Positions 1 through 64,000 of a stretch of 64,000 nt of DNA are shown in pieces; positions within the stretch are counted from its first letter, which is position 1; each line of letters begins with the position of its first letter. Location: assembly GCA_903859815.1 (NCBI GenBank), contig CAIOOA010000090.1, forward strand, positions 1 through 64,000, given 5' to 3'. Origin of the DNA: an uncultured Methylococcaceae bacterium. Lineage in GTDB: Bacteria; Pseudomonadota; Gammaproteobacteria; Methylococcales; Methylococcaceae. The position numbers and the translations under genes were made by a program. The notes beneath the pieces are model-generated. The model searched no databases. It was not told where the DNA came from and worked only from the letters and a program-made list of their open reading frames with translations.

Positions 1-1
1 C

Positions 2-259
2 CACTGCCTAGAGGCTGGTGGAAAACACGTCAAACCAAAACACTTCCGACTCGTCATGAACTGTGCCGAAATATGCCAGACATCGGCCAATTTCCAACTC
101 AGCAGTTCCCATTTTCAGCATCGGCTTTGCGAACTTTGCGCCGAAATCTGCGAGGCTTGCGCAGAGGATTGCGAGAAGGTCGGCGGCATGGACGAATGCG
201 TCAAGGCATGTAAAGAATGCGCCGAGAGTTGCCGACAAATGGCAAGTGCCAAGATTTAA
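2..259 (+). CDS. Four-helix-bundle copper-binding protein (DUF326-like), 5' end outside window
   Basis: The frame is open from the first base of the window and ends at 259, so the N-terminus is missing. The visible 85 residues are very rich in cysteine, with CxxxC and CxxC spacings (for example CELCAEICEACAEDC and CVKACKECAESC). This is the pattern of the DUF326 family of small four-helix bundles that bind Cu(I) through cysteines lining the helix core. Some members store copper or protect against it. An internal ATG at 56 would give only 67 residues and lose one cysteine helix, so it is unlikely to be the true start. The next gene, chaB, begins 100 bp downstream behind a good ribosome-binding site. 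Confidence 0.75.
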   Translation, partial: HCLEAGGKHVKPKHFRLVMNCAEICQTSANFQLSSSHFQHRLCELCAEICEACAEDCEKVGGMDECVKACKECAESCRQMASAKI

Positions 260-359
260 GTGTGAACTGGGTTTTTTGGCGAATTCAATTGCCAAGCGTG
301 CAGAAAGCGACTTTGCCGCTGACCTCAATGCCATTCACTCAACTCTTCGGAGGTAGGAC

Positions 360-475
360 ATGCCCTATTCAGAATTAAGCGATTTGCCCAAAAGCGTACA
401 GGAGCATTTGCCAAAACATGCCCAAGAAATTGATCGGGCGGCTTACAACAGCGCTTGGGACGAATATGGGCAAGA
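360..475 (+). pseudogene. chaB: chaB N-terminal fragment, interrupted by IS remnant
   Basis: The first ~39 residues (MPYSELSDLPKSVQEHLPKH, then AQEIDRAAYNSAWDEYG) match the start of ChaB-family proteins, small proteins of about 70-80 residues often called cation-transport regulators. A strong ribosome-binding site, GGAGG, lies 8 bases before the ATG. At about 476 the reading frame runs into antisense transposase sequence, so the C-terminal half is lost and the gene is a fragment. The exact junction is inferred from where the transposase reading frame begins to make sense on the other strand. Confidence 0.75.
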
Positions 476-982
476 CGAAGCCTCCGCCAATGCCTTCTCC
501 ATGCGCCTCAACTCACTTTCCAACTCCGCGTTGCGGTGCACCCACTTGCGGTCATCGGCGGAACTTTGCCGACCCTGGCGTACCTCATTGGCCCCGCTGC
601 AGGCTTCCCGCCAAGCGGCCAACTGTTCCGGGAACACACTCCGGCGGCGGCAGAACTCCCCCAACTCCTGTTCGTTCAAAGCGGCGCTCTCCACGACCAA
701 ATGGAACTTGTCCTGGCTGCTCAGGCGATCCGGCCCTGCGGTCGGTTTCGCCACAACCGCCCCCGTCCTGCGTTGTTGTTTGATTCGCCAATTATAAAGC
801 GTGTCTTGGGGAATGCCCGTCTCGCATGCCAAATCGGGGATGTGGCGATCATGCGGCGGCAGCATCTGTGCAATGATCTTGGCTTTGAATTCTTTTGGAT
901 AGGCTGTCATCGTTTTCCTCATTACGTCCCCTATAGGCTAACAAAGTCTCCTTGAAGGAGGCGACATCTATCCTGACACAGG
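476..982 (-). mobile_element. Truncated insertion sequence left end inside chaB
   Basis: The remnant runs from the chaB junction near 476 to about 982. The outer end reads TGTGTCAGGATAGATG on the minus strand, a plausible IS terminus about 60 bp before the orfA start. The opposite terminus and orfB are missing, so no matching inverted repeat or target duplication can be defined. Confidence 0.45.
477..922 (-). pseudogene. Transposase OrfA fragment (IS3-like), no OrfB
   Basis: About 148 residues from ATG 922, starting MRKTMTAYPKEFKAKIIAQM, with a helix-turn-helix (DLACETGIPQDTLYNWR) and a charged, leucine-zipper-like end (ELESELRRMEKALAEAS). This is the layout of small OrfA proteins of IS3-like elements. 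The frame then crosses into reverse-strand chaB sequence, and no OrfB with a DDE catalytic core is present. The element is therefore a decayed left end. GC content is higher than in the surrounding genes. Confidence 0.6.
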
Positions 983-1015
983 GGGGTTTGGATGAGCGAA
1001 GCTTGCGATTCGCTA

Positions 1016-1142
1016 GTCAAAGCAAGCTTTGACGCTCCAGTCCCGGGTTTGGATGAGCGAAGCTTGCGCTTCGCCTGTCAAAGCAAGCTTTGACGCTCCA
1101 GTCCCGGTTAAGTCAAAGCAAGCTTTGACGCTCCAGTCCCGG
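1016..1142. repeat. Three near-identical 31-bp hairpin repeats
   Basis: Units at 1016-1046, 1077-1107 and 1112-1142 each start GTCAAAGCAAGCTTTGAC (7-bp stem, 4-base loop) and end GCTCCAGTCCCGG. A second shared stretch, GTTTGGATGAGCGAAGCTTG, precedes the first two. They lie between the IS remnant and the 3' end of the minus-strand gene that stops at 1143, so they may act as hairpin terminators for it. They carry no spacers or leader of CRISPR type. Confidence 0.7.
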
Positions 1143-2099
1143 TTAAGGCACTGCCACCGTGATCGAATCGCTCACTGGGCTGTCACCCGTGGTGTTGTGG
1201 GCGATGACGGAAAGCGACACGGTGGACCCGGACGGCAAACCCGTCAAGGTCGCTTCGCTGTCCTGCGGGAATGCTTCGGCCAATACTGCGCCCTCTGCGT
1301 CGGTGGCGCGTAGTCGATAACTGTCGGCACGACGGGCATCGTCCCAATCCACATACAACATGCCGGGTGCGCCGGGGGTGGCAATTAGATTCACCGGAGT
1401 ATCCGGGCTGCCCACATGGGAGGGGCGGTCAAAGCCGAAGGCATACCAACGATGGTCGTCGTCCGCGATCAATCGGGTCAATTCTTCGCGCAAGCCAGAC
1501 AAGCGCATCCGGGCGGCTTTCATGGCTTGGTCGAGTGAGTTGCGGGCCTCCCCGGCTTGGACATTGCTCTGATTGCTGTTGGCTTGAGCCTCGGCAATCG
1601 CTTTCATGGCTTCGATACAGGTGGCAGCCGTGCAAGACACCTGTTCGGTCAATTGCGGCAATTCATGATTGGGGTGAAAACTATAATAGGCATGGAGGCT
1701 TTGCAGCACAAACGCCGGGTTGGTTGGCACTTGCAGGGAGCCGGTGAATCCAGCCTCCTTCCAAGCGCTATTCCAGTGGATGCCCAATCGGGGCTTCAAG
1801 GTGCCGATGCAAGCCATCGCCAAGGCACGGCCATTGCTTTGGGCAGTGCGCAAAGCCGCCGTCATCGCCGATTTGTTCGCCATTGCGGCGTTCAATTTGG
1901 CTTTCAATCCAATGGTGGGCGGTGGTTGGTTGTCCGTGCCACCGGGATTGCCGACCAGATCGTAGAACACTGCGCGTAGCGCGGCTTCATCGTTTTGTTT
2001 CAGCCCCGCCGCCGCACCGTGTTTGCTTGCGCCATCCACCGCGTCGGTCAATAGTTGAACCAAAGGTTCGTAAGTGACTGGAATTTTATTTGCAGACAT
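1143..2099 (-). CDS. Hypothetical protein with C-terminal fibronectin type III domain
   Basis: 318 residues. The ATG at 2099 has an AGGAG ribosome-binding site ten bases upstream. Residues ~225-318 have the look of a fibronectin type III beta-sandwich (PGMLYVDWDDARRADSYRLR, then a TLTGLPSGSTVSLSVIAHN segment). Residues 1-220 are alanine-rich and mostly helical, with no motif I recognise. There is no signal peptide. The repeat of amphipathic helices around 165-205 (GEARNSLDQAMKAARMRLSG) suggests a helical bundle. The 42-bp tandem array lies upstream at 2268-2561. Function is unknown; a scaffold or structural role is possible but not shown. Confidence 0.65.
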   Translation of the reverse strand: MSANKIPVTYEPLVQLLTDAVDGASKHGAAAGLKQNDEAALRAVFYDLVGNPGGTDNQPPPTIGLKAKLNAAMANKSAMTAALRTAQSNGRALAMACIGTLKPRLGIHWNSAWKEAGFTGSLQVPTNPAFVLQSLHAYYSFHPNHELPQLTEQVSCTAATCIEAMKAIAEAQANSNQSNVQAGEARNSLDQAMKAARMRLSGLREELTRLIADDDHRWYAFGFDRPSHVGSPDTPVNLIATPGAPGMLYVDWDDARRADSYRLRATDAEGAVLAEAFPQDSEATLTGLPSGSTVSLSVIAHNTTGDSPVSDSITVAVP

Positions 2100-2267
2100 G
2101 TTTGTAGTCTCCTTATTATGGATTAAATGAATGTCTAGGCGATGTGCCTAAACGCAGGCAACCCATGATTTTGCGCTTTTGTAAATGGGATGTGTTCATA
2201 AAATCAATGGGTTAAAATTTAAACAATATCGATTTCCGGTGTTTCCCCCTTTTCCAAGCCCTAAAAA

Positions 2268-2561
2268 ATGAGCCTTTCCCAGGGAAAGGGTTGTTTTAAG
2301 CTCCTAAAAATAGGGCTTTCCCAGGGAAAGGGTTGTTTTAAGCTCCTAAAAATGGGGCTTTCCCAGGGAAAGGGTTGCTTGAAGCTCCTAAAAATGGGTC
2401 TTTCCCAGGGAAAGGGTTGCTTGAAGCTCCTAAAAATGGGGCTTTCCCAGGGAAAGGGTTGTTTTTAGCTCCTAAAAATGGGTCTTTCCCAGGGAAAGGG
2501 TTGCTTGAAGCTCCTTAAAATGAGTCTTTCCCAGGGAAAGGGTTGCTTGAAGCTCCTAAAA
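2268..2561. repeat. 42-bp tandem array, seven units
   Basis: Seven head-to-tail units start at 2268, 2310, 2352, 2394, 2436, 2478 and 2520, each exactly 42 bp. Each holds a perfect 15-bp palindrome, CTTTCCCAGGGAAAG, followed by GGGTTG and a variable (c/t)TT(g/t)AAGCTCCTAAAAATG. The period is a multiple of three and of about four helical turns. Read on the plus strand, the first four units are open and encode a 14-residue repeat, but there is no ribosome-binding site and unit five carries a stop. The array lies upstream of the minus-strand gene at 2099. There are no spacers, so it is not a CRISPR. Confidence 0.9.
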
Positions 2562-2585
2562 AAAACATCCTTACCCAATGCAATA

Positions 2586-2616
2586 GACCGACTCGGTTTT
2601 CAAAACCGAGTCGGTC
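2586..2616. terminator. Strong palindromic terminator-like hairpin
   Basis: A perfect 15-bp stem, GACCGACTCGGTTTT, with a one-base loop, 15 bp past the stop of the minus-strand gene at 2631. The same GACCGACTCGGTT stem recurs at 22877-22904, so it is a reused genomic terminator or REP-like unit. Confidence 0.7.
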
Positions 2617-2630
2617 AGCTCGGCGGGGGC

Positions 2631-4487
2631 TTATTCTACGAAATGTTCCCTAGGTAATTCGTATTCTTTATGTTCTTTATGTTCTTGGGATTCATCCTTT
2701 TCCTTTAAATCTTCTTCATTCAGCTTATTCAGTTGATTAATGGACTGCGGTTGTGATTCAATCGCTATTCCATATTGTTGTTGCAAGGCTTGAACCGATT
2801 CATTGGTTGATTCGTAGGTGCTTTGGACTTTAACCAGTCCGGCCCCGCAAGATTCAAGATTGGTAGGGTTCAAAGACAACAATTCTCGGTAATTGGTTTC
2901 ATTCTCTAACAGCAGTTCCCGAGTCTCTGAGGAATTACTAATTTGTTGCAGTTCTTTGATTTGGTTTTTTTGGTCTAACAATTTCTTCTGCTCTGCCTCC
3001 CAAGCCTCACGCATGGCATTGACTTCCACGGTATCCACTTGTCGGGCAAATTGTTCAAATTCTTCATTAAGCCTAGGCTCAATACGCTTAGATTGATTTT
3101 GCTTTATATCCTCAATGATTTGTTTTGCAGAGGGATCAAAAGGGCTTAACTTTTTAAGTTTCGTTATATCTTTTTCAATCTGGCTTAGTTCCCTGTTTAA
3201 ATTATGTTTTCGATCATATTTGTCCTTCGCATGAAAATCGTCTCGTATATTCATACGAGCTTCAATATCTTTGATAGTTTTCTGAATCGTTGCATCGTCA
3301 AAAGGGTCAAGAGTGGATAATTGTTTAATATCCCGATTAATGCCATTCTGATCGAGATTAGATTTCAAAGAATCAATGAGTTTTTCTTTAGTGTGTTCAA
3401 TCTTTTTTTGATTGAAAACTACATGATCCAGCTCTTCCATGAATTCATGCATTCTGGCGTTATTTTTGATATTCTCTTTAAACCATGCCGTTTCTTGTGG
3501 GGTAAACGACCGATTCTCAGCTTCTCTAGTGGCAAGGTATTCGACCGCTTGCATCTTGGTATCATAGTCTAGATCTTTTATCCATTCTGGAGTTTGGTGT
3601 TTGGGTTTATTAGATTTGGTTTCGAGTTTTCGTTGTGGTTTAATATAATCTCCTTCCAAATCTTCAGTGACTTTTTTTATTTTAGGTTTTACCTCTTTTG
3701 GATCAGTTTCCGATTCTTTTCGCTCGGATTCTTCATTTTCTTCTTCTTCGTCTTTGTCTATGTAATCAAACACGAAATATCCCACAATCATAATCGCTGT
3801 AAGGACTCCTGAGCCAATTAAACTTATCTTGATGATGCGTTTAAATTCAGCAGTTTCAATAAAATCTGAAATACATTGATATTTTGAGAAATTGTCTGAA
3901 CTGGTCTCATCGAGATTCACGCCTACCGCCTGCTGGCCATTGACGTTGCCAATCAGTACCGGCATTACGCCGGATGCCATGTCAGTCATTTCGTTAGGAG
4001 CAAAAGCGGTTTGTAGGTCGATGGCGGGGTTTTCTTGCGCTAACGCGGAAACCAGCTTTCCTTGGGTGAAATACAACGGGGTGGCGCTGCCGTCGGGGGC
4101 GTTGTAGGTGATGGCATAGCTATCAGTCTCTGCACTAGCGGAACCCGATGCACGGTCGAACACTACCTGACCAGCGTCGGGGGAAGACGATCCAGCATCG
4201 CCGGTCAAAAGGGTGTAGACGCAGTGGTCGGCGAAACCGGCCCATGCGGCGGGTGATTCGTACAAGGACTCGGCTATACCGGCGAAGTCTTCCATGTCCA
4301 CGCCTTGGGCTTGGAAGAATGCGGTTAACTGTTCCCAATGTTTGATGTCGGCTTGGCCGTCAGTTGGCAGTGAATGCGCCAGTTTCTGGAACCCTTGGCT
4401 CAGGCTGGACTCAGGGTAAGCGCAAAGGGTTTGTAAGAGTTGTAAAGCGGCGGCTTGTTGGGCGTTGTTGAGTTTGATGCTAGGCAT
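2631..4487 (-). CDS. Membrane-anchored coiled-coil protein, chimeric
   Basis: 618 residues. Residues 1-200 form a soluble module (MPSIKLNNAQQAAALQLLQT at the start). A single membrane segment lies at 218-242 (IIKISLIGSGVLTAIMIVGY). It is followed by a highly charged acidic linker (DKDEEEENEESERKESE) and about 350 residues of lysine/glutamate-rich helical sequence likely to form coiled coils. The last ~120 residues match the C-terminus of the next gene upstream (4798-5982), including the pattern LNPxxLxSC-LVKxQ. Base composition changes sharply near 3900: the first module is GC-rich, the rest AT-rich, suggesting a fusion. The shared 30-bp motif lies upstream, separated from the start by a MITE. 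No family recognised. Confidence 0.7.
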   Translation of the reverse strand: MPSIKLNNAQQAAALQLLQTLCAYPESSLSQGFQKLAHSLPTDGQADIKHWEQLTAFFQAQGVDMEDFAGIAESLYESPAAWAGFADHCVYTLLTGDAGSSSPDAGQVVFDRASGSASAETDSYAITYNAPDGSATPLYFTQGKLVSALAQENPAIDLQTAFAPNEMTDMASGVMPVLIGNVNGQQAVGVNLDETSSDNFSKYQCISDFIETAEFKRIIKISLIGSGVLTAIMIVGYFVFDYIDKDEEEENEESERKESETDPKEVKPKIKKVTEDLEGDYIKPQRKLETKSNKPKHQTPEWIKDLDYDTKMQAVEYLATREAENRSFTPQETAWFKENIKNNARMHEFMEELDHVVFNQKKIEHTKEKLIDSLKSNLDQNGINRDIKQLSTLDPFDDATIQKTIKDIEARMNIRDDFHAKDKYDRKHNLNRELSQIEKDITKLKKLSPFDPSAKQIIEDIKQNQSKRIEPRLNEEFEQFARQVDTVEVNAMREAWEAEQKKLLDQKNQIKELQQISNSSETRELLLENETNYRELLSLNPTNLESCGAGLVKVQSTYESTNESVQALQQQYGIAIESQPQSINQLNKLNEEDLKEKDESQEHKEHKEYELPREHFVE

Positions 4488-4545
4488 GGCTTATGTTTCT
4501 CCAATGGGTTTCGAAAAGCGTCCGTATTCCAACCGGGATACGGTA

Positions 4546-4712
4546 GGGTGTGATTAAAAGTGATGCAGGAGTGCAAGGCTTGCCTTGCCAGGACGTGTTA
4601 GGGCAAGGCAAGCCTTGCACTCCCGACGGAATTTCAAGCAAGGCAAGCCTTGCACTCCTGACGTAATTTCAAGCATATCCAGTGGTCGCGTGCATCACTT
4701 TTAATCACACCC
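4546..4712. mobile_element. 167-bp MITE-like element
   Basis: Perfect 22-bp terminal inverted repeats: the left begins GGGTGTGATTAAAAGTGATG and the right ends CATCACTTTTAATCACACCC. Inside are three copies of GCAAGGCAAGCCTTGCACTCC in alternating orientation. There is no coding capacity. It sits between the shared regulatory motif at 4761-4790 and the start codon at 4487. Removing it would put that motif about 106 bp from the start, the same distance seen at three other genes. No clear target duplication is visible. Confidence 0.7.
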
Positions 4713-4760
4713 GACACGGTGCGTAAAATGTTGGGCATAAGCCTAAACAAGCCAACCGTG

Positions 4761-4790
4761 TTTGGGTATCGGAAAAAATCTGATTTTTTG
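4761..4790 (-). promoter_or_regulatory. Shared AT-palindrome motif, copy A (upstream of gene at 4487)
   Basis: Plus strand reads TTTGGGTATCGG followed directly by AAAAAATCTGATTTTTTG, identical to copies B and D. In the coding direction of the downstream gene this is an A-tract/T-tract palindrome followed by CCGATACCCAAAC. In copies A, B and D the triplet GCT follows exactly 24 bases after CCGATA. The motif starts eight bases after the stop of the preceding gene. Confidence 0.7.
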
Positions 4791-4797
4791 TTGTTTT

Positions 4798-5982
4798 TTA
4801 TTCGATGGGCTCTTCGAAATGCATTTCCTTAGAATCTTTCTCGTCAACTTGTTTTTTCTCTAATGGATCAGGAATATGTTCTACTTTTTTATTGATGGGC
4901 ACAATCTTGTTTGCTTGGTCAGCATTGAGTATTCGAATGGATTGTTGGGTTTTAGCGTAATTTCCCTGAATTTTTACCAATTCCTCCGTGCAGGATACTA
5001 AGTCTTGGGGATTTAATTGATCCAATGCAGTCATGTTATTTTGGTTCTCAACCTGTAATTGTCGGGTTGAAGCATTATTGTCGGTCTGCATTAATTCATT
5101 GATGTCTTGTCGTTGAGCTAACAATTTATTCTTGAGTGAGTTGATGGCATTTTGTGTTTCTACTTGCTCCTTTATTTCTAGGTCTTGATTGATTTGAGAA
5201 ATTTGGCTATCAAGGCTTGCCGATGAACCAAAATCTCTGAAAGATGCTTTTAGGTTTTGTTCCAATGATTCTAAGCTGTATTCATATTGACTGAAATTAG
5301 GATCGCTAAAAGAACGCTGTTTTTCATTTTTTGATATTTCTATAGGATTCTTCAAGAAATAATCTTTATAATTATTGATAATATCCATTCTCGTTTTCGC
5401 AACCTGTTTTCGCCATGTGTCAATGCTTATATTAGGTTCAGCATTGGGATTGATTAGTTTTGACCATTCTTTATGAAGATAATCCTTTGCTGGTAAATCA
5501 AAATCTTCCGGCAATTTACATTCGTCAAAAATCTGTTTAATAATGTCTGGCCCAAGTTCTTCGTTGATGAGTTCATCTTTGGTTTTTTGAATAATCCCAT
5601 CTTCAAGTTGAAACTGGTAGGCCGCTATAACTTCCCTTGACCAATTTTTAGAAGCGATTATATCCAGCCAATTGTTTAATTTATCGGCCAGTTCGTCTAC
5701 ATAGGATTTAGATCCTATGAAATTGTTTTGGTCGTAGGGATTTTTTTTCAGCCATTCCTCGGCTTTTTGGATGCTTTCTGGATCAATATATTCTTCGTGT
5801 TGTTCATCGTTTGAAGCTTCTTGTCTCTTTCTTTTTTCTATCAAGTCTTCAAAGAATTTCCTTGATTCATCATTATAGCGTTTTAGTTTTCTATATAACT
5901 TATAGCCGAGTATAAAAAGAATTATTAAAACGACAATCAAAGTGGGTACATACCAATAATGTTGTAACCAGTCGAGAAACAT
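4798..5982 (-). CDS. Membrane-anchored coiled-coil protein, paralog of 2631-4487
   Basis: 394 residues. An N-terminal membrane anchor lies at 10-30 (WYVPTLIVVLIILFILGYKL) and is followed by a basic patch, so the bulk of the protein is probably cytoplasmic. The rest is charged and helical. The C-terminal ~120 residues (QQDINEL-like helix, then LNPQDLVSCTEELVKIQGNY) match the end of the 618-residue neighbour, so the two share a C-terminal domain but have different N-termini. Composition is AT-rich throughout. It has its own copy of the regulatory motif 99 bp upstream. No family recognised. Possibly a surface or secretion accessory, but that is a guess. Confidence 0.7.
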   Translation of the reverse strand: MFLDWLQHYWYVPTLIVVLIILFILGYKLYRKLKRYNDESRKFFEDLIEKRKRQEASNDEQHEEYIDPESIQKAEEWLKKNPYDQNNFIGSKSYVDELADKLNNWLDIIASKNWSREVIAAYQFQLEDGIIQKTKDELINEELGPDIIKQIFDECKLPEDFDLPAKDYLHKEWSKLINPNAEPNISIDTWRKQVAKTRMDIINNYKDYFLKNPIEISKNEKQRSFSDPNFSQYEYSLESLEQNLKASFRDFGSSASLDSQISQINQDLEIKEQVETQNAINSLKNKLLAQRQDINELMQTDNNASTRQLQVENQNNMTALDQLNPQDLVSCTEELVKIQGNYAKTQQSIRILNADQANKIVPINKKVEHIPDPLEKKQVDEKDSKEMHFEEPIE

Positions 5983-6081
5983 AGACGTATACCTCGTTGA
6001 GTTTAGTGAATCAGACCCATAGCCTTTACATGCGGAACGGGCTGGTGTGGCATGGCATCTAGCGTAAACAAAACAAAAGGG

Positions 6082-6111
6082 TTTGGGTATCGGAAAAAAT
6101 CTGATTTTTTG
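6082..6111 (-). promoter_or_regulatory. Shared AT-palindrome motif, copy B (upstream of gene at 5982)
   Basis: Same 30 bp as copy A, ending 99 bp before the ATG at 5982. Downstream in the coding direction the sequence TTGTTTACGCTAGATGCC resembles TTGTTTAGGCTTATGCCC at the same offset in copy A, so the conserved region extends beyond the palindrome. Confidence 0.7.
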
Positions 6112-6171
6112 TATAACCTCTAAAAATCAGTTCGCAAGGTGGCATAGCTCCCACAACTCGCGGGTGGCGAT

Positions 6172-6249
6172 GCAGTTGAATGAAGCAGTAGGTCGGCATC
6201 CCCATGCCGAGCAGTTGAATGAAGCAGTAGGTCGGCATCCCCATGCCGA
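6172..6249. repeat. Tandem duplication of a 39-bp hairpin unit
   Basis: Two identical 39-bp units (6172-6210, 6211-6249) each hold the hairpin GTCGGCATCCCCATGCCGA(C). They lie about 130 bp downstream of the stop of the lipase gene at 6377 and could terminate its transcript. The rest of the gap 5983-6376 holds only the regulatory motif. Confidence 0.8.
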
Positions 6250-6376
6250 CAACGGACTTGATTATTCCATTGGCGGCAAGCGGTTGTCGCCCTACTGCTT
6301 ATGATGTGCAGATTTATTTCAACAGCATTGGGAGTGGTTCACCCGCCCGATGCGGCATGTTAAACGCTGGACAAGC

Positions 6377-7438
6377 TCACACGCCAGCGGACACGGGCAA
6401 ACCGAACTGTTGCTCGTAAGCGGCTATGTGTTGGTAAAGTGCTTCCGCCGCATAGCTGGTGCAACTGGAATCCAACGCCCCGGAGAAGGGATTGGCATTG
6501 GGCAGAACGGTATAGTCGGACCCATTCGTGGTTTGGGCTAATATCACTTTAGCCTCAAGCCCTTTTAAAGCGGTTTGTTCATCCGCGGTCATCGGTAGCG
6601 TTGGCAAATACAAGGCCGGTAATTGGGCCAGTCCCGCAAAGCCATAAGGAACCGTATCGTTCGTATTGAAAATACGGTCATAGTCATTCCCCAGCAACTG
6701 CTGGAAATAGCCACTAAATGCTTTGTCCCCCGGTGTCGCACCCGCCAATGACACACAGGAAATGGTCGCGACAGAATTTACATCCCAAGCCGGCATAGGA
6801 TAGAAAATACTGTTTTGGGGAATTTGCACATTGCCTTGCGCTTGCTTGAACCATAAGGCCATAGCCGGGGCGATGGCCCCGCCTAAACTATGTCCAGTGA
6901 AAGAAATATTGATGGGCCCGTTATTCGTAATACTTGCCAAATAGGCCGCTAGGGTCTGCCCAGCGCCGGGCAATGGGGAGTATCCGCTGGGCGTTTCAGC
7001 AGCAGTCGGCGGAACGGTGGTCAGTGCATAGCTTAACGCGGTAAAAGTGGAAGATGATACATGGGGTTTGGGTTTTTGCGGCGTAGGCGTAGGCCATGGC
7101 TCAAAGCTGACGGCTATATCTTCGGATAGCCATTCCCATGTGTCGTTGGCAACGGTTCCCCGGGTAGCAACAATATAAGTATTCAATGAAGACAATGAGC
7201 GGGCAACAAAGGTGAGGTTGGCCTGTGTGTTTTTGGTTTTTGTAGACGTGGTGCAATACAGTGCCGGACCCCACACGATGATCCAATCATTATCCAAATT
7301 GGGATAGCTTGCTAGAAGGGAGTTAATTTGGTTCGCCGTTTCAAACACGGTAGTTTGGTCAACCGGCAAAAACTGGCCCGTATAGCTTAGGAATGCCATG
7401 CTGGCATTGGTGAGTTCATTAGGGGTAGGTGTTGACAT
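6377..7438 (-). CDS. Class 3 lipase-like alpha/beta hydrolase (paralog 1)
   Basis: 353 residues. The nucleophile motif GHSLGG is near residue 180, preceded by the ISFT strand typical of lipase class 3. Downstream SLAGATPGD supplies a likely catalytic Asp, and the C-terminal YQHIAAYEQQFGLP is the likely His region. YIVATRGT near residue 90 resembles the oxyanion-hole segment of the family. There is no signal peptide or membrane segment, so export would need another route. It is clearly paralogous to the gene at 10200-11246 along its full length. The upstream gap to 7969 is a divergent promoter region with one shared regulatory motif facing each way. Substrate not predictable. Confidence 0.8.
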   Translation of the reverse strand: MSTPTPNELTNASMAFLSYTGQFLPVDQTTVFETANQINSLLASYPNLDNDWIIVWGPALYCTTSTKTKNTQANLTFVARSLSSLNTYIVATRGTVANDTWEWLSEDIAVSFEPWPTPTPQKPKPHVSSSTFTALSYALTTVPPTAAETPSGYSPLPGAGQTLAAYLASITNNGPINISFTGHSLGGAIAPAMALWFKQAQGNVQIPQNSIFYPMPAWDVNSVATISCVSLAGATPGDKAFSGYFQQLLGNDYDRIFNTNDTVPYGFAGLAQLPALYLPTLPMTADEQTALKGLEAKVILAQTTNGSDYTVLPNANPFSGALDSSCTSYAAEALYQHIAAYEQQFGLPVSAGV

Positions 7439-7671
7439 CAGTAATCTCCTCAGATAGTTCGTTTAGTCATAATGTCTAACTTAGGGTATCGGTTACGGCT
7501 TTTCCGTATCCGGCAAATGCTAAGAGACAATGCAAATGCAATCGATGTTGACGGACTTTCCGCCGAACATTGCAACGACCATGAAACAGACACTAGGAAT
7601 CACTTTAGCTGTGAGAAGCCCAGTGTTGACGTTTGATGACCTTGAAGGAGAAGTTATACGAACCGATTCGA

Positions 7672-7700
7672 TTTGGGTATCGGAAAAAATCTGATTTTTC
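7672..7700 (-). promoter_or_regulatory. Shared AT-palindrome motif, copy C (upstream of lipase at 7438)
   Basis: Plus strand TTTGGGTATCGG followed by AAAAAATCTGATTTTTC, one base different from copies A, B and D. It is 234 bp from the lipase start, further than most copies. A partial echo, TAGGGTATCGGTT, occurs nearer the gene at about 7483-7495. Confidence 0.65.
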
Positions 7701-7837
7701 ACTCAAACCAGAAAAAATCGATTGAGGATGGTCATTGGTGTGATCTGAATTCTCAAATCTAGTTAGCAAGGATAAGTTTTAATTCATGAGGGATTGTTGG
7801 TTTGTGGTAATTCGTTACATTTGGTGATATTTGGAAC

Positions 7838-7867
7838 GAAAAAATCAGATTTTTGCTGATATACACG
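7838..7867 (+). promoter_or_regulatory. Shared AT-palindrome motif, copy F (upstream of gene at 7970)
   Basis: Plus strand AAAAAATCAGATTTTT followed by GCTGATATACACG, a diverged copy oriented toward the plus-strand gene. It ends 103 bp before the ATG, in line with copies A, B and E. Its orientation flips with the gene, which argues for a regulatory role. Confidence 0.6.
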
Positions 7868-7969
7868 CTATAAATTTTAGAACAAAATATTCCCAACCTT
7901 AGGCTATTAACAATGGTGAGCTAAGGTTAAGTTCTTGTTTTTATCAAAACTCAACTAGGAGAATATATC

Positions 7970-8266
7970 ATGACTACTATTGCCACTGCCACATCTGAAA
8001 TGAATCCAGAATCGGGACAGAAACACCGGTCTGGGCCGGACTTCGGGCTTTCCTCGAATTCAGGTAACAATATCATGGTCTCCACCGTGAATGGTGTGAC
8101 ATTCGACATCATGGAAGACGTGTCTGGTGGAAAAGACCCTACGGTTGCGGGTTCAGTCACCAATGGAGCCACTCTTCCGGGAAATTGTTTGAGAATGGGT
8201 GCGAACTACTATATAGCCAACCCTAGTGGCGCCAAAAGTAGTTTCACGGTGACGCTGACACAATAG
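7970..8266 (+). CDS. Small hypothetical protein, 98 aa
   Basis: The ATG at 7970 has AGGAG ten bases upstream. The protein is rich in Ser, Thr, Gly and Asn, with alternating hydrophobic stretches (NNIMVSTVNGVTFDIME and SSFTVTLTQ at the end), suggesting a small beta-sandwich. There is no signal peptide and no family I recognise. It is followed 70 bp later by a GC-rich intrinsic terminator. It has its own regulatory-motif copy 103 bp upstream, which is good evidence that it is a real gene. It may form a unit with the next plus-strand gene, which has a nearly identical terminator. Confidence 0.6.
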   Translation: MTTIATATSEMNPESGQKHRSGPDFGLSSNSGNNIMVSTVNGVTFDIMEDVSGGKDPTVAGSVTNGATLPGNCLRMGANYYIANPSGAKSSFTVTLTQ

Positions 8267-8335
8267 ACACCCAAGTTCCTTAGCTTGGCCATTCTCCCGT
8301 TCGCGGGAGGGGGCTGGGGAAGGCGGGTGGTGCAG

Positions 8336-8358
8336 GGGGCGGGTTCTGAACCCGCCCC
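8336..8358 (+). terminator. Intrinsic terminator after small protein gene
   Basis: A GGGGCGGGTT stem, CTG loop and AACCCGCCCC, followed by TTCTT. It belongs to a longer repeat that begins near 8285 (CTTGGCCATTCTCCCGTTCG) and recurs at 9935-10158. Confidence 0.7.
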
Positions 8359-8486
8359 TTCTTAATGATCCTATGGAGACCGGTAACCATCGAAAAAAAC
8401 ACGGGGCGGACACCGAAAAGCCATAAGAGTAGGTAACGAGGAATCCATCATGGATTCCTTCAACACAAATCCAAGAGGATATCATC

Positions 8487-9850
8487 ATGTCTAACACGCA
8501 ATTTCCCTATCCCCAAAGCATCACTGCGATTACCATCCCATCCGGTGTATACAAAAACTATACGTTCGTTGTCTCTGCGTATTCCAGCGGTATGTCAGTT
8601 GGCCAAGCGCAGCCAAATACAGCCCCCCTAACTATGCATTCGGGGGAGTGATTGACATTGATAATAATGGCAGCAGTGCCACAGCCTTTGAATTTTTGCT
8701 TAATTTTGACTCGTCTACGGGTGTCCCGGCTTCAGCACCTTACTATTTTGTCTCTGGTTCTGCGGTTGGGAATCTTTGGTTGAACAGTATCACCCCGTCC
8801 CCCCCGATCACAACGTCCACAACGTCCACACCGGCCAGTGATTTTTCAAGCACTAATGTCAGCACCCAAATCAGCGAAATCGGCAGCCAACCCGATGCGG
8901 GTATTGCCGCGATACTGTATTATCCACCCGGCGGCTATCTTTATGTTGCGACGACAAACGGCAATCTCTATTGGTATTCCGTCACATGGGGTTCTGACGG
9001 TACGCCAAGTGTCGACTATATCAATGAAAATAAAACCTATAGCGGAGCATCGAATGGGCAAGTGACGCTAACCCTATTCCAAGCAAACAATAACCCAATC
9101 GGGTCAAGCACTGACTGTTTGTTTCTAGGCGGATTAGAAGAGGCAACGGGGGTCGTCTTCAATCCAAACAGCCCTACCACGGGCAGTGGGACGCTTTACG
9201 GTTATACGAACGCACCCCCTACCGTAGCCGTCTGTAGAGGGCTAAACGGCCTATATTTTGCGACGCCATCCGGTGCTTTGCACTATCAGCCCTATAGTGG
9301 GTTCAATTCCGCACTTCAAGCGCTTTGGTCGGCACCCAACAATGAGATCATTTTGTCTTTGGCCTATTCACCAAACCCTAACCTAGTGGGTGGAACTTAT
9401 AGGCTTGGTAAAAATGTTTATCCTTATTATCCAGATGGCGCGCTATTCATTGGCACCAGCCCGTCAAGCCCTTCTACTTCTACGAAGGGGAGTATGTGGG
9501 TTTGCGATGTTGCCAACAATACGGTGGGGGATGCGGCGCAGCAGGATGCAAGCATATCGGGTCCACCTTGGGGAATCATCGCAGATGCCAACCTAAATTA
9601 CCTGTGCAGCACAGGCAGTACCGGAGTGTTTATCAGCACATTAGCTGCTTATAACCCAAATAGTTCCCTGCCCGAAAATAGTATGTTGGTTCCCAATAGC
9701 CTCAGTAATCCGAGCAAACATCAATGGTTGTCGGATATTGTTTCGGCTTGCGCATTGGTTTTTGGCGTAGTGACGGATGATCCAGTCGCCGTCGGTTGGG
9801 CCGTTGGCGGGATTGTGGCCCAATCTACCGACACTGCGACGGGTTATTAA
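8487..9850 (+). CDS. Beta-rich hypothetical protein, frameshifted near 8625
   Basis: ATG 8487 (AGAGGA upstream) opens a frame reading MSNTQFPYPQSITAITIPSG that stops at about 8651. The remaining 400 residues continue in the -1 frame from about 8630 (NYAFGGVIDIDNNGSS) to 9850. The switch falls in a run of six cytosines at 8623-8628, and one extra C would join the two parts into a ~454-residue protein. The body has repeated strand-turn patterns (GYLYVATTNGNLYWYSV, GLYFATPSGALHYQPY) like a beta-propeller. There is no signal peptide and no known family. A GTG at 8648 could start a shorter product but has no clear ribosome-binding site. Confidence 0.65.
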
Positions 9851-9972
9851 ACCGATAGGCTTTCACGCCCTAAGGCCGTGGCGGAACCTAGGGATGGGTT
9901 CCGCCGCATGATTTATGGATGCCAATATTCCTTGGCTTGGCCATTCTCCCGTTCGCGGGAGGGGGCTGGGGA

Positions 9973-10117
9973 CAATGCTGTTGAATTAAGCCGTCATACC
10001 GGCATGGATTGCCGGTATCCAGAACACAGGGATGTGAATCTGGTTTGCCCTCCATGGCTTCTGGGTTCCGGCAATCCCTGCCGGAACGACGAGAATTTTC
10101 TTAATTCAACACCATTG
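9973..10117. mobile_element. 145-bp MITE-like element nested in a terminator repeat
   Basis: Ends are 18-bp inverted repeats with one mismatch: CAATGCTGTTGAATTAAG on the left, CTTAATTCAACACCATTG on the right. Inside are the arms CCGTCATACCGGCATGGATT and TTCCGGCAATCCCTGCCGGA, a class of imperfect dyad common in gammaproteobacterial intergenic DNA. The flanking sequence is the same GC-rich repeat seen uninterrupted at 8285-8366, so the insertion can be read directly by comparison. Confidence 0.75.
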
Positions 10118-10127
10118 GGTGGGGCAG

Positions 10128-10158
10128 GGGGCGGGTTCTAAACCCGCCCCTTTTTTTT
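10128..10158 (+). terminator. Intrinsic terminator after the 8487-9850 gene
   Basis: GGGGCGGGTT, CTA loop, AACCCGCCCC, then eight T residues. It is the same hairpin as at 8336-8358. The MITE at 9973-10117 pushed it about 280 bp from the stop codon. Confidence 0.8.
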
Positions 10159-10199
10159 ATCTAGTCATTCAAGGTGTTCTCGGACGCCACGCTTTGAGA

Positions 10200-11246
10200 T
10201 TAAAAGTTATCAGGCAATCCAAATTGCTGCTCGTAGGCGTCTATATGCTGGAATAAGGCTTGCGATGCATAGCTGGCATGGGCCATGTTAATAGGGCAGG
10301 TGAATGGGTTGCCGTTGGGCAATACGGCAAACTTCGATTTGATTTTATTCTCGGCGATCAGAACATTCGCCTCAAACCCTTCCAAAGCCAGTTTTTCAAG
10401 TTCCTCTAAGGCAATATCCGGGGCATACAAGCTTGGCAATTGTTTCAATTCGTCAAAGCCATGGGGAACCACATCGTGGGTGTTGAAGATGCGGTCAAAG
10501 TTAGGGCCAATGAGTTCCTCAAAATACTGGCTAAAGACAGTGTCGCCGGGCGTTGCCTCTGCCAAAGACACGCAGGCTATGGTAGCGTCGGCTTTGACAT
10601 CCCACGCTGGCATTGGATTGAAAATTTTATTGTTGGGGATTTGCGCCTTGCCTTGCGCTTGTTTGAACCATAATGCCAAAGCCGATGCGATGGCGCCCCC
10701 TAAACTATGACCGGCGAAACAAATCTCGATAGGCCCGAAGCCGGTCAAACCCGCCAAAAAGCTTGCCAGGCTTTGCCCTGCGCCCGGCAGAGGCTTAAAT
10801 CCGAACGGTGTGTCGGTGGGTGGGATGGTCTTCAATACCACGCTCAACGCGTCAGCAGTGGCTTTGGATACATAGGGGGTGATGGCGGTCGATTCAGGGG
10901 TTGGCCATGCCAAAAAATCAACCGCCAAATCTTGACTGAGCCATTCCCAAATATTGTCACTCACCGTTCCACGGGTGGAGACGATATAACTGGACGGGGT
11001 TGACCGCGATTGGGCGACATAGGTGAGGTTTGCCTGCTTTTTCATGATGATTTCGTCTGTAAGATGCAAAGCAGGGCCCCAAACCACTTGCCAATCATTA
11101 TTCAAATGGGGGTAAGTGGGTAAGATTTTGTCAAATAGCTGGGCGGTTTCGAAGACTGTGTTGGAGCTTACGGCTAGGGATTCTCCCGCATAAGCGAGAA
11201 AAGCCATGCTGGCATTGATTAATTCTTGGTTGCTTTGGGTGGACAT
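10200..11246 (-). CDS. Class 3 lipase-like alpha/beta hydrolase (paralog 2)
   Basis: 348 residues, full-length paralog of the product at 6377-7438. Shared blocks include ASMAFLxYxG near the N-terminus, ANLTxVAxSxS, STRGTV, GHSLGGAIA near residue 180, ALWFKQAQG, PMPAWDV, EATPGDxxFS, DRIFNTxDxVP and the end YEQQFGLP. The Ser of GHSLGG, the Asp of ATPGD and the His of FQHIDAY form a plausible catalytic triad. No signal peptide. The ATG at 11246 is preceded by GAGAGGAATTGAATC. The shared regulatory motif lies 175 bp upstream. The pair probably arose by duplication around the two plus-strand genes between them. Confidence 0.8.
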   Translation of the reverse strand: MSTQSNQELINASMAFLAYAGESLAVSSNTVFETAQLFDKILPTYPHLNNDWQVVWGPALHLTDEIIMKKQANLTYVAQSRSTPSSYIVSTRGTVSDNIWEWLSQDLAVDFLAWPTPESTAITPYVSKATADALSVVLKTIPPTDTPFGFKPLPGAGQSLASFLAGLTGFGPIEICFAGHSLGGAIASALALWFKQAQGKAQIPNNKIFNPMPAWDVKADATIACVSLAEATPGDTVFSQYFEELIGPNFDRIFNTHDVVPHGFDELKQLPSLYAPDIALEELEKLALEGFEANVLIAENKIKSKFAVLPNGNPFTCPINMAHASYASQALFQHIDAYEQQFGLPDNF

Positions 11247-11420
11247 GATTCAATTCCTCTCATTAAAGAAAGCGCTACGCAATGACTCTGGGTTGTTCCG
11301 TTGAGTGCAATCATCCTCAATTGCCCATCTAGGGAACGGCTTGCTCACGTTGGGTGAATCGATCAGATAGGATCAATCGCAGACAACGGGTTGCCGTGTA
11401 GCATAATTATGTCGGAGCGG

Positions 11421-11450
11421 TTTGGGTATCGGAAAAAATCTGATTTTTTG
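11421..11450 (-). promoter_or_regulatory. Shared AT-palindrome motif, copy D (upstream of lipase at 11246)
   Basis: Identical 30 bp to copies A and B, 175 bp from the lipase start. CCGATA is followed 24 bases later by GCTACA, matching the GCT position in A and B, next to a possible -10-like TAATTATGCT. Confidence 0.65.
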
Positions 11451-11512
11451 GCTTGAAATGGTTGCCGTTCATGTTTTGCTAGATTTGGCATGAACGGCAA
11501 CGTTCGCTGGTC

Positions 11513-12268
11513 CTAGCCGGGGGTTGTCGGCAAGGATTGGGGATTAGTAGGGGCTTGGATAGGGTCGGAAACGCAACAAGCCGATGTGGATGTGACACAG
11601 GAAAATTTGGAAGCAGGGCAGGGTGCGCAGACGGAGCAAAGCCCCTCCCGTATGGCGTAACGGGTTAGCTCGGCAATCCCTGTGATCCCCAATTTCTCCA
11701 TGACGTGCTCACGGTGCGTAGCAACGGTTTTTGCGCTGATGTGCAAACGTTCGGCAATTTGGTGGGTGTTCCGGCCTTCTGCAAACAACTGCACGATTTC
11801 CCGTTCTCGCGAGGTTAAGCTCATATGTTGAGGCAAATCGGCTTCCGCTGACCGGGATTGTTGGGTAACTAGATGAGTCAATTCCGGGCTAAGATAGGTT
11901 TGGTCAGCCATTGCGGTTCGGACAGCGAGTATCAGCTCGTGGAACGCACAGCCCTTGACCAAATAACCCGAAACCCCCATATCCAGGATTGCCCGAACCA
12001 ACCTAGGGTCGCCATGGACGGACAAGCATATCAGCTTGGGCCTTTGGGGATGAGCCTGAATTCGCTGAATAGCTTCGAAACCATTCAGCCCCGGCATGGT
12101 AATGTCGGTTACGGCTACATTAGGTTTGAGTTTGCGAACTAAATTGACAAGTTCAAGCCCATCGCTGGCTTCGCCAACGACTTGTATGTCAGGCTCACGT
12201 TCCAACAAAGAAATAAGCCCTTGCCTGACGATTTGATGGTCGTCTGCAATTACCACGCGAATGACCAT
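11513..12268 (-). CDS. NarL/LuxR-type response regulator with cysteine-rich tail
   Basis: 251 residues. The receiver domain is at 1-120, with acidic pocket ADDH (8-11), phospho-acceptor D55 in VAVTDITMPG and the conserved Lys near 105 (YLVKGC). The LuxR helix-turn-helix is at ~150-200 (LTSREREIVQLFAEGRNTHQ, then SAKTVATHREH). After the HTH there is an unusual 45-residue tail with six cysteines in 20 residues (CSVCAPCPASKFSC, then CC), which could bind metal or sense redox. It lies downstream of the PAS histidine kinase on the same strand with a 310-bp gap, so the two probably form a pair. A candidate regulator of the lipase/coiled-coil genes; this is inference. Confidence 0.85.
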   Translation of the reverse strand: MVIRVVIADDHQIVRQGLISLLEREPDIQVVGEASDGLELVNLVRKLKPNVAVTDITMPGLNGFEAIQRIQAHPQRPKLICLSVHGDPRLVRAILDMGVSGYLVKGCAFHELILAVRTAMADQTYLSPELTHLVTQQSRSAEADLPQHMSLTSREREIVQLFAEGRNTHQIAERLHISAKTVATHREHVMEKLGITGIAELTRYAIREGLCSVCAPCPASKFSCVTSTSACCVSDPIQAPTNPQSLPTTPG

Positions 12269-12578
12269 GGCGTTCCTCTATCATCTATTTTTCTTTATGT
12301 TTAGGGGGCAGCCCGCACCCTACATTGGTTTAGGGTGGTAAGCCTCTTTAATGAACTTAGAAGAAGGGATCAATCTAATGACCTAAGCTAATCCCATGGC
12401 TTGTTTATACTCCTATCTGCTCAAAACTTACAATGGTTGAAATATAACCAAATGTAACAAATTATAAAAATCATATAGATACAAACAATATTGCTGCTGG
12501 TTTGGCTGTTCCCAAGCAAAAAATATGGTTAATCATCAAGGTCTGAAACCATGCTATGAATGAAGCTTGGAAAACGGA
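12269..12578. other. Intergenic region between kinase and response regulator
   Basis: 310 bp, AT-rich in 12420-12500. No gene, hairpin or copy of the shared motif seen. It presumably carries the promoter of the response regulator. Confidence 0.4.
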
Positions 12579-13565
12579 TTATCTGTCTGGCAGTGGCAGG
12601 TCGATGACTATTCGAGTGCCTGCACCCGGCGATGAATCGATCTCCAAGCGACCTCCCAAGGACAAAATTTGGGCCCGGGCGCTAGGTAGCCCATAACCCC
12701 CCTTGGGGCTAGTATAGGGCAAGATTCCCGGCTCAAATCCTACGCCATCATCATGGACGTGGATTGTCAATCGATCATCGCTACGCTTGATCGCAACCAA
12801 AACGTGGCTTGCCAATGCATGTTTGCGTATATTAAACAATAACTCGCGCACTACCCGGAAGATTACACTCAGAACGGGTTCTGGTAGAGGGAGTGGCTCA
12901 TTGTCGCCTTCCACCTGCAAGGGAATCCCGTAAGTTTGGCCCAAGCTTTCAATGGCGGCCTTCAGTCCCAATAGATTGATGAGCGGGTTGCTCAAGTCGA
13001 ATGTGGTGGCGCGTGTGGCTTGGGTTGCTTGGTTCAATAGAGTGCGCATCTCTGAAAGTAAGCCTGAAGTGTTTGCTGTCAAGCTTGCCTCTTTCAATTC
13101 GTCCAGTTTGATGCTGAGTAAGGTGTGCAATTGCCCCACCACATCATGCAAGCCTCGTGCGATCCGTTCTCGTTCGCGGGATTCGGCCACCGATATTTCA
13201 TAAGCCAAATTATGATAGTCGGCTTGGTCTTCTTGCAGGTTCCCCCAGGGCAAGGCCCCGGATGATGGGCTGTGAAAACTGATCAAGCTGCAACTGAGTG
13301 AACCCGTATCGCTCCAGATGGCCGTGGCGCTGGCGCTCATGGGAATCCTGTCACCATTTTTGTGAAGGACTTCAATGCCGCTATCTCGCATTTCAAAGCA
13401 ATTGGCAAGCGCGTTCCAAGCTTCCCCGGCTGGATTGTCAGGGGCTAATTCAAGTATTGAACGATCTAATAAGCTATTTGGATCGTATCCTAGGATGCTG
13501 TGCAATGCCCGATTGCAGGCGATGATCCTGCCGGTTTTTGGCTTGATGCATATAGAAACCTCCAA
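12579..13565 (-). CDS. PAS-domain sensor histidine kinase (HisKA_3 type), start uncertain
   Basis: A PAS domain spans ~1-100 (TGRIIACNRALHSILGYDPN). It is followed by a HisKA_3 dimerisation helix with phospho-acceptor His ~142 (ERERIARGLHDVVGQ), an N box (RELLFNIRKHA), and G boxes (DDGVGFEP, GGYGLPSAR). This architecture pairs with NarL-type regulators such as the one at 11513-12268. There are no membrane segments, so it is probably a cytoplasmic sensor. The in-frame TTG at 13565 cuts the PAS domain. The frame continues upstream as RRNDFFRAVFDQG, and the obvious ATG at 13615 is out of frame by one base because of a run of nine A residues directly after it. Either slippage or an indel is implied. 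Confidence 0.8.
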   Translation of the reverse strand: MEVSICIKPKTGRIIACNRALHSILGYDPNSLLDRSILELAPDNPAGEAWNALANCFEMRDSGIEVLHKNGDRIPMSASATAIWSDTGSLSCSLISFHSPSSGALPWGNLQEDQADYHNLAYEISVAESRERERIARGLHDVVGQLHTLLSIKLDELKEASLTANTSGLLSEMRTLLNQATQATRATTFDLSNPLINLLGLKAAIESLGQTYGIPLQVEGDNEPLPLPEPVLSVIFRVVRELLFNIRKHALASHVLVAIKRSDDRLTIHVHDDGVGFEPGILPYTSPKGGYGLPSARAQILSLGGRLEIDSSPGAGTRIVIDLPLPDR

Positions 13566-13615
13566 GCCCTGATCGAATACAGCACGGAAGAAGTCATTCC
13601 GCCTTTTTTTTTCAT

Positions 13616-13978
13616 GCTGGCCGTCTAATTTTGATGAGCTGCAATGATTTTATGGCTAGACCTGAGGCATAAGATAGCCTCACGGAAGAAGATTTTTTTA
13701 TTTGGGTACAAACACCCAAAGAATTGGAAAACAATTGGATTATCTATGTAACCCACAAAGCGATGAAAATCTATTCGTACTTGCCTACCCCCAAATTTGG
13801 AAAGCGCTCCTTCGGCAACAGGATGATAATTAAATGTGGGATTTTGGCATTGTCGCATTAATCCGGCATCAATTAGGAAGAACGGTTTAGCGATTGGCTC
13901 GTAGAGGGTGCTTGCTTCGCCGATAGGCTATTGATGTTGACAGTTTGTATGCATTAGGCTATTGTAAACCGACTTTTT
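13616..13978. other. Intergenic region upstream of the tRNA
   Basis: About 360 bp, AT-rich, with the tRNA promoter presumably in the last 60 bp (TTGACAGTTTGTATGCATTA near 13936 looks like a -35 box region). A short minus-strand open frame at 13625-13858 has no ribosome-binding site or recognisable sequence, and I do not call it. Confidence 0.4.
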
Positions 13979-14053
13979 GGGCGGTTAGCTCAGCGGGAGA
14001 GCACTGCTTTCACACGGCAGGGGTCACTGGTTCAATCCCAGTACCGCCCACCA
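13979..14053 (+). tRNA. tRNA-Val (anticodon CAC)
   Basis: A complete cloverleaf of 75 nt: acceptor GGGCGGT pairs with ACCGCCC, discriminator A, and encoded CCA. The D arm is GCTC-GAGC, the anticodon arm CTGCT-TTCACAC-GGCAG places CAC at positions 34-36 (reads GUG, valine), and the T arm ACTGG-TTCAATC-CCAGT closes it. A TTGACA-like -35 lies about 40 bp upstream. tRNA 3' ends are common integration sites, but no integrase or repeated 3' end is seen here. Confidence 0.95.
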
Positions 14054-14398
14054 ATTAAATCATATGCCTAGGCTGTCAACACAAGAAACAAAAAATCAAA
14101 AAAAGTGCATTTAAAGGTGAAAGCCAATGCCTTTTTGCTTAATGCATTCTCTTTTCTTTCCCCCCTGATTTCTAGCTCTTGTCCGGGGTCGCTTTCGCGG
14201 GTGCGGTGTTTTTCTTGGTAATTATCGGTATAAAATGGAAAAGCCTAGCCAGATAAGCAAGAGGGTAAGGGTCGGGATGCCCAGCAATCTGCCAGATCGG
14301 GAAGGCCGTGCCAGTTGGCAAGCCCTGCCATGATTCCAAGGTAGTCGAGGTCTACCTTTCTGGCGTGGTGGTGGGCTTGGATGATTCGTTGCTCTTGA
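14054..14398. other. Intergenic region after the tRNA
   Basis: 345 bp between the tRNA and the convergent stop at 14399. A T/C-rich stretch (14143-14166) lies after the tRNA. On the minus strand near 14225-14300 a hydrophobic segment ending in Tyr-Arg and a stop looks like the tail of a lost membrane protein or PEP-CTERM-type gene, but it has no start, so it is not called. Confidence 0.35.
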
Positions 14399-15685
14399 TT
14401 ATGGCATCTGCTTTGAAACTAATTTCTCCTGCAACATCAAAGCATCCAGATAATATTTTGTTGCCCAATTCGGATAACCCGATCGCATATATTCGCCCAA
14501 GATGGGAAATGATCCGGCGATAGCCCCATTCAACGCGGGATTGTTCAAATCTAGGGCTTGCAGGGATTTTAAAAAGTTTACTAATAAGTTGGCGCTAGTG
14601 GCATAGCGAGTATCGCCTGTCAATTCAGCCAAACGAAAACAGACAATGGCAATCTGCGCACTGCCAGTGAGGCAAGAAGAGAAAGAAGCAGGTTCCCAAG
14701 TGGGATAAAATCGACCGGGAAGATAACCATTACTGGTGATTTTATCTAATATTGGATCGATTCCGCGACGGGCTGCGGTTATGAAATCCCCGCGACCCGA
14801 TAAAACCCCCACTTCAAGTATTCCCTGCAAAGCATAACCGATGGTATGGGTTAATGGGGCTTCCGAACGGGATAGGCAATTATGGGAGAACCATCCATTG
14901 GTTTGCTGTTGCCTGAGTGCTGCTTCGATAGAAAGAATCGCGCTTTGAAGGTAGCGACTGTCGCCATCTAATACTCCAAATCTATACATCGCCCATGCGC
15001 AAAGACAGGTGTAGGTCTTCAGTTCGCCGGCACTGACATACTCGCCATTGGTTTGAAAATATCCACCTTCACCCATATCATTAAGCAAGAAATGGGCAGC
15101 TTTTCGTGCGGCATCCAGAAAGTCGCGTTGATGGGTTTCAAGATAAGCAGAACACCAACCATCCAATACCATGCCTGTATTGAATGCAGCCGGAGTTTGC
15201 TTTTCTGGAGTAGTGACTGGTCCTCCTTGCACTGCGCCCGATGGCATTTGTAAGGCAATCTCCCATTGTGCCATTCGTAGTGCGGCCTCCTTTATGTTAG
15301 GGTCATTATACCGACGTGCATAGTGCAATAGTGAGGTAATGATATAGCCAGTGGTTTCCGGGTACGATGCTCGCCAACCCTGATAAACACCATCAACCGG
15401 GAAATAACCTAAAGCAACTCCTTCATCTGGGCTGGCTGATTGGGCAAGTAACAACCAATCTACTGCAGCGCGGGCACGAGTTTCGGTCTGGTTGTTGACA
15501 GGCTTGACAAGACCGAATGCAAATTTTATCAAGTCGTGCCTGAGGTGCTGACGCAAGACTTTATCTGGATGGAGTATCAGGGTTTTGACTTCGTGACTAA
15601 ATGCAGAAAAAAGCCAATAATTCTGCTTAGTATTTTGTGTTAGATACCGATCTCTGAGTATTTTGATTGCTGTTATGAGTTTCAT
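14399..15685 (-). CDS. Alpha/alpha-barrel protein of a glycan operon
   Basis: 428 residues from ATG 15685. A TTG at 15703 would add six residues and overlap the upstream gene. The sequence is a series of paired amphipathic helices with glycine-rich turns (ALGYFPVDGVYQGWRASYPE, ETTGYIITSLLHYARRY, NTGMVLDGWCSAYLETH, TYTCLCAWAMYRFG), typical of the six-hairpin (alpha/alpha)6 toroid shared by glycosidases, polysaccharide lyases, glucuronyl C5-epimerases and terpene-cyclase-like proteins. No signal peptide is evident. It is last in a six-gene minus-strand operon and probably acts on the same glycan or lipid-linked intermediate as its neighbours. The exact reaction cannot be read from the sequence. 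Confidence 0.65.
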   Translation of the reverse strand: MKLITAIKILRDRYLTQNTKQNYWLFSAFSHEVKTLILHPDKVLRQHLRHDLIKFAFGLVKPVNNQTETRARAAVDWLLLAQSASPDEGVALGYFPVDGVYQGWRASYPETTGYIITSLLHYARRYNDPNIKEAALRMAQWEIALQMPSGAVQGGPVTTPEKQTPAAFNTGMVLDGWCSAYLETHQRDFLDAARKAAHFLLNDMGEGGYFQTNGEYVSAGELKTYTCLCAWAMYRFGVLDGDSRYLQSAILSIEAALRQQQTNGWFSHNCLSRSEAPLTHTIGYALQGILEVGVLSGRGDFITAARRGIDPILDKITSNGYLPGRFYPTWEPASFSSCLTGSAQIAIVCFRLAELTGDTRYATSANLLVNFLKSLQALDLNNPALNGAIAGSFPILGEYMRSGYPNWATKYYLDALMLQEKLVSKQMP

Positions 15686-15693
15686 ATCAATAT

Positions 15694-17523
15694 TTAAAAG
15701 CAAGCAATGGTGACTTGGTTGGGAGGGTTGCGCAATCTGATAAATGGGTAAGGGGCTAATGGCAAACTAATTGGTTCAATCGGGGTGACTGGCGATGTTT
15801 TCAAGCAATCATAATAATTATAGCGTATGATCACATCGTCCCCCGTCAGATCATTAAATACCAATTTATTCAAGTCACGCTGGCTTAGCTTACCGGAACC
15901 TTTAATAAATAGTCCCGGTGGATGCTCAATGCGAAATAGATTGATACTGCCCCGATTGGCAACTAATTTTGCTGTAGGCACATTTTTGAAGGCATTGGCA
16001 GTTTTTTGTTCAGCCGTAATCACCAATCCTACATTATGTGTCCAGAGTAACTGTTGCAGTTCATCTATACTGTAGTCATTTATATCCCGCCCGTATAGCC
16101 ATCCATTCCCAAAACCAGATGGGACTTGTAACTGAAAATTGTAATTGGCAAATTCACGATTTGTCTTCATGCCTAGATAACTACTTATATAGGCACGATC
16201 ATAGACTGGATTACCAGAATGCTCAAACAATATTCTTGAATCATCCGTAGTATTTGTCTCTATCCACTCCCTAAGCCATGTCGTGGCAGGACCCTCGCCC
16301 CTTACTTCTGGAGAGTACAGTCCTCGACGTGGGACATTGGCATAGCTGATTTCCTGCCATGTTTCACGGATCAAATTTAACCCAATCAATCCTAAGCCGA
16401 TGAGCATTAGGTAAGTTGCCAGTTTTCTAAAACCAGTATGACATTTGACGTCATCAATCATTTGCATTATTCCTAGCCCAGTGGCAGGTGCCATGACGAT
16501 GAAGGAGAATGGGAGAAATCGATTGGATTGAAGTTTTGCTATGGCTGGTATATAAGCCCCTAAGCTTCCATACAACATAGTGATTAAGCCAGCGGATAAA
16601 AAAATCCATGAAAACCGCTTGTATTTTATATTTTCGATGAATAAAGCAGCATAACAAGTGGATATTAATATCGCCCCATTAATTATTGTCATTCTCCCAA
16701 AAGTTAAATAAAACAACTGCCCGATATCCGGTTTTGAGCTAAAAGATTTGCTGACATAAGCTAATTGGTGATCGGAAAATGTAGGTATTATCCAAAATAA
16801 ATTAACAATAATGGCAATTACAATAACCGTGCTAAAGTGATAAAGCATTGAGCTTAAATTATAGTCATTGCGTAAAATAATAATTCCGGGTATGACGATA
16901 AATGCAACTATAATGGGGAAGAAAGGATAATACATTAATCCCAAGGCACCCACCAAACCAATCATGATAGAAGCCTTCAAGTCAAAGCGTAACTTGCAGC
17001 TTGATAATAATAAAGCGCCAAACGCAACACCCCAGTAAGCAGATAGGACGGATGACACCATTCCGCTATTATGGGTTATCCTTAAATCGGAATTCCACCA
17101 CAGTAGTACGCCAATCGTTCCTGACAAAGCGGTTGCCATTGTGCCAGCACCAAGAACCGAGGCGGCAATGGGTATCATGATTGCAGCAGCACAGGCAGAA
17201 AGAAAATAATAGAACTTATATACAATAATAGGATTAATATCAGAAAAAAGAAAGGCTGAAAAAAAGGCAGGGAAATGTGCGCTATGATTTTTTGAAACCC
17301 CCGCAACATATCCTGATGAAAAGAGTGGGTCGTATCCTGCCAGCAACCCCTCTTTGCCCAGTTGATTCGCAATAGATATCTGGTAAATATGATAGGGGGA
17401 ATCGACATGAAGAAATGGCTTTTCAGACCATAGCTCATAAATTGGCAGTGAATAGCTAATCAATGCTAATTGGATAAAAAATAATACTAATAGTATTATG
17501 TATATAGGTTTGACTTTTAGCAT
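15694..17523 (-). CDS. Polytopic membrane protein (PTPS-related / GT-C-like)
   Basis: 609 residues with about eleven membrane segments in the first 400 and a soluble ~200-residue C-terminus. The first periplasmic loop reads LHVDSPYHIYQISIANQLGK and then GYDPLFSSGYVAG with NHSAHFP, similar to the loop found in the 6-pyruvoyl-tetrahydropterin-synthase-related membrane family and in GT-C glycosyltransferases that use lipid-linked sugars. The C-terminal part (ATTWLREWIETNTTDDSRIL) is typical of these proteins. It lies eight bases downstream of the VOC gene and overlaps the TTG alternative start of the alpha/alpha-barrel gene. Likely a membrane glycosyltransferase or flippase-associated enzyme; donor and acceptor unknown. 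Confidence 0.65.
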   Translation of the reverse strand: MLKVKPIYIILLVLFFIQLALISYSLPIYELWSEKPFLHVDSPYHIYQISIANQLGKEGLLAGYDPLFSSGYVAGVSKNHSAHFPAFFSAFLFSDINPIIVYKFYYFLSACAAAIMIPIAASVLGAGTMATALSGTIGVLLWWNSDLRITHNSGMVSSVLSAYWGVAFGALLLSSCKLRFDLKASIMIGLVGALGLMYYPFFPIIVAFIVIPGIIILRNDYNLSSMLYHFSTVIVIAIIVNLFWIIPTFSDHQLAYVSKSFSSKPDIGQLFYLTFGRMTIINGAILISTCYAALFIENIKYKRFSWIFLSAGLITMLYGSLGAYIPAIAKLQSNRFLPFSFIVMAPATGLGIMQMIDDVKCHTGFRKLATYLMLIGLGLIGLNLIRETWQEISYANVPRRGLYSPEVRGEGPATTWLREWIETNTTDDSRILFEHSGNPVYDRAYISSYLGMKTNREFANYNFQLQVPSGFGNGWLYGRDINDYSIDELQQLLWTHNVGLVITAEQKTANAFKNVPTAKLVANRGSINLFRIEHPPGLFIKGSGKLSQRDLNKLVFNDLTGDDVIIRYNYYDCLKTSPVTPIEPISLPLAPYPFIRLRNPPNQVTIACF

Positions 17524-17531
17524 GATAGCTA

Positions 17532-17930
17532 TTATATCTGTGTTTGTTCTAATAATTCGATCATACCAGCATATCGTGAATATAAAAACGCAACCCTCAT
17601 CCCGTTTAATGCCACGGCTGGTTTTGCAGCGTCAATCACTAAAAATCCTTTTTTTCTTAAATCTGCTATTGATTGTTCCATGTCATCAACAGCATAGCAA
17701 GTATGATAGATATTATATTTTAATTTTCCCATTAATTTAGATACAACCGACTGATCGTTGACGGGCATGATAAGCTCAATGGTTTCACCATTTTTGGATT
17801 CGATGAAGGCAATGTCTATTCCCCTGCTTTCATCCAGTGTCCTTGATTTTTCATCATATCCTAGTGCGGAGAATGCTGCGATACTTTTTTCTATGTTTTC
17901 GGTCAAGAAGCCATAATGATCAACTTTCAT
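17532..17930 (-). CDS. VOC-fold protein (methylmalonyl-CoA epimerase-like)
   Basis: 132 residues, the usual size for a two-repeat vicinal-oxygen-chelate domain. The four metal ligands expected for the family are present: H5 (VDHYGF), E52 (ETIELIMP), H76 (IYHTCYAV) and E125 (GMIELLEQ). It most resembles methylmalonyl-CoA epimerase/glyoxalase-like proteins that sit next to acyl carrier proteins in secondary-metabolite and glycan operons. It is 24 bp downstream of the ACP gene. It may epimerise or enolise an ACP- or CoA-bound acyl group made by the FkbH-ACP pair, but this is inference from context. Confidence 0.75.
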   Translation of the reverse strand: MKVDHYGFLTENIEKSIAAFSALGYDEKSRTLDESRGIDIAFIESKNGETIELIMPVNDQSVVSKLMGKLKYNIYHTCYAVDDMEQSIADLRKKGFLVIDAAKPAVALNGMRVAFLYSRYAGMIELLEQTQI

Positions 17931-17954
17931 AGGAGCAATTTTAAGATAGTTTGA

Positions 17955-18191
17955 TTAAAGCTTCGCTTTAACAAGTTTTAATATATCCATATATGACAAC
18001 ATGGACTCAAATTCAGTGACATCAAAATTAATGGAAAATTCCTCTTCCAAGGCAACGATCAATTGAATATGATTGCCTGAATCCCAGCCATCCGTATTGT
18101 CGGAAGCCGTACTCTCGTTAATTAAATCTTCAGGGATATTTAGAATATCCGACATTACAAGTTTTATTTTCTGTTCTATGTTATTTTCCAC
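17955..18191 (-). CDS. Acyl carrier protein
   Basis: 78 residues, acidic, four-helix ACP layout. The phosphopantetheine attachment site is S38 in DGWDSGNHIQL; most family members have DSL, here the residue after Ser is Gly. The VALEEEFSINFDVTEFESM segment is the helix II-III region. It lies 20 bp downstream of fkbH and 24 bp upstream of the VOC gene, all co-directional, so it is most likely the dedicated carrier for the FkbH product rather than the fatty-acid ACP. Confidence 0.85.
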   Translation of the reverse strand: MENNIEQKIKLVMSDILNIPEDLINESTASDNTDGWDSGNHIQLIVALEEEFSINFDVTEFESMLSYMDILKLVKAKL

Positions 18192-18211
18192 AATATGATC
18201 CTGTTACAATG

Positions 18212-20116
18212 TTATTGGTTTTTGATGAATTTAAACCAAGCCGGATATTCGACTTTCGAGGTTTCGCAATTTAATCGCCAGTATGAGTTTCCGGTTTCTC
18301 CAGTGTTGTCCAACGCAAAGCCGTGCCGTTCAAATAAATCTCTCACGGGAGGGTTCTTTTGTGTTGGGATTATTTCACCAATTAATTCTTTGGCATTGAC
18401 ACTACCCGCGATTTCACACAAATAAGCTAACATCGCGGTTTCTACGGTTCTACCAATGACACGACAACTCAAAAGGAAGGTGTCAATGATCAACTCTTGC
18501 TCTGCTAAATGAGCCAACATTAACCCTACAATACCGTTATCCCCAAATCGATCCGTCACCGATACGACCGCTGTGATCCAGGCGGGGTCATGCAAGCATT
18601 TGGTTATTTCCCCTTCAGTATAGCGGCGGGTTGTGGCATTGAATTGGTTGGTTTTTTGGGTAAGTTGCGCGGCTCTTGCCAGGTTTTTCGCGCTGACTGG
18701 GGAAAAATCAAGAGTCATATCCAAATCACGATAAAATCCTTCAAGATCGGTGCTAGTTTCCCGTAATGCTTCAGCCTGTGCCCGTTGTTCGTATAGCGCT
18801 GAACGCTTGATATCTTCTGTCGAAATCGACACTGTGTCAAACCAACCCTCTTCCAATAAAGCCTGACTGTATTGTTCTGGCTGGGGTGGCAGTAATATGA
18901 CTGTGACCATAGGCAAATGCATTCTCACCTGTTCGCATTCCACTGGGTTATCGTCCACGAACACCATGTGTTCCAAACCGATATTCAATTGATAGGCAAT
19001 ATGCTTTAGCGATTCAACTTTTGCATTCCAATGCACCTCAAAAGCTGAAAAATCGGTTCGTCGCAAGATCATGGATGAGTGCTTGGCAAAAACTTCTTCG
19101 ACATCCTGCTGGTTGTTTTTACTAGCAACAGCCAATATTACACCGCGAGAATGTAATCCTAGAATCTGCTGTTGAAAGTCAATGAAAGCACTACCCGGAT
19201 AAGTGGGGCCTAATTTGATTCCTTCCAGTCCATCCTCACCTAGGACACCCCCCCATAGCGTATTATCCAAATCCACAACTAAACACTTTTTTGAGTAACC
19301 CAGCAGTGACCGGCAGTATTTCATATACTCCCGTGCCAACTCACCAATGGCCTCTTGGGAAAGAGGAAACCTAGCATAATGTTTCATTCGCAGATCATAC
19401 CAATGGTTTCCACCAACTCGGCTGACTAAAGTCTGGTAATTTACTACAAATGCATCACTATATCGACTGCAAAGCTCATGCAGTAACTTGTTCAAATCAT
19501 GAACCAATTCCCTTTGTCCTAGTTGATTGGAACCTTCTGCTATTCCCAATAGGCAATAAAGGGGTTGTGCTAAATCATGAATCAGTATTGGCGAATGGCT
19601 GTAAGATCGGAATTTTTCCAACAGGCCCGTTAATTCATGTTTAAAATTTTCTTTTATAGTGATAAGATTCGAACTATATAACGTATACCGCCCATATATT
19701 TCGGGTAGCCAATCCTCACCTTCAACCGCAAGGATAGTCAAGTCCATTGGCTTCTGATAAAGTCCACTTGAAGGATTTAATATCTCTTGCCTAAATGCAC
19801 CAAACCCGGTTTGATAAAAATCAATTAATAACCCATTGGCAACGCCTAGTGCAAATAATGCATCTTTCATGAACTCTATGGAAAATGAAGACAATAATGC
19901 GATGCGGTAAGGTTTTAGGCCAAAATCTACAACGCTCTCACTAGAAACGACTTTACCTAGGTATCGATAAGTTTTAGCGCTGGCGAATTCTTTAAGCAGT
20001 AAACGTGCAAATTGTATCGCATGGTCACGATTACCTGTTTGTACCTGAAGGGAGAATGCCTCTCTTAATTGAGCTTCGCGCTTGGCCGATTGGTTAGAGG
20101 TATGAGCTTCATTCAT
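18212..20116 (-). CDS. FkbH-like HAD protein (glyceryl-ACP synthase type)
   Basis: 634 residues. The HAD core begins near 275 with KKCLVVDLDNTLWGGVLGED, giving the DxDxT/N catalytic motif of HAD subclass IIIC. FVDDNPVECEQVR near 390 is the fourth HAD motif. N-terminal ~270 residues are the SGNH-like region of long FkbH proteins; residues ~480-620 (LARAAQLTQKTNQFNATTRR, then GDNGIVGLML) are the GNAT-like C-terminal half. FkbH proteins take 1,3-bisphosphoglycerate, dephosphorylate it and load a glyceryl group on a partner ACP; the adjacent ACP fits. The start overlaps the AAC(3)-like gene by eight bases, so translation is coupled. Confidence 0.85.
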   Translation of the reverse strand: MNEAHTSNQSAKREAQLREAFSLQVQTGNRDHAIQFARLLLKEFASAKTYRYLGKVVSSESVVDFGLKPYRIALLSSFSIEFMKDALFALGVANGLLIDFYQTGFGAFRQEILNPSSGLYQKPMDLTILAVEGEDWLPEIYGRYTLYSSNLITIKENFKHELTGLLEKFRSYSHSPILIHDLAQPLYCLLGIAEGSNQLGQRELVHDLNKLLHELCSRYSDAFVVNYQTLVSRVGGNHWYDLRMKHYARFPLSQEAIGELAREYMKYCRSLLGYSKKCLVVDLDNTLWGGVLGEDGLEGIKLGPTYPGSAFIDFQQQILGLHSRGVILAVASKNNQQDVEEVFAKHSSMILRRTDFSAFEVHWNAKVESLKHIAYQLNIGLEHMVFVDDNPVECEQVRMHLPMVTVILLPPQPEQYSQALLEEGWFDTVSISTEDIKRSALYEQRAQAEALRETSTDLEGFYRDLDMTLDFSPVSAKNLARAAQLTQKTNQFNATTRRYTEGEITKCLHDPAWITAVVSVTDRFGDNGIVGLMLAHLAEQELIIDTFLLSCRVIGRTVETAMLAYLCEIAGSVNAKELIGEIIPTQKNPPVRDLFERHGFALDNTGETGNSYWRLNCETSKVEYPAWFKFIKNQ

Positions 20117-21074
20117 AACAGCTTATGCCACAGTCTATCAGATGTTGGACGGCTTTGAGGACATCCTTGGCCAGAAATAATTGTATGTGAAGTTTGCCTA
20201 CCTTGCATTCATTTAAAGCTTGCATTCGTTTAAGTTCATTTAATAAAGGGTAAAGCCGCCTTCTTCTTGAAACAGAAGGCTCATATAAACGGGTATTGCA
20301 ATCCCATAACTGCCCCTTTTCATCCTTGACTTGCAAATCAAAGCTATTTTCCGTAAATGGATTGACAGATAATTTGTGTTCCAGAATCTCCTCGACGGTA
20401 TGAAAGAAGGTGAGTACCTCAATGCCAGTGCCTAATAATAATATTTTGCCATCCCTTTCATATAATTGATAGAGTGGACTGGGGAAACCACAAGGGGTTT
20501 TCGCTAGATGGTGGTCTGCAACAATGGTTTGGGCATCATTCCCCCATACGGCGATAGGATGGGTAGGATGCAAGCTTCTGAAAACCCCTGGGGTACGGCG
20601 AAATAGCTCAGTAATCAGACCCATCCGCGATTGAGTCCGCTTAAGATCGACAATAGGGTTTTCCAAGGCGTAGTCGACAGCGGTTGTTGTGATTGCCATA
20701 GTGGGCAGCATAATAACACCATTCATACCGACTAAGCTTTTCAGCATTTGAATAATATCGGTTGGCTTGCCTTTGAATCCCCGGAATGCATCAAACGAGC
20801 TATGCACGAATACCGTATCACCTGTTTTGATCCCAAGCTTGGTTAGGGCGAATTCCAGCTTGCCCCTGTCAAACTGAAAAAAAGTCATATCATACCAAGA
20901 TTGCAATGCTTTAAGCTTGGACTTGACAAGCTTTTTCCATTTCTTAACCAACTCGTAATTCACTAGCCTATACCAACTATTTGCAGTTAATTGTGATTGA
21001 TGTTGTTTCTTTGGAAGGTTCGTCTGGTTGCGCCAAGCCATTCGCTTGAGCTCCAACTCATTCAAATCAATCAT
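20109..21074 (-). CDS. AAC(3)-family acyltransferase
   Basis: 321 residues with an N-terminal ~65-residue extension. The AAC(3) core starts with GIKTGDTVFVHSSFDAF (H91-S92-S93), followed by VIMLPTM, then SLHPTHPIAVWGNDA near 168-180 and TPCGFPSPLYQL, the standard CoA/substrate motifs of aminoglycoside 3-N-acetyltransferase-like proteins. In surface-glycan and lipopeptide operons these enzymes acylate amino sugars and are not resistance genes. Being first in an operon with FkbH and an ACP, it may transfer a glyceryl or derived acyl group from the ACP to an amino sugar. It is divergent from cysN; the 104-bp gap must hold both promoters. Confidence 0.75.
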   Translation of the reverse strand: MIDLNELELKRMAWRNQTNLPKKQHQSQLTANSWYRLVNYELVKKWKKLVKSKLKALQSWYDMTFFQFDRGKLEFALTKLGIKTGDTVFVHSSFDAFRGFKGKPTDIIQMLKSLVGMNGVIMLPTMAITTTAVDYALENPIVDLKRTQSRMGLITELFRRTPGVFRSLHPTHPIAVWGNDAQTIVADHHLAKTPCGFPSPLYQLYERDGKILLLGTGIEVLTFFHTVEEILEHKLSVNPFTENSFDLQVKDEKGQLWDCNTRLYEPSVSRRRRLYPLLNELKRMQALNECKVGKLHIQLFLAKDVLKAVQHLIDCGISCYE

Positions 21075-21178
21075 ATCCTATTTGGACAGCCAAGGCATCA
21101 TGCAGGAATGGCACAGGCTCGAAAATATTCTGGCCTTTTGTGCTAAAATTATGAACCCTTTCAATGAACTCACTACCC

Positions 21179-22858
21179 ATGTCACACCAATCCGACCTGA
21201 TAAGCACCGATATTCATAGCTATTTGGCCCAACATGAACGGAAGGAGCTATTGCGCTTCCTGACTTGTGGCAATGTTGACGACGGCAAAAGCACTCTGAT
21301 CGGTCGTTTGCTGCATGATTCTAAAATGATCTATGAAGATCAACTGGCTGCTATCCAAAAAGACAGTGTAAAGTCAGGCACCACCGGCGGGGACATAGAC
21401 TTGGCCTTATTGGTGGATGGCTTGCAGGCAGAACGTGAACAAGGGATTACTATCGACGTGGCCTACCGTTATTTCTCCACCGCCAAGCGTAAGTTTATCA
21501 TCGCTGACACCCCAGGTCATGAACAGTACACTCGCAACATGGCGACGGGGGCTTCCACCTGTGACCTCGCCATCATCCTCATCGATGCACGCTATGGGGT
21601 GCAGACCCAGACCAAGCGGCACAGTTTTATCGTGTCCCTGCTCGGCATAAAGCATATTCTGGTGGCAATTAACAAGATGGATCTAATGGAGTACAGTCAG
21701 GCTGTTTTTGAGAAAATAAGATCGGACTATTTGGATTTCGTCGATACCTTAGACCTTCACGATATTCAGTTCATACCGCTATCGGCCCTCAAAGGTGACA
21801 ATGTGGTCAATAAGAGTGATGCCATGCCTTGGTATGATGGCGAACCGCTGATGGAACTGTTGGACAGCATTGAAGTGGCCGACGTGCAAAACTTCACCAA
21901 TGTACGTTTTCCAGTGCAGTGGGTGAACCGCCCGAACTTGGATTTCCGTGGCTTCAGTGGAACCATGGCGGCGGGGGTGCTGAAAAAGGGTGACATGGTC
22001 ATGGCTTTGCCTTCACGCAAAACTAGCCGGATCAAAAGCATTGTCACGCACGACGGCGAATTGGAACAAGCTTTCCCTCCGCAAGCGGTGACCGTCACCT
22101 TAGTGGATGAAATCGATGTCAGTCGGGGGGACATGTTGGCGAAACCGAATGACTTGCCTTGGGTGGATACGCGTTTCGTTGCTGATATTGTTTGGATGAC
22201 GGAAGTGCCGCTTAATCCAGGGCGTCAATATTACTTAAAAATGGCCACCAAAACGGTGACAGGTTCCATTTCTCGGATAATTTCCCGCACCGATGTGAAC
22301 ACCTTGGAGCGGCACGAGGCACGTCAACTCGCCTTGAATGAAATTGGCCGATGCGAAGTGGCGCTCGGTTCATCGGTTGCCTTTGACTCCTATAAATTAT
22401 GCAAAACCACTGGCTCTTTCATCCTTATAGACCGACTGACCAATGTGACCGTGGGAGCGGGCATGATAGTCGGCAAAGCAGAAACGAGTGAAAAACCCCA
22501 CAAGGTTAGCCCGGAGGAACGTGCGGCCCGCTTTAACCAAAAGCCTTTGACGGTATGGCTGACCGGAGACAAGCGTTTGGATACCGCCTACCGCTTGGAT
22601 AGAAAATTATTCGATTTAGGCTATGCCAGTGCGGTGTTGGATGATGATTTGCTGGGCAATCAAGCCAATCTATTGGCCCGCCAGTTCAATGCAGCAGGAC
22701 TGATTTGCATCTGCGCGTTGGATGTCATTCAACCTGAGGCAAGGGAGGGTATGTTAGTGTTGAAAGCGGCTGATGTGGTTATGGATGACTTGATCAAACT
22801 CCTGCATTCCTATAGCCATCCTGAACCCAAGCAGGAAGGCTTGGATTTTGACATTTGA
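21179..22858 (+). CDS. cysN: Sulfate adenylyltransferase subunit 1 with degenerate APS-kinase-like tail
   Basis: 559 residues from the ATG at 21179; an ATG at 21164 is also possible. The GTPase domain has G1 [21 protein letters not shown]3 [12 protein letters not shown] and G4 NKMD, with the CysN-specific [20 protein letters not shown]. CysN drives ATP sulfurylase (CysD) in sulfate activation to APS. From ~455 there is a shortened CysC-like region ([40 protein letters not shown]), but the CysC P-loop (GxxGxGKST) is absent, so kinase activity is not expected. No cysD lies upstream; the neighbour is divergent, so cysD must be elsewhere. Confidence 0.9.
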
Positions 22859-22876
22859 TAGAACTATCATCAAAAG

Positions 22877-22904
22877 ACCGACTCGGTTGAAAAACCGAGT
22901 CGGT
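22877..22904. terminator. Bidirectional terminator hairpin between convergent genes
   Basis: Stem ACCGACTCGGTT, GAAA loop, AACCGAGTCGGT, flanked by A-rich on the left and T-rich on the right, between the convergent ends of cysN and the membrane-protein gene at 22925. Same stem as 2586-2616. Confidence 0.8.
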
Positions 22905-22924
22905 TGGTTTGAGAAGCGCTCTGT

Positions 22925-23848
22925 TTAAGCGGCTTTGTTCACAATCGTGCGGAATGCCTCGGAACCCGATTCTAGCTCTTTAAGCTCTGCACCGGTTGGA
23001 CCGCCTTCCCGCTTAGCCAAATCGAAATACAACTCTGCCAGTGCTGTCGTGGCAATCGGCTCTAAGAATGCTGCCTTAAGGCTCCAAGCAAAGATAAACG
23101 CAAAAACATAGCGCCAAACGCCAACATCCACCGGCAATATCGACACCGCACTGCCTACCGGATAGAGCATGGCGAAAAAGGCCAGCAATAAGCCTAAGTA
23201 TTCAAAGCCCAATAAGAATATGCGGTTTTTCGACAGCATGTCAAAATGCCTAAGATGCAATGCGAGTCCGCCGCGCACCGATTCCCAAGGATTGGTCTCC
23301 TTTGCCACAAAGCATAAGCAAAGCAAGGCTTGGTCGCAGGTTTGGGCAAAATATCCAGCTACTTTCACAAAAATGTCAGCCAAAGCTTGATTGGTGATTT
23401 TGCCAAGGTATGGGCAATGTTTGGCGGGTAATGAGTTCAACACCTGTTTGACCGACTCGTCAATTTCAAAGAATTCGACTTCTTTCGGAAAGCGTTGCGA
23501 AGCTTTTTGTTTAGCCAACTCAATCAATTGCTTGCCTGGGGGTAGCTTTTCCCCCCAAGCAAGTTCTGCCAACAAGGCTAGATGCCCAGCCTTCATGTTA
23601 AACAATAGCCCAACCCGAAAGCGGTATAGAAAATAGGCCAAGCCAACGAGTCCGACCAGTGCGCCAAAATTCGCCATGCCGCCTTGTTTGGCGGAAAAAG
23701 AGGCAAATGCGATGAAGGTGCCCGCACCCGCCAAGGCAGCGAACAAGCAAGCGAAGGCAATGCCCAGACAGACGGCCAACCGATACAGCATGAACGGCAT
23801 GGTCGCCTCGACGGTGCGAGTGGCGGCAAGTAAGTTAAAGTTCCACAT
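22925..23848 (-). CDS. Inner-membrane protein of unknown function
   Basis: 307 residues from ATG 23848, which follows the stop of the upstream lipoprotein gene by five bases. Four membrane segments are visible at about 20-49, 60-82, 209-232 and 244-264, with a soluble central domain (100-200) that contains five cysteines including HCPYLGK and LLCLCF. No family recognised. It is last in a minus-strand group with a lipoprotein, a DUF302 lipoprotein and a transaldolase-like enzyme. The strong hairpin at 22877 ends the transcript. Confidence 0.65.
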   Translation of the reverse strand: MWNFNLLAATRTVEATMPFMLYRLAVCLGIAFACLFAALAGAGTFIAFASFSAKQGGMANFGALVGLVGLAYFLYRFRVGLLFNMKAGHLALLAELAWGEKLPPGKQLIELAKQKASQRFPKEVEFFEIDESVKQVLNSLPAKHCPYLGKITNQALADIFVKVAGYFAQTCDQALLCLCFVAKETNPWESVRGGLALHLRHFDMLSKNRIFLLGFEYLGLLLAFFAMLYPVGSAVSILPVDVGVWRYVFAFIFAWSLKAAFLEPIATTALAELYFDLAKREGGPTGAELKELESGSEAFRTIVNKAA

Positions 23849-23853
23849 GACTG

Positions 23854-24297
23854 TTATTTCGTTTTGGGGGCGGACACTTTGCCGCCATTGGGGAAACAAG
23901 CTGCATTGGCTTCATCACTCACGGATTTCAGCTTGTCGCGCAGCGCCTTGGACTGTGGCGGGTCGCGGAAAACGCCCCCTCTTTCACCCGCTAAATTTTT
24001 GTTGGTCTCAAATGTTTGTGCTTGCATGAACTCGTCATGCGACATATTGGCCGCAATTTTATCCACCGCGCACACGCAGTGGTAGAGGTTGTCGTAGTTT
24101 TTCCCGCCTTTTTCCTGCATGCAGCTCATCACATACTCGACGCGAGTCAGCGTTGGGAAATCATTGTTGGTTGTTGGTGAGCTTGCGGTGGCTTGCGCTC
24201 CCGGCGCGACGGCTTTTGGCTTGCCGGTTCCAGCGCAGCCAAAGAGCAAGGACGATGCTAAGATCAAGATAATGGATGGGTTAAGTTTCATAGTCAT
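23854..24297 (-). CDS. Small lipoprotein with conserved cysteines
   Basis: 147 residues. The N-terminus MTMKLNPSIILILASSLLFG then C is a lipoprotein signal peptide with lipobox LFGC. After a low-complexity linker comes a compact domain (EYVMSCMQEKGGKNYDNLYH, then CVCAVDKIA) with a C-x22-CxC-like cysteine pattern and a final CFPNG, suggesting disulfides or metal binding in the periplasm. An upstream in-frame ATG at 24393 would bury the signal peptide, so it is rejected. I do not recognise the family with confidence. Five bases separate it from the downstream membrane protein, so they are co-transcribed. Confidence 0.65.
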   Translation of the reverse strand: MTMKLNPSIILILASSLLFGCAGTGKPKAVAPGAQATASSPTTNNDFPTLTRVEYVMSCMQEKGGKNYDNLYHCVCAVDKIAANMSHDEFMQAQTFETNKNLAGERGGVFRDPPQSKALRDKLKSVSDEANAACFPNGGKVSAPKTK

Positions 24298-24488
24298 GTT
24301 GTTGCGTTGTGTTGTTATACATTTTAAGAAAGAATGATGATAGGGTACAAAGCTTGGTGTTGGCAATTCCTGACATTCTCTCCACATTGCCATTGACAGG
24401 CAAAGCAGCCTAGTGGTTCAGTGCTGGTCGGCAAGCCCTTACGAACACAGTTAACCGCCAATCTTAATTCATCGGCGAAAATTATTCG

Positions 24489-24950
24489 TCATTTTTCAGC
24501 CGCAAAATCGACGATTTTTTTCAACTTCCCATTTAACTCCCGAAAAAAGGCATTAAGCTTTTCGTTCGGGCCTTCGGTAGGGAGCAGATGGGTCACGATA
24601 ATCACCTTTCCCTGTTCCGACCTTACCGCAACATTGCAAGGCATGTAGGCCACGGCAGCGGGTGACATTTCCAGCATGACACGAGCCAAACTTAAATTGC
24701 AAAATTGGATGGTGTCGTAATCGGGAAAGCTGATATTGTCGCGTTGACGGATGACACTGCCGATATGATTATGCCCGGTGATACGAAAATTGTTTTCGGT
24801 GATAGCCAATTCTAGTTCTGCCAACACATCATCGTAAGGCTTGACCGTTTCTGCCTGATACCATTGCTCTGACTCCTTAGGCCGTTGACTTGCGCAAGCC
24901 ATTAACAAAGCCAGTACAAACGCGACGAATAGGCGGTTAAAATGCCACAT
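24489..24950 (-). CDS. DUF302-family lipoprotein
   Basis: 153 residues. Signal peptide with lipobox LMAC (residues 16-19, ALLMACASQ), so the mature protein is probably lipid-anchored. The body has DUF302 features: DDVLAELELAITENNFRITG, FPDYDTIQFCNLSLARVMLE, then AAVAYMPCNVAV, with two cysteines. DUF302 proteins are small periplasmic or cytoplasmic domains of unresolved role, often near redox or heme genes. It starts 15 bp after the transaldolase-like gene and is co-directional, so it is probably in the same transcript. Confidence 0.75.
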   Translation of the reverse strand: MWHFNRLFVAFVLALLMACASQRPKESEQWYQAETVKPYDDVLAELELAITENNFRITGHNHIGSVIRQRDNISFPDYDTIQFCNLSLARVMLEMSPAAVAYMPCNVAVRSEQGKVIIVTHLLPTEGPNEKLNAFFRELNGKLKKIVDFAAEK

Positions 24951-24964
24951 AAGGGCGTGCTCGT

Positions 24965-25603
24965 TCAGCCGTGCTTCATCGAGCGGGCAAACTCCTCAAT
25001 GGTCTGTTCGGACAACGGATGATTGCCCATTTCCTTCAACAATGGCAAGGGAATGGTGACATGCTGCGCCCCGGCAATCACCGCTTGGACAACTTCTTGA
25101 GGGGATTTCAAGCTGGCGACCATGATTGTGGTGGAGGTGTTGCAGGCATTGACCACTTCGCGCATTTCCCGCACCAGACCCAAGCCATCGCCTTGCAAGC
25201 GAGTGCTGCGATTGACATAAGCGATGGAATAGGCCACGCCCGCCTCGCAGGATAAATAGGTTTGTGCGGGACTGTAGGTGGCGGTCATCCCGACAATGAC
25301 ATCCTCAGCCGCAAAATTGGCCGCCAAAGCCAAATTTTCCGTCGTCATGGGGATTTTCAATGCGATATTGGATCTAAGTGCTAATACACGTCTCGCTTCG
25401 GCTTCGCGTTCCGCCATGCTAGGTGCAGTTAGTTGATAAAACACCGTACCGCCGCAAATGTCTGCCAATTCTGCGACCACATCGAACGGTCTGCGGTTGG
25501 TTTTAGCGATCAAGGTGGGATTGGTGGTGATGCCAGACACAAAACCTAATGCCATGGCCTCCCTCGCATCGGCTGCAATGGCTGAATCCAGAAACAAGGC
25601 CAT
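24965..25603 (-). CDS. Fructose-6-phosphate aldolase / transaldolase-like enzyme
   Basis: 212 residues, the length of the short transaldolases (FSA/TalC group). MALFLDSAIAADAREAMALG starts the TIM barrel, TTNPTLIAK is the phosphate-site signature, and the Schiff-base lysine is K83 in IALKIPM. These enzymes cleave or form C3-C3 bonds in sugar phosphates; in methylotrophs they can serve the ribulose-monophosphate route, but the sequence alone does not separate transaldolase from aldolase activity. The ATG is preceded by GTGAGGAAATCATA. It is the first gene of a four-gene minus-strand group. Confidence 0.85.
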   Translation of the reverse strand: MALFLDSAIAADAREAMALGFVSGITTNPTLIAKTNRRPFDVVAELADICGGTVFYQLTAPSMAEREAEARRVLALRSNIALKIPMTTENLALAANFAAEDVIVGMTATYSPAQTYLSCEAGVAYSIAYVNRSTRLQGDGLGLVREMREVVNACNTSTTIMVASLKSPQEVVQAVIAGAQHVTIPLPLLKEMGNHPLSEQTIEEFARSMKHG

Positions 25604-25767
25604 TATGATTTCCTCACAGTTAACAGTGATAGTTTAGGTAGACCGGACCAGGCTTGCCTTCACAGAATCGAAGGGCCAAGAGCAATCCGGGGTAATCGAC
25701 GACTCGGTAGGTTTGCCGCGACGAGTCACAATATTTCCATTATTATAGGGTTATGAGGGCTTTGATG

Positions 25768-26349
25768 ACAGACCAAAGATCAAAGATTACAGGCGTGGTG
25801 CTGGCTGGTGGTAGGGCAAGGCGCATGGGAGGGGAAGACAAGGGCTTGATGCACTATCAGGGTCGCCCTTTGGTGAGTTATTCATTGGATGCATTGCGAC
25901 AGGTCAGCGACATCATCCTCATCAATGCCAATCGCAATCTTGAAGATTATGCCCATTTTGGCTATCGCGTCATTACCGATCTCAATGACAATTTCGATGG
26001 TCCGTTGGCTGGATTATTAAGCGCGATGCGGTCGGCGCAAACCCAATATGTGTTGACGGTTCCTTGTGACTGCCCATGCATCGATGGCCTTTTATTGGGT
26101 CGGCTTTACGATAATTTGCTGGCTGAACAAGCTGAAATTTGCACGGCTACCGACGGGGAGAGATTGCATCCGGTGTTTCTGATGGCCGATTGCCGACTGG
26201 CTGACGATCTGGCGGCTTATCTGGCAAGCGGACAACGTAAAATGCAAACGTGGCTCAAGTCAACAAAACTGGCTTTGGCTGATTATAGCGATTGCCCTGA
26301 ATTGTTCGTTAATATTAATACCATTGAAGAGTTGACTAAGATGGAATAA
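25768..26349 (+). CDS. mobA: Molybdenum cofactor guanylyltransferase
   Basis: 193 residues from the ATG at 25768; an upstream ATG at 25753 gives five extra residues. The nucleotidyltransferase signature VVLAGGRARRMGGEDKGLMH is near the N-terminus, RPLVSYSLDAL follows, and VPCDCPCIDG supplies the metal-binding Asp. MobA attaches GMP to molybdopterin to make the bis-MGD cofactor of DMSO-reductase-family enzymes. It is monocistronic here, divergent from the transaldolase gene and convergent with tumA. Confidence 0.9.
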   Translation, partial: TDQRSKITGVVLAGGRARRMGGEDKGLMHYQGRPLVSYSLDALRQVSDIILINANRNLEDYAHFGYRVITDLNDNFDGPLAGLLSAMRSAQTQYVLTVPCDCPCIDGLLLGRLYDNLLAEQAEICTATDGERLHPVFLMADCRLADDLAAYLASGQRKMQTWLKSTKLALADYSDCPELFVNINTIEELTKME

Positions 26350-26390
26350 TAGCAGAAAGAAAAAACCACAGTCTCATCCAATGAGATAAC

Positions 26391-26735
26391 TCAAGCTGCT
26401 TTCAATAGAAAATCAACATGAACGGCATCGTAGGGAAAAACGACTTTCCCATTTTCAGTTTTACTTAGCAAACCGGCATCTAGTAATACTTTAACATCGT
26501 TATGAACGGCTTTCACGTCGCGATTAACGCGACGAGCAATTTCGCGGATGGACAATGGCCCTGCTCCAGTCATTCTTTTAATAATGCCCCAACGTTTCAT
26601 CGTCAGCGTCTTCCAGAGTAGTTCATCACTGGCAAAACTAATTCTAGGGTCGCTGGTCTCCCCTGATTTCCATGCATTGACAAAATCAGCGAGGGAATCC
26701 TCAAGTGTGCGTACATCAATGGTCACTGTGTTCAT
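26391..26735 (-). CDS. TumA-like antitoxin / HTH regulator
   Basis: 114 residues with a winged helix-turn-helix at ~45-105 (KRWGIIKRMTGAGPLSIREI, then RRVNRDVKAVHNDVKVLLDA). Small HTH proteins of this type are encoded directly downstream of TumE toxins and act as antitoxin and repressor. Its start overlaps the end of the tumE frame by 20 bp, the usual toxin-antitoxin coupling. The antitoxin looks intact even though its toxin gene is split by a MITE. Function is assigned by context and resemblance. Confidence 0.75.
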   Translation of the reverse strand: MNTVTIDVRTLEDSLADFVNAWKSGETSDPRISFASDELLWKTLTMKRWGIIKRMTGAGPLSIREIARRVNRDVKAVHNDVKVLLDAGLLSKTENGKVVFPYDAVHVDFLLKAA

Positions 26736-27131
26736 TTCGCCAAACTTTAACGTCGTTTAAAAAATCTGCCACTAACTGGTCAATGCTGGTAAATGTATAA
26801 GATATGGTTCTTTGGGAATTCGCATGGTGACCAGCAGCAGGCTGCACACATGCCATTGTTTTTAAATGCGTAGCCACTTTCCAAGAGCCGTTTACCATGC
26901 GAATTCCCAATGAGCCTAAGATATCTCAAATCCATCTCGGTGTATATGGTCACCTTTTCCAATTTCGTTGTCGTAGCGCAAGACACATTTACCCTTTACC
27001 ACGAATGCCAGACGATATTTGTAACCATGAGAACTCCCATGAATAGGGGTCGGTACTTCCCAAGCCACTAGTTCCGCAAATTCAATTGTGGACAAAGGAA
27101 TGCGGCGATTGAAAAGTTTCTTGGCTTGCAT
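26716..27131 (-). pseudogene. tumE-like toxin gene split by a MITE
   Basis: The N-terminal part (ATG 27131, MQAKKLFNRRIPLSTIEFAE) runs through the TumE core SHGYKYRLAFVVKGKCVLRY and YDNEIGKGDH, then hits a TAG created by the insertion at 26917-26924. The C-terminal part, YTFTSIDQLVADFLNDVKVW, resumes beyond the element and ends at 26716. Removing the 111-bp element and one 8-bp repeat rejoins the frame exactly (GFEIS to YTFTS), giving a 98-residue protein, the normal length of the family. The toxin is therefore very recently inactivated or reversibly interrupted. Confidence 0.8.
26806..26916. mobile_element. 111-bp MITE inside tumE with 8-bp target duplication
   Basis: Terminal inverted repeats of 23 bp with three mismatches share the core TTGGGAATTCGCATGGT. 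The direct repeat TAAGATAT flanks the element at 26798-26805 and 26917-26924. It has no coding capacity. The family of the helper transposase is not identifiable here. Confidence 0.85.
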
Positions 27132-27173
27132 GTTGGATATTCCAATCCAAGCAGAGCATTGTCTATATAACCA

Positions 27174-27929
27174 TTAATTCGCCAATTTAGCCCCAAACAA
27201 CTCCCTCACCCACGCACTCCGCCGTTCCCTATCCAATACTTCAGCACGAGCGCGCATCAAAACCACGGTCAGATAATACAGCTTGAAACTGACCGCCATA
27301 ATCAGCAAGGGGATTAACATGCTGAGATGGATGGAAGGCTTGTCTAGTTTGGTCACGGTTGGGCCTTGGTGCAAGGTGTTCCACCATTCCACCGAGTAAT
27401 GGATGATGGGGATATTCACTACACCGACTAAAATCAATACCCCACCGGCACGGGCGGCGGTGCGGCGGTCTTCGATGGCGGCGACGAGGGCGATATAGCC
27501 CAAATATAAAAACAACAGGATTAATTCGGAGGTTAACCGGGCATCCCATACCCACCACGCCCCCCACATCGGCTTTCCCCAAAGCGAACCCGTCATTAAG
27601 GCAAGAAAAGTGAAGGATGCACCCAAAGTGGCGGAACTGACGGTCATCACATCCGCCAGTTTGATATTCCAAATTAGGTTGATGCCGCTCCAGAATGCCA
27701 TCAACACATAAATGAACATCGACATCCAAGCCGCCGGCACATGGATGAACATAATCCGGTAACTTTCCCCTTGTTGATAATCGGGCGGGGCTTTGAGCAA
27801 TCCATAATAAAGCCCAGCTAATAGGGTCATTACGGTCAAGCCACCCAACCAAGGTATCCACTTGCCGGTAATATCATAAAAATATCGGGGTGACGCCAGT
27901 TTATGCAGAAACTGCCACATGGTATTCAA
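27174..27929 (-). CDS. ccmC: Haem exporter protein CcmC
   Basis: 251 residues, six membrane segments. The haem-handling tryptophan motif WGAWWVWDARLTSELILLF is present, with conserved histidines in IMFIHVPAAWM before it and in IPIIHYSVEWWNTLHQG after it. CcmC presents haem to CcmE for cytochrome c maturation. It overlaps ccmB by four bases (ATGG/TGA type coupling). In most genomes ccmD follows directly; here the next gene is the toxin fragment, so the operon is cut short. Confidence 0.92.
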   Translation of the reverse strand: MNTMWQFLHKLASPRYFYDITGKWIPWLGGLTVMTLLAGLYYGLLKAPPDYQQGESYRIMFIHVPAAWMSMFIYVLMAFWSGINLIWNIKLADVMTVSSATLGASFTFLALMTGSLWGKPMWGAWWVWDARLTSELILLFLYLGYIALVAAIEDRRTAARAGGVLILVGVVNIPIIHYSVEWWNTLHQGPTVTKLDKPSIHLSMLIPLLIMAVSFKLYYLTVVLMRARAEVLDRERRSAWVRELFGAKLAN

Positions 27930-28594
27930 CTCACACTGATTCTAAGGGCGGCGGCAATCGCCAGCGGGGCCAAGGTCAAGGCCAGCACTAGCAACGACGC
28001 CAGGAAATAAATTTGTCCGGCGATGGGCATTCCAGCCGCTGCCGCCGTGACGGCATTGGTGGCGAAAATCAGCACCGGTATATACAAGGGCATGATTAAT
28101 AACGTTAGCAATACGCCGCCGCGTCGCAAGCCTACCGTCAGTGCCACGCCAATCGCACCGATCAAGCTTAACAAGGGAGTGCCTATTGCCAAGGTCAATT
28201 CCAACGCGGCAATAGCCGGTTCGGGCATTGCCAATAGCAATCCAAGCAAGGGTGCCAATAACAACATAGGCAAGCCGCTGACCAGCCAATGCGCCAACAC
28301 TTTCGCCAGTACCAGCAACGATAAAGGCTGCGGGCTGAGCAACATTTGCTCCAATGCGCCATCTTCAAAATCGGAGCGGAACAGATTTTCCAGTGAAAAC
28401 AAAGCCGCCAACAAAGCCGCAATCCAAATCACACCGGGGGCAATTTTTCGGAGCAAGGTGACTTCCGGGCTGACACCCAACGGAAACAAGGTCACAATCA
28501 TGAAAAAGAACAGCAAGGGATTTGCCAACTCGCCACGATGGCGGAAGGCCAGCAGCAAATCGCGTTTCATCAGGGCTTTAAAGGCTTGGAACAT
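27926..28594 (-). CDS. ccmB: Haem exporter protein CcmB
   Basis: 222 residues, six membrane segments, starting MFQAFKALMKRDLLLAFRHR with the conserved acidic/polar stretch FRSDFEDGALEQMLLSPQPL. It is the permease of the CcmABCD ABC-type complex that releases holo-CcmE. It is 49 bp downstream of ccmA and overlaps ccmC by four bases. Confidence 0.92.
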   Translation of the reverse strand: MFQAFKALMKRDLLLAFRHRGELANPLLFFFMIVTLFPLGVSPEVTLLRKIAPGVIWIAALLAALFSLENLFRSDFEDGALEQMLLSPQPLSLLVLAKVLAHWLVSGLPMLLLAPLLGLLLAMPEPAIAALELTLAIGTPLLSLIGAIGVALTVGLRRGGVLLTLLIMPLYIPVLIFATNAVTAAAAGMPIAGQIYFLASLLVLALTLAPLAIAAALRISVS

Positions 28595-28643
28595 AGGGCG
28601 TTTTCAACATCAAATTCCGAATAAAAATAAATTCATCTAACTT

Positions 28644-29324
28644 TCATCCATCCGACAAATTTACCCTGACTATATTCCCGCGCACTTCAACGGCCTGGTG
28701 GGAGGTCAACACCGCCATGCCGCCACGTTGCAGATGACCCTCCAATAGTTCGCGGACCAAGCCAACGCCGGAAACATCCAAAGCCGTGAAGGGTTCGTCC
28801 ATGATCCATAATTTTGCTGGACAAACCAATAACCGCGCTAGGGCAACCCTTTGTTTCTGCCCCGCCGACAAAGAACGGGCTGGCATGTCCTCTTTTCCCG
28901 CAAGGCCGGTTTGCTCCAATACTCGATAAACCGCCTCTTCATCGAACCGAATGTTTGCCAATGCCAAAGAGATTTTCAAATTTTCCACTGGCGACAAATC
29001 GGATTTGACCCCTAACGTGTGGCCCAGATAGGCGACTTGCGAAAAATAAGCCGTCCGATGCTTGAGGATGTCTTCGCCTTCCCATAGCACCTGCCCCTCG
29101 CTGGAGCGGCTCAGACCTGCCAATATACGCAATAGGCTGGTTTTTCCACTGCCATTGGCCCCTTCAATTTGCATCAACTGGCCTTCGCGCAAGGAAAAGT
29201 TCAAGCCGGAAAACAACAAATTGTCACCCCGGATGCATTCCAGATCGACAACCGCCAGCGGAGCATTGATAAGTGTGGGATTGGGTGACGGCAACGTGAA
29301 GGTTCGACGGGTGTGGGTTGACAA
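28644..29324 (-). CDS. ccmA: Cytochrome c biogenesis ATP-binding protein CcmA
   Basis: 226 residues from a TTG at 29324; no ATG or GTG fits upstream of the ABC domain. Walker A GANGSGKTSLL (55-65), signature LSAGQKQRVALARLL (~150), Walker B LWIMDEPFTALD (~172), H-loop TSHQAVE. A ~20-residue N-terminal extension precedes the usual start of CcmA. It is the first gene of the ccmABC block and diverges from the secreted-protein gene at 29487. Confidence 0.9.
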   Translation of the reverse strand: MSTHTRRTFTLPSPNPTLINAPLAVVDLECIRGDNLLFSGLNFSLREGQLMQIEGANGSGKTSLLRILAGLSRSSEGQVLWEGEDILKHRTAYFSQVAYLGHTLGVKSDLSPVENLKISLALANIRFDEEAVYRVLEQTGLAGKEDMPARSLSAGQKQRVALARLLVCPAKLWIMDEPFTALDVSGVGLVRELLEGHLQRGGMAVLTSHQAVEVRGNIVRVNLSDG

Positions 29325-29486
29325 TCAAGAGGGTAATGATAACCTCTCAAGCGCTTGATTGATAGATGCATAGAATGCATAGTCATTGTCATGACTGTTA
29401 TTAATGGTAGACCGGAAATTATTCTGACGAGAAGAACTTTGGAAAATCATCTACAATTCACTTTCCAAAACTATAGCGAAAAATGC

Positions 29487-30083
29487 GTGAACAACGGGCG
29501 TCTCTTTGGCTTGCTTATATTGTTAGTGCTGATTCCGGCAAAGTTGTCGCTTGCCTTCGAGATAGGCATTCCACAACCGGAACTGGGAAATGCTGGGCGA
29601 TCAACAATCCCGGAGAAAAAATTGGGTCTGGAAGAAATGCGCGAATGGCTGAATCAACGCAATCAAGATCGCAAAATACATGGCACTAGCCAGCCGGAAA
29701 ATTTTAATAGCATCAAACAATATACCGCTTCCATCAAGCCCCGTCTAAAACGAGGCCGAAAAAACTCTAAAGCAGACATGATGGTGGAAGGCGGACCGGC
29801 ACAATCTCGCCAAAATTTTGCCGCGCAAATGGCTGAGCGTGGCCCGGATGGGCGCATCCGCCACCGCTTGCAAATCAATGAAAATGGGCCGGACCAGTTG
29901 CAAATCTATACCCGTTCGGGTTTTTCCAAACCGATTGAACCCGATGAGGAAGCCCTCAAAATGGAACGTTTGACGGCCAGAGGAAAACAGGCTTGGATGG
30001 CGGGTTCCTATCTTCGGCTTCCGGCTTCCTATCATGTGTTGAAGCCTAAAGGTTGGAATCATCCAAAATATGGCAATCGGTAG
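29487..30083 (+). CDS. Secreted hypothetical protein
   Basis: 198 residues from a GTG at 29487. The first 25 residues (VNNGRLFGLLILLVLIPAKL, SLAFE) look like a cleavable signal peptide; starting at the upstream ATG 29355 would put this segment internal, so the GTG is preferred. The mature part is basic and rich in Arg, Gln and Asn (EEMREWLNQRNQDRKIHG), with YTRSGFSKPIEPDEEALKME, and has no known domain. Divergent from ccmA. Unknown periplasmic or exported function. Confidence 0.55.
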   Translation: MNNGRLFGLLILLVLIPAKLSLAFEIGIPQPELGNAGRSTIPEKKLGLEEMREWLNQRNQDRKIHGTSQPENFNSIKQYTASIKPRLKRGRKNSKADMMVEGGPAQSRQNFAAQMAERGPDGRIRHRLQINENGPDQLQIYTRSGFSKPIEPDEEALKMERLTARGKQAWMAGSYLRLPASYHVLKPKGWNHPKYGNR

Positions 30084-30183
30084 GGGGAAACAATTAAGGT
30101 GAGCGGTTCGTGTTAAGCTTGTTGATCCATGAACGGCCTAACTTTCAAGGTATTGGACTTTTCTGTTTTCCCTTCTATAACCC

Positions 30184-30309
30184 CATATCGTCTGGTATTC
30201 GAACCTTTTAGCGTCCATCTATGCGTTCTTCAAGCTTGAACTGCTCAAAATCAAGCATCAACTCAACCATTTTACGCTCCAGAGCAAACGTAACATCAAA
30301 GCCCTTTAA
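30184..30309 (+). pseudogene. Transposase C-terminal scrap
   Basis: 41 codons ending in TAA at 30307, reading YSNLLASIYAFFKLELLKIK and then HQLNHFTLQSKRN. This matches the C-terminal helix common to one class of DDE transposases (ASIxxFxKLExLKxxxxLNHF). It is preceded in frame by a stop, so only the tail is left. It marks the left border of the DUF262/AAA operon. The rest of the 30084-30407 gap shows no gene. Confidence 0.55.
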
Positions 30310-30407
30310 GCCAGTTTCGCCGTGCTTCAACGATTTAGCGCGAGCGCAAAATCAGACAACATGAGAAAATACAATTCTGCTCTATGGATGAAACAAGAGA
30401 TAAACCA

Positions 30408-31526
30408 ATGAGTACACAACAAACTAATTTAGACGATGATGAAATCGAGGGTCTCGGTAAAGATGAAGATACTGGCTGGGGTGAGTATCCGATTGATACG
30501 GTTTTGATTCGGAACGAGAATCGCACGGTTCACGATGTATTGAGGCGAATCGAAAAAGGAACTTTCGTAATGAATCCAGATTTTCAGCGTGATTTTATTT
30601 GGCCACAGGACAAACAGAGCAAATTAATTGAATCTGTCCTAATGAGGATTCCATTACCTGTATTTTATCTTGCTGAGGATGATGCTGGACGTATGGTTGT
30701 AGTGGATGGTTTACAGCGCTTATCTACTTTTAGACGCTTCGTTAACAATGAACTTCAATTAAAGCTTCCTGGACAAGACGAATTGAATAATAAATTGTTT
30801 AATAAATTATCACCCAAGCTTCAAAACCGCGTTGAGGATTGTAATTTAATTCTATATGTCATTGATGCCAAAGTACCCGAGAAAGCACGATTGGATATTT
30901 TTGAGCGTGTAAATAGCGGTATACCCTTAACACGACAGCAGATGCGAAACTCCCTTTACATGGGTTCTGCGACGAGCTTTTTGAAGGCAGAAGCTAAAAC
31001 ACAAATCTTTATTAAAGCAACTGGTAAAAGTTTAAAAACCTCGACAATGAGGGATCGTGAATTTGTAAACCGCTTCTGTGCATTTCAACTATTGCCAATT
31101 GAAGAATATAAGGGCGATATGGACGATTTCCTTGCCAAAGCGCTGAAGCTAATGAATCACATGGGAAAACGAGAACTCGAAAAGCTATCATCTGAATTCA
31201 GAACAAGCCTCGCCAATAATTTCAAAGTATTTGGTCAGCATGCATTCAGAAAGCACGTTAAGGATCAGGACAATCGGACTGTATTAAACGCTTCACTCTG
31301 GGATGTCATGTCAACAGGATTATCGCGCTATCCCGAGAACATTGTAGAGGCGCGAGCTAAACGACTTCAGCTTGCTTTTTTCAAGTTACTATCAAGTGGG
31401 GAATCCGAAGATATTAACTTTACTAAATCCATCACATATGGGCCAAACGATATGAGAAAAGTAAAATTCCGTTTTGCCGCTGCTAGAGAGATGTTTAAGG
31501 AGGTATTCAATGCTTACCCGTCTTGA
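30408..31526 (+). CDS. DUF262-domain protein (candidate defence nuclease component)
   Basis: 372 residues from ATG 30408 (AAGAGA upstream); ATG 30384 adds eight residues. The DUF262 signature is clear: NPDFQRDFIWPQDKQSKLIE near 60 and MVVVDGLQRLSTFRRF near 95, then FERVNSGIPLTRQQMRNSLY near 170. DUF262 is the N-terminal ParB-like domain of GmrS and many defence proteins, where it binds nucleotide and regulates or performs DNA cleavage. There is no DUF1524 HNH domain, so any nuclease would have to be this fold or a partner. It overlaps the AAA gene by 17 bp, so the two are translationally coupled. Confidence 0.85.
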   Translation: MSTQQTNLDDDEIEGLGKDEDTGWGEYPIDTVLIRNENRTVHDVLRRIEKGTFVMNPDFQRDFIWPQDKQSKLIESVLMRIPLPVFYLAEDDAGRMVVVDGLQRLSTFRRFVNNELQLKLPGQDELNNKLFNKLSPKLQNRVEDCNLILYVIDAKVPEKARLDIFERVNSGIPLTRQQMRNSLYMGSATSFLKAEAKTQIFIKATGKSLKTSTMRDREFVNRFCAFQLLPIEEYKGDMDDFLAKALKLMNHMGKRELEKLSSEFRTSLANNFKVFGQHAFRKHVKDQDNRTVLNASLWDVMSTGLSRYPENIVEARAKRLQLAFFKLLSSGESEDINFTKSITYGPNDMRKVKFRFAAAREMFKEVFNAYPS

Positions 31527-32649
31527 TCTTGAGCGTTTTAAGTGTTTTGAACTGCTTAAACTCCCTCTGGCTGCCCTGACACTTTTGTCGGGTGGAAATG
31601 CTTCAGGAAAGTCCTCTGTCCTTCAATCACTTGCTCTGTTGCATCAGACAATGCGGGAACACGAATGGTCAACACGTCTTATGCTAAACGGAACGACAAT
31701 CAAATTAGGCACAGTATCTGACGTAGTGGATAAAGTTAATGGACGACAAAATTTTGAAATCGGCATAATCGACGATGGGCCAAGTTATTTATGGTTCTTT
31801 GCAGGGGAACGCTCCGAGATGTCCATGGCTGTCGCACGTGTAACTGTAGAGAATGTGCCACACGAACAATTAAAGTTATTACGCTATCTTCTGCCGCCTG
31901 AGTTAAATAAACATGCTGCATCGTTGGCTAATCGCTTACGCAACCTTACTTATATCACTGCCGAGCGAGTGGGGCCACGCGAAGTTTATACACTTGAAGA
32001 TCGCCAGATTGCAACAGTTGTTGGTCCGGCGGGAGAACATGCGGTTAGTGTTTTGCATTGGGGGCGAGATGAGGTTGTTCTGGATAAACTTGCGCTTGAG
32101 GGATCGCCAAAGACACGTTTGCGCCAAGTCGAGGAACGAATGCGCCGATTCTTCCCTGGATTTGCATTATCTGTACAGCAAGTACCTCAAGCAAACGCTG
32201 TGACACTCGGTTTACGCACTTCTGATGATACGGACTTTCATAGACCGATTCATGTCGGCTTTGGGCTTACTCAAGTTTTACCAATCGTAGTAGCGGCTCT
32301 TTCAGCATCGGAAGGTGATATTCTTCTTATCGAGAATCCAGAAGTACATCTCCATCCAGTAGGACAGGCACTAATGGGCCAGTTTTTGGCGGATGTTTCC
32401 CGAGCGGGGATACAGGTTATAGTTGAAACCCATAGCGACCATATTCTCAATGGAATTCGCAGGGCGGTTAAAGTTGAACGGCTTCAGCCGGAACAAGTCG
32501 CTATCCATTTCTTTAGACCACGATCTGCGGAGTCGCCACAAGTTGTCAGCCCGCAATTAGATAAACATGGAAACATTGATTCTTGGCCTGATGGCTTTTT
32601 TGATCAGTTCGATAAAGACATGAATTACTTTGCTGGTTGGGGGGAATAA
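31510..32649 (+). CDS. AAA ATPase, DUF3696 / OLD-like
   Basis: 379 residues from the ATG at 31510, which has AAGGAGG eight to ten bases upstream. Walker A GGNASGKSSVLQS (28-40) follows LERFKCFELLKLPLAALTLL, the usual SMC/OLD-type start. The late Walker B is ILLIENPEVHLHPVGQ (~278), and THSDHILNGIRRAVK and the DUF3696-type end (DKHGNIDSWPDGFFDQF) complete the domain. Proteins of this type work as ATP-driven sensors in anti-phage systems (OLD, Septu and others). It is between the DUF262 gene and a third gene starting two bases after its stop. Confidence 0.85.
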   Translation: MLTRLDLERFKCFELLKLPLAALTLLSGGNASGKSSVLQSLALLHQTMREHEWSTRLMLNGTTIKLGTVSDVVDKVNGRQNFEIGIIDDGPSYLWFFAGERSEMSMAVARVTVENVPHEQLKLLRYLLPPELNKHAASLANRLRNLTYITAERVGPREVYTLEDRQIATVVGPAGEHAVSVLHWGRDEVVLDKLALEGSPKTRLRQVEERMRRFFPGFALSVQQVPQANAVTLGLRTSDDTDFHRPIHVGFGLTQVLPIVVAALSASEGDILLIENPEVHLHPVGQALMGQFLADVSRAGIQVIVETHSDHILNGIRRAVKVERLQPEQVAIHFFRPRSAESPQVVSPQLDKHGNIDSWPDGFFDQFDKDMNYFAGWGE

Positions 32650-32650
32650 G

Positions 32651-33622
32651 ATGGATTTCTTGGTCAATGACCTATCACTCGACGGACAGTTTCCAGATAT
32701 GAATTCGTTCCGATACTCGATCCAGCGGGTAATGGAAATCAGGAAAATTGCGCTTCGTTTTGGTCGCTCTTTATATTGCAACAGGAAAATTTTGCATACC
32801 AAAATTACCAAGGACAAGGTAATGCAGCAGGCGGTTCAAACCCTACCCAAGAACGAGCAACGCGCTTTGATGCAATGGCTTACTCAGCACGGGCCATTCT
32901 GGGAAGATATACGCTCACATGGGCCAGACGATTATATCGAGCATAAGGATCGTATCGTGACAGATTCGGCAGTTGGTGAAGCTGCTTGGTGTTGCATAAA
33001 TGGAATTAATCGAGAACTGGTTAGTTTTATTCCATCTGATTGGCAATTTTCTCCTGTTCATGTCGATTGGGTATTGGACAATGGCAGCAAAAAAACTGTT
33101 GCTCTAATGAATCAATGGGATCCTTCGAAATTTGAGGCTGTTCTTAAAAGTGCACCAGTGCCAATCAATTCATGGAGGCAGTTAGAGGAAATAGCCAAAG
33201 CCCGATATATTCAATTAACCTTCACTGTGGATGCGTTTGTTCATTTAGACGGTCATCCTTTTGTCGTTAGTGCTGCCGAGCGCATTCTCTTCATCCTCGA
33301 AACTTTAAATCGCTTCAAACTTTGTTTCGATGCAAACGGTCAACGCACACATGAAGGCCATGAAATTTACCAAAATTTTTTCACAGGAAAAAAGGGAGAT
33401 GGTGGGCGTGGCGCTCTTTTTACTGATTCATCTGATTCCGAGAAAGAAGAATTTGGAAAGGAAATGACATTCGAGCACCCGGAGGACTCCAGTAAAACAC
33501 TGATGTGTTCATGGCATGGAAAAATTCAGACACCACAATTTCGTGTTCATTTCTCATGGCCCATTCGAGCCGAAGATCCGCTCTACGTCGTGTACATCGG
33601 ATCGAAGATTACGAAACGATAA
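32651..33622 (+). CDS. Third protein of the DUF262-AAA operon, unknown
   Basis: 323 residues from ATG 32651, one base after the AAA stop codon. The first ~60 residues (MDFLVNDLSLDGQFPDMNSF) and a central block (HGPFWEDIRSHGPDDYIEHK, AAWCCINGINRELVSFIPSD) resemble proteins found beside DUF3696 ATPases, but I cannot assign a domain. Tight coupling to the ATPase argues that it is part of the same system, perhaps the effector. No signal peptide or membrane segments. A helicase-like scrap follows at 33656. Confidence 0.7.
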   Translation: MDFLVNDLSLDGQFPDMNSFRYSIQRVMEIRKIALRFGRSLYCNRKILHTKITKDKVMQQAVQTLPKNEQRALMQWLTQHGPFWEDIRSHGPDDYIEHKDRIVTDSAVGEAAWCCINGINRELVSFIPSDWQFSPVHVDWVLDNGSKKTVALMNQWDPSKFEAVLKSAPVPINSWRQLEEIAKARYIQLTFTVDAFVHLDGHPFVVSAAERILFILETLNRFKLCFDANGQRTHEGHEIYQNFFTGKKGDGGRGALFTDSSDSEKEEFGKEMTFEHPEDSSKTLMCSWHGKIQTPQFRVHFSWPIRAEDPLYVVYIGSKITKR

Positions 33623-33655
33623 CTACAATCTAAAATCTAGAAAACAAAATAAATA

Positions 33656-33751
33656 ATGGACTTCAACATCTACGATACTTTCACCGACAGCCTAACCAAG
33701 CTCATGGGTTAGGAGCAAAAGTTCTTTCAAAAAACGGCAGAAGAAAGTTGA
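33656..33751 (+). pseudogene. Fragment of a helicase-like gene start
   Basis: ATG 33656 opens MDFNIYDTFTDSLTKLMG, a TAG stop, then EQKFFQKTAEES before a second stop. It resembles the N-terminus (DFxIxDTFTxSLxxLxxxEQK) seen in some UvrD/Rep-like helicase proteins. Two stops and the lack of any downstream helicase domain show it is a remnant. It marks the right border of the candidate defence island. Confidence 0.5.
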
Positions 33752-33757
33752 GGACTT

Positions 33758-34381
33758 TCATGTCGAATTTTCAAAGCCTGTCAAAGCATGGGCAATGTCA
33801 TCGGCAACTTGGCGCGAATACATGATGAAAGTATGAACCGATGGCATCAGAATGACAGGATTAGGCAAAGCCCCCTGAACTTCCCCCACCGATAAAATCC
33901 CATCATTAGGAATGTCCCCAAAGGGTGATAATTTGCCTATCGGTCCCCCTGTCCCCGCATAAACCCGCGTTGGCATGGTTGGCACTGGCAAGGCTTCCAT
34001 GAATGTCTCGTTGGCAAGCAATTGCCCCATTTCACCCATTAGCAGACGATAAAGCGGATTGTCCGCAAAGAATTTGGCGGCTTTGCACGCTTGGCTGGGG
34101 GGTGCGAGAAAGAAACAGGCACTCGGTAGCTGTTGTTGGAGGTGAGTTAGGACTGACCTAATCAGCACACAACCCAATGAATGACCGATTAAGGCATAAG
34201 GGCCAGTCGCGGAGACCCTTTGAATAAACCGAACCAGCCGGTGTTGACAAGGCTCGAATGTCTCCAACGTAGGCGAATAGCCGAACAGCCGTGTGGAATG
34301 GCCCTCTTTCCGAAGGCGCTGGCTTAACATAAGCATGGAAAGTGGTGTCCGCCCCATGCCGTGGATCAAGACAATATTCAA
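33758..34381 (-). CDS. Alpha/beta hydrolase downstream of recJ
   Basis: 207 residues from TTG 34381, with GAGG directly upstream; longer starts would run into recJ. IVLIHGMGRTPLSMLMLSQR begins the fold (HG oxyanion motif), the nucleophile is the Ser of ALIGHSLGCVLIRSVL, and the Asp/His may be DGILS and PSVHTFIM. It resembles short lipase/esterase-type proteins (GHSLG). It starts about five bases after the recJ stop, so it is likely co-transcribed. Substrate unknown. Confidence 0.7.
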   Translation of the reverse strand: MNIVLIHGMGRTPLSMLMLSQRLRKEGHSTRLFGYSPTLETFEPCQHRLVRFIQRVSATGPYALIGHSLGCVLIRSVLTHLQQQLPSACFFLAPPSQACKAAKFFADNPLYRLLMGEMGQLLANETFMEALPVPTMPTRVYAGTGGPIGKLSPFGDIPNDGILSVGEVQGALPNPVILMPSVHTFIMYSRQVADDIAHALTGFENST

Positions 34382-34388
34382 AAAAACC

Positions 34389-36128
34389 TCAGCTTTCCAT
34401 GTATTCGATGCGCATCTGCACCGTCCGGTTGTCGCGGAATTCGTTGACATCCAGTTTATAAGCGAGTTTTAGCCGTTTGCAACCTAACCAGCTTTCCGGG
34501 TCATCGACAAAAAACGCGATGCCGTCGATCATGCGCTTTTGGTCGGGCGTTCTTAACACTAATTTGAGATGCTTTTCGCCAACGATGCGGGTTTGGACCA
34601 CTTCAAATTCCCCGTCAAAGGTAGGTTCCGGGAATCCTTGCCCCCAAGGTCCCGCTTGTTGCAACACTTCGGCGCTTTCCAAGCGCAATTCGTCGGCGGT
34701 CAGTTCCCCGTCACTATGTACGGCATGGGCCAAATCCATGCCAACTAACTGTTTTCTAACCTCATCGTCAAATAGTTTGGCAAATGTCGGGTAGTTGTTC
34801 TCTGCAAGACTAAGCCCCGCCGCCATGGCGTGTCCACCGAATTTGTCCAACAAATTGGGGCAGGCAGCGGCAATGTTGCTCAACACATCGCGGATATGCA
34901 CACCGGGGATGGACCGGGCTGAACCCTTGATTTCGCCATTGCCTACCGGGGCAAAGGCAATCACCGGGCGGTGTAGCCTATCTTTGATGCGGGAAGCCAA
35001 AATTCCAATGACACCTTGATGCCAAGACGAATCCAATAGACAAACCCCTGCCAAGTCTTTGGCCCGTTTCGTGGTGTCCAAGTTGTCAAGAATGGCGTAG
35101 GCATCCAGCTTCATCTGATCCTCGATTTCCCGCCGATCCCGATTGAGTTGGTCGAGTTGGACTGCCATCGCCCGTGCTGTAGCGGCATCTTCGCAAAGCA
35201 AACATTCGATGCCTTGCGCCATATCCTCCAAGCGTCCGGCGGCATTCAACCTTGGCCCAGCGAAAAAGCCCAAGTCGGCAGCCACTACCGCCGCCGGTTT
35301 GCGTCCGGCCACTTCCAGCAAGGACACAATGCCCGGCCTTGCTGTGCCTTGTCGAATACGTTGCAAACCTTGATGGACGAGGATGCGGTTAACCCGGTCG
35401 AGTGTGACCACATCGGCAACCGTCCCCAAGGCCACCAAATCCAGCAATTGCGCCAGATTGGGTTCGGCAATGCCTTGTTGGGCAAACCAGCCCTTCTCGC
35501 GCAAGCGTGAGCGCAATGCCATCAGTACGTAGAACATGACCCCCACGCCGGCCAATGCCTTGCTAGGGAATTCGTCTCCGACCAGATTGGGGTTGACTAT
35601 GGCATCAGCATTGGGCAATTCCGCACCGGGTAGATGATGATCGGTGACCAATACCTTCATGCCGAATGCCTTAGCCACCTTGACCCCCTCAAGGCTGGAA
35701 ATGCCGTTGTCCACGGTAATCAACAAGTCGGGTTTGAGTTTCGCGGCAACGGCTACGATTTCCGGGGTCAAGCCGTAGCCATATTCAAAGCGATTAGGAA
35801 CGATATAGGAAACCCTTGCCGCACCCATCGCCTTCAGACCGATCATGCCCACCGCACAACTCGTCGCCCCGTCAGCATCGAAATCGGCAACAATCAGCAA
35901 ATGTTGCTTGGTTTGAATGGCTTCGATCAAATGATTGACCAACTCATCCATGCCAGACAACAGCCAAGGGGAGGGCAGCTTCGCTAAGGTGCGATCCAAC
36001 TCATCTGACGAGGTAAGGTCTCGCGACAAATAGATGCGCTGTAGCAATGGGGATAGATTTTGAAACAGCCCATTCTGTTGAGGAACAGGGCGACGGATGA
36101 TTTTCTTAAGGATCGGGTGGTGGGGCAT
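34389..36128 (-). CDS. recJ: Single-stranded-DNA-specific exonuclease RecJ
   Basis: 579 residues, full length. DHH-phosphoesterase motifs in order: I VADFDADGATSC (80-91), II TVDNGISS (138-145), III VTDHHLPGA (161-169), IV NPNL near 180, and the DHHA1 motif GGHAMAAGLSLAE near 450. It degrades ssDNA 5'-3' in recombination and repair. The coding region and about 80 bp upstream share ~275 bp with a partial copy at 49716-49990. The downstream alpha/beta hydrolase gene lies close behind. Confidence 0.95.
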   Translation of the reverse strand: MPHHPILKKIIRRPVPQQNGLFQNLSPLLQRIYLSRDLTSSDELDRTLAKLPSPWLLSGMDELVNHLIEAIQTKQHLLIVADFDADGATSCAVGMIGLKAMGAARVSYIVPNRFEYGYGLTPEIVAVAAKLKPDLLITVDNGISSLEGVKVAKAFGMKVLVTDHHLPGAELPNADAIVNPNLVGDEFPSKALAGVGVMFYVLMALRSRLREKGWFAQQGIAEPNLAQLLDLVALGTVADVVTLDRVNRILVHQGLQRIRQGTARPGIVSLLEVAGRKPAAVVAADLGFFAGPRLNAAGRLEDMAQGIECLLCEDAATARAMAVQLDQLNRDRREIEDQMKLDAYAILDNLDTTKRAKDLAGVCLLDSSWHQGVIGILASRIKDRLHRPVIAFAPVGNGEIKGSARSIPGVHIRDVLSNIAAACPNLLDKFGGHAMAAGLSLAENNYPTFAKLFDDEVRKQLVGMDLAHAVHSDGELTADELRLESAEVLQQAGPWGQGFPEPTFDGEFEVVQTRIVGEKHLKLVLRTPDQKRMIDGIAFFVDDPESWLGCKRLKLAYKLDVNEFRDNRTVQMRIEYMES

Positions 36129-36375
36129 GAATTAGGCAATCTAAGGTTCTATCGGACAGTGCCAAATTTTAACAGGGACATGGCTTGCCCAATGATTTTA
36201 TTTCGCTGAATAGATACTGTTAACGATGCCAAGCGTCATGTAACCAAGTATAGAGGGCTGCGGAAGTAAAGCATCATAAAGCCCCCTCACCCTGTGGTAG
36301 AGCGTTGGGGTGAAGACACAAAAATGTAGCTTAGTTTCCCCAACCCTCTATGACTAATCAAAGTTGAAACCGTAG

Positions 36376-37812
36376 TTAAGTGTATGGGATATGAAACTTC
36401 CCGTTTTGATCAAAAAACATCATGTGGAAAAACGACTTCGCACCCTCCGGCGTAGGAGGCACTGTTCCCGGATCGATGCCTACAAACCTAGCGACATTGC
36501 GCAAAGTATACTCCGCAATTTGCGATAAACGTTCGTTGCCGCCCTTGTCTGGATGGTAAGATTGTACCTTAAGGAACGGGCGGTCAGTGCGCGGTTCCGA
36601 CAAATTAAACATGGGTGCGATGCTCGGCGCTATTTCATCACGCTTGGTCAACGGTGGTCCCAAGTCAAAACGGTCACGTAGCGACCTCAGCACCGAACAA
36701 TTGTGGAAGGTATCGGCAATCACCGTCTCTCGTTGGGTGTAAGGCGATACAACGATAACAGGGATGCGTAAGCCAAGACGGTCAAACGCAAATGGGGGGT
36801 GTTTGGATTGGTAGGCATCGGGGGGAATGATAGCGGGGGGTGGCACATGGTCATAGGTTCCGCCGTGTTCATCAAAACAAATGATTAAAGCGGTGCTTTC
36901 CCAAGCAGGTGACTCCCTGACGGTTTCATACACAGTTGCCAGAAATTCTTCGCCAGCACGGATGTCGGTCGGTGGGTGGTAATCCGTCAGTGGAGAAAAC
37001 ATCATATTAGGCTCCAGCCAAGAGAAGGCGGGTAACTTTCCCTCCCCCGCATTCGTGATGAAGTCTTCCCAAGTGGCTGCATGGTCGGCTATTTCTTTAA
37101 TGTGATGCACACCGCCAAGTAGTGAAATACTGACCGGTATGACTTGAGTCGGGCGGTCATAATAAACTTTCCAAGGGATCTTTTTTTCCGTAAACAAATC
37201 AAAAATGGTTTTGCTGGTTTCAGAAAATGCCTCATTGATTATTAGCTCATTGTCAATGCGGCCTTGGCTAGTGCCGGTCAAAAAGAATTCACGATTCGGG
37301 TTGGTGCAGGTAGGCACTTCACTGAACCAACGAGTGAATACGCCGTATTCTTGGGCCAGTGTGTTAATGACCGGCGCGGTTTCCGGGGTATATACTGCCG
37401 CTATACTCTGCATTTCCTCATTGCTCGGTTCCCTGCCGGTCTGCCATTGATAGTTCCAATAATAATCCAGAGCTGCCCCGTCCATAGTGGGTGTTCCCGC
37501 GTTTTCTGGAATATTGTAAGGCGCTTCCATGAAATTAGGAAAAGCTGCCGAACCCGCTTTGCCCCCGTTCGAATTCGGGCTATATTGATTCCAAAGTTGG
37601 GCATTGACATTAGGCCACTGCTCGCCAGGGTCAGGATTGGGACTCCAGAAATCAGTAGCCTTATGAATTTTAAGGCTACCTCCTGGGTAATTCAACGTGA
37701 TGTCTTTATCTTTAACCCCGTCTTCGGGGCGTATATGCGGCAAGTGGCCGAGCAGGGAATCAAAAGACCGATTTTCAAACATGACGACGACAAAGTGCTT
37801 AATTCTATGCAT
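36376..37812 (-). CDS. Phospholipase C-like phosphoesterase
   Basis: 478 residues, phosphoesterase family of the alkaline-phosphatase fold (bacterial phospholipase C / acid phosphatase AcpA). The N-terminal HFVVVMFENRSFDSLLGHLP carries the metal and nucleophile region; CFDEHGGTYDHVPPP near 310-325 and the later YTQRETVIADTFHNC are typical. There is no signal peptide or twin-arginine motif, unlike most secreted members. It is isolated, minus strand, with the shared regulatory motif copy E 106 bp upstream, as for the lipase and coiled-coil genes. Substrate (phospholipid or other phosphodiester) not determinable. Confidence 0.85.
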   Translation of the reverse strand: MHRIKHFVVVMFENRSFDSLLGHLPHIRPEDGVKDKDITLNYPGGSLKIHKATDFWSPNPDPGEQWPNVNAQLWNQYSPNSNGGKAGSAAFPNFMEAPYNIPENAGTPTMDGAALDYYWNYQWQTGREPSNEEMQSIAAVYTPETAPVINTLAQEYGVFTRWFSEVPTCTNPNREFFLTGTSQGRIDNELIINEAFSETSKTIFDLFTEKKIPWKVYYDRPTQVIPVSISLLGGVHHIKEIADHAATWEDFITNAGEGKLPAFSWLEPNMMFSPLTDYHPPTDIRAGEEFLATVYETVRESPAWESTALIICFDEHGGTYDHVPPPAIIPPDAYQSKHPPFAFDRLGLRIPVIVVSPYTQRETVIADTFHNCSVLRSLRDRFDLGPPLTKRDEIAPSIAPMFNLSEPRTDRPFLKVQSYHPDKGGNERLSQIAEYTLRNVARFVGIDPGTVPPTPEGAKSFFHMMFFDQNGKFHIPYT

Positions 37813-37917
37813 AAAGCGTTTTCAACCTCTACTAAATGGTGATGTAAACCTTCGCCTGTCAATTGCGAATTCGGCAAATCTCTTTGCTTGGGCGCAGTCT
37901 AGCCCGGCACCGTTTGT

Positions 37918-37947
37918 ATTGTCTATCGGAAAAAAACTGATTTTTTA
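37918..37947 (-). promoter_or_regulatory. Shared AT-palindrome motif, copy E (upstream of phosphoesterase at 37812)
   Basis: Plus strand TATCGG followed by AAAAAAACTGATTTTTTA, a slightly diverged copy, 106 bp before the ATG at 37812. GGCTAGACTGC lies downstream in the coding direction, similar to GCTAGAT at copy B but four bases closer. Confidence 0.65.
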
Positions 37948-37988
37948 GCCAAAAAGGCAGTCATGAATCTGTCATCTGTTGATTTATG

Positions 37989-38079
37989 GCCTAACGCCAA
38001 CGTTCAGCCGCCCGCGCGGAAGGAGCCAGAACAATGATGCCAAACGTCCACGCGGGTAAGATGGAACGGCGGGTTAGCG
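37989..38079 (+). other. attC-like dyad (possible integron cassette site)
   Basis: R'' box GCCTAAC (37989-37995), five-base spacer, L'' CGTTCAGC, then after a ~50-base apical region L' GATGGAACG, four-base spacer and R' GTTAGCG (38073-38079). L' is one base longer than L'', giving the extrahelical base typical of attC sites. R' differs from the consensus GTTRRRY at two bases, so this may be a relic. No integrase gene is in the window. Confidence 0.35.
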
Positions 38080-38082
38080 GAG

Positions 38083-38229
38083 TGACCGCCCCGGCGGAAG
38101 GCGTTGCCAAGAAGCATGCCTAAAATATGGTCATGAAATATCAATAACATGCATTTGCTTCTTGAGAGACTGGTGGGCAGGGAGACAATGCCGGGGGTTC
38201 ATGGCTTTTGCTCTTTGCCTTTGTCATCT
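38083..38229 (+). repeat. Copy of the 3' end and downstream flank of the 46.6-kb histidine kinase
   Basis: About 145 bp match 49273-49422. The coding part ends EGVAKKHA-stop here and EGVAKKHV-stop at the kinase, and the similarity continues downstream through GGGCAGGGAG and TTCATGGCTTTT. The rest of a kinase gene is absent, so this is a detached tail. It begins right beside the attC-like dyad. Confidence 0.7.
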
Positions 38230-38233
38230 ATTC

Positions 38234-38265
38234 GGCGCAATACGCGGCGAAGCCGCTATTGCGCC
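38234..38265. repeat. GGCGCAATA hairpin repeat
   Basis: GGCGCAATACGCGGC, GAA loop, GCCGCTATTGCGCC, directly downstream of the stop of the gene ending at 38274. A related repeat is at 41213-41306. Possibly a terminator or a REP-type element. Confidence 0.6.
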
Positions 38266-38273
38266 CTTCAGCC

Positions 38274-39674
38274 TTACGGCCTTGGCCGCCAAACCACAAT
38301 GCCGCCAAAAACGCTAAGATAGGCGCCGCCGTCAGGACCGATTGTCAGGCCAGCGTAATAGTTATTGGCCAATGTGTCGTCTATCAAGCCATCACCTTGA
38401 TGGACGAATTCGACAGTCGGTGAACGTGTAAGTAATTGCCCAGTTTCAAAATCCAAGGCCGCCCAATACCAGCCGTTTTGGTCTTTGGCATACGTGTAAA
38501 CCATGCCATCACCGCTGGATAGTTGCGAGACGACCGACGGTACCGAAATCGAATTATTGGCCCAAACCACTTCCGATTTTCCCGTCGCTGGATCAAAATC
38601 AACCCGGTTCACGCCGGGCGTAGTAGTGTTATGTCCCATCGTGCTTTTCACACTGGTATTGCCATAATTGTTTTCCACGATAATTGACCGATTTAGCGCG
38701 ATCAAGGAGTTTTCACACGAATTTTGAGAAGGATAGTCCGTAAACACCGCCTGTTGCGCCACCATCTGGCCAGTGCCACGAGAATACACATTCACATGCA
38801 TCTGAGCGGCATTATCGGTAATCGCAACGAATTGGTTGCCGTCAAAATCATCAAAACACGTTGGCGTGGTGCCTGATCCCTGCTGGTTTTGGCCGGACTT
38901 GGTTTCGCTGCCGCGATCATATTCCGTGCGCCAAATGTTTTGCGGCCCGCTTGCGCTTGCTTGGTAACAATAGAGGGCATAGTCCGACACCACGTACACG
39001 TTGCCATTGGCATCACTGGCAAACGATTTGCTGATAGTCTCGGCGGGGTTGGCACCGCTAACATTCCGGACACAGGTAGCCAGTATTGCTTGATTGGTGG
39101 AGTCAACATAGCCAACAACGCCAGCCTGCGAAATAAACCAAAGATTGCCCAAGCTGTCCGGCAGCACCGAATTCAGGATATCGGCTGGATTGCTGTTGAT
39201 TTTGAGTGCCTCGCTCAAGTCCCAGGAGTTGAGGAGTTTGATTTGGTCATTGTCGGTTGAATAAATGCCGATTTTCTGGTCAGCAGTCACACAGACCACA
39301 TTCCCAAGCTGATCCAAATAAAAGTATCCACCTGCAAAACTAAGGCTATCTGTATTTGGTCGCCGTGGCAGGGTGCATTCGGCCAAGGTCTCGAGGGTGT
39401 CGGGTTCAAGCAGCATAATGGTTGGATTAGCGGACTCCCAGGAAGAATGGCCAATCCTGATGGTTATAAGTTGACCTTTAGCATTGAATGCCAGCGTTGC
39501 GGCAATACCCGGCGGCATTATCAGCTTGTGCTGCACAGATTGATATTGTGCGCTGGCCGGGCCTTGCACGGAACAGGTGTCGGTCTGATAGGCGTTAAAG
39601 TGGATTTCACTGAAATCGTTGGGGGCCATGAAAGGGTTTTGGTAAATTGCTGGCGTTGCTAGTGGTTTTGACAT
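38274..39674 (-). CDS. Beta-propeller-like hypothetical protein 1
   Basis: 466 residues. Repeating beta-strand units (GQLITIRIGHSSWESANPTI, GNVVCVTADQKIGIYSTD, GNLWFISQAGVVGYVD, GNVYVVSDYALYCYQ, GMVYTYAKDQNGWYWAALDF, GGAYLSVFGGIVVWRP) suggest a six- or seven-bladed propeller related to PQQ-type or SMP-30-type repeats. There is no signal peptide. It lies between the phosphoesterase and a second propeller-like gene on the same strand, with ~100 bp gaps, so each may have its own promoter. No catalytic motif recognised. Confidence 0.6.
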   Translation of the reverse strand: MSKPLATPAIYQNPFMAPNDFSEIHFNAYQTDTCSVQGPASAQYQSVQHKLIMPPGIAATLAFNAKGQLITIRIGHSSWESANPTIMLLEPDTLETLAECTLPRRPNTDSLSFAGGYFYLDQLGNVVCVTADQKIGIYSTDNDQIKLLNSWDLSEALKINSNPADILNSVLPDSLGNLWFISQAGVVGYVDSTNQAILATCVRNVSGANPAETISKSFASDANGNVYVVSDYALYCYQASASGPQNIWRTEYDRGSETKSGQNQQGSGTTPTCFDDFDGNQFVAITDNAAQMHVNVYSRGTGQMVAQQAVFTDYPSQNSCENSLIALNRSIIVENNYGNTSVKSTMGHNTTTPGVNRVDFDPATGKSEVVWANNSISVPSVVSQLSSGDGMVYTYAKDQNGWYWAALDFETGQLLTRSPTVEFVHQGDGLIDDTLANNYYAGLTIGPDGGAYLSVFGGIVVWRPRP

Positions 39675-39778
39675 GGTAATGTATCCTTAGTTGGTTGTTG
39701 TTGGAATGAAGACATTGGAAAGAGCAGATATACTATAGTTAAGCCTAGTAAGCCCCCCGTGACTTTTGTTGACAAATG

Positions 39779-41149
39779 TTATGATTGTTGAGCGGCAAGC
39801 TTCAATTCGATTATCTTCTGATTTTCCACGGCAAGATAATAAAAACGTCCTTCAAAACCAGAACTTACGATATTGCCATTGAATTTAGAATCGAGTATAT
39901 CGCTGCAAACCAGTTCTTCTCCACTGCGTGCATCCCGCCATAGCACACGGTCTCCCTGTTCGGTAAAATTCGTGCCGATGATGTTCCTGTCCGCTTTTAG
40001 GCCAATAATCGCCCAGAATGAAGCCATTCTTTGTTCTGCTTGCCAACTTATGCTGAACCCTTCTGTTTCATCAAAATCCAGGCCGGCCACCTTACTTACA
40101 AGCTGATCATTGGTATAGATTCGCATGTTTTCAGAATCGATGCCGGGTTTTGAGTATTCCTGACTAGGTGTGTGGCCTGGAAATGGTCGGATGGAGTGGC
40201 TGCGGTTGCAATCTTCAACATGGAAGGCTGATATGTGAAGTGGCTGAGTAGAAACCAGAAAGTTTGTTTGCACAATCACCCAGTCATTTAACATCGCACA
40301 TGCAGTTCCAGGTTGTTCTCCTTCCTCAACGTAGATAGGCTGCCAATCGTCATCCAGAATGAACTGATTCCCAGTAAATAGATAGCGCCAGACTTTAGTT
40401 ACGCCGGGTAAGTAAACAAATTCCAATCCAGCATATTCACTTGTCATTGCACGGCCTAATACAGTCTCCGGTGATTCCGTTTGTGCCAGAATGGTCAGAT
40501 TGTCTGGATCGACTGCGACCAAAAAAGCAGGGATTTTATTTTCCACGGCAGCTCTCAATCCTAATATCGAATTGACCTCTGTTGTACCGCGCTCTATCGA
40601 TTTACAAATCAAAACACCTTGCTGCGAAATAACGAAGCCATTATAAGCTGCGCCTCCCTGCCCAGGATGCTCTGGAAGTTGAACCGTGCTGTGTTTGCCA
40701 GTCTTCGCATCAATTTTAGCCAGAACATTTCCAGCAATCGCATAGATATAACCGTTGCCATGTACTCCAACGGCACCTGGCCAGTTGAAGGGGTTTTCAG
40801 TCCCAACGGTAAGATAAATTCGCCATTGCTCAGATAGGTTCCTTCGATCAACGCTTGCAACATAGGCGCCCAATCCTTCACCGACATAACCTCCGTATAC
40901 AAACAACTCATCTCGCTCTCTGGTAATGATATTGTAAGGATTCGGATAATCGTTCACGGAATTTCGCGTCAAAATACCAATGTTTTCATACCCTGCGAGT
41001 TGCTGTGTATTACATGTGTTTGGGAAATGCGATGTGCGCATAGAGTCATAGTGCTCGGACGGCATCAGCGTCGCATACCAAGGCCCATCTGTTTTTCCGA
41101 CCTTTAAATCGGCGGAAGCAGGGCATATACAATTATTTAAAATGTTCAT
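39779..41149 (-). CDS. Beta-propeller-like hypothetical protein 2
   Basis: 456 residues. Repeats such as ERDELFVYGGYVGEGLGAYV, GNGYIYAIAGNVLAKIDAKTG, NGFVISQQGVLICKS, LNDWVIVQTNFLVS and EGRFYYLAVENQKIIELKLA give strand-turn-strand blades as in PQQ-like propellers. It has a short cysteine-bearing N-terminus (MNILNNCICPAS). No signal peptide and no enzyme motif. It resembles the neighbour at 38274 in style but not closely in sequence. Upstream lies an inverted-repeat element (41213-41306). Confidence 0.6.
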   Translation of the reverse strand: MNILNNCICPASADLKVGKTDGPWYATLMPSEHYDSMRTSHFPNTCNTQQLAGYENIGILTRNSVNDYPNPYNIITRERDELFVYGGYVGEGLGAYVASVDRRNLSEQWRIYLTVGTENPFNWPGAVGVHGNGYIYAIAGNVLAKIDAKTGKHSTVQLPEHPGQGGAAYNGFVISQQGVLICKSIERGTTEVNSILGLRAAVENKIPAFLVAVDPDNLTILAQTESPETVLGRAMTSEYAGLEFVYLPGVTKVWRYLFTGNQFILDDDWQPIYVEEGEQPGTACAMLNDWVIVQTNFLVSTQPLHISAFHVEDCNRSHSIRPFPGHTPSQEYSKPGIDSENMRIYTNDQLVSKVAGLDFDETEGFSISWQAEQRMASFWAIIGLKADRNIIGTNFTEQGDRVLWRDARSGEELVCSDILDSKFNGNIVSSGFEGRFYYLAVENQKIIELKLAAQQS

Positions 41150-41212
41150 ATTGAGTGTACCTCGAATGAGCTTATAGTGTTAATATTCGGTTTGCATATT
41201 GGGTATGGATAG

Positions 41213-41306
41213 GATCGTAGGGCACAATAGCGTCAGCGTATTGCGCCGAATGGCAAGTTTTAATATACGGCACAATACGCGAGTATCGATTTTGCGCCCT
41301 ACGACC
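41213..41306. repeat. 94-bp inverted-repeat element
   Basis: Ends CGTAGGGCACAATAGCG and TTTTGCGCCCTACG are inverted copies; the inside holds further CGTATTGCGCC / GGCACAATACGCG arms. Related to the hairpin at 38234-38265. REP/MITE-like, no coding capacity. Confidence 0.6.
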
Positions 41307-41333
41307 CTGACCCCATCGATTCTTGAAAGCCGA

Positions 41334-42134
41334 TTAATTGCGCATCGGCACCTGTGGTTTGCTATTTTTGTTGCTGCCGCTGTCTTCAGTGTCGTTGGTA
41401 TTCTGGTTATTCAGCGTATGCGGGTATAGGCATTTTTCCCTGTGCTGTTTTTTCAATTCGTGCTCTAGCGCTGTTTGCACATTTTCAGGCAATGGGTTGG
41501 AGCAGATGGGCGACATGCGGTTTTCCACTTCCAACGGGTCGTTGTGCAAGTCATAGCATTCATACTCATCCGGTATGCCGCGCGGCGTGGTGATATTGTC
41601 CGGGTTGCCCACTTGCCCGACCGCAAAGCGCGTATTGTCATAGTAACGGCTGTATTTCCAGACCACTTCGCCCGTCAACAGCGGCAGCTTGGTAATTACC
41701 GTTTCCACATGTTTGGGCTGGATAATGGCGTTATACGCAAAACCGGTCATCGGGTTGAACATTTGCGCGCCAACTTCTGGGTTGTCGTCGGTCATGAAAT
41801 AAATCGGCTCATCGTTGCCTTTGACCTTGCCCGTGATTACCCCGGACAAATCGCGTCCGACTGGTTTTTGCGCTTCGGAATGGCTCTTGGCCAGTTCACC
41901 TCGGATAGCTTCCTGATCGATGCCAGCCAAGCCCAAAATGGTGGGTAACAAATCGATGTGGGAGGTATAGAGTTCGCTGGTTTTAGCTTGTTGGAACAGT
42001 TTAGGATTAGAAATTATTAAGGGTACATGCAGGCTTTCGTTATAGGCGTTATACCACTTTTGATGTAAGCCGCCATGCGAGCCGAGCATTTCCCCATGGT
42101 CGGAAGTGAAGATTAGGAAGCCTCGCGTCTCGGC
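41334..42134 (-). pseudogene. C-terminal fragment of a second sulfatase
   Basis: The frame from 42134 to 41334 is the same as that of the complete sulfatase upstream and starts directly after its TGA. It reads GFLIFTSDHGEMLGSHGGLH, then WYNAYNESLHVPLIISNP, the metal-binding DHG and the following conserved block of a sulfatase, then ~240 residues to the end. The N-terminal half (with the formylglycine cysteine) is missing, and the first protein already has its own DHG motif. This is therefore a truncated paralog fused by deletion, not part of one long protein. An ATG at 42089 has no ribosome-binding site. Confidence 0.75.
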
Positions 42135-43958
42135 TCAGGAGTTCTCTGTCCCCAACGGTGCCAGTCCTGCGAACAGGCCGGAAAGGTCGGCTAAAGCCAT
42201 GTACTCAAGTAAATGCGTTCTTGCTGTTGCGCGGGCAGCTTCCAGCGCCTTCGGCATGGGCGCTTCAAGTTCGTTGGGAACCACTTCATCGAACAGGAAT
42301 TTCAACGCCTGATGCGCCTTAGGGGTGTCCGGCGTGGAATGGATTTCCAGCCGGACGGGGTCGTTTGTGTAATCAAAATACTCAACTTGCTCGCCGACTT
42401 GGGTGATAAGCTCTGTCGTGCCTGGCCTCCAGCGGCAGTAAACGCCCAGTTTGCCGTTGGCGATAAGCAACCCGACGACATGCTGGCCGACGTGCAGATA
42501 GTTGAGGTTGACGGGGAAATATTCATCCGTGGTGAAGACCACATACTCCCTCCCCAGCGCGTCGGCATCGCGCAGACAGGCCAGCAAGTCGGCCCGCCGC
42601 CCGTAGAGTTTGTGCCAATCTGGGTTTTTGTGCAACCAATCGGTGCGGCCTTGATGACCTAAAGACACCAGCATTGGCAACATATCCACGCTAGAGAAAA
42701 GCTGTTCCCGCGTTTTCTCGATGTCCCCAGTAAACCGGCCACTGCAATCACGCACGATGAGCGGGATGTTGTAGCATTCTTCAAAGACCGTTCCGCCCTT
42801 GCCTTGCAGACCATGCGAGCTGGCATAATCGCCGTGATCCGACGTGAATACCACCACCAGATTGTCCCGTAGGGCTTCGGGGATATTGTTGATGACCGTG
42901 CCGATATGGCCGTCCACATCGGTCATCAATTGGGTGTACAGATCAAGTGAGCGAGTCCAGTAATCAAAGGGCGCGAGGGCGGTGTAAGCGCCTTTGGCAA
43001 CCGGCGTTGGCACGGTGGTGAACCCTTGCTGGTCGGGCGTGTCGGCGACACCGCCGGTCAAGTAGGAAAAAATATCCCGAAACAACAAATGCAGCTTGGG
43101 TGCCTGGCCCGCCTCGACTTCTGCTGTCAAATCGGCCTGCGACTGCCAATTCGCCGGTAAGGCGTATCCCAGTTTCGGAGGATTGCCTTCACTTGGGGTG
43201 ATGCCGTAATTGAAATTGGGGGTTTGCTGGATGTCCGCATAGGTTTGCAGGAACGCGGCCGCTTCCGTGCCGCCCCAGAAATACTGCTTATCGTGCGGGT
43301 TGACAAAGCCGACGCTCAGGCAGAAGGGCTTGTCATTGCCGGAGTCGGCACGCAGGCGCAGCCAATTGACGGTTTGTTCGGCAATCTCGGAATCGTCCCA
43401 TTCATGTACTTGGGTACCCTGGGCGGTGTAAAAAACCTCGCCGACACCATGACCCGGCACACCTAGCGGGTCGGGAACCGTCAGCCCTTCAAAGCCATAG
43501 TCTTGCAGATAAGTGTCCAATTCTTCACGGCTGGCCGTGTTAGGGTCGGGGCAGTTGGACAAATGCCATTTGCCGATCAGCGGCGTGTCATAACCAGCCT
43601 CGCGCAGTAGTTTGCCGTAGGTCGGAAAATCCGTCGATAATTGCGGCTGGGGCTGTGCAACCGCCGTGGCGTTATTCGGATTCGCCCGCGTCACCATTGT
43701 ATAAGTTTGATAGGCATATAGCCCGGTGACTAGGGTCGCCCGCGCCGGGGTGCAGTCTGATGCCGCCGTGTAAAAACGGCTGAACTTGACACCCTCCTGC
43801 CAAAGCGAATACACATTCGGCATGAACTGCCGCAGGAATTCACCGGCGTCCTCGATACCTTCAGGGAAGCCCATCGGAAAACGCATTTCATCGACCTGGA
43901 TGAGCAGGATGTTTGGTTTTGCGCCCGGTACGGCGGCGCTGTGGTTCGGTATAGCCAT
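42135..43958 (-). CDS. Sulfatase (formylglycine-dependent, alkaline-phosphatase fold)
   Basis: 607 residues. NILLIQVDEMRF (16-27) gives the first metal site, and the sulfatase signature is C69 in SDCTPARATLVTG, a cysteine to be oxidised to formylglycine by an FGE-type enzyme. GKWHLSNCPD (~130), FVNPHDKQYFW (~215) and FTSDHGDYASSHG (~373) are the other conserved blocks. There is no signal peptide, unusual for the family. ATG 43958 has GGAGAT upstream. Substrate class is not clear; choline- or aryl-sulfatase-like and phosphonate-hydrolase-like proteins share these motifs. Confidence 0.85.
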   Translation of the reverse strand: MAIPNHSAAVPGAKPNILLIQVDEMRFPMGFPEGIEDAGEFLRQFMPNVYSLWQEGVKFSRFYTAASDCTPARATLVTGLYAYQTYTMVTRANPNNATAVAQPQPQLSTDFPTYGKLLREAGYDTPLIGKWHLSNCPDPNTASREELDTYLQDYGFEGLTVPDPLGVPGHGVGEVFYTAQGTQVHEWDDSEIAEQTVNWLRLRADSGNDKPFCLSVGFVNPHDKQYFWGGTEAAAFLQTYADIQQTPNFNYGITPSEGNPPKLGYALPANWQSQADLTAEVEAGQAPKLHLLFRDIFSYLTGGVADTPDQQGFTTVPTPVAKGAYTALAPFDYWTRSLDLYTQLMTDVDGHIGTVINNIPEALRDNLVVVFTSDHGDYASSHGLQGKGGTVFEECYNIPLIVRDCSGRFTGDIEKTREQLFSSVDMLPMLVSLGHQGRTDWLHKNPDWHKLYGRRADLLACLRDADALGREYVVFTTDEYFPVNLNYLHVGQHVVGLLIANGKLGVYCRWRPGTTELITQVGEQVEYFDYTNDPVRLEIHSTPDTPKAHQALKFLFDEVVPNELEAPMPKALEAARATARTHLLEYMALADLSGLFAGLAPLGTENS

Positions 43959-44007
43959 GATAATCTCCAGTTTCGTTCGTTATTAAAAAGTCGTAGTGCG
44001 AATCGGT

Positions 44008-44031
44008 GGGCAGGCATAAAGACGCCTGCCC
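44008..44031. terminator. Hairpin downstream of the gene at 44113
   Basis: GGGCAGGC, eight-base loop, GCCTGCCC; a second dyad GTGCGCAATGCGCAC lies beside it at 44047-44061. No T-run follows directly on the minus strand, so intrinsic termination is uncertain. Confidence 0.4.
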
Positions 44032-44112
44032 AAGAACGAAACAAGGTGCGCAATGCGCACACCGGGCTGCCCGTTGCGACGGGGCGCATGCCCCGACGCG
44101 CAGATGTTTAGT

Positions 44113-45582
44113 TTAGATTGCGGATGCGTTTTGGGTGGCTGATGCTCCGGGCCACAGTATTTCGGCACCAACGACAGTTGCGAGCTGAGCGGTAGCAGTT
44201 ATCGGAACAGTAAGCCCCACGGGAGTCATAGTCACCGTTACCGTATTGCTGCTCGCATCTTGAGTAACCGTGCTTTGGTAATACGATTTGCTGCCTCCTC
44301 CAAAATGGATGCCTAGGAATGAACAGCCCCAACTTGAATGCTGCTCAAATGTTTGTTGGATCAACGAATAATTGCTGGTTGTATAAACCAGCGTTATTAT
44401 TGGCTGCTGTGAAATCAACAAACGGCTTAAAACCCCAAAGTTTCCATTTACCCCGAAATTGTATTGTTGTCCGGGGTTAAAAATATACCCGCTTTGGTTG
44501 GGCGGAGGATTCGCTGCCTCTTCTATGGGTAATGGATTCCACCACCCGGTACAAGTTGACACATTATAAGCACTAAACACCGGGGTAATAGTAGTGCAGC
44601 CATTGTAGGTAAGTGTTACCTGGCATGTGGTAAGAGACGAGTCAGCACTGAACAAGGTGGCTGTTGTGCTAGTACTTCCGCCGAAAGATAAGAAGAATGA
44701 TGAAAGACCCTGCGCAGATCCGCCTCTGCATGAAATATTTACAGTATCGTTGGTAGATGCCGTAGCGGTAAAAGTAGAAGAAAAACTACTGCCACCGCTA
44801 GTCGGCAACAAGTTATTCTGGATTGTTCCGGTTGATTCGGTAATCGTGAATTGAGGAACAACCTGCAGTTTGCCACTCGTGTCTACGGTTTGCATATAAC
44901 CGGGCGAAGCAGCAGTCGGCGGTGTTGATAGTGGCGGAACCGTGCTGCTAGCATTTAGGCGCATCTGAGATAACTGGGCATTATTCGATACTACTGCAGC
45001 TTGAATGTTGGCAACGGAACTCGTTTCGGCTAGATACGTCATCACATCGCTGACCAATTGACTGGCACCCAGAGGCACATTGGGCAACAATGCCATCGGA
45101 TTTGTGCTAGTTCGAAGTTGGTTGAGCGTAAGTCCCGGATTACCCCAAGAAAGCACCTCGGTCATGATAAAATTCAACTGGGCACTTTCGGTCGTGTAAG
45201 TTACCGGAATAGGGCCGAACAAAGCAATCTGTTCATTGATTACCGTGTTTACAACGTTAGAAGCGTTCAGGTTCGCAGCATTTAGGGCATCATTGTCACT
45301 AGCATCCAGCACATAACTTGTTGCCATTAGTACGTTATAATAAGCCGTCATCAATGCTTGGCCAGCAGTGCCTATATATCCATTTTCCTGATAACTGAAT
45401 AAGTTATCCAACCAATTATAGGTAGCCGCATTAAAATTGGTTCCTGATTGCCAGAACCAAGGGAAATCACCCAAGTTGCCTTCATCTACTGGATATAGAT
45501 GCGAAATGCCTTTTGCGGTTGCAATTGGATTAGCATCCTGCTTTATCTGGCTGAAAACCAAAGCGCTTAGATCTGTGGACAT
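44113..45582 (-). CDS. Large hypothetical protein, 489 aa
   Basis: 489 residues, starting MSTDLSALVFSQIKQDANPI. Residues 1-220 are helical and alanine/asparagine-rich; 240-489 are Ser/Thr/Gly-rich with beta-strand patterns (SFSSTFTATASTNDTVNISC) and several cysteines (CRGG, TCQVTLTYNGC, CTGWW, WGCSFLG). There is no signal peptide. It shares no clear similarity with its neighbours, but has the same style: long, cytoplasmic-looking start, beta-rich Ser/Thr-rich body, single gene on the minus strand. Ribosome-binding site GGAGAA is nine bases before the ATG. Function unknown. Confidence 0.55.
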   Translation of the reverse strand: MSTDLSALVFSQIKQDANPIATAKGISHLYPVDEGNLGDFPWFWQSGTNFNAATYNWLDNLFSYQENGYIGTAGQALMTAYYNVLMATSYVLDASDNDALNAANLNASNVVNTVINEQIALFGPIPVTYTTESAQLNFIMTEVLSWGNPGLTLNQLRTSTNPMALLPNVPLGASQLVSDVMTYLAETSSVANIQAAVVSNNAQLSQMRLNASSTVPPLSTPPTAASPGYMQTVDTSGKLQVVPQFTITESTGTIQNNLLPTSGGSSFSSTFTATASTNDTVNISCRGGSAQGLSSFFLSFGGSTSTTATLFSADSSLTTCQVTLTYNGCTTITPVFSAYNVSTCTGWWNPLPIEEAANPPPNQSGYIFNPGQQYNFGVNGNFGVLSRLLISQQPIITLVYTTSNYSLIQQTFEQHSSWGCSFLGIHFGGGSKSYYQSTVTQDASSNTVTVTMTPVGLTVPITATAQLATVVGAEILWPGASATQNASAI

Positions 45583-45809
45583 GATATATTCTCCAAGATG
45601 AAGTTTCCTACTCGTTTGGCTTTTCGGAATTCGCCCCCAATTTTTTTAGAGTGGGCTCAGGATCCCACTAATTTTCCGTCGGACATAGTTTCGCAAACCC
45701 GCCGACCAGATGCTTTCGTCTGCATGGGCTTTTCTTTCGTTTGAGCGACTATTTGTCTGATTTAGCGTTACAATGGTACTAACCATGACCCGCCTAGGAT
45801 TGACCCGCC

Positions 45810-46598
45810 ATGCATCCAGCCGCCGACATTCTGCTCATCGACGACGATCCCGCCACCGTGCGGGTATTAGTGGAATTGTTGCGCGGGCGCGGCTTCAAGC
45901 TGCGCGTCGCACTGGATGGCAAGGACGGGCATCAAAAAGCGCTGGCGAATCCGCCGGAGGTGATTTTGCTGGATGTGTGCATGCCGACGATGGACGGTCA
46001 CCATTTATGTCGCTTGTTGAAGGACGACCCTCGCACGGCGGATATCCCGGTCATTTTCCTGACCGGAAAAGACCTGCCGGCGGACAAGCTGGATGGCTTC
46101 GGGGCCGGCGGCAGCGATTACATTACCAAGCCTTACCAAGTCGGTGAACTGGTGGCCCGCCTTGAGGTTCATTGCCAAATCCGCCGTCGCTTGCTTACCG
46201 CCCCGCCGGACCCGCCGCCTAACGCCCCGGAACCGGATTCCCGCGACGACCGCCAGTTGCACAAGGCGATGGCGATGCTTCGTGCCGAGATGGCCGAGCC
46301 GCCTAGTCTGGTCGAACTGGCAAGGCGGGTGGGCAGCAACGAGCGCAGCCTGACCGAATTGTTCCGCCGCCGTTTAGGGCTTCCAGTGTTCGCTTGGTTG
46401 CGCGAGGAGCGGCATAAACGGGCTTGCGAATTGCTGTTGTCCACAGACTGGGACATGATCGAGATTGCCGCCGTCGTCGGCTATGGCAATGCCGCCGCCT
46501 TCAGCACTGCCTTCCGCGAGCGTTACGGTCTGACGCCTAGCGCCTACCGGCGATCCGCCGGGCTAGTCAACGCGAACCCCAGGCGACATGCCGAATGA
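45810..46598 (+). CDS. Response regulator with AraC-type output
   Basis: 262 residues. Receiver 1-120: ILLIDDDP (7-14), phospho-acceptor D55 in VILLDVCMPTMDG, Lys ~107 in DYITKPYQV. AraC-type double helix-turn-helix at ~160-250 (SLVELARRVGSNERSLTELF, YGLTPSAYRR). It overlaps the hybrid kinase gene by four bases (ATGA), so the two form an operon. GC content is much higher than in flanking genes, which suggests a different origin. Presumably activates target promoters on phosphorylation by the partner kinase; targets unknown. Confidence 0.88.
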   Translation: MHPAADILLIDDDPATVRVLVELLRGRGFKLRVALDGKDGHQKALANPPEVILLDVCMPTMDGHHLCRLLKDDPRTADIPVIFLTGKDLPADKLDGFGAGGSDYITKPYQVGELVARLEVHCQIRRRLLTAPPDPPPNAPEPDSRDDRQLHKAMAMLRAEMAEPPSLVELARRVGSNERSLTELFRRRLGLPVFAWLREERHKRACELLLSTDWDMIEIAAVVGYGNAAAFSTAFRERYGLTPSAYRRSAGLVNANPRRHAE

Positions 46599-49306
46599 GC
46601 TTCCCTTGGGTGCATTCCAATTTTTTCCACTGTCTCGCTCTGTTGGGCCTTTTCCTCGTAGGCACTGTTCATGCCGCCGTTCTCGACGTGCCGACGAGTG
46701 CCGAACGCCTGCCGGTCGGCGCAGCACTGGAGTATTTCCTCGACGCAAGCCAACAACTGACACCCGCAGCGGCGATGCGCGACGGGCGCTACCGGCCCGC
46801 CGGCGGCGACAGCCTGACCTTGGGCTTCCTCGCCGAAGTGTTGTGGGTACGGCTGACGCTGCATAATCCCGCGGATGCCGCCATCGAACGCTGGCTGCAC
46901 CTCGAACCGGAACGTCTGGAACGGGTCAGCCTGTTTCTGCCTACTACCGACGGCTACCAGCGCGTGGAGAACGGGCTGCAAATCGCGGTGGCGCAGCGTC
47001 CAGTGCCTGCCCGCAGCCTCGCCTTCCCGCTGCGCATCGAAGCCGGCGACACTATTACGCTGTATCTGCGTGTGCAGTCCCGCACCCGCTTGTCGCTGTT
47101 GCCGGTGTTGTGGACGCCGACCGCGTTCCAGCGCGCCATGCAGCAAGAGGATCTGTTCGCCATGTTGAGCATTGGCGCGTTGCTGGGGCTGGGCCTCTAT
47201 GCGATCATCATGTTTCCCTTGCGGCGGGACTGGGCGGCGTTATGGTTGGGGCTGGCCATGCTCTGGGTCTGCCTGTTTGAGGCGGACTATAATGGTTATG
47301 ACTATACCTTTTGGTGGCCGGATCGTCCTGAGTGGTCTTTATTGGCGGGGGGGGTGTTCCTGCTGCTGGCCCATATTGGGTTCAACCGTTTTATCCGGGC
47401 GTTTATTCCCTTCCGCGTGTTCGGTTGGAAGTGGGCCGGGCGCTGGCTGGACGGTTTGATGCTGGCGGATTTGGCGCTATTGCTGTCCCTGCTCATTAGC
47501 GCTCAGTTCCAGAGTTTCGTCACCGTTTTCCCGTTCCTAATTTTAGCCAGCCAGCTTTCCTATCTGGGCATCGGCTTGACCGCGTTAACCCAAGGCTATC
47601 GGCCCGCCGGCTATCTGCTCGCGGGCCTAGTGGTCTTAGTCATCTTTATCATTTTCCCTAGGCTGGGCGAGTCTTATGGCTGGCTGCCGTTTTCAAGCTG
47701 GAGCGCCCAAGCGGTGATGGCTGCGATCACGTATGTAGCCTGTTTGCTGTTTTTCGTCAGCAACAGCCAGCGCGTAGATTTGTTGCAGCGCGAGAAGAAT
47801 GCCGCACAGGCCGAAGCACTCACTATCGAAGCCAAAGCGGCTGCCCGCATGGATGCGCAAGTGACCGAGCGCACCTTGCGATTGCATGAGGCCAAGGAGT
47901 TGGCGGAACGAGCCGACCGCGCCAAGGGCGAATTCCTGGCGCGGGTCAGCCATGAGTTGCGCACCCCTCTGCACACGATCTTGGGCTATGCGCATTTGCT
48001 GCGCCGCGACGCTGAAGGCCCAGCATCAGACCGGCTGGCGTTGTTGGAAGAAGGCGGCAAGCATTTGGCGAAGCTAGTCGATGATTTGTTGGACTATGCG
48101 CGTGGCGAACGCGGCGGTTTGGCGCTGCACCCGGAGGCGGCTTTTCCCTATCGCTTGCTGGAACGGATTAAAGGGCATGGCACAGCTTTGGCGGACCCGC
48201 GCCGCCATCACTTTGAGTCCCGCTTTGCCGACAACCTGCCCGCTGTGGTCCGGGTGGATGCGCGGCGGCTGGAACAAGTCCTGCTGATTCTGCTGTCCAA
48301 TGCCGTGAAATATACCGACAATGGCCGGATTAACCTGTTCGTCCGGGCGTTGGCGGGGGCGGAAGCGGGCCAAATACGGCTGCGCTTTGTAGTCGAAGAC
48401 TCCGGGCCGGGCATTGCGGTAGTCGATCTTGAGCGCATCTTCGATCCCTTCGAGCGTGTCAGCAATGGCGAAAACACCGGGGGTTTGGGCCTGGGTCTGG
48501 CCATTGCCCGGCAGATCGTGCGGGCCATGGGCGGCGAATTGCGGGTGGACAGCCGCTTGGGCGAGGGTAGCCGGTTTTGGTTTGAGATTAATCTGGAACT
48601 GGCGCACGAAGAGGATATTCCGATGCCGTTTCCCGACCTCGACATTATCGGCTACACGGGGCCGTCGCGAGCAATCCTCGTGGTCGAAGACCATGTCGCC
48701 AATCGCCGTTTGCTCGAACAATTACTGACCGAACTCGGCTTCGTGGTGCAGACGGCTGGCGGGGTGGCCGAAGCCCTGGAACGCTTGGCTGGCGGGGCGT
48801 TCGACTTGGTCTTGCTGGATCAGCGCCTGCCTGACGGTTCGGCTTGGGATATTCTGCGAGCCTTGCTTGACGGAAAGGCATCCAAGCCCATGCCTGCGGT
48901 GTTGCTATCCGCCCAACCACCGCACCCGCCCGATGATTGGGGCGACGCGCCGGGCTTCGACGCGGACTTGCTGAAGCCGATCAGCGGTGCCGAGGCATTG
49001 GACTGCATCGGTGGCTTGCTCGGTTTGGAGTGGCAGCGGGCTAAAGTTGCTCCGGCGCTTGCCAGTGCGGAGGAAGCCGGACTGACGGTTGCGCCACCGG
49101 GTTTCCCGTCCGCTGCCGAGCGCGAGGAACTGGCGAAACTGGCCAGCCAAGGCGCAATCTATGAAATTGAGGAATGGCTGGCGCGCCTGCGTGAAAACCG
49201 AACGGACTGCATGGAGTTTTGCCGTGACGTGGAACATCACTTGGCCTTGTTTGATTTTGCGGGGATTGTCGCCCTGACGGAAGGCGTTGCCAAGAAGCAT
49301 GTCTGA
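46595..49306 (+). CDS. Hybrid sensor histidine kinase with 7TMR-DISM sensor
   Basis: 903 residues. A signal peptide (1-27) is followed by a periplasmic 7TMR-DISMED2-type domain (~30-165, PERLERVSLFLPTTDGYQRV), seven membrane segments (~185-395), a short coiled coil, HisKA with H452 in ARVSHELRTPLHTILGY, HATPase (N box LLILLSNAVKYTDNG ~562, G boxes DSGPGIA and GGLGLGLAIA) and a receiver with D740 in LVLLDQRLPDG. 7TMR-DISM sensors usually bind carbohydrate-like ligands outside the cell. High GC, coupled by overlap to the AraC-type regulator. The last ~30 bp and ~110 bp of flank recur at 38083-38229. Confidence 0.9.
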   Translation: MSFPWVHSNFFHCLALLGLFLVGTVHAAVLDVPTSAERLPVGAALEYFLDASQQLTPAAAMRDGRYRPAGGDSLTLGFLAEVLWVRLTLHNPADAAIERWLHLEPERLERVSLFLPTTDGYQRVENGLQIAVAQRPVPARSLAFPLRIEAGDTITLYLRVQSRTRLSLLPVLWTPTAFQRAMQQEDLFAMLSIGALLGLGLYAIIMFPLRRDWAALWLGLAMLWVCLFEADYNGYDYTFWWPDRPEWSLLAGGVFLLLAHIGFNRFIRAFIPFRVFGWKWAGRWLDGLMLADLALLLSLLISAQFQSFVTVFPFLILASQLSYLGIGLTALTQGYRPAGYLLAGLVVLVIFIIFPRLGESYGWLPFSSWSAQAVMAAITYVACLLFFVSNSQRVDLLQREKNAAQAEALTIEAKAAARMDAQVTERTLRLHEAKELAERADRAKGEFLARVSHELRTPLHTILGYAHLLRRDAEGPASDRLALLEEGGKHLAKLVDDLLDYARGERGGLALHPEAAFPYRLLERIKGHGTALADPRRHHFESRFADNLPAVVRVDARRLEQVLLILLSNAVKYTDNGRINLFVRALAGAEAGQIRLRFVVEDSGPGIAVVDLERIFDPFERVSNGENTGGLGLGLAIARQIVRAMGGELRVDSRLGEGSRFWFEINLELAHEEDIPMPFPDLDIIGYTGPSRAILVVEDHVANRRLLEQLLTELGFVVQTAGGVAEALERLAGGAFDLVLLDQRLPDGSAWDILRALLDGKASKPMPAVLLSAQPPHPPDDWGDAPGFDADLLKPISGAEALDCIGGLLGLEWQRAKVAPALASAEEAGLTVAPPGFPSAAEREELAKLASQGAIYEIEEWLARLRENRTDCMEFCRDVEHHLALFDFAGIVALTEGVAKKHV

Positions 49307-49594
49307 AATATTTTCTCAAAATATCAATGACTTGCATTTTGTTCTTGAGATGCGGGTGGGCAGGGAGTCTATGTCGGAAATTCATGGCTTTTCCTCTTTG
49401 CCCCTGTTATCCATTTTGTCTCTTCAATCGCTAAAGTCCCGTAGCGACAACCTTGACACTCAATAAGACGTGTACCGCTAGCAAATTTAGTATGACCACT
49501 TGGCCGAGCAGGTGAAACGCATCGAAAAATACACGGCGGAGCCGGTATTACGCCCGGCCTTGAATCCATACGTAATGTTAGTCATCGACAAAAA

Positions 49595-49705
49595 CCTTTT
49601 TGGGCAACCCCAAAATCTTTTCCGTGATCCCAAAAAGTTTTAGGAAGTTCCCAAAATCTTTTTGGGAACCCACCCAAAGTTTTTCCGCATTCCCAAACTA
49701 TTTTA
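49595..49705. repeat. Degenerate CCCAAAATCTTTTTGGG repeats
   Basis: Five or so imperfect units built on CCCAAA..TTTTTGGG in ~110 bp (for example CCCAAAATCTTTTTGGGAAC near 49652). They lie between the kinase 3' flank and the recJ fragment. The stretch 49307-49594 holds only the kinase-tail flank and a short open frame (LAEQVKRIEKYTAEPVL) without start. Confidence 0.6.
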
Positions 49706-49913
49706 AAGAGATTAAATGATTGACCAACTCATCCATGCCAGACAACAGCCAAGGTGAAGGCAGCTTCGCCAAGGTACGATCCAACTCGTCCGACGAGGTA
49801 AGCTCACGCGACAAATAAATGCGCTGCAACAATGGGGATAAATTTTGAAACAGCCCATTCTCTTGAGGGACAGGGCGGCGAATGATTTTCTTAAGGGTCG
49901 GGTGGTGGGGCAT
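49698..49913 (-). pseudogene. Duplicated recJ 5' end
   Basis: ATG 49913 opens MPHHPTLKKIIRRPVPQENG, almost the same as the first 67 residues of recJ (36128), then leaves the homology at LVNHLI and stops at 49698. Similarity also covers ~75 bp upstream (GGCAATCTAAGGTTCTATCG and on), so about 275 bp (49716-49990) was copied. Only three amino-acid differences are seen, so the event is fairly recent. No catalytic motif is included, so it cannot be an active nuclease. Confidence 0.85.
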
Positions 49914-49990
49914 GAATCAGGCAATCTAAGGTTCTATCGGACAGTGCCAAATTTTAACAGGGACGTGACCTGCCCGATGATTTTATTTCG

Positions 49991-50185
49991 CCTTTTTCAA
50001 TTCCATAACTTGAATCAATAGGCCGATTAAGGCGCAAACCCTGGCATCAGACAACAACATGACATTGCCCGATGATAGCTCGCGCTTAATGGCCTAACCT
50101 AGTCGAATAATATTCGATTCTCAAAATGAAGTCCCACCAGCGGACTAGATGCTGCATAGTTTCCACCCATCTGCCCTCCCTTCGG
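49991..50185. other. Intergenic region with a short coding scrap
   Basis: On the minus strand a 37-codon frame without a start (from 50097) reads ELSSGNVMLLSDARVCALIG and ends at a TAA that overlaps the duplicated recJ upstream sequence. It may be the tail of the gene that once lay upstream of recJ. The rest is featureless. Confidence 0.3.
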
Positions 50186-50656
50186 TTACAACCGTGCCGC
50201 TTGAAAATGCATAAAATCATAATTTCTTGCCTTTCCCAAACTTACCCATCCCTCATTCTCAAATATTTCAATAACTTTGGCTGGCATACTTGCTCGATCC
50301 CGGCCCCACTTAAGTTGATTGTGGTCAGGGTCTATATCTATGGCAGCACCCCAGCTATGAATACTCCATGAATTTCCATGGCGGATTTTTCTAACGTTTA
50401 TGCATCCGCCAAACAAATCCATGCGATCCAAACGTATCTTTTCCTCAGAGCCATAGTGCTGTAGGATTCCCTTCAAGACTGTTTCTAAGCTATCTGCAAC
50501 CTTAGTATGGCAGGTTATTTTCTTTATTTCAGTCTTAGGAGACCAACTCAATCTCATGGGATATGGCAATATAAGTGTTGTCTGTCTTTCTCCGACAGGC
50601 CCATAAAAAGCGGTCATAGATGCAAAGTCTTGTTTCGGCCAAGTACTCATTTCCAT
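50186..50656 (-). CDS. M15-type zinc peptidase (D-Ala-D-Ala / endolysin-like)
   Basis: 156 residues. The M15 zinc ligands are complete: H100 and D107 in SIHSWGAAIDIDPDHN and H150 in YDFMHFQ, with the acid probably just before H150 (D147). These enzymes cut peptidoglycan peptides (VanY/endolysin class). There is no signal peptide, as for phage endolysins or delivered effectors. The ATG at 50656 lies inside the end of the upstream membrane-protein gene (10-bp overlap), so the pair is co-translated. Confidence 0.8.
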   Translation of the reverse strand: MEMSTWPKQDFASMTAFYGPVGERQTTLILPYPMRLSWSPKTEIKKITCHTKVADSLETVLKGILQHYGSEEKIRLDRMDLFGGCINVRKIRHGNSWSIHSWGAAIDIDPDHNQLKWGRDRASMPAKVIEIFENEGWVSLGKARNYDFMHFQAARL

Positions 50657-51813
50657 ATCTCCTCTTCTGTTTCGATTGGCTTGTAGCTTTCATCATCTTG
50701 GTATATATCTCGATACCTTTCAATGGTGTCATTTTTTTGCTTAATATCCGATTTTGTCCCATTCCCTGCATCATCTCCTAACCCTTGTACAGCCCCATCG
50801 TTAGCTGGTTTCGGGGGTGGCGATGTTCTGATAGCCTCTTGGCCCCGACTGATGAAGTGGTCCAAAGCATCAGGCACAAATTGTTCGGCAAAACCAGCGA
50901 CAAACGACCAAAAGAACAAAAGCGCATAGTCTTTGGGTACTGCTTTTGGCAGAAGACCCGTACCATCAAGTTCCGGGAATAACCCGCCTTTCACCAGTCC
51001 GCTCATGAAAAGAATCATTAAGACAACCGCAAAGACCGCCCCCGTGAGTGGCGAAAACCAAAGGAAATACCGACCGTTTTCAAGGGTATAGAAACTACTG
51101 AGAGCATCCCCATCGGTTGGAACCGTTTGCATGCGCCGCTGTGAACTGATGAATCCTCCCATCATCCCCGCATAAACGACAGTTATTAACAGGGCAATGG
51201 AAGTATGCATGCCGGAAGCACTGGTATTGGGTGGCTGATTAAGCCACCAGATCATGCCTACCCAAACAATGGTGACAATAGCCATGATTCCTGCCGCCCA
51301 TTTTACGATGTTAGTACGAAGGCTTTCTCTGATCGGAGTGAAAAAATAATTCCAGTGAATGAAGTAAAGTAATTGCTGCAAGTCGGCCAACAATAACTTG
51401 CGGACTACCGGGTCATCAAGTTTGTCGGGTGCTGGATTGGGGGCTGGACGGTAAGCTTCATACAATTTGGGCCCAGCCATCTCTGAATATCTGACGCGCA
51501 GGGTTTCCGCTCTTTGGACTAGACGCTCTGTTGGTTGCAGACTCAAAATCAAGGTTTCGAGCTTATAAATATCACTCTTACTTAAAGCATCGGGCTCGTC
51601 CTTGTTATAGTCAGCAATGATTTTCTCTCCCAACTTCACCATAGGGTCGTCAGGAAGCTTTGGAGTAATTGTTTCGAATTCGGCTATCAGAAATTCCAGC
51701 AGTCTTTTATCCGTCTCTTGTAACAAAACCTTATTTTTTGATTTTCGTAATAACTTTTGGAGGAACGCGAGGGGGTTCTTCTGAGTCTGTGGATCATTTT
51801 GATTGTTAACCAT
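50647..51813 (-). CDS. Membrane protein coupled to M15 peptidase
   Basis: 388 residues from ATG 51813 (GAGGTCACC region upstream is weak); a longer frame to 51960 adds 49 residues with no better start. A ~165-residue helical cytosolic start (LLQETDKRLLEFLIAEFETI) is followed by membrane segments near 175-195, 205-225, 250-275 and 300-318, and a polar tail rich in Asp, Lys and Pro. No family recognised. Co-translated with the M15 peptidase, it could be an export, anchoring or immunity partner; this is inference. Confidence 0.6.
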   Translation of the reverse strand: MVNNQNDPQTQKNPLAFLQKLLRKSKNKVLLQETDKRLLEFLIAEFETITPKLPDDPMVKLGEKIIADYNKDEPDALSKSDIYKLETLILSLQPTERLVQRAETLRVRYSEMAGPKLYEAYRPAPNPAPDKLDDPVVRKLLLADLQQLLYFIHWNYFFTPIRESLRTNIVKWAAGIMAIVTIVWVGMIWWLNQPPNTSASGMHTSIALLITVVYAGMMGGFISSQRRMQTVPTDGDALSSFYTLENGRYFLWFSPLTGAVFAVVLMILFMSGLVKGGLFPELDGTGLLPKAVPKDYALLFFWSFVAGFAEQFVPDALDHFISRGQEAIRTSPPPKPANDGAVQGLGDDAGNGTKSDIKQKNDTIERYRDIYQDDESYKPIETEEEIWK

Positions 51814-51874
51814 GAGGTCACCGTAATGAGATTTATGAATATAGGGGAACGGGCATGGCCATGGGATGGGCTGG

Positions 51875-51910
51875 AACGGTTTGTTAGGCGATGATGTAAC
51901 GCAAACCGTT
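51875..51910. repeat. Hairpin upstream of the 51813 gene
   Basis: AACGGTTTG ... CAAACCGTT, nine-base stem with further TTA/TAA pairing, 62 bp upstream of the start codon. Could be an operator or the terminator of the gene ending at 52037. No T-run. Confidence 0.45.
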
Positions 51911-52036
51911 GTGGTTGGTTCCTCACTGCATCCTACGAACCTAGCTTTAGACACCTTCACAGGAGCATAACACTGAATTGAATTGTGAGGCCATGAATTT
52001 ACTCCAGCGCTATACGCTAAGCTTTATCGCCCGTCT

Positions 52037-53236
52037 CTATAGCCGGTAGACATCTGCTGCCAAGGTATTTTCGCCAAACTTGCGATGATCAGCGGGGAGA
52101 TCATGCACCACTAAAATAGATCGGCCTTTTTTACCGTCGGGAGATGCCAGCATAGTAATGCCTTCCGGGTGATCGTTGCCGTCACCGTAGGGTATACTCA
52201 ACCGGTCAATCGCCAATTCACTGGATGGAACCACGGACTCGCCATTAATCTTCAAGACATTAGTCCAACGGAACAATGAGACTGGGCCATCTAGGCCCAT
52301 CGTCGGCCCTGCCAGAATTAGCAAATCGTTGCCTTGAAAGCACATTTCCCGTATGCCCAACCCTCCCAATTGGAGAAAGTGCTTGCGATAGGCCCGATCA
52401 TCGGGTCCGAAGGGTTTCAGTTTCAGCCTAGTTGGATCTTTCTTGTCTTCCTCCGGTACCACCTCCAGAATGATTGACCAACCTCGTAACACTGGCCCAC
52501 GCAAACCTATAAACAAATGCCCATTGGCGATTGCCAAACCTTCAATATCGAAGCCATTGTCTTTGCTAGGAATGGCAAAAAATGGATATAAATGCTTTCT
52601 TTCCTTGTCCTTGTCTTTGTCGTCCTCCTTCACCTTTTCCTTTTCTTTTAACTCATCGATCAAATCATTGCCATATTTGTCACCTCGAACTTGTGCAGCC
52701 GTGCGCTTTTTCCCATCTCCGCTCGTTTCTTTGACTAACACATAGGTTTCATCACTTTGCTCAATCGGGATGCGGGCCAACAAGTATCGATTGCCCTCGC
52801 CTTCAATTATTGACAACCGCTTCTGCGCCTTTTCGACCGTTTTTTCAGGCGAATCATCCGATTTTGGTTCTTTTTCTTTAGGTGTTTTCCGTTTCAAACT
52901 ATGCGAACCTATCAGCCATAGGTAGCCGTCCTCATAGGCCAACCCTTCCAAATCAGCCTCTTCCCATTCCTCAGGGTCGTCGTCCGTTGGCGGTATCGGC
53001 AACTTGAGATAATCGTTAAGCCTAAATTGAACATGTTCCCCGGCATAAGCGTATTCACCCGTTCTGCCTGCCTCCTTTAAGGTGAGCCGCTCAATGCTGA
53101 GGGTTTCGTCATTGGCAACCCATAGGTATTTACCCAGTTGTACGACCACGGATAGCCCGTCACTTAGCTTTTTGCCTTTAGCTATACGATTGAGTGTGGG
53201 GTCAAATTCAAGCAAGATTGTATGGGTTGGGTTCAT
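52037..53236 (-). CDS. DUF3616-domain protein
   Basis: 399 residues. The DUF3616 pattern is visible: DGLSVVVQLGKYLWVANDET, EEADLEGLAYEDGYLWLIGS, then SHSLKR, NGFDIEGLAIANGHLFIGLR, GIREMCFQGNDLLILAGPTM and HPEGITML near the end. The fold is expected to be a beta-propeller, often phytase/esterase-like in style. A highly charged Lys/Asp/Glu insertion (~205-235) interrupts it. No signal peptide. Preceded and followed by ~100-bp gaps. Function of the family is not established. Confidence 0.75.
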   Translation of the reverse strand: MNPTHTILLEFDPTLNRIAKGKKLSDGLSVVVQLGKYLWVANDETLSIERLTLKEAGRTGEYAYAGEHVQFRLNDYLKLPIPPTDDDPEEWEEADLEGLAYEDGYLWLIGSHSLKRKTPKEKEPKSDDSPEKTVEKAQKRLSIIEGEGNRYLLARIPIEQSDETYVLVKETSGDGKKRTAAQVRGDKYGNDLIDELKEKEKVKEDDKDKDKERKHLYPFFAIPSKDNGFDIEGLAIANGHLFIGLRGPVLRGWSIILEVVPEEDKKDPTRLKLKPFGPDDRAYRKHFLQLGGLGIREMCFQGNDLLILAGPTMGLDGPVSLFRWTNVLKINGESVVPSSELAIDRLSIPYGDGNDHPEGITMLASPDGKKGRSILVVHDLPADHRKFGENTLAADVYRL

Positions 53237-53342
53237 GGTGGTTATTCAAATTTAAGGTGTAGATGGGTAATTTGTATTAATCCTTAGGTGTTCGTCCTAA
53301 GAATAAATTTAAAGCTCATGGATAAATCGCTTATGGTTCCCT

Positions 53343-54200
53343 TTAAACAAAATCTTTCTTCACTGTGCTATATTTATGAATGCCGAGTCGTCCTTCATCT
53401 TTAAGTACTTCTATTTCACGTTTTAAAACAGTCAAACGCCCTGAATATTCATCCTCTCCAATTTTCAAGAGGTTTTTTAGGGGCTTGGAACTTCTCAGCG
53501 CAGTGATAATCTCCGCACTTTTTGCTCTGCCTTGATGGCGAATATCAGCAATTACTACACAAACGTCATCAGAAATGCCATCTAGCTTATAACGGCGATC
53601 ATATTCCTGAATTTTCTCTTTGAATAAAGATATCCCTACTTCAATTTGAATTTGCCGATGCTGTGGGTCATTTTGAACCCAATGAATAAATCTAGCTGCT
53701 TGAATGACCTCAGTGTCCTCAATGCTTATACTGGAAGGGTTCAGATATTCCATTAAGCCTGACGTGGAATCGTCAGATTCCAAGGCTAATATACTAGTAT
53801 TTTTGATAAGGGATATCCTGTTATTATGCAGCGTTAGATCAGGAAAATAATCTTCCGCATTTGGTAATTTTAGTAACTCGCGAAAGTAGATGACAAAATC
53901 ACCATTCGGAACATGGGCTGCGAATTGTAGAAAAGAGAAGGTAAATCTTGCCCTATCGTAGGTATTAAGTGTGTGATAAAGTGCACCTTCACACATTGCC
54001 GTTGGGTGGATAAAATCTGCCCAAAAGCCAAATTCAAGTCGAAAATCATCCCTCTTATATTTTTGTTCTGGTTGCCCAACTGTGTTCATAAGTCCCTTAT
54101 TTCCATCAAACGACACCCGTTTTCCAATAAAGAACTTATCATCGTCAATCTCACCAAAATACTTATTGCCTTGCTCTAGCGAAAATTTTACTATCTTCAT
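53343..54200 (-). CDS. Hypothetical protein, 285 aa
   Basis: 285 residues starting MKIVKFSLEQGNKYFGEIDD. A central block, EFGFWADFIHPTAMCEGALY then NTYDRARFTFSFLQFAAHVP and DFVIYFRELLKLPNAEDYFP, has a cluster of conserved-looking aromatic and acidic residues and resembles a lysozyme-like or glycan-active helical domain, but I cannot assign it. No signal peptide. Part of the minus-strand run that also encodes an M15 peptidase and a DUF2272 protein, so a cell-wall-directed role is possible. AT-rich composition. Confidence 0.55.
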   Translation of the reverse strand: MKIVKFSLEQGNKYFGEIDDDKFFIGKRVSFDGNKGLMNTVGQPEQKYKRDDFRLEFGFWADFIHPTAMCEGALYHTLNTYDRARFTFSFLQFAAHVPNGDFVIYFRELLKLPNAEDYFPDLTLHNNRISLIKNTSILALESDDSTSGLMEYLNPSSISIEDTEVIQAARFIHWVQNDPQHRQIQIEVGISLFKEKIQEYDRRYKLDGISDDVCVVIADIRHQGRAKSAEIITALRSSKPLKNLLKIGEDEYSGRLTVLKREIEVLKDEGRLGIHKYSTVKKDFV

Positions 54201-54289
54201 GAGAATACCTTTAGAATTTGATTAAAGTGATCGAAGTTGTCCCATGGCGAGGTCACAGCTTATCGAATATGAATCTTTGTCGGCTGGGG

Positions 54290-54658
54290 TCAACCAAATA
54301 TTTGCATCTGCACATTGCTACGAATCCAACCGAGTGAACACGCCCGTTCTGGCTGCCGCTCAGAGCAATCAACCTTCTCCCCCGCTGCTGGAAACATCAC
54401 CCCAAGCCACTCGCCCCGTTGCTCACATCGATAGACAAAGCGTCCTTGGTCAAGTTTGGCAACGGGAGCCAAACTCGACTGCGGAGCAGAGTAAACGGCG
54501 ACCATTTCACCTAATTGTTGAGCTTCCTTGTCACAACTTGCCCGGATGGGGAGCATGGATGTTGTGTCTTCAACCGCCTGTATGCTTGCGCAACCAACGC
54601 CGAGAACAACAATCAAAACAATTGGCCATGCCCCTAAATGTATCTGCCGGTATTTCAT
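54290..54658 (-). CDS. Small lipoprotein with SH3-like region
   Basis: 122 residues. N-terminal signal with lipobox VGVGC (IVLIVVLGVGCASIQA). The mature part reads like a bacterial SH3 repeat (VAVYSAPQSSLAPVAKLDQG, then FVYRCEQRGEWLGVMF) with four further cysteines. It begins one base after the stop of the DUF2272 gene, so they are co-transcribed. A periplasmic lipoprotein next to a cell-wall enzyme could be its immunity or targeting partner; this is inference. Confidence 0.65.
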   Translation of the reverse strand: MKYRQIHLGAWPIVLIVVLGVGCASIQAVEDTTSMLPIRASCDKEAQQLGEMVAVYSAPQSSLAPVAKLDQGRFVYRCEQRGEWLGVMFPAAGEKVDCSERQPERACSLGWIRSNVQMQIFG

Positions 54659-54659
54659 A

Positions 54660-55463
54660 CTAAGCTTTGTTACCCATGATCATAAATACGTTGCCTTTAG
54701 CCGCCAAGAAGCCAGTTCCGGTTTTCTCATATTGCGTTATATTCACCGAATCTGCGACATTCCCGCCGATGGCAAGGACATAGTCCGGTTGGACGCTGAC
54801 AATAATGTCACTGTGGCTCTTGAAATTAGCACTGTGTTTTGCATCATCGTAATCCCTTTCAGTTCCCCGCCATTTGCAAACGATATCGCCAATTTCAGGT
54901 TTGATTTCATACAAACGAAACCCCCAAAATGGCGCACCTGATTCATTTGCTTCACGCTGTACAATGGAATCATGCATGTAGTGGGCATGGGCAGCCGCAA
55001 ATTTGAAGTTTTTATATTTAGCAAATTTTACGCCAGCATGACGAACCATGAAAGAAATCGCAGCGGCTGACCAAGGAATACCTCTATCCCTGCCGTCAAG
55101 ATCCTGGCCGATTGCTTCCCACATATCACCTACAAATTTATAATAAGGGTCTACGTATTCCAATCCTTGCCCTTTTTCGAATCGAAGCCATTCTTTGATT
55201 GCCTCTGCAACCAGAGCTTCCCGAGGATCTGAAACCGGGTCCCTCAAAGATTGCAGCCCATTGATTTCAGCTTTCACCACGCCTTTGGTCTTTACACTAT
55301 TAATTTCAGCTTGTATTTCCAACCAATCCGGCGCACTGGCGGCGGGTCCAATTTCGTCCACTGGTTGCCCTAGATGTAAAACTCCGATTCGGTTAGCGAG
55401 AGAGGATGAATTGGGTGACGAACGAAAGTTTAATGCTTCGAGATCAACAAATTTAGCAGTCAT
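54660..55463 (-). CDS. SH3 + DUF2272 protein (candidate cell-wall hydrolase)
   Basis: 267 residues. An N-terminal SH3-like domain (~1-65, EALNFRSSPNSSSLANRIGV) is followed by DUF2272 (~80-267): GRDRGIPWSAAAISFMVRHA, then AAAHAHYMHDSI and IGDIVCKWRGT. DUF2272 belongs with CHAP/NlpC-like cysteine-peptidase-type domains that occur in peptidoglycan hydrolases and secreted antibacterial effectors, but no canonical catalytic Cys is obvious here: the single late cysteine is in IVCKW. No signal peptide. Followed by a lipoprotein gene one base later. ATG 55463 has GGAATACG upstream. Confidence 0.7.
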   Translation of the reverse strand: MTAKFVDLEALNFRSSPNSSSLANRIGVLHLGQPVDEIGPAASAPDWLEIQAEINSVKTKGVVKAEINGLQSLRDPVSDPREALVAEAIKEWLRFEKGQGLEYVDPYYKFVGDMWEAIGQDLDGRDRGIPWSAAAISFMVRHAGVKFAKYKNFKFAAAHAHYMHDSIVQREANESGAPFWGFRLYEIKPEIGDIVCKWRGTERDYDDAKHSANFKSHSDIIVSVQPDYVLAIGGNVADSVNITQYEKTGTGFLAAKGNVFMIMGNKA

Positions 55464-55546
55464 GATCGTATTCCTGTTTGATAAAGTCGATTTAACACAA
55501 TTACCACATAGCGTGACACCTAATTACACTTGATTATTCAACAGCA

Positions 55547-55747
55547 TTAAGTGGGTGGGTCTGGTACCTCCATTTGTAAGCTTAATAATAATCCAGGCAC
55601 AGTATCAGTTGGTATCAACGTAGTTGCCACTAGATTCCATCCTTGCCTTCCATACTTGGTGGTCAGGCCATTGGACAGGTTATCTGCATCATCTGTTGAT
55701 AGTGGTGCTTTATTCATTAACACAAATTTATATCTGATCATGATCAA
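55547..55747 (-). CDS. Small protein (DUF4177-like), 66 aa
   Basis: Starts MIMIRYKFVLMNKAPLSTDD; the sequence KYGRQGWNLVATTLIP followed by a beta-strand resembles the small DUF4177-type proteins (strand-helix-GWxLV-strand). It starts four bases after the stop of the lipoprotein gene at 55752, so it belongs to that operon. No signal peptide. Confidence 0.5.
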   Translation of the reverse strand: MIMIRYKFVLMNKAPLSTDDADNLSNGLTTKYGRQGWNLVATTLIPTDTVPGLLLSLQMEVPDPPT

Positions 55748-55751
55748 ACCT

Positions 55752-56417
55752 CTACGGTAGATTTTTTCGAAGTGCTTGGCAATCTTTGGCTCGGTAATCC
55801 CATCCCGTCAAAACCTCATAGGCTTTCTTGTCTACAGGATTTGGAGCATCTTGGCAATCAATTTTATTGACCAATTTTTTTAGATTTACCCTTTGATTCG
55901 GGGTTAACGAGTCGACTAATTCGATAGCATTATCGTCTTCCGTTGGTAGCTGTTCGCCGTTTATACCCATCACGTTTTTTGCAGCGTTCACTGCGCCATT
56001 ACTGGTGATATTGTTTGAATCTGATGGCTTGATGCCAGCGGGTGTGTTTGATGCAGAAGCGATTGTAACATTATCCAATTCACTGGCCGCCGATCCCGAA
56101 ATGACAGCACTTCGAATATGGAGAGTCCCGAAATTAAAAATACTCGCGTCTTTATCCCTTTTATCTTTATCAAAACTGAATCCACTAATCAGAGATAATG
56201 CTTCACCTGTATCATCACCCTTTTCTTTTTGAGGAACGATAACCACAGCCCTTTCTTTAAATGCTAGAGTGCCTTGGACTGGTTGGGATACATCCGACGG
56301 GCGACCCTGTAACTTAAGCGAGAATCCATCAGTTTGGTAATAATAGATATTTTTTCCACACCCAGTTTGTGCCAAACAAAATCCTAAAATCATGCAGATT
56401 AATTTTATGGGGCGCAT
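55752..56417 (-). CDS. Lipoprotein of unknown function, 221 aa
   Basis: Signal peptide with lipobox QTGC (MRPIKLICMILGFCLAQTGC). The first ~45 mature residues (YYYQTDGFSLKLQGRPSDVS, then GTLAFKERAVVIVPQ) resemble the start of the product of 56405-56785, so the two are paralogs with different tails. The middle is low-complexity (Asn/Ser), and the end is helical. It overlaps the upstream gene by 13 bp. Function unknown. Confidence 0.6.
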   Translation of the reverse strand: MRPIKLICMILGFCLAQTGCGKNIYYYQTDGFSLKLQGRPSDVSQPVQGTLAFKERAVVIVPQKEKGDDTGEALSLISGFSFDKDKRDKDASIFNFGTLHIRSAVISGSAASELDNVTIASASNTPAGIKPSDSNNITSNGAVNAAKNVMGINGEQLPTEDDNAIELVDSLTPNQRVNLKKLVNKIDCQDAPNPVDKKAYEVLTGWDYRAKDCQALRKNLP

Positions 56418-56785
56418 GTTTTGTTTCCCCCAAATAATGCATTTCTTATTTGCTTTATGGCCGTACTGTCTTTCGCAATCATGACCGCTGAATTGCCGGT
56501 GGCAATAAATTGATTGTAATGGAATTCACTTATTCCATCCAAATCAATGCAGCTTACTGAAGTCAAAGCCATGGCATCATCTTCCTTATTGTTCGAACTT
56601 TTCCTGCGTGGTATTAATGCATAAGTATCCCGGTCATAACCCACCATCATTCGCCCACTGGTTTCATCGGGCCTTACGCTGACATCGACACCCAATGAAG
56701 TATCATGTACATATAGCAAATCATTGGCACAGCCACCATTGATAGACAACACCGCAAGCACTATTAGCATTCGTTCTACTTTCAC
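56405..56785 (-). CDS. Lipoprotein of unknown function, 126 aa
   Basis: Signal peptide with lipobox NGGC (VLAVLSINGGCAND). The mature part, LLYVHDTSLGVDVSVRPDET then GYDRDTYALIPRRK, shares the FSLKL/VDVSV and TYALIP/AVVIVP blocks with the next lipoprotein. Overlaps it by 13 bp and the upstream gene by four, giving a tightly packed operon. Function unknown. Confidence 0.6.
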   Translation of the reverse strand: MKVERMLIVLAVLSINGGCANDLLYVHDTSLGVDVSVRPDETSGRMMVGYDRDTYALIPRRKSSNNKEDDAMALTSVSCIDLDGISEFHYNQFIATGNSAVMIAKDSTAIKQIRNALFGGNKTCAP

Positions 56786-57303
56786 TTCAACTCTCCTTTT
56801 TCAATATGAATCTTCATATTCTCTGGCTGGTCTGAATTATTCATCATAATAACAACCCATTGAAATTTATCTGAGAGATGGACTACCTGGGAATTAGAAG
56901 TTCCTATTCGAAAACCAATTCGAGTTGAATTGACATCTATCGAAAATCCATCATTTTTTCGGGACATCGCAAAAGGTTTTTGTGAATAAATTATATTATT
57001 GTTTTCATCCATTGGGTCAACCTTATATCTTTCCGTGTCAAGATTCATCAATCCATCCATAGAAATAATAGAATTAGATTGATTTTCAAGTTTATCATAT
57101 AAATATGTGTGCTTGGTATGACCTAGATTGAGCCCTGAACTCATAGGCAGAGTATTCAATGAAATACCCCATGTTTCCAAAATAGCCAAGATGGCAGTTT
57201 CATTTTCATATAACTTCAATTTTGCGAAACCCATATCATTTATGGCGCAGCCATATAACATATTTCCAATCACCAGTAATATTATCTGTAACCGATATGA
57301 CAT
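56782..57303 (-). CDS. Lipoprotein of unknown function, first of operon
   Basis: 173 residues from ATG 57303 (MSYRLQIILLVIGNMLYGC), the start that gives a normal lipoprotein signal with lipobox LYGC; an ATG at 57363 would add 20 residues before it. The mature protein (AKLKLYENETAILAILETWG, DGFSIDVNSTRIGFRIGTSN, KFQWVVIMMNNSDQP) looks beta-rich. The FSIDVNSTRIGFRIG block echoes the FSLKL/VDVSV strand of the two following lipoproteins. AT-rich. Function unknown. Confidence 0.6.
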   Translation of the reverse strand: MSYRLQIILLVIGNMLYGCAINDMGFAKLKLYENETAILAILETWGISLNTLPMSSGLNLGHTKHTYLYDKLENQSNSIISMDGLMNLDTERYKVDPMDENNNIIYSQKPFAMSRKNDGFSIDVNSTRIGFRIGTSNSQVVHLSDKFQWVVIMMNNSDQPENMKIHIEKGELK

Positions 57304-57492
57304 GACTTTATTTGGTAATACTAATTTTGTCATTTTCATATTAATGATATAGTTGGTTCCCATTGTCGTAGCAATAACAAAGTTTGGTGGATGATGGGAG
57401 TAGCCATTCCAAACTAGGAATACGAACCTGATATAAGTTTCGTTCCCTTACACTGGCTAACAGTTTCCTCCCAATGGCTTAAACACTCCAGA

Positions 57493-57540
57493 CTACTGAA
57501 GTACCCCCTACCAAAGTACCATCCTTGCAAACTTCAGTAG
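57493..57540. promoter_or_regulatory. Long dyad upstream of response regulator
   Basis: CTACTGAAGT and its exact inverse ACTTCAGTAG are 28 bp apart, ending 60 bp before the ATG at 57601 in a gap between divergent genes. It could be a two-site operator or an mRNA stem. No direct evidence of binding. Confidence 0.4.
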
Positions 57541-57600
57541 CCGTGCAATTGTTCTTCAAGGCTGATATTGTTGTAACAATTGGCAAGCAAAGCCCACCCA

Positions 57601-58328
57601 TGAAAATCCTACTGATCGACGACCACCCCATTTTCCGTGCCGGACTTGAACTCTTGTTGAAAGAGTTGGAGCCTGCCGTCGTGGTTTTTCATGCAGGTTC
57701 TTGTGCCGAGGGCATAGCCATTGCCTGTAGAAAGCCGCTTAACCTAGTTTTCTTGGACTTGAACCTTCCTGACGGTCATGGGCTGGACTGTCTGCGGGCG
57801 TTGAAGGATGCGCGGCCCAGTTTGCCGGTCGTGGTGGTGTCGGGTGAGGAAATGAACCGAAACTTGATCGAAGAAGCGCTGGAACTGAAAGCCATGGGAT
57901 TTGTACCCAAGTCGGAAAATGCCGAGATGATCGCGGCAGCGTTGCGGGCGGCATTGGCGGGCGGGGTGTTCTTGCCGATGTCGCTAGTCAACAAGCCTAG
58001 GCAGGATTCAATGGCAAACCAGTCGATCAAGCATGGTGCTGGGTATGACCGAACCCTAAATCTTTCGTGCAAAGTGGATGAGTTGGGGGTGACTAAACGC
58101 CAAGGCGATGTGTTAAAGCTGTTGGTGCAGGGCTTGCCAAACAAGCGCATTGCCACCAAGCTGGAAATTTCGGTTCCGGTGGTGAAGAAGCATGTCAGTG
58201 ATTTGTTGGCCCATTTTCAGGTAGTTAGTCGCACTCAACTAGTCGCCACCATTGCAGAGCGTGGCATTTTTTTTGGTTCGCCGGAATTAAGCGACCCCAA
58301 GGATGAGATTATGCTTGGAGAGGATTGA
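57601..58328 (+). CDS. NarL/LuxR-type response regulator
   Basis: 241 residues from ATG 57601; a TTG at 57525 would add 25 poorly conserved residues. Receiver: ILLIDDHP (3-10), D53 in LVFLDLNLPDG, VSGEE, and Lys near 104 (FVPKSEN). HTH near 165-215 (LGVTKRQGDVLKLLVQGLPN, then SVPVVKKHVSDLLAHF). It overlaps the end of the convergent hybrid kinase gene by 20 bp. The shared tail and opposite orientation suggest a functional pair of the type where the kinase also carries a receiver. Confidence 0.85.
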
Positions 58329-60213
58329 CCAGCGCGTCCAATTTTGCCAATAAATCATCGGGATTTATGGGCTTGTAATGTATGTCGAATTCCCCTTCGA
58401 ATGTGCTGAGCTTAGCCGAAAGTTCAAGCTCACCGGTCACGAACAGAATCGGCACATCGTGCGCCCACTCAAAACGTTCCCGCATTGCGGCGACGGCATC
58501 CAATCCCGTTTCACCGTTGCGCAGTTGGAAATCCGTCACTAAGATGTCAGGGCAACGTTCCCGCTCGGCAAACAGCCGTTTTGCCGGTTCGATTCCGTCC
58601 ACCCCTTCGACGATGCAGCCGACCCTGCGAATGGTTTGAACCATGCCGTCCAGATTGGCGGGTTCGTCTTCAATGATGACGATATATTTACCCGCCAATT
58701 TGTTGTTTAATGGGGATGTCGAATGCTTGCCGTTCAAACAGGTGTGATCCAGGCAGGGCGCTTGGACGGATGGAATGTAAAGTGAAAACCGTGAGCCATG
58801 CCCGAGTTTTGAGGCAAAGCGAAGCCTATGACCCGTCAAGTTTTGCTCAATGCGCTTAACGATGGAAAGCCCTAAACCCAATCCTCGTTTTTGTCCGATG
58901 GAGGGACTCGCAACCCGGAAATATTCGTCAAATATAAGGTCATGATATTCAATAGGTATCCCTACTCCGGTATCCCAAATATCAACGCGGACACCCGTTG
59001 AAAAATTGACTGCCCCAAGCAGTACACCGCCGGTTTCAGTGTATTTGATGGCGTTGCAGACTAGATTGGAAAGCGCCCGCTTTAGTAGTGTCCGGTCGCT
59101 GCAAACCCAACGAGAAGAATAGCTTGGCTTGCGTACCCGTAAAGCCAAATTCCTCTGCCCGGCCCAATCCTGCAATTCGCGTTCAATTTCGGCAAGAAGC
59201 CCATCAATATTGACTGCTTCAAGAGTGGGCAGCGCACTGCCAACCTCCCAAGTGTCTCGCACCCCTCTGAACATCAGGGCAATATCTTGGGCGGCATCCT
59301 CGATCACGCTGAGGTCAGGCTTAATCGCAAGCGGCGACGATGTTTCCAATTTATGGGTCGCAATACGAGCATAAAGGCCAATGGTCGACAAGGGTTGCTG
59401 CAAATCGTGGTAAGCGGCAGAAAGAAACCTTTCCTTTTCCGCAATTGCGGTTGCTAATTTCGCCCGCTCCGAGTGGGCAAGCATCAATGCGGCTTCTGCA
59501 CGGCTGTATTCGAGCAGAGTTTCGTCGCGTGCTGCTTGGGCTTTTGTCCTCTCTTCCCAAGCTGTTCGAGATAGACGGCGATGATGTTGCCGGAGCCTGA
59601 ATAATGTCCTTTCCTGAAGTTCGTTTCTCGCACAGATAATAATGCCTAAGATATTGAGGATGGATAGTTGCAACAAGGCAATGCCGAAAGAGTTGTTTTC
59701 AACGCCATTGCGGCAACCCGCCACCCACACCAAGGCAAAGGCTGTTACACCCAAGACGGTGGCAGGAATCAAACGCATCCCAAGGAAGGCATAAACAAAG
59801 AAATAAAGCGCTGAAAAAGTCGGCCAATACTGCTGGAAAGCCCGGTTGGAATCTTCTTGTTGGGCAAGGGTCATCATCAGGAACAAACCCAATGCAGCGG
59901 CGGCGGGTGGGATGAATAGCCAAGCTTGCATAGCCTGTTTAAACTGCTTGCCATGTCGGGCGATATACCAACCTATGCCACCGATGATTGGGGCAATCAG
60001 CCCAAAGCGTATAGCCGCCAATTCAGGTATAAGCCTAGGAAATCCGATGCCGTCCCAAAACCCGAATGCCATCCAAGCGAAAAAACCAAATATCACGCCA
60101 AAACGGGCTTTTGGATAAGCTTTATCGCTAAAAAACTGACAAAATTGCTGTTCTTCCAGCGGCGAGAATCGGCGGGATGTCATTCTGCTAATCGACAAAG
60201 CGAATTGCTTCAT
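58309..60213 (-). CDS. Hybrid sensor histidine kinase, membrane-bound
   Basis: 634 residues. Six or so membrane segments in 38-200, then a coiled coil (~205-265), HisKA-like with His in ERFLSAAYHDLQQPLSTIGL (~278), HATPase (LSNLVCNAIKYTETGG, DTGVGIP, GLGLGLSIVKR) and a C-terminal receiver (VIIEDEP, D in ILVTDFQLRNGETG, Lys in HYKPIN). The HDLQQP H-box is the type found in orphan hybrid kinases related to NahK/ErcS-like sensors. It has no separate sensory domain beyond the membrane part. Convergent with the NarL-type regulator, which it may phosphorylate. Confidence 0.88.
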   Translation of the reverse strand: MKQFALSISRMTSRRFSPLEEQQFCQFFSDKAYPKARFGVIFGFFAWMAFGFWDGIGFPRLIPELAAIRFGLIAPIIGGIGWYIARHGKQFKQAMQAWLFIPPAAAALGLFLMMTLAQQEDSNRAFQQYWPTFSALYFFVYAFLGMRLIPATVLGVTAFALVWVAGCRNGVENNSFGIALLQLSILNILGIIICARNELQERTLFRLRQHHRRLSRTAWEERTKAQAARDETLLEYSRAEAALMLAHSERAKLATAIAEKERFLSAAYHDLQQPLSTIGLYARIATHKLETSSPLAIKPDLSVIEDAAQDIALMFRGVRDTWEVGSALPTLEAVNIDGLLAEIERELQDWAGQRNLALRVRKPSYSSRWVCSDRTLLKRALSNLVCNAIKYTETGGVLLGAVNFSTGVRVDIWDTGVGIPIEYHDLIFDEYFRVASPSIGQKRGLGLGLSIVKRIEQNLTGHRLRFASKLGHGSRFSLYIPSVQAPCLDHTCLNGKHSTSPLNNKLAGKYIVIIEDEPANLDGMVQTIRRVGCIVEGVDGIEPAKRLFAERERCPDILVTDFQLRNGETGLDAVAAMRERFEWAHDVPILFVTGELELSAKLSTFEGEFDIHYKPINPDDLLAKLDALVNPLQA

Positions 60214-60273
60214 GCTAAAGCACTGACTGAGACGATATTTAAATTTAACTCTAGTTGGCTTGTCTTAAGATGG

Positions 60274-61512
60274 CTAATTGCAGATCATGGAAAGGACTTG
60301 CATCATCGATATGTTGACATTCGATGTATAAAATGGAGGCATGTTATTAACAACGGACACCAGTTCGCTGATATTGCTACCATCGCGTGGTGGATAATAA
60401 AACTGAAGGTTGCTAGGGAACATATTTGGAATGGAGCCTTCCATGGTTGATCCATACCCGCCCAGTGTCATGATAGTGTTGGAGTCATGTGGATCTGGAG
60501 CATATAGAAACACGAAGGTTCCAAATTTGGGGTGGGTTAGGTATAGTTGAGGGTTGTCTGCTCCTGCTTCAGCAACGTATTGATCCATCAGTTCCCAACG
60601 AGTTTTTGCATAAGCTTGGGTAACGTTCATGAATGCCGCATGTACAGGGCTTTCGTCAAAAGTATCGGCTAGGCAAAGTACAAGATTGCCAAATGGATCG
60701 ATGAACGCGACTGCATTATTAGCATTGCTCGCGGAATCTAATGTAGTTTGTAATTCATTCAGGATTTGACAATCGGGTAAGCGCGAGTTTTCTACTTTTA
60801 TGGTAAATGCCTTACTATAGATATTTTGGTATGCGCTGATAATGGGCGATATGCCTGGCAATGTTGCGGGATCTTGCATTTGGCTAGGCTGTAGCCCACT
60901 ACTGTTGCTTGTTGTACGGACAGTGTCAACACTTTGATTAAATATAGAGCCGCAATCTTTAAGATTCGCAGGGCTTACAATTCCATCTTTGAAGGCAACA
61001 TTTAATCCCCCCACATATCTCCTAGTCAAGGTCTTAGGGTAGGACGGCCCTGAGGCGTAATAGCCAAAAGTTTCTTGTGCCTTCAGTCGTAAATTCAAAG
61101 GCAAAGTATCAAATTTGAAATTTTGGGCACAATTGATTCCGGCGTAAGTATCAATGGCAACAACGCCCACGTTAAAACCCGCTGTCAACAACGCCCCCGT
61201 ACACATGGCGCAGGGGTCTAGGGATGTAATGACCGTGATATGAGATGGGTCAGGTAGGTTTAAAGTTTCTTTATTTTCATAATACCAATAAACCAACTGG
61301 CGCTCTCCGTGGGCCGTTGGATCGAAAGTAAACGATGTGTTATCACTTAGCGGAATAATAACATTATTATGGATGGCGAATATAACTTCCCCTGTTAAAT
61401 TATTCACCATAACGCCACCCACAGCGAAAGTGGTTTGATTTGCGGCAGCCGTCGCTTGTTCTAATACGATTGCTGCTGCATCATTAACATTTTTTAAGAT
61501 AATCGAACTCAT
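60274..61512 (-). CDS. Cytidine-deaminase-fold protein with large C-terminal domain
   Basis: 412 residues. The N-terminal ~140 residues carry the zinc-deaminase motifs: H68-G-E70 in PTAHGERQLVYWYY (HGE in place of the usual HAE) and PC101AMC104 in LDPCAMCTGALLTAG. This matches guanine/tRNA-adenosine-type deaminases in arrangement. The remaining ~270 residues have no recognised domain and are Asn/Ser-rich with likely beta structure. No signal peptide. Isolated minus-strand gene with no immunity-like gene downstream. Could be a nucleoside deaminase or a deaminase effector; the sequence does not decide. Confidence 0.7.
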   Translation of the reverse strand: MSSIILKNVNDAAAIVLEQATAAANQTTFAVGGVMVNNLTGEVIFAIHNNVIIPLSDNTSFTFDPTAHGERQLVYWYYENKETLNLPDPSHITVITSLDPCAMCTGALLTAGFNVGVVAIDTYAGINCAQNFKFDTLPLNLRLKAQETFGYYASGPSYPKTLTRRYVGGLNVAFKDGIVSPANLKDCGSIFNQSVDTVRTTSNSSGLQPSQMQDPATLPGISPIISAYQNIYSKAFTIKVENSRLPDCQILNELQTTLDSASNANNAVAFIDPFGNLVLCLADTFDESPVHAAFMNVTQAYAKTRWELMDQYVAEAGADNPQLYLTHPKFGTFVFLYAPDPHDSNTIMTLGGYGSTMEGSIPNMFPSNLQFYYPPRDGSNISELVSVVNNMPPFYTSNVNISMMQVLSMICN

Positions 61513-61912
61513 CGTTTTATTCCTTGTTTATGGTGGGAGTCAATACGTCATTATAACGAAGCCAAACATAGTATAGCGGCCTGGTGTTATTGTGCGGCAA
61601 CGCTCTCGGGGTTGTCTGATACTTAGACGTTCGATGTTTAGCCTGTCGATATTTTATGCTACGCCTTTTTTATTTCATGTCAACTGACTTTTGCATTGAC
61701 TATATCGGTAATTTTCACCTTGACAAAAGCGATCAGAATTACGAATATAACTGATTTATGGTGAATTGGTGCTTGCAGAGTGAAGCACTAGGATGTTTGA
61801 GGGGTTGGGATGATTCAAGCCAAGGTTAGGCCAGAAGATTAGCGAGGATTCTCCATTCGCCCAAGCATCCTGTAGGGCGAACGGAATAAAAAAAGAATGA
61901 GACTAGGATCGA
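61513..61912. other. Intergenic region
   Basis: 400 bp with no gene seen. A dyad TTCGCCC ... GGGCGAA lies at about 61856-61881, just past the stop of the gene at 61913. The stretch 61560-61780 is AT-rich and may carry the promoter of the deaminase-fold gene. No copy of the shared motif. Confidence 0.4.
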
Positions 61913-62176
61913 TCAGCAGTCCGCGCCAATAACCCTTGGGGGAATGTCAAAACGCAGTTTGCAGTTTGCGCCTGATTTGACTTTATAGACCCAATAGCCG
62001 CCGGGATGGTCATCGGTGGCTTCCAAGATTGAGGTCTGGGGCTTGCCATACCTCGATTCCACTTCGTCCTTACTCATGCCAATAGTCGATTTTAGGTCAC
62101 TTATGTCGGCTTCTTTGCCGCACCCGGACAAACCCATTACTAAAAAAAATGATAAAAAACCGTAAACTATTTTCAT
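61913..62176 (-). CDS. SmpA/BamE-like lipoprotein
   Basis: 87 residues. Lipobox LSGC in MKIVYGFLSFFLVMGLSGC. The mature part IGMSKDEVESRYGKPQTSIL then GYWVYKVKSGANC follows the short SmpA/OmlA (BamE) pattern of a helix starting with GMS/TxxEV followed by GxP and a beta-sheet. Two cysteines at the end may form a disulfide. It is smaller than true BamE, so it is better called BamE-like. Monocistronic. Confidence 0.7.
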   Translation of the reverse strand: MKIVYGFLSFFLVMGLSGCGKEADISDLKSTIGMSKDEVESRYGKPQTSILEATDDHPGGYWVYKVKSGANCKLRFDIPPRVIGADC

Positions 62177-62331
62177 TATAACCCCCGAAACAGTGTAATT
62201 ATAGGCTCAAATCGATGGCAATCTTGCCCAACCAACCATTGTCAAGTTGCATGAAAAGGTGGGCAAAAAAATACCGACTTACAAGGGACTGCTTCCCCCA
62301 AAATAGTTGACATTTTTACTGCGGAATAGTT

Positions 62332-63327
62332 CTATGAAATTACATTCAACGGAGGTTCGTCCATCAGTGCGATTTGTTCGCGCAATTCGAGAATGCGGTC
62401 CTGCCAATAACGGGCATTATTGAACCACGGGAACGCAATGGGGAAGGCGGGGTCATCCCAACGCCTTGCCAGCCAAGCCGAATAATGGATCAAACGCAGG
62501 GTTCGCAAAGCTTCGATCAGATGCAACTCGCGGCGGTCAAACTCGTAAAAACACTGGTAACCCGTCAACAAGTCGGACAACTGCCGCTCCCTGTCCTCAC
62601 GTTCGCCGGCCAGCAGCATCCACAAGTCCTGGATGGCGGGCCCAGTCCGGCTATCGTCAAAATCGACAAAATGGGGACCATCGTCTGTCCATAGGATGTT
62701 GCCTAGATAGCAGTCTCCATGTAATCGCAAAAGGGCAGGGGAGCCTGAACGCTCATAGCAGAGCCTAACCCGTTCCAATGCATGACAGGCCACGCTGCGA
62801 TAAGGTTCGGTTAAATCTGGCGGGATGAAACCATTGGACAACAAGTAATGGAGCGGTTCTTCACCGAAAGTCTCAAAATTAATTGCGGGTCGTGCGCGAT
62901 AACGCTTCAATCCACCGACCGCATGGATGCGGGCAATCAAACGCCCCATTTGTTCAAAGTGTTCCCGTCCTTGCAGTTCTGGCGCTCGCCCGGCTTGCTT
63001 GGGAAACACTGCAAAACGAAAGGACTCAAATTGATAAAGCGATTGGTCTTCTGTGATGGTTAAGGGGGTCACAACCGGCAATTCATGCAGGGCAAGTTCG
63101 TGAAGAAAGCCATGCTCCTCCAAGATGGCTTTATCGGTCCAACGGTCTGGACGATAGAATTTCGCCACTAAGGCTGAGTTGTCTTCAATGCCAATTTGAT
63201 AAACCCGGTTTTCATAGCTGTTCAGGGCCAATAATCGGCCATCACAGCAAAACCCGAGGCTTTCGATGGCGTTCATGACGCAGTCAGGCGTTAACCCGGA
63301 AAACGGTTTGGTTTTTGGTGTGTTCAT
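62332..63327 (-). CDS. srkA: Stress response kinase A (YihE family)
   Basis: 331 residues from ATG 63327; longer starts at 63336 and 63348 add 3-7 residues. Aminoglycoside-phosphotransferase/APH fold: NSYENRVYQIGIEDNSALVA then KFYRPDRW at the ATP site, catalytic LLRLHGDCYLGNILW and metal FVDFDDSRTGPAIQDLW. FNNARYWQDRILELREQIAL is the SrkA C-terminal signature. SrkA is a Ser/Thr kinase that limits stress-induced death in E. coli. The gene is followed by a short gap and the BamE-like gene. Confidence 0.9.
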   Translation of the reverse strand: MNTPKTKPFSGLTPDCVMNAIESLGFCCDGRLLALNSYENRVYQIGIEDNSALVAKFYRPDRWTDKAILEEHGFLHELALHELPVVTPLTITEDQSLYQFESFRFAVFPKQAGRAPELQGREHFEQMGRLIARIHAVGGLKRYRARPAINFETFGEEPLHYLLSNGFIPPDLTEPYRSVACHALERVRLCYERSGSPALLRLHGDCYLGNILWTDDGPHFVDFDDSRTGPAIQDLWMLLAGEREDRERQLSDLLTGYQCFYEFDRRELHLIEALRTLRLIHYSAWLARRWDDPAFPIAFPWFNNARYWQDRILELREQIALMDEPPLNVIS

Positions 63328-63544
63328 GGATTCCATTCTACAGGCCAATACGAGAAATAAAAGGTGCAGAAACCGAATTGGAAGGAAATAGTGCCGGGCG
63401 ATTAAAATTATGCTTTCTTTTCCCCTGTGAATCGCTTTTCAGACTGGCGTTAAGGCCACCACTTGCGCCATAATGCCGACTATAAACGGACTGACAGCCG
63501 TCAATGCCGTGGCGTTAAATCATTTAAACCTTTAGGAGTCATTT

Positions 63545-64000
63545 ATGCGGAACGTTAGAATGCTTTCATGGGCGGTATTGCCTTTCATCGCCGCTTGTTC
63601 GGGAGTTGATGTACACACTGACTATGATGCTTCAGTTGATTTTTCGCGTTATAAAACCTATTTTTGGTCGAAGACGCCTACCACCAAGAACCCTTTGATG
63701 GGTCAGCGGATTGTTGCTGAAATTGATGGGCAGCTTTTGGCAAGAGGCTGGCAAAAAGCGCCTGAAGGTCAAGCCAATGCGACAATCGCCGCTCACGTCA
63801 CGACCCAAGAGCGGGAGCAAATCGACACCATGTACAATAATGTGGGTCCGGGTGGCTGGTACGGGCCTGGTTTCGCCGGAGGATGGGCGGGGGCTGGTGT
63901 GTCAACCTCCACCGTTTCCTACTTTACCGTGGGGACGTTGCTAGTCGATATTTTGGATGCGAAAACCAAGAGAGGCATCTGGCATGCCACTGCCGAAGGA
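63545..64000 (+). CDS. DUF4136-like lipoprotein, 3' end outside window
   Basis: ATG 63545 with TAGGAG upstream opens MRNVRMLSWAVLPFIAACSG, a signal peptide with lipobox IAAC. The mature part VDVHTDYDASVDFSRYKTYF and WSKTP then LMGQRIVAEIDGQLLARGW is the DUF4136 pattern. A glycine-rich loop (GGWYGPGFAGGWAGAGVSTS) follows, then TVGTLLVDILDAKTKRGIWH. 152 codons are visible and the frame is still open at the window end. Probably an outer-membrane or periplasmic lipoprotein. Confidence 0.85.
   Translation, partial: MRNVRMLSWAVLPFIAACSGVDVHTDYDASVDFSRYKTYFWSKTPTTKNPLMGQRIVAEIDGQLLARGWQKAPEGQANATIAAHVTTQEREQIDTMYNNVGPGGWYGPGFAGGWAGAGVSTSTVSYFTVGTLLVDILDAKTKRGIWHATAEG

Follow-up and report, generated by a model that had tools for sequence, protein, structure and literature searches.

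The window, a 64,000-nucleotide stretch of DNA from an uncultured, methane-oxidising Methylococcaceae bacterium (contig CAIOOA010000090.1), contains six tightly packed ORFs between positions 14399 and 21074. All six are on the minus strand, with gaps of -8, 20, 24, 8 and -10 bases, bearing out the compact six-gene operon described in the first-pass annotation. In order along that strand, they encode an AAC(3)-family acyltransferase, FkbH, a free-standing ACP, a VOC protein, a polytopic membrane protein and an alpha/alpha-toroid protein. Terminator and promoter scans of the region yielded no more than shuffles did, the Rfam search returned tRNA only and the PHROGs search matched only families of unknown function. 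A tRNA-Val lies close to the operon, at 13979–14053. A genomic island at this tRNA was considered and is not supported by the cysN neighbourhoods of two relatives, G085 and G097 (a third, G081, was covered in part): their cysN genes (88% and 87% identical, respectively) are preceded by other genes, and the stretches retrieved around them showed no tRNA. In G033, the best cysN match (74% identical), which has a cysD-like gene before it, is possibly a paralogue.

FkbH (18212–20116, minus strand, 634 aa), a HAD phosphatase/glyceryl transferase, scored 330.3 bits against TIGR01686, above the curated cut-off of 146.65. Its HAD motif DxDxT, the Lys and DD motifs and the C-terminal Cys, which we take to be the glyceryl carrier, are all present, and residues D282, D284, T286, K333, D388, D389 and C551 are identical in 50 out of 50 FkbH rows. 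An altered catalytic Asp had been named at the outset as grounds for abandoning a glyceryl pathway; D282 and D284 are intact. Given its family and these residues, FkbH would take D-glycerate from 1,3-bisphosphoglycerate, remove the phosphate and load the ACP. The latter (17955–18191, minus strand, 78 aa, GTG start) scored just under the PF00550 cut-off (19.7 against 20.8 bits), with all NCBIfam ACP models also below their cut-offs. It nevertheless carries the motif W36-D37-S38-G39; all 16 ACPs in the alignment have its first three residues, in keeping with the earlier assignment of S38. The Gly following the attachment Ser, previously flagged as rare, occurs in five of 45 ACP rows, three of them from this genus (the window itself included), and is therefore rare, not unique. 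These 45 rows include three ACPs not adjoining FkbH and one mis-parsed row; only L001–L013 and L073–L076 had been removed from them, and L027 was kept beside L017. The genome has one PPTase-family match.

The AAC(3)-family protein (20109–21074, minus strand) measures 321 aa from its first ATG. Its true start is probably the GTG at 20963 (284 aa), because in the near-identical genome G079 a TGA interrupts the upstream stretch and the ORF begins at the corresponding GTG. With 160.8 bits against PF02522 (gathering cut-off 25), it belongs to the superfamily, and H225 and E228 are invariant in 11 of 11 aligned sequences. We propose it as an N-acyltransferase using acyl-ACP. PF02522 membership would also suit an aminoglycoside resistance gene adjoining unrelated genes, a reading that we regard as scarcely credible: the five matching NCBIfam AAC(3) models all scored far below their cut-offs (92.6 against 270, 79.7 against 420, 63.6 against 480, 60.8 against 560 and 43.6 against 675), on which ground a resistance gene was rejected, and the gene shares its operon with FkbH, to which AAC(3) domains are fused elsewhere.

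The VOC protein (17532–17930, minus strand, 132 aa) scored 76.3 bits against Glyoxalase_4 (PF13669; cut-off 27). Its best NCBIfam match, methylmalonyl-CoA epimerase (TIGR03081), reached 59.8 bits, below the equivalog cut-off of 114.95, and the glyoxalase I model 26.1 bits, below its cut-off of 120. H5, E52, H76 and E125 are invariant in six of six rows, two of which are near-identical; these are its four putative metal ligands, as in glyoxalase I and methylmalonyl-CoA epimerase. The first-pass annotation had this protein rearranging the acyl group. Since its closest family is methylmalonyl-CoA epimerase, though below that cut-off, epimerisation is as likely as rearrangement, and we propose a C2 epimerase/isomerase of acyl-ACP. 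It would probably act on an alpha-hydroxyacyl thioester before transfer, the simplest case being conversion of D- to L-glyceryl. A VOC protein with the same four putative ligands is encoded near FkbH in four other loci, while a search with the window VOC matched in only two of 40 FkbH neighbourhoods.

The polytopic membrane protein (15694–17523, minus strand, 609 aa) shows 11 overlapping hydrophobic peaks and a soluble C-terminus in the hydropathy profile. Neither it nor its relatives matched a Pfam or NCBIfam family, and no relative of solved structure was found (best E 0.98). It is present in three of 301 genomes of the order, all of the same genus, with no further genome among 398 of the phylum and no match in plasmids. 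By eye, D41 and H45 give the impression of a GT-C-like signature. The protein might carry out a membrane step on the glycan, such as GT-C-like glycosyl transfer.

The toroid protein (14399–15703, minus strand, 434 aa) probably starts at ATG 15685, as judged from its homologues in the alignment (30 aligned). No Pfam or NCBIfam family exceeded its cut-off; below it were the D-glucuronyl C5-epimerase PF06662 (21.9 against 23.3 bits) and the GH127 family PF07944 (21.9 against 24.9 bits). At E<=0.01, these profiles matched five and 22 of the 31 members of the toroid family, respectively, and squalene-cyclase-type profiles matched up to 21 of 31. Single-sequence folding was too poor for use (mean pLDDT 50.4 for P0001 and 38.9 for P0002). 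Foldseek with the low-confidence P0001 model found no match at E<=0.001; its top rows were a mixture of polysaccharide lyase, unsaturated glucuronyl hydrolase, GH76, designed toroids and armadillo proteins, and were given no weight. Matches to the toroid occur in 26 of 301 genomes of the order. We propose it as a glycan-active enzyme that might act on the same surface glycan as the other operon products.

The first-pass annotation had suggested looking for the same gene order in other genomes. The intact six-gene set was found only in the window, but a core of four genes arranged as toroid-AAC(3)-FkbH-ACP is present in eight genomes outside the class, corresponding to eight of the 40 FkbH neighbourhoods retrieved from the 79 FkbH places outside the window (L001–L005, L007–L013, L025–L050 and L073–L076 were removed as short duplicates before the counts). 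One further neighbourhood has AAC(3)-FkbH-ACP but lacks the toroid. Parts of the operon also occur, on fragmented assemblies, in G079 and G091, two further genomes of the genus. In G079, the membrane-protein match stops after residue 84, with some 485 bases of contig left, and the genome yielded no toroid match; in G091, the genes are split over two contigs, and no VOC gene was detected. In the FkbH phylogeny, from which L006 was left out as it shares a contig with L016, the FkbH proteins of this genus and those of the AAC(3)-FkbH loci outside the class form a clade with SH-aLRT 100. The FkbH proteins adjoining a separate AAC(3) gene fall into one supported clade, whereas single-chain AAC(3)-FkbH fusions (five loci) belong to another. 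The AAC(3) acyltransferase suggested in the first-pass annotation is thus genetically tied to FkbH, through gene order outside the class and fusion in a separate branch; the reaction itself, from ACP to a sugar amino group, is our proposal. Its recurrence in distantly related bacteria suggests that the four-gene core is a genuine module for decorating sugars, hitherto unstudied. The same-order core in unrelated bacteria and the fusions make the proposal of glyceryl-ACP as donor and AAC(3) as transferase directly testable.

The module could also deliver a different acyl group, if the ACP-bound glycerate were made into lactyl, pyruvyl or hydroxymalonyl before transfer, by the VOC protein here and by a MaoC-SDR protein in the other lineage. 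We consider this possible, if rather improbable. A MaoC-SDR protein adjoins the core in seven of the eight loci outside the class. In the methoxymalonyl pathways, according to the available part of PMC7489565, glyceryl-ACP is a proposed intermediate that is oxidised further. Against such a conversion, none of the six window proteins was recognised as a dehydrogenase or reductase with the Pfam and NCBIfam profiles. To our knowledge, the VOC enzymes of this subgroup include no redox enzymes.

The surroundings of these genes bear on what is acylated. A product other than a surface glycan, namely a small secondary metabolite or a lipid, with the membrane protein as exporter or lipid enzyme, seems unlikely to us. 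Polyketide clusters are the best-known home of FkbH-ACP, no sugar-nucleotide gene or recognised glycosyltransferase was found among the six operon proteins with Pfam and NCBIfam profiles, and few polysaccharide genes surround the core cassette elsewhere: searches with eight query proteins found no polysaccharide-gene relatives near it, either in the eight loci outside the class or in the two loci tested from the genus, although a GT41 protein is encoded in one of the eight and a GT4 in L082. On the other hand, with the same profiles none of the six proteins was recognised as a ketosynthase, FabH, PKS or NRPS, glycosyltransferase relatives are found in 12 of 25 toroid-homologue loci, which fits a glycan role without proving it, and two haloarchaeal loci annotated for polysaccharides also contain toroid relatives. 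Of the 25 toroid loci, 18 encode a distant relative of AMP-forming acyl ligases, which in 15 cases lies on the same strand and no more than 500 bases away; toroids therefore keep company with acyl-activating genes. AAC(3) matches at E<=1e-30 were found in seven of 101 genomes of the order: three in this operon and four less than 2 kb from a toroid gene. The latter four lack FkbH beside the AAC(3)-toroid pair, so AAC(3) must use another donor there. In G081, the neighbours of the pair are not polysaccharide genes but those for a penicillin-binding protein and a phosphatidylserine decarboxylase.

The AAC(3) acceptor would probably be a nucleotide-linked 4-amino sugar or the growing glycan. A WecE-type enzyme scored above cut-off in the genome, which makes a 4-amino-4,6-dideoxy sugar a possible acceptor. 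A nonulosonic acid of pseudaminic or legionaminic type would recall the di-O-methylglyceric acid borne by Campylobacter pseudaminic acid in the literature excerpts available, and the AAC(3)-FkbH fusion of Maritalea adjoins pseB and a gene of the N-acetylneuraminate synthase family. The NeuB family, which marks a Campylobacter-type glyceric acid–pseudaminic acid pathway, had 0 matches in this genome, which is 99% complete; the same search was positive in nine of 14 control genomes. A nonulosonic acid was therefore rejected as acceptor and we consider it very unlikely.

Taken together, we slightly favour an accessory glycan-decoration module in which FkbH and the ACP would supply a glyceryl donor and AAC(3) would transfer it to a sugar amino group. 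Some bacterial surface sugars are known to bear glyceric acid, for instance those of Campylobacter flagellin, and no enzyme for its attachment has been assigned in the open PubMed Central papers searched. The same collection returned no paper on FkbH and polysaccharides and, in the excerpts available on FkbH and aminoglycosides, no sugar acylation by AAC(3). For annotation, AAC(3)-family genes beside FkbH are probably sugar acyltransferases, not resistance genes. More tentatively, FkbH-ACP could serve beyond polyketide biosynthesis as a general-purpose donor module that supplies glycerate-derived acids of a selected stereochemistry for attachment to surface glycans, with AAC(3) (fused or free), WcbI-type and MBOAT acyltransferases as partners and VOC, MaoC-SDR and methyltransferase proteins for tailoring; the window VOC would then be a glyceryl-ACP epimerase turning the D-acid of glycolysis into L-glyceryl.

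Among known systems, the glycerate-utilisation and methoxymalonyl-ACP modules of polyketide clusters combine FkbH with a discrete ACP, as in the window, and the catalytic residues of FkbH are common to the window and to a Streptomyces and a Methylosinus example. Formation of glyceryl-ACP by FkbH with an ACP is proposed in the part of PMC7489565 available. Tetronate and methoxymalonyl glycerate modules have a FabH-like, dehydrogenase or PKS partner, whereas the window operon has none and contains AAC(3) in its place. Plasmids of Paroceanicella and Rhodobacteraceae SC52 carry ACP, FkbH and VOC in one run, as does the window, and their VOC proteins are closest to the same family and have the same four residues. 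Unlike the window, these runs lack AAC(3), one having a methyltransferase and the other an MBOAT and a hexapeptide acyltransferase; no toroid was detected by profile in the Paroceanicella locus and none is annotated in that of SC52.

The first-pass statement that no described pathway has these members needs softening in view of Campylobacter jejuni. In the excerpts available, its locus for flagellar glycosylation includes genes for FkbH (cj1302) and an AAC(3)-like protein (cj1296/1297), resembling the gene pair of the window, and the di-O-methylglyceric acid on its flagellar pseudaminic acid, a glyceric acid derivative on an amino sugar, depends on cj1295. The two systems differ in that Campylobacter has a nonulosonic acid and a methylated acid, whereas the window's genome has no NeuB and its operon no methyltransferase, with toroid, VOC and membrane-protein genes instead. 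The cj1295–cj1302 region includes ACP genes too. By analogy, and with the glyceryl roles of cj1302 and cj1296/7 being putative, the Campylobacter locus suggests a model for a glyceryl-ACP donor and an AAC(3)-family transferase acting on a glycan.

The six-gene operon proposed in the first-pass annotation is real. It consists of six ORFs on the minus strand (21074 to 14399), in the order AAC(3)-family acyltransferase, FkbH, ACP, VOC protein, polytopic membrane protein and alpha/alpha-toroid, with neighbouring genes overlapping or spaced by at most 24 bases. The operon is flanked by cysN on the plus strand (at 21164) and, on the other side, by a tRNA-Val gene (13979-14053). Its G+C content is 0.418, versus 0.485 for the remaining window, and all 220 steps of equal size taken from other parts of the window have a higher value.

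The membrane protein was found in three out of 301 genomes of the order, all from one genus, and gave no match in G033, G081, G085 and G097, the genus's other members in the order sample. In G079, a genome of this genus, a contig of 22,344 bases carries AAC(3), FkbH, ACP and VOC, together with a membrane-protein match that runs up to residue 84. This match breaks off with about 485 bases of the contig remaining, which may reflect a rearrangement or an assembly fault, and the toroid was not found in this genome. In G091, also of the genus, one contig ends with AAC(3)-FkbH-ACP and another begins with membrane protein-toroid, and no VOC gene was seen. Given the broken match in G079 and the split genes in G091, the intact six-gene set was seen once, in the window. 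cysN is 88% identical in G085 and 87% in G097, and other genes precede it in both; thus, the cassette is accessory. G091 also has a second membrane-protein copy (L005, 1456-3342; 30% identical), which adjoins genes that by eye are NADH-dehydrogenase-like, at a contig end where the rest of the operon is absent.

FkbH exceeds its profile cut-off of 146.65 bits with a score of 330.3, and D282, D284, T286, K333, D388, D389 and C551 are the same in 50 out of 50 aligned rows, including one Streptomyces and one Methylosinus polyketide example; the catalytic Asp residues D282 and D284 are, therefore, unaltered. The ACP serine S38 is kept in 16 out of 16 aligned ACPs, and H225 and E228 of the AAC(3) protein in 11 out of 11 rows. 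The Gly following the ACP attachment Ser, initially described as rare, is indeed uncommon: in 45 ACP rows, three of them from ACPs not adjoining FkbH, this position holds Leu (22), Phe (8), Met (8), Gly (5), Gln (1) or Val (1, from a WDSY motif that was misparsed).

A search of 398 genomes of the phylum for FkbH (E≤1e-40) retrieved 80 places in 53 genomes. Leaving aside the window itself, 79 places remained, and the surroundings of 40 were fetched. The four-gene core toroid, AAC(3), FkbH, ACP recurs in eight of these neighbourhoods (L077, L078, L079, L081, L083, L084, L085 and L086), all in genomes outside the window's class. At L082 the order is GT4 glycosyltransferase, AAC(3), FkbH, ACP, with the toroid absent, while the 4.1 kb contig of L080 is uninformative on cassette content. 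Three neighbourhoods carry an AAC(3)-FkbH fusion, and the remaining 27 contain no AAC(3) at E≤1e-4. The FkbH proteins of the window's genus, the eight core loci, L082 and L080 form one 13-row clade (SH-aLRT 100), in which the labels for G079 and G091 presume a toroid that lies on a different contig or was not found. A MaoC-SDR protein, both domains being checked by Pfam in two cases, adjoins the toroid in seven of the eight core loci, and L079 has a GT41-family TPR protein at the cassette's far side. At L086, a flagellin gene (2800-3771; Pfam N- and C-terminal domains) lies about 1.6 kb from the MaoC-SDR gene of a MaoC-SDR-toroid-AAC(3)-FkbH-ACP cassette, a hint of flagellar glycosylation at this locus.

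That AAC(3) uses the FkbH product is best supported by five proteins joining the two in a single chain of approximately 820-850 residues. Pfam confirms the AAC(3) domain in those of Maritalea (L022, 9203-11662), Rahnella (L130, 5152-7665) and L104 (1948-4443); in L095 (2901-5399) and L100 (2309-4855) it was recognized by our own profile. Their FkbH parts form a clade of their own (support 100), with a long Rahnella branch. Four of the five adjoin a protein that combines an SDR domain with an ACP part, in which Pfam shows a MaoC domain at L022 and L104 and none at L095 and L100; the Rahnella locus has MaoC and SDR as separate genes. The Maritalea fusion adjoins pseB and an N-acetylneuraminate synthase family gene. 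Two fusions in annotated records are labelled only as HAD-IIIC family phosphatase.

Toroid homologues occur in 26 out of 301 genomes of the order. Among 25 toroid loci (23 from the order and two haloarchaeal), 12 have a glycosyltransferase relative within the stretch. A gene distantly related to AMP-forming acyl ligases is present at 18 (L052, 9447-12109, and 17 others), in 15 cases on the same strand and no more than 500 bases away. This relative, which scores far under every curated cut-off, would be another acyl-activating partner. AAC(3) matches at E≤1e-30 were found in seven out of 101 order genomes, three of them with the window's operon. In G081, G029, G064 and G092, AAC(3) lies less than 2 kb from a toroid gene without FkbH and must use another donor, which counts against a simple reading. 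So does the G081 pair (L018, 4254-6609; no FkbH on that contig), which adjoins penicillin-binding-protein and phosphatidylserine-decarboxylase genes. The G081 toroid is 66% identical to that of the window and its AAC(3) only 33%, so the acylation part seems exchangeable. Since toroids lie near AAC(3) without FkbH and near ligase relatives, the toroid is a companion of acyl-transfer genes, with FkbH-ACP seemingly added to supply a donor. Some toroid homologues sit in exosortase-A loci, with hydrolases 1 and 2 above cut-off at L019. The haloarchaeal homologues (L071 and L072) come from polysaccharide loci on plasmids; each locus includes a sulfatase, and one also an alginate-lyase-family gene.

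VOC residues H5, E52, H76 and E125 are kept in six out of six aligned rows, two of them near-identical. The nearest family of the window's protein is methylmalonyl-CoA epimerase, under that family's cut-off, as for the VOC proteins of Paroceanicella, Rhodobacteraceae SC52, L098 and L108. In the first two, VOC shares a gene run with FkbH and ACP; it lies about 2.7 kb from FkbH on the opposite strand at L098, and about 3.6 kb away at L108, where no ACP was found. With the window VOC as query, only these last two of the 40 FkbH neighbourhoods gave matches. Epimerase and glyoxalase chemistry both take place at the carbon adjacent to the thioester carbonyl. Because glyceryl-ACP is an alpha-hydroxyacyl thioester, the simplest guess is that VOC would act on it as a C2 epimerase. 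Outside the window, FkbH-ACP also has different acyltransferase or tailoring neighbours: MBOAT with VOC and a hexapeptide acyltransferase (L131, 7059-12846), a WcbI-type gene with SDR (L024, 9785-14265), or a methyltransferase with VOC, near mprF (L023, 9492-13194).

The window's genome has two exosortase matches, one PPTase-family match and no match to NeuB. Two of its nine DegT-family matches span the full profile, and one of these is a WecE enzyme (594.1 bits; cut-off 434.85), encoded near a WbqC-family gene on a different contig from the operon. WecE enzymes produce a dTDP-4-amino-4,6-dideoxy sugar, which makes such a sugar a candidate acceptor.

Glyceryl transfer to a glycan, as first proposed, is still the best explanation of the operon, with odds that we put slightly above even. 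The operon and its recurring core stand, while the product and acceptor, like the roles of the VOC protein, membrane protein and toroid, are what we infer. According to the available parts of the reports, FkbH with an ACP is proposed to form glyceryl-ACP in polyketide pathways (PMC7489565), and activation of D-3-phosphoglycerate was shown for the vioprolide FkbH domain (PMC10099666). In Campylobacter jejuni, similarly partial sources describe cj1302 as an FkbH-domain gene in the flagellar glycosylation locus (PMC7099621), list cj1296/1297 as an aminoglycoside N3'-acetyltransferase (PMC3025981) and report cj1295-dependent di-O-methylglyceric acid on the pseudaminic acid of flagellin (PMC3068675); the portions available of these three assign no glyceryl step to cj1302 or cj1296/7. 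The operon is best seen as another form of the FkbH-ACP glyceryl module already known and not as a new category. Its nearest working model, as far as those portions describe it, is the C. jejuni flagellar locus, with FkbH-domain and AAC(3)-like genes and a glyceric acid derivative on flagellin.
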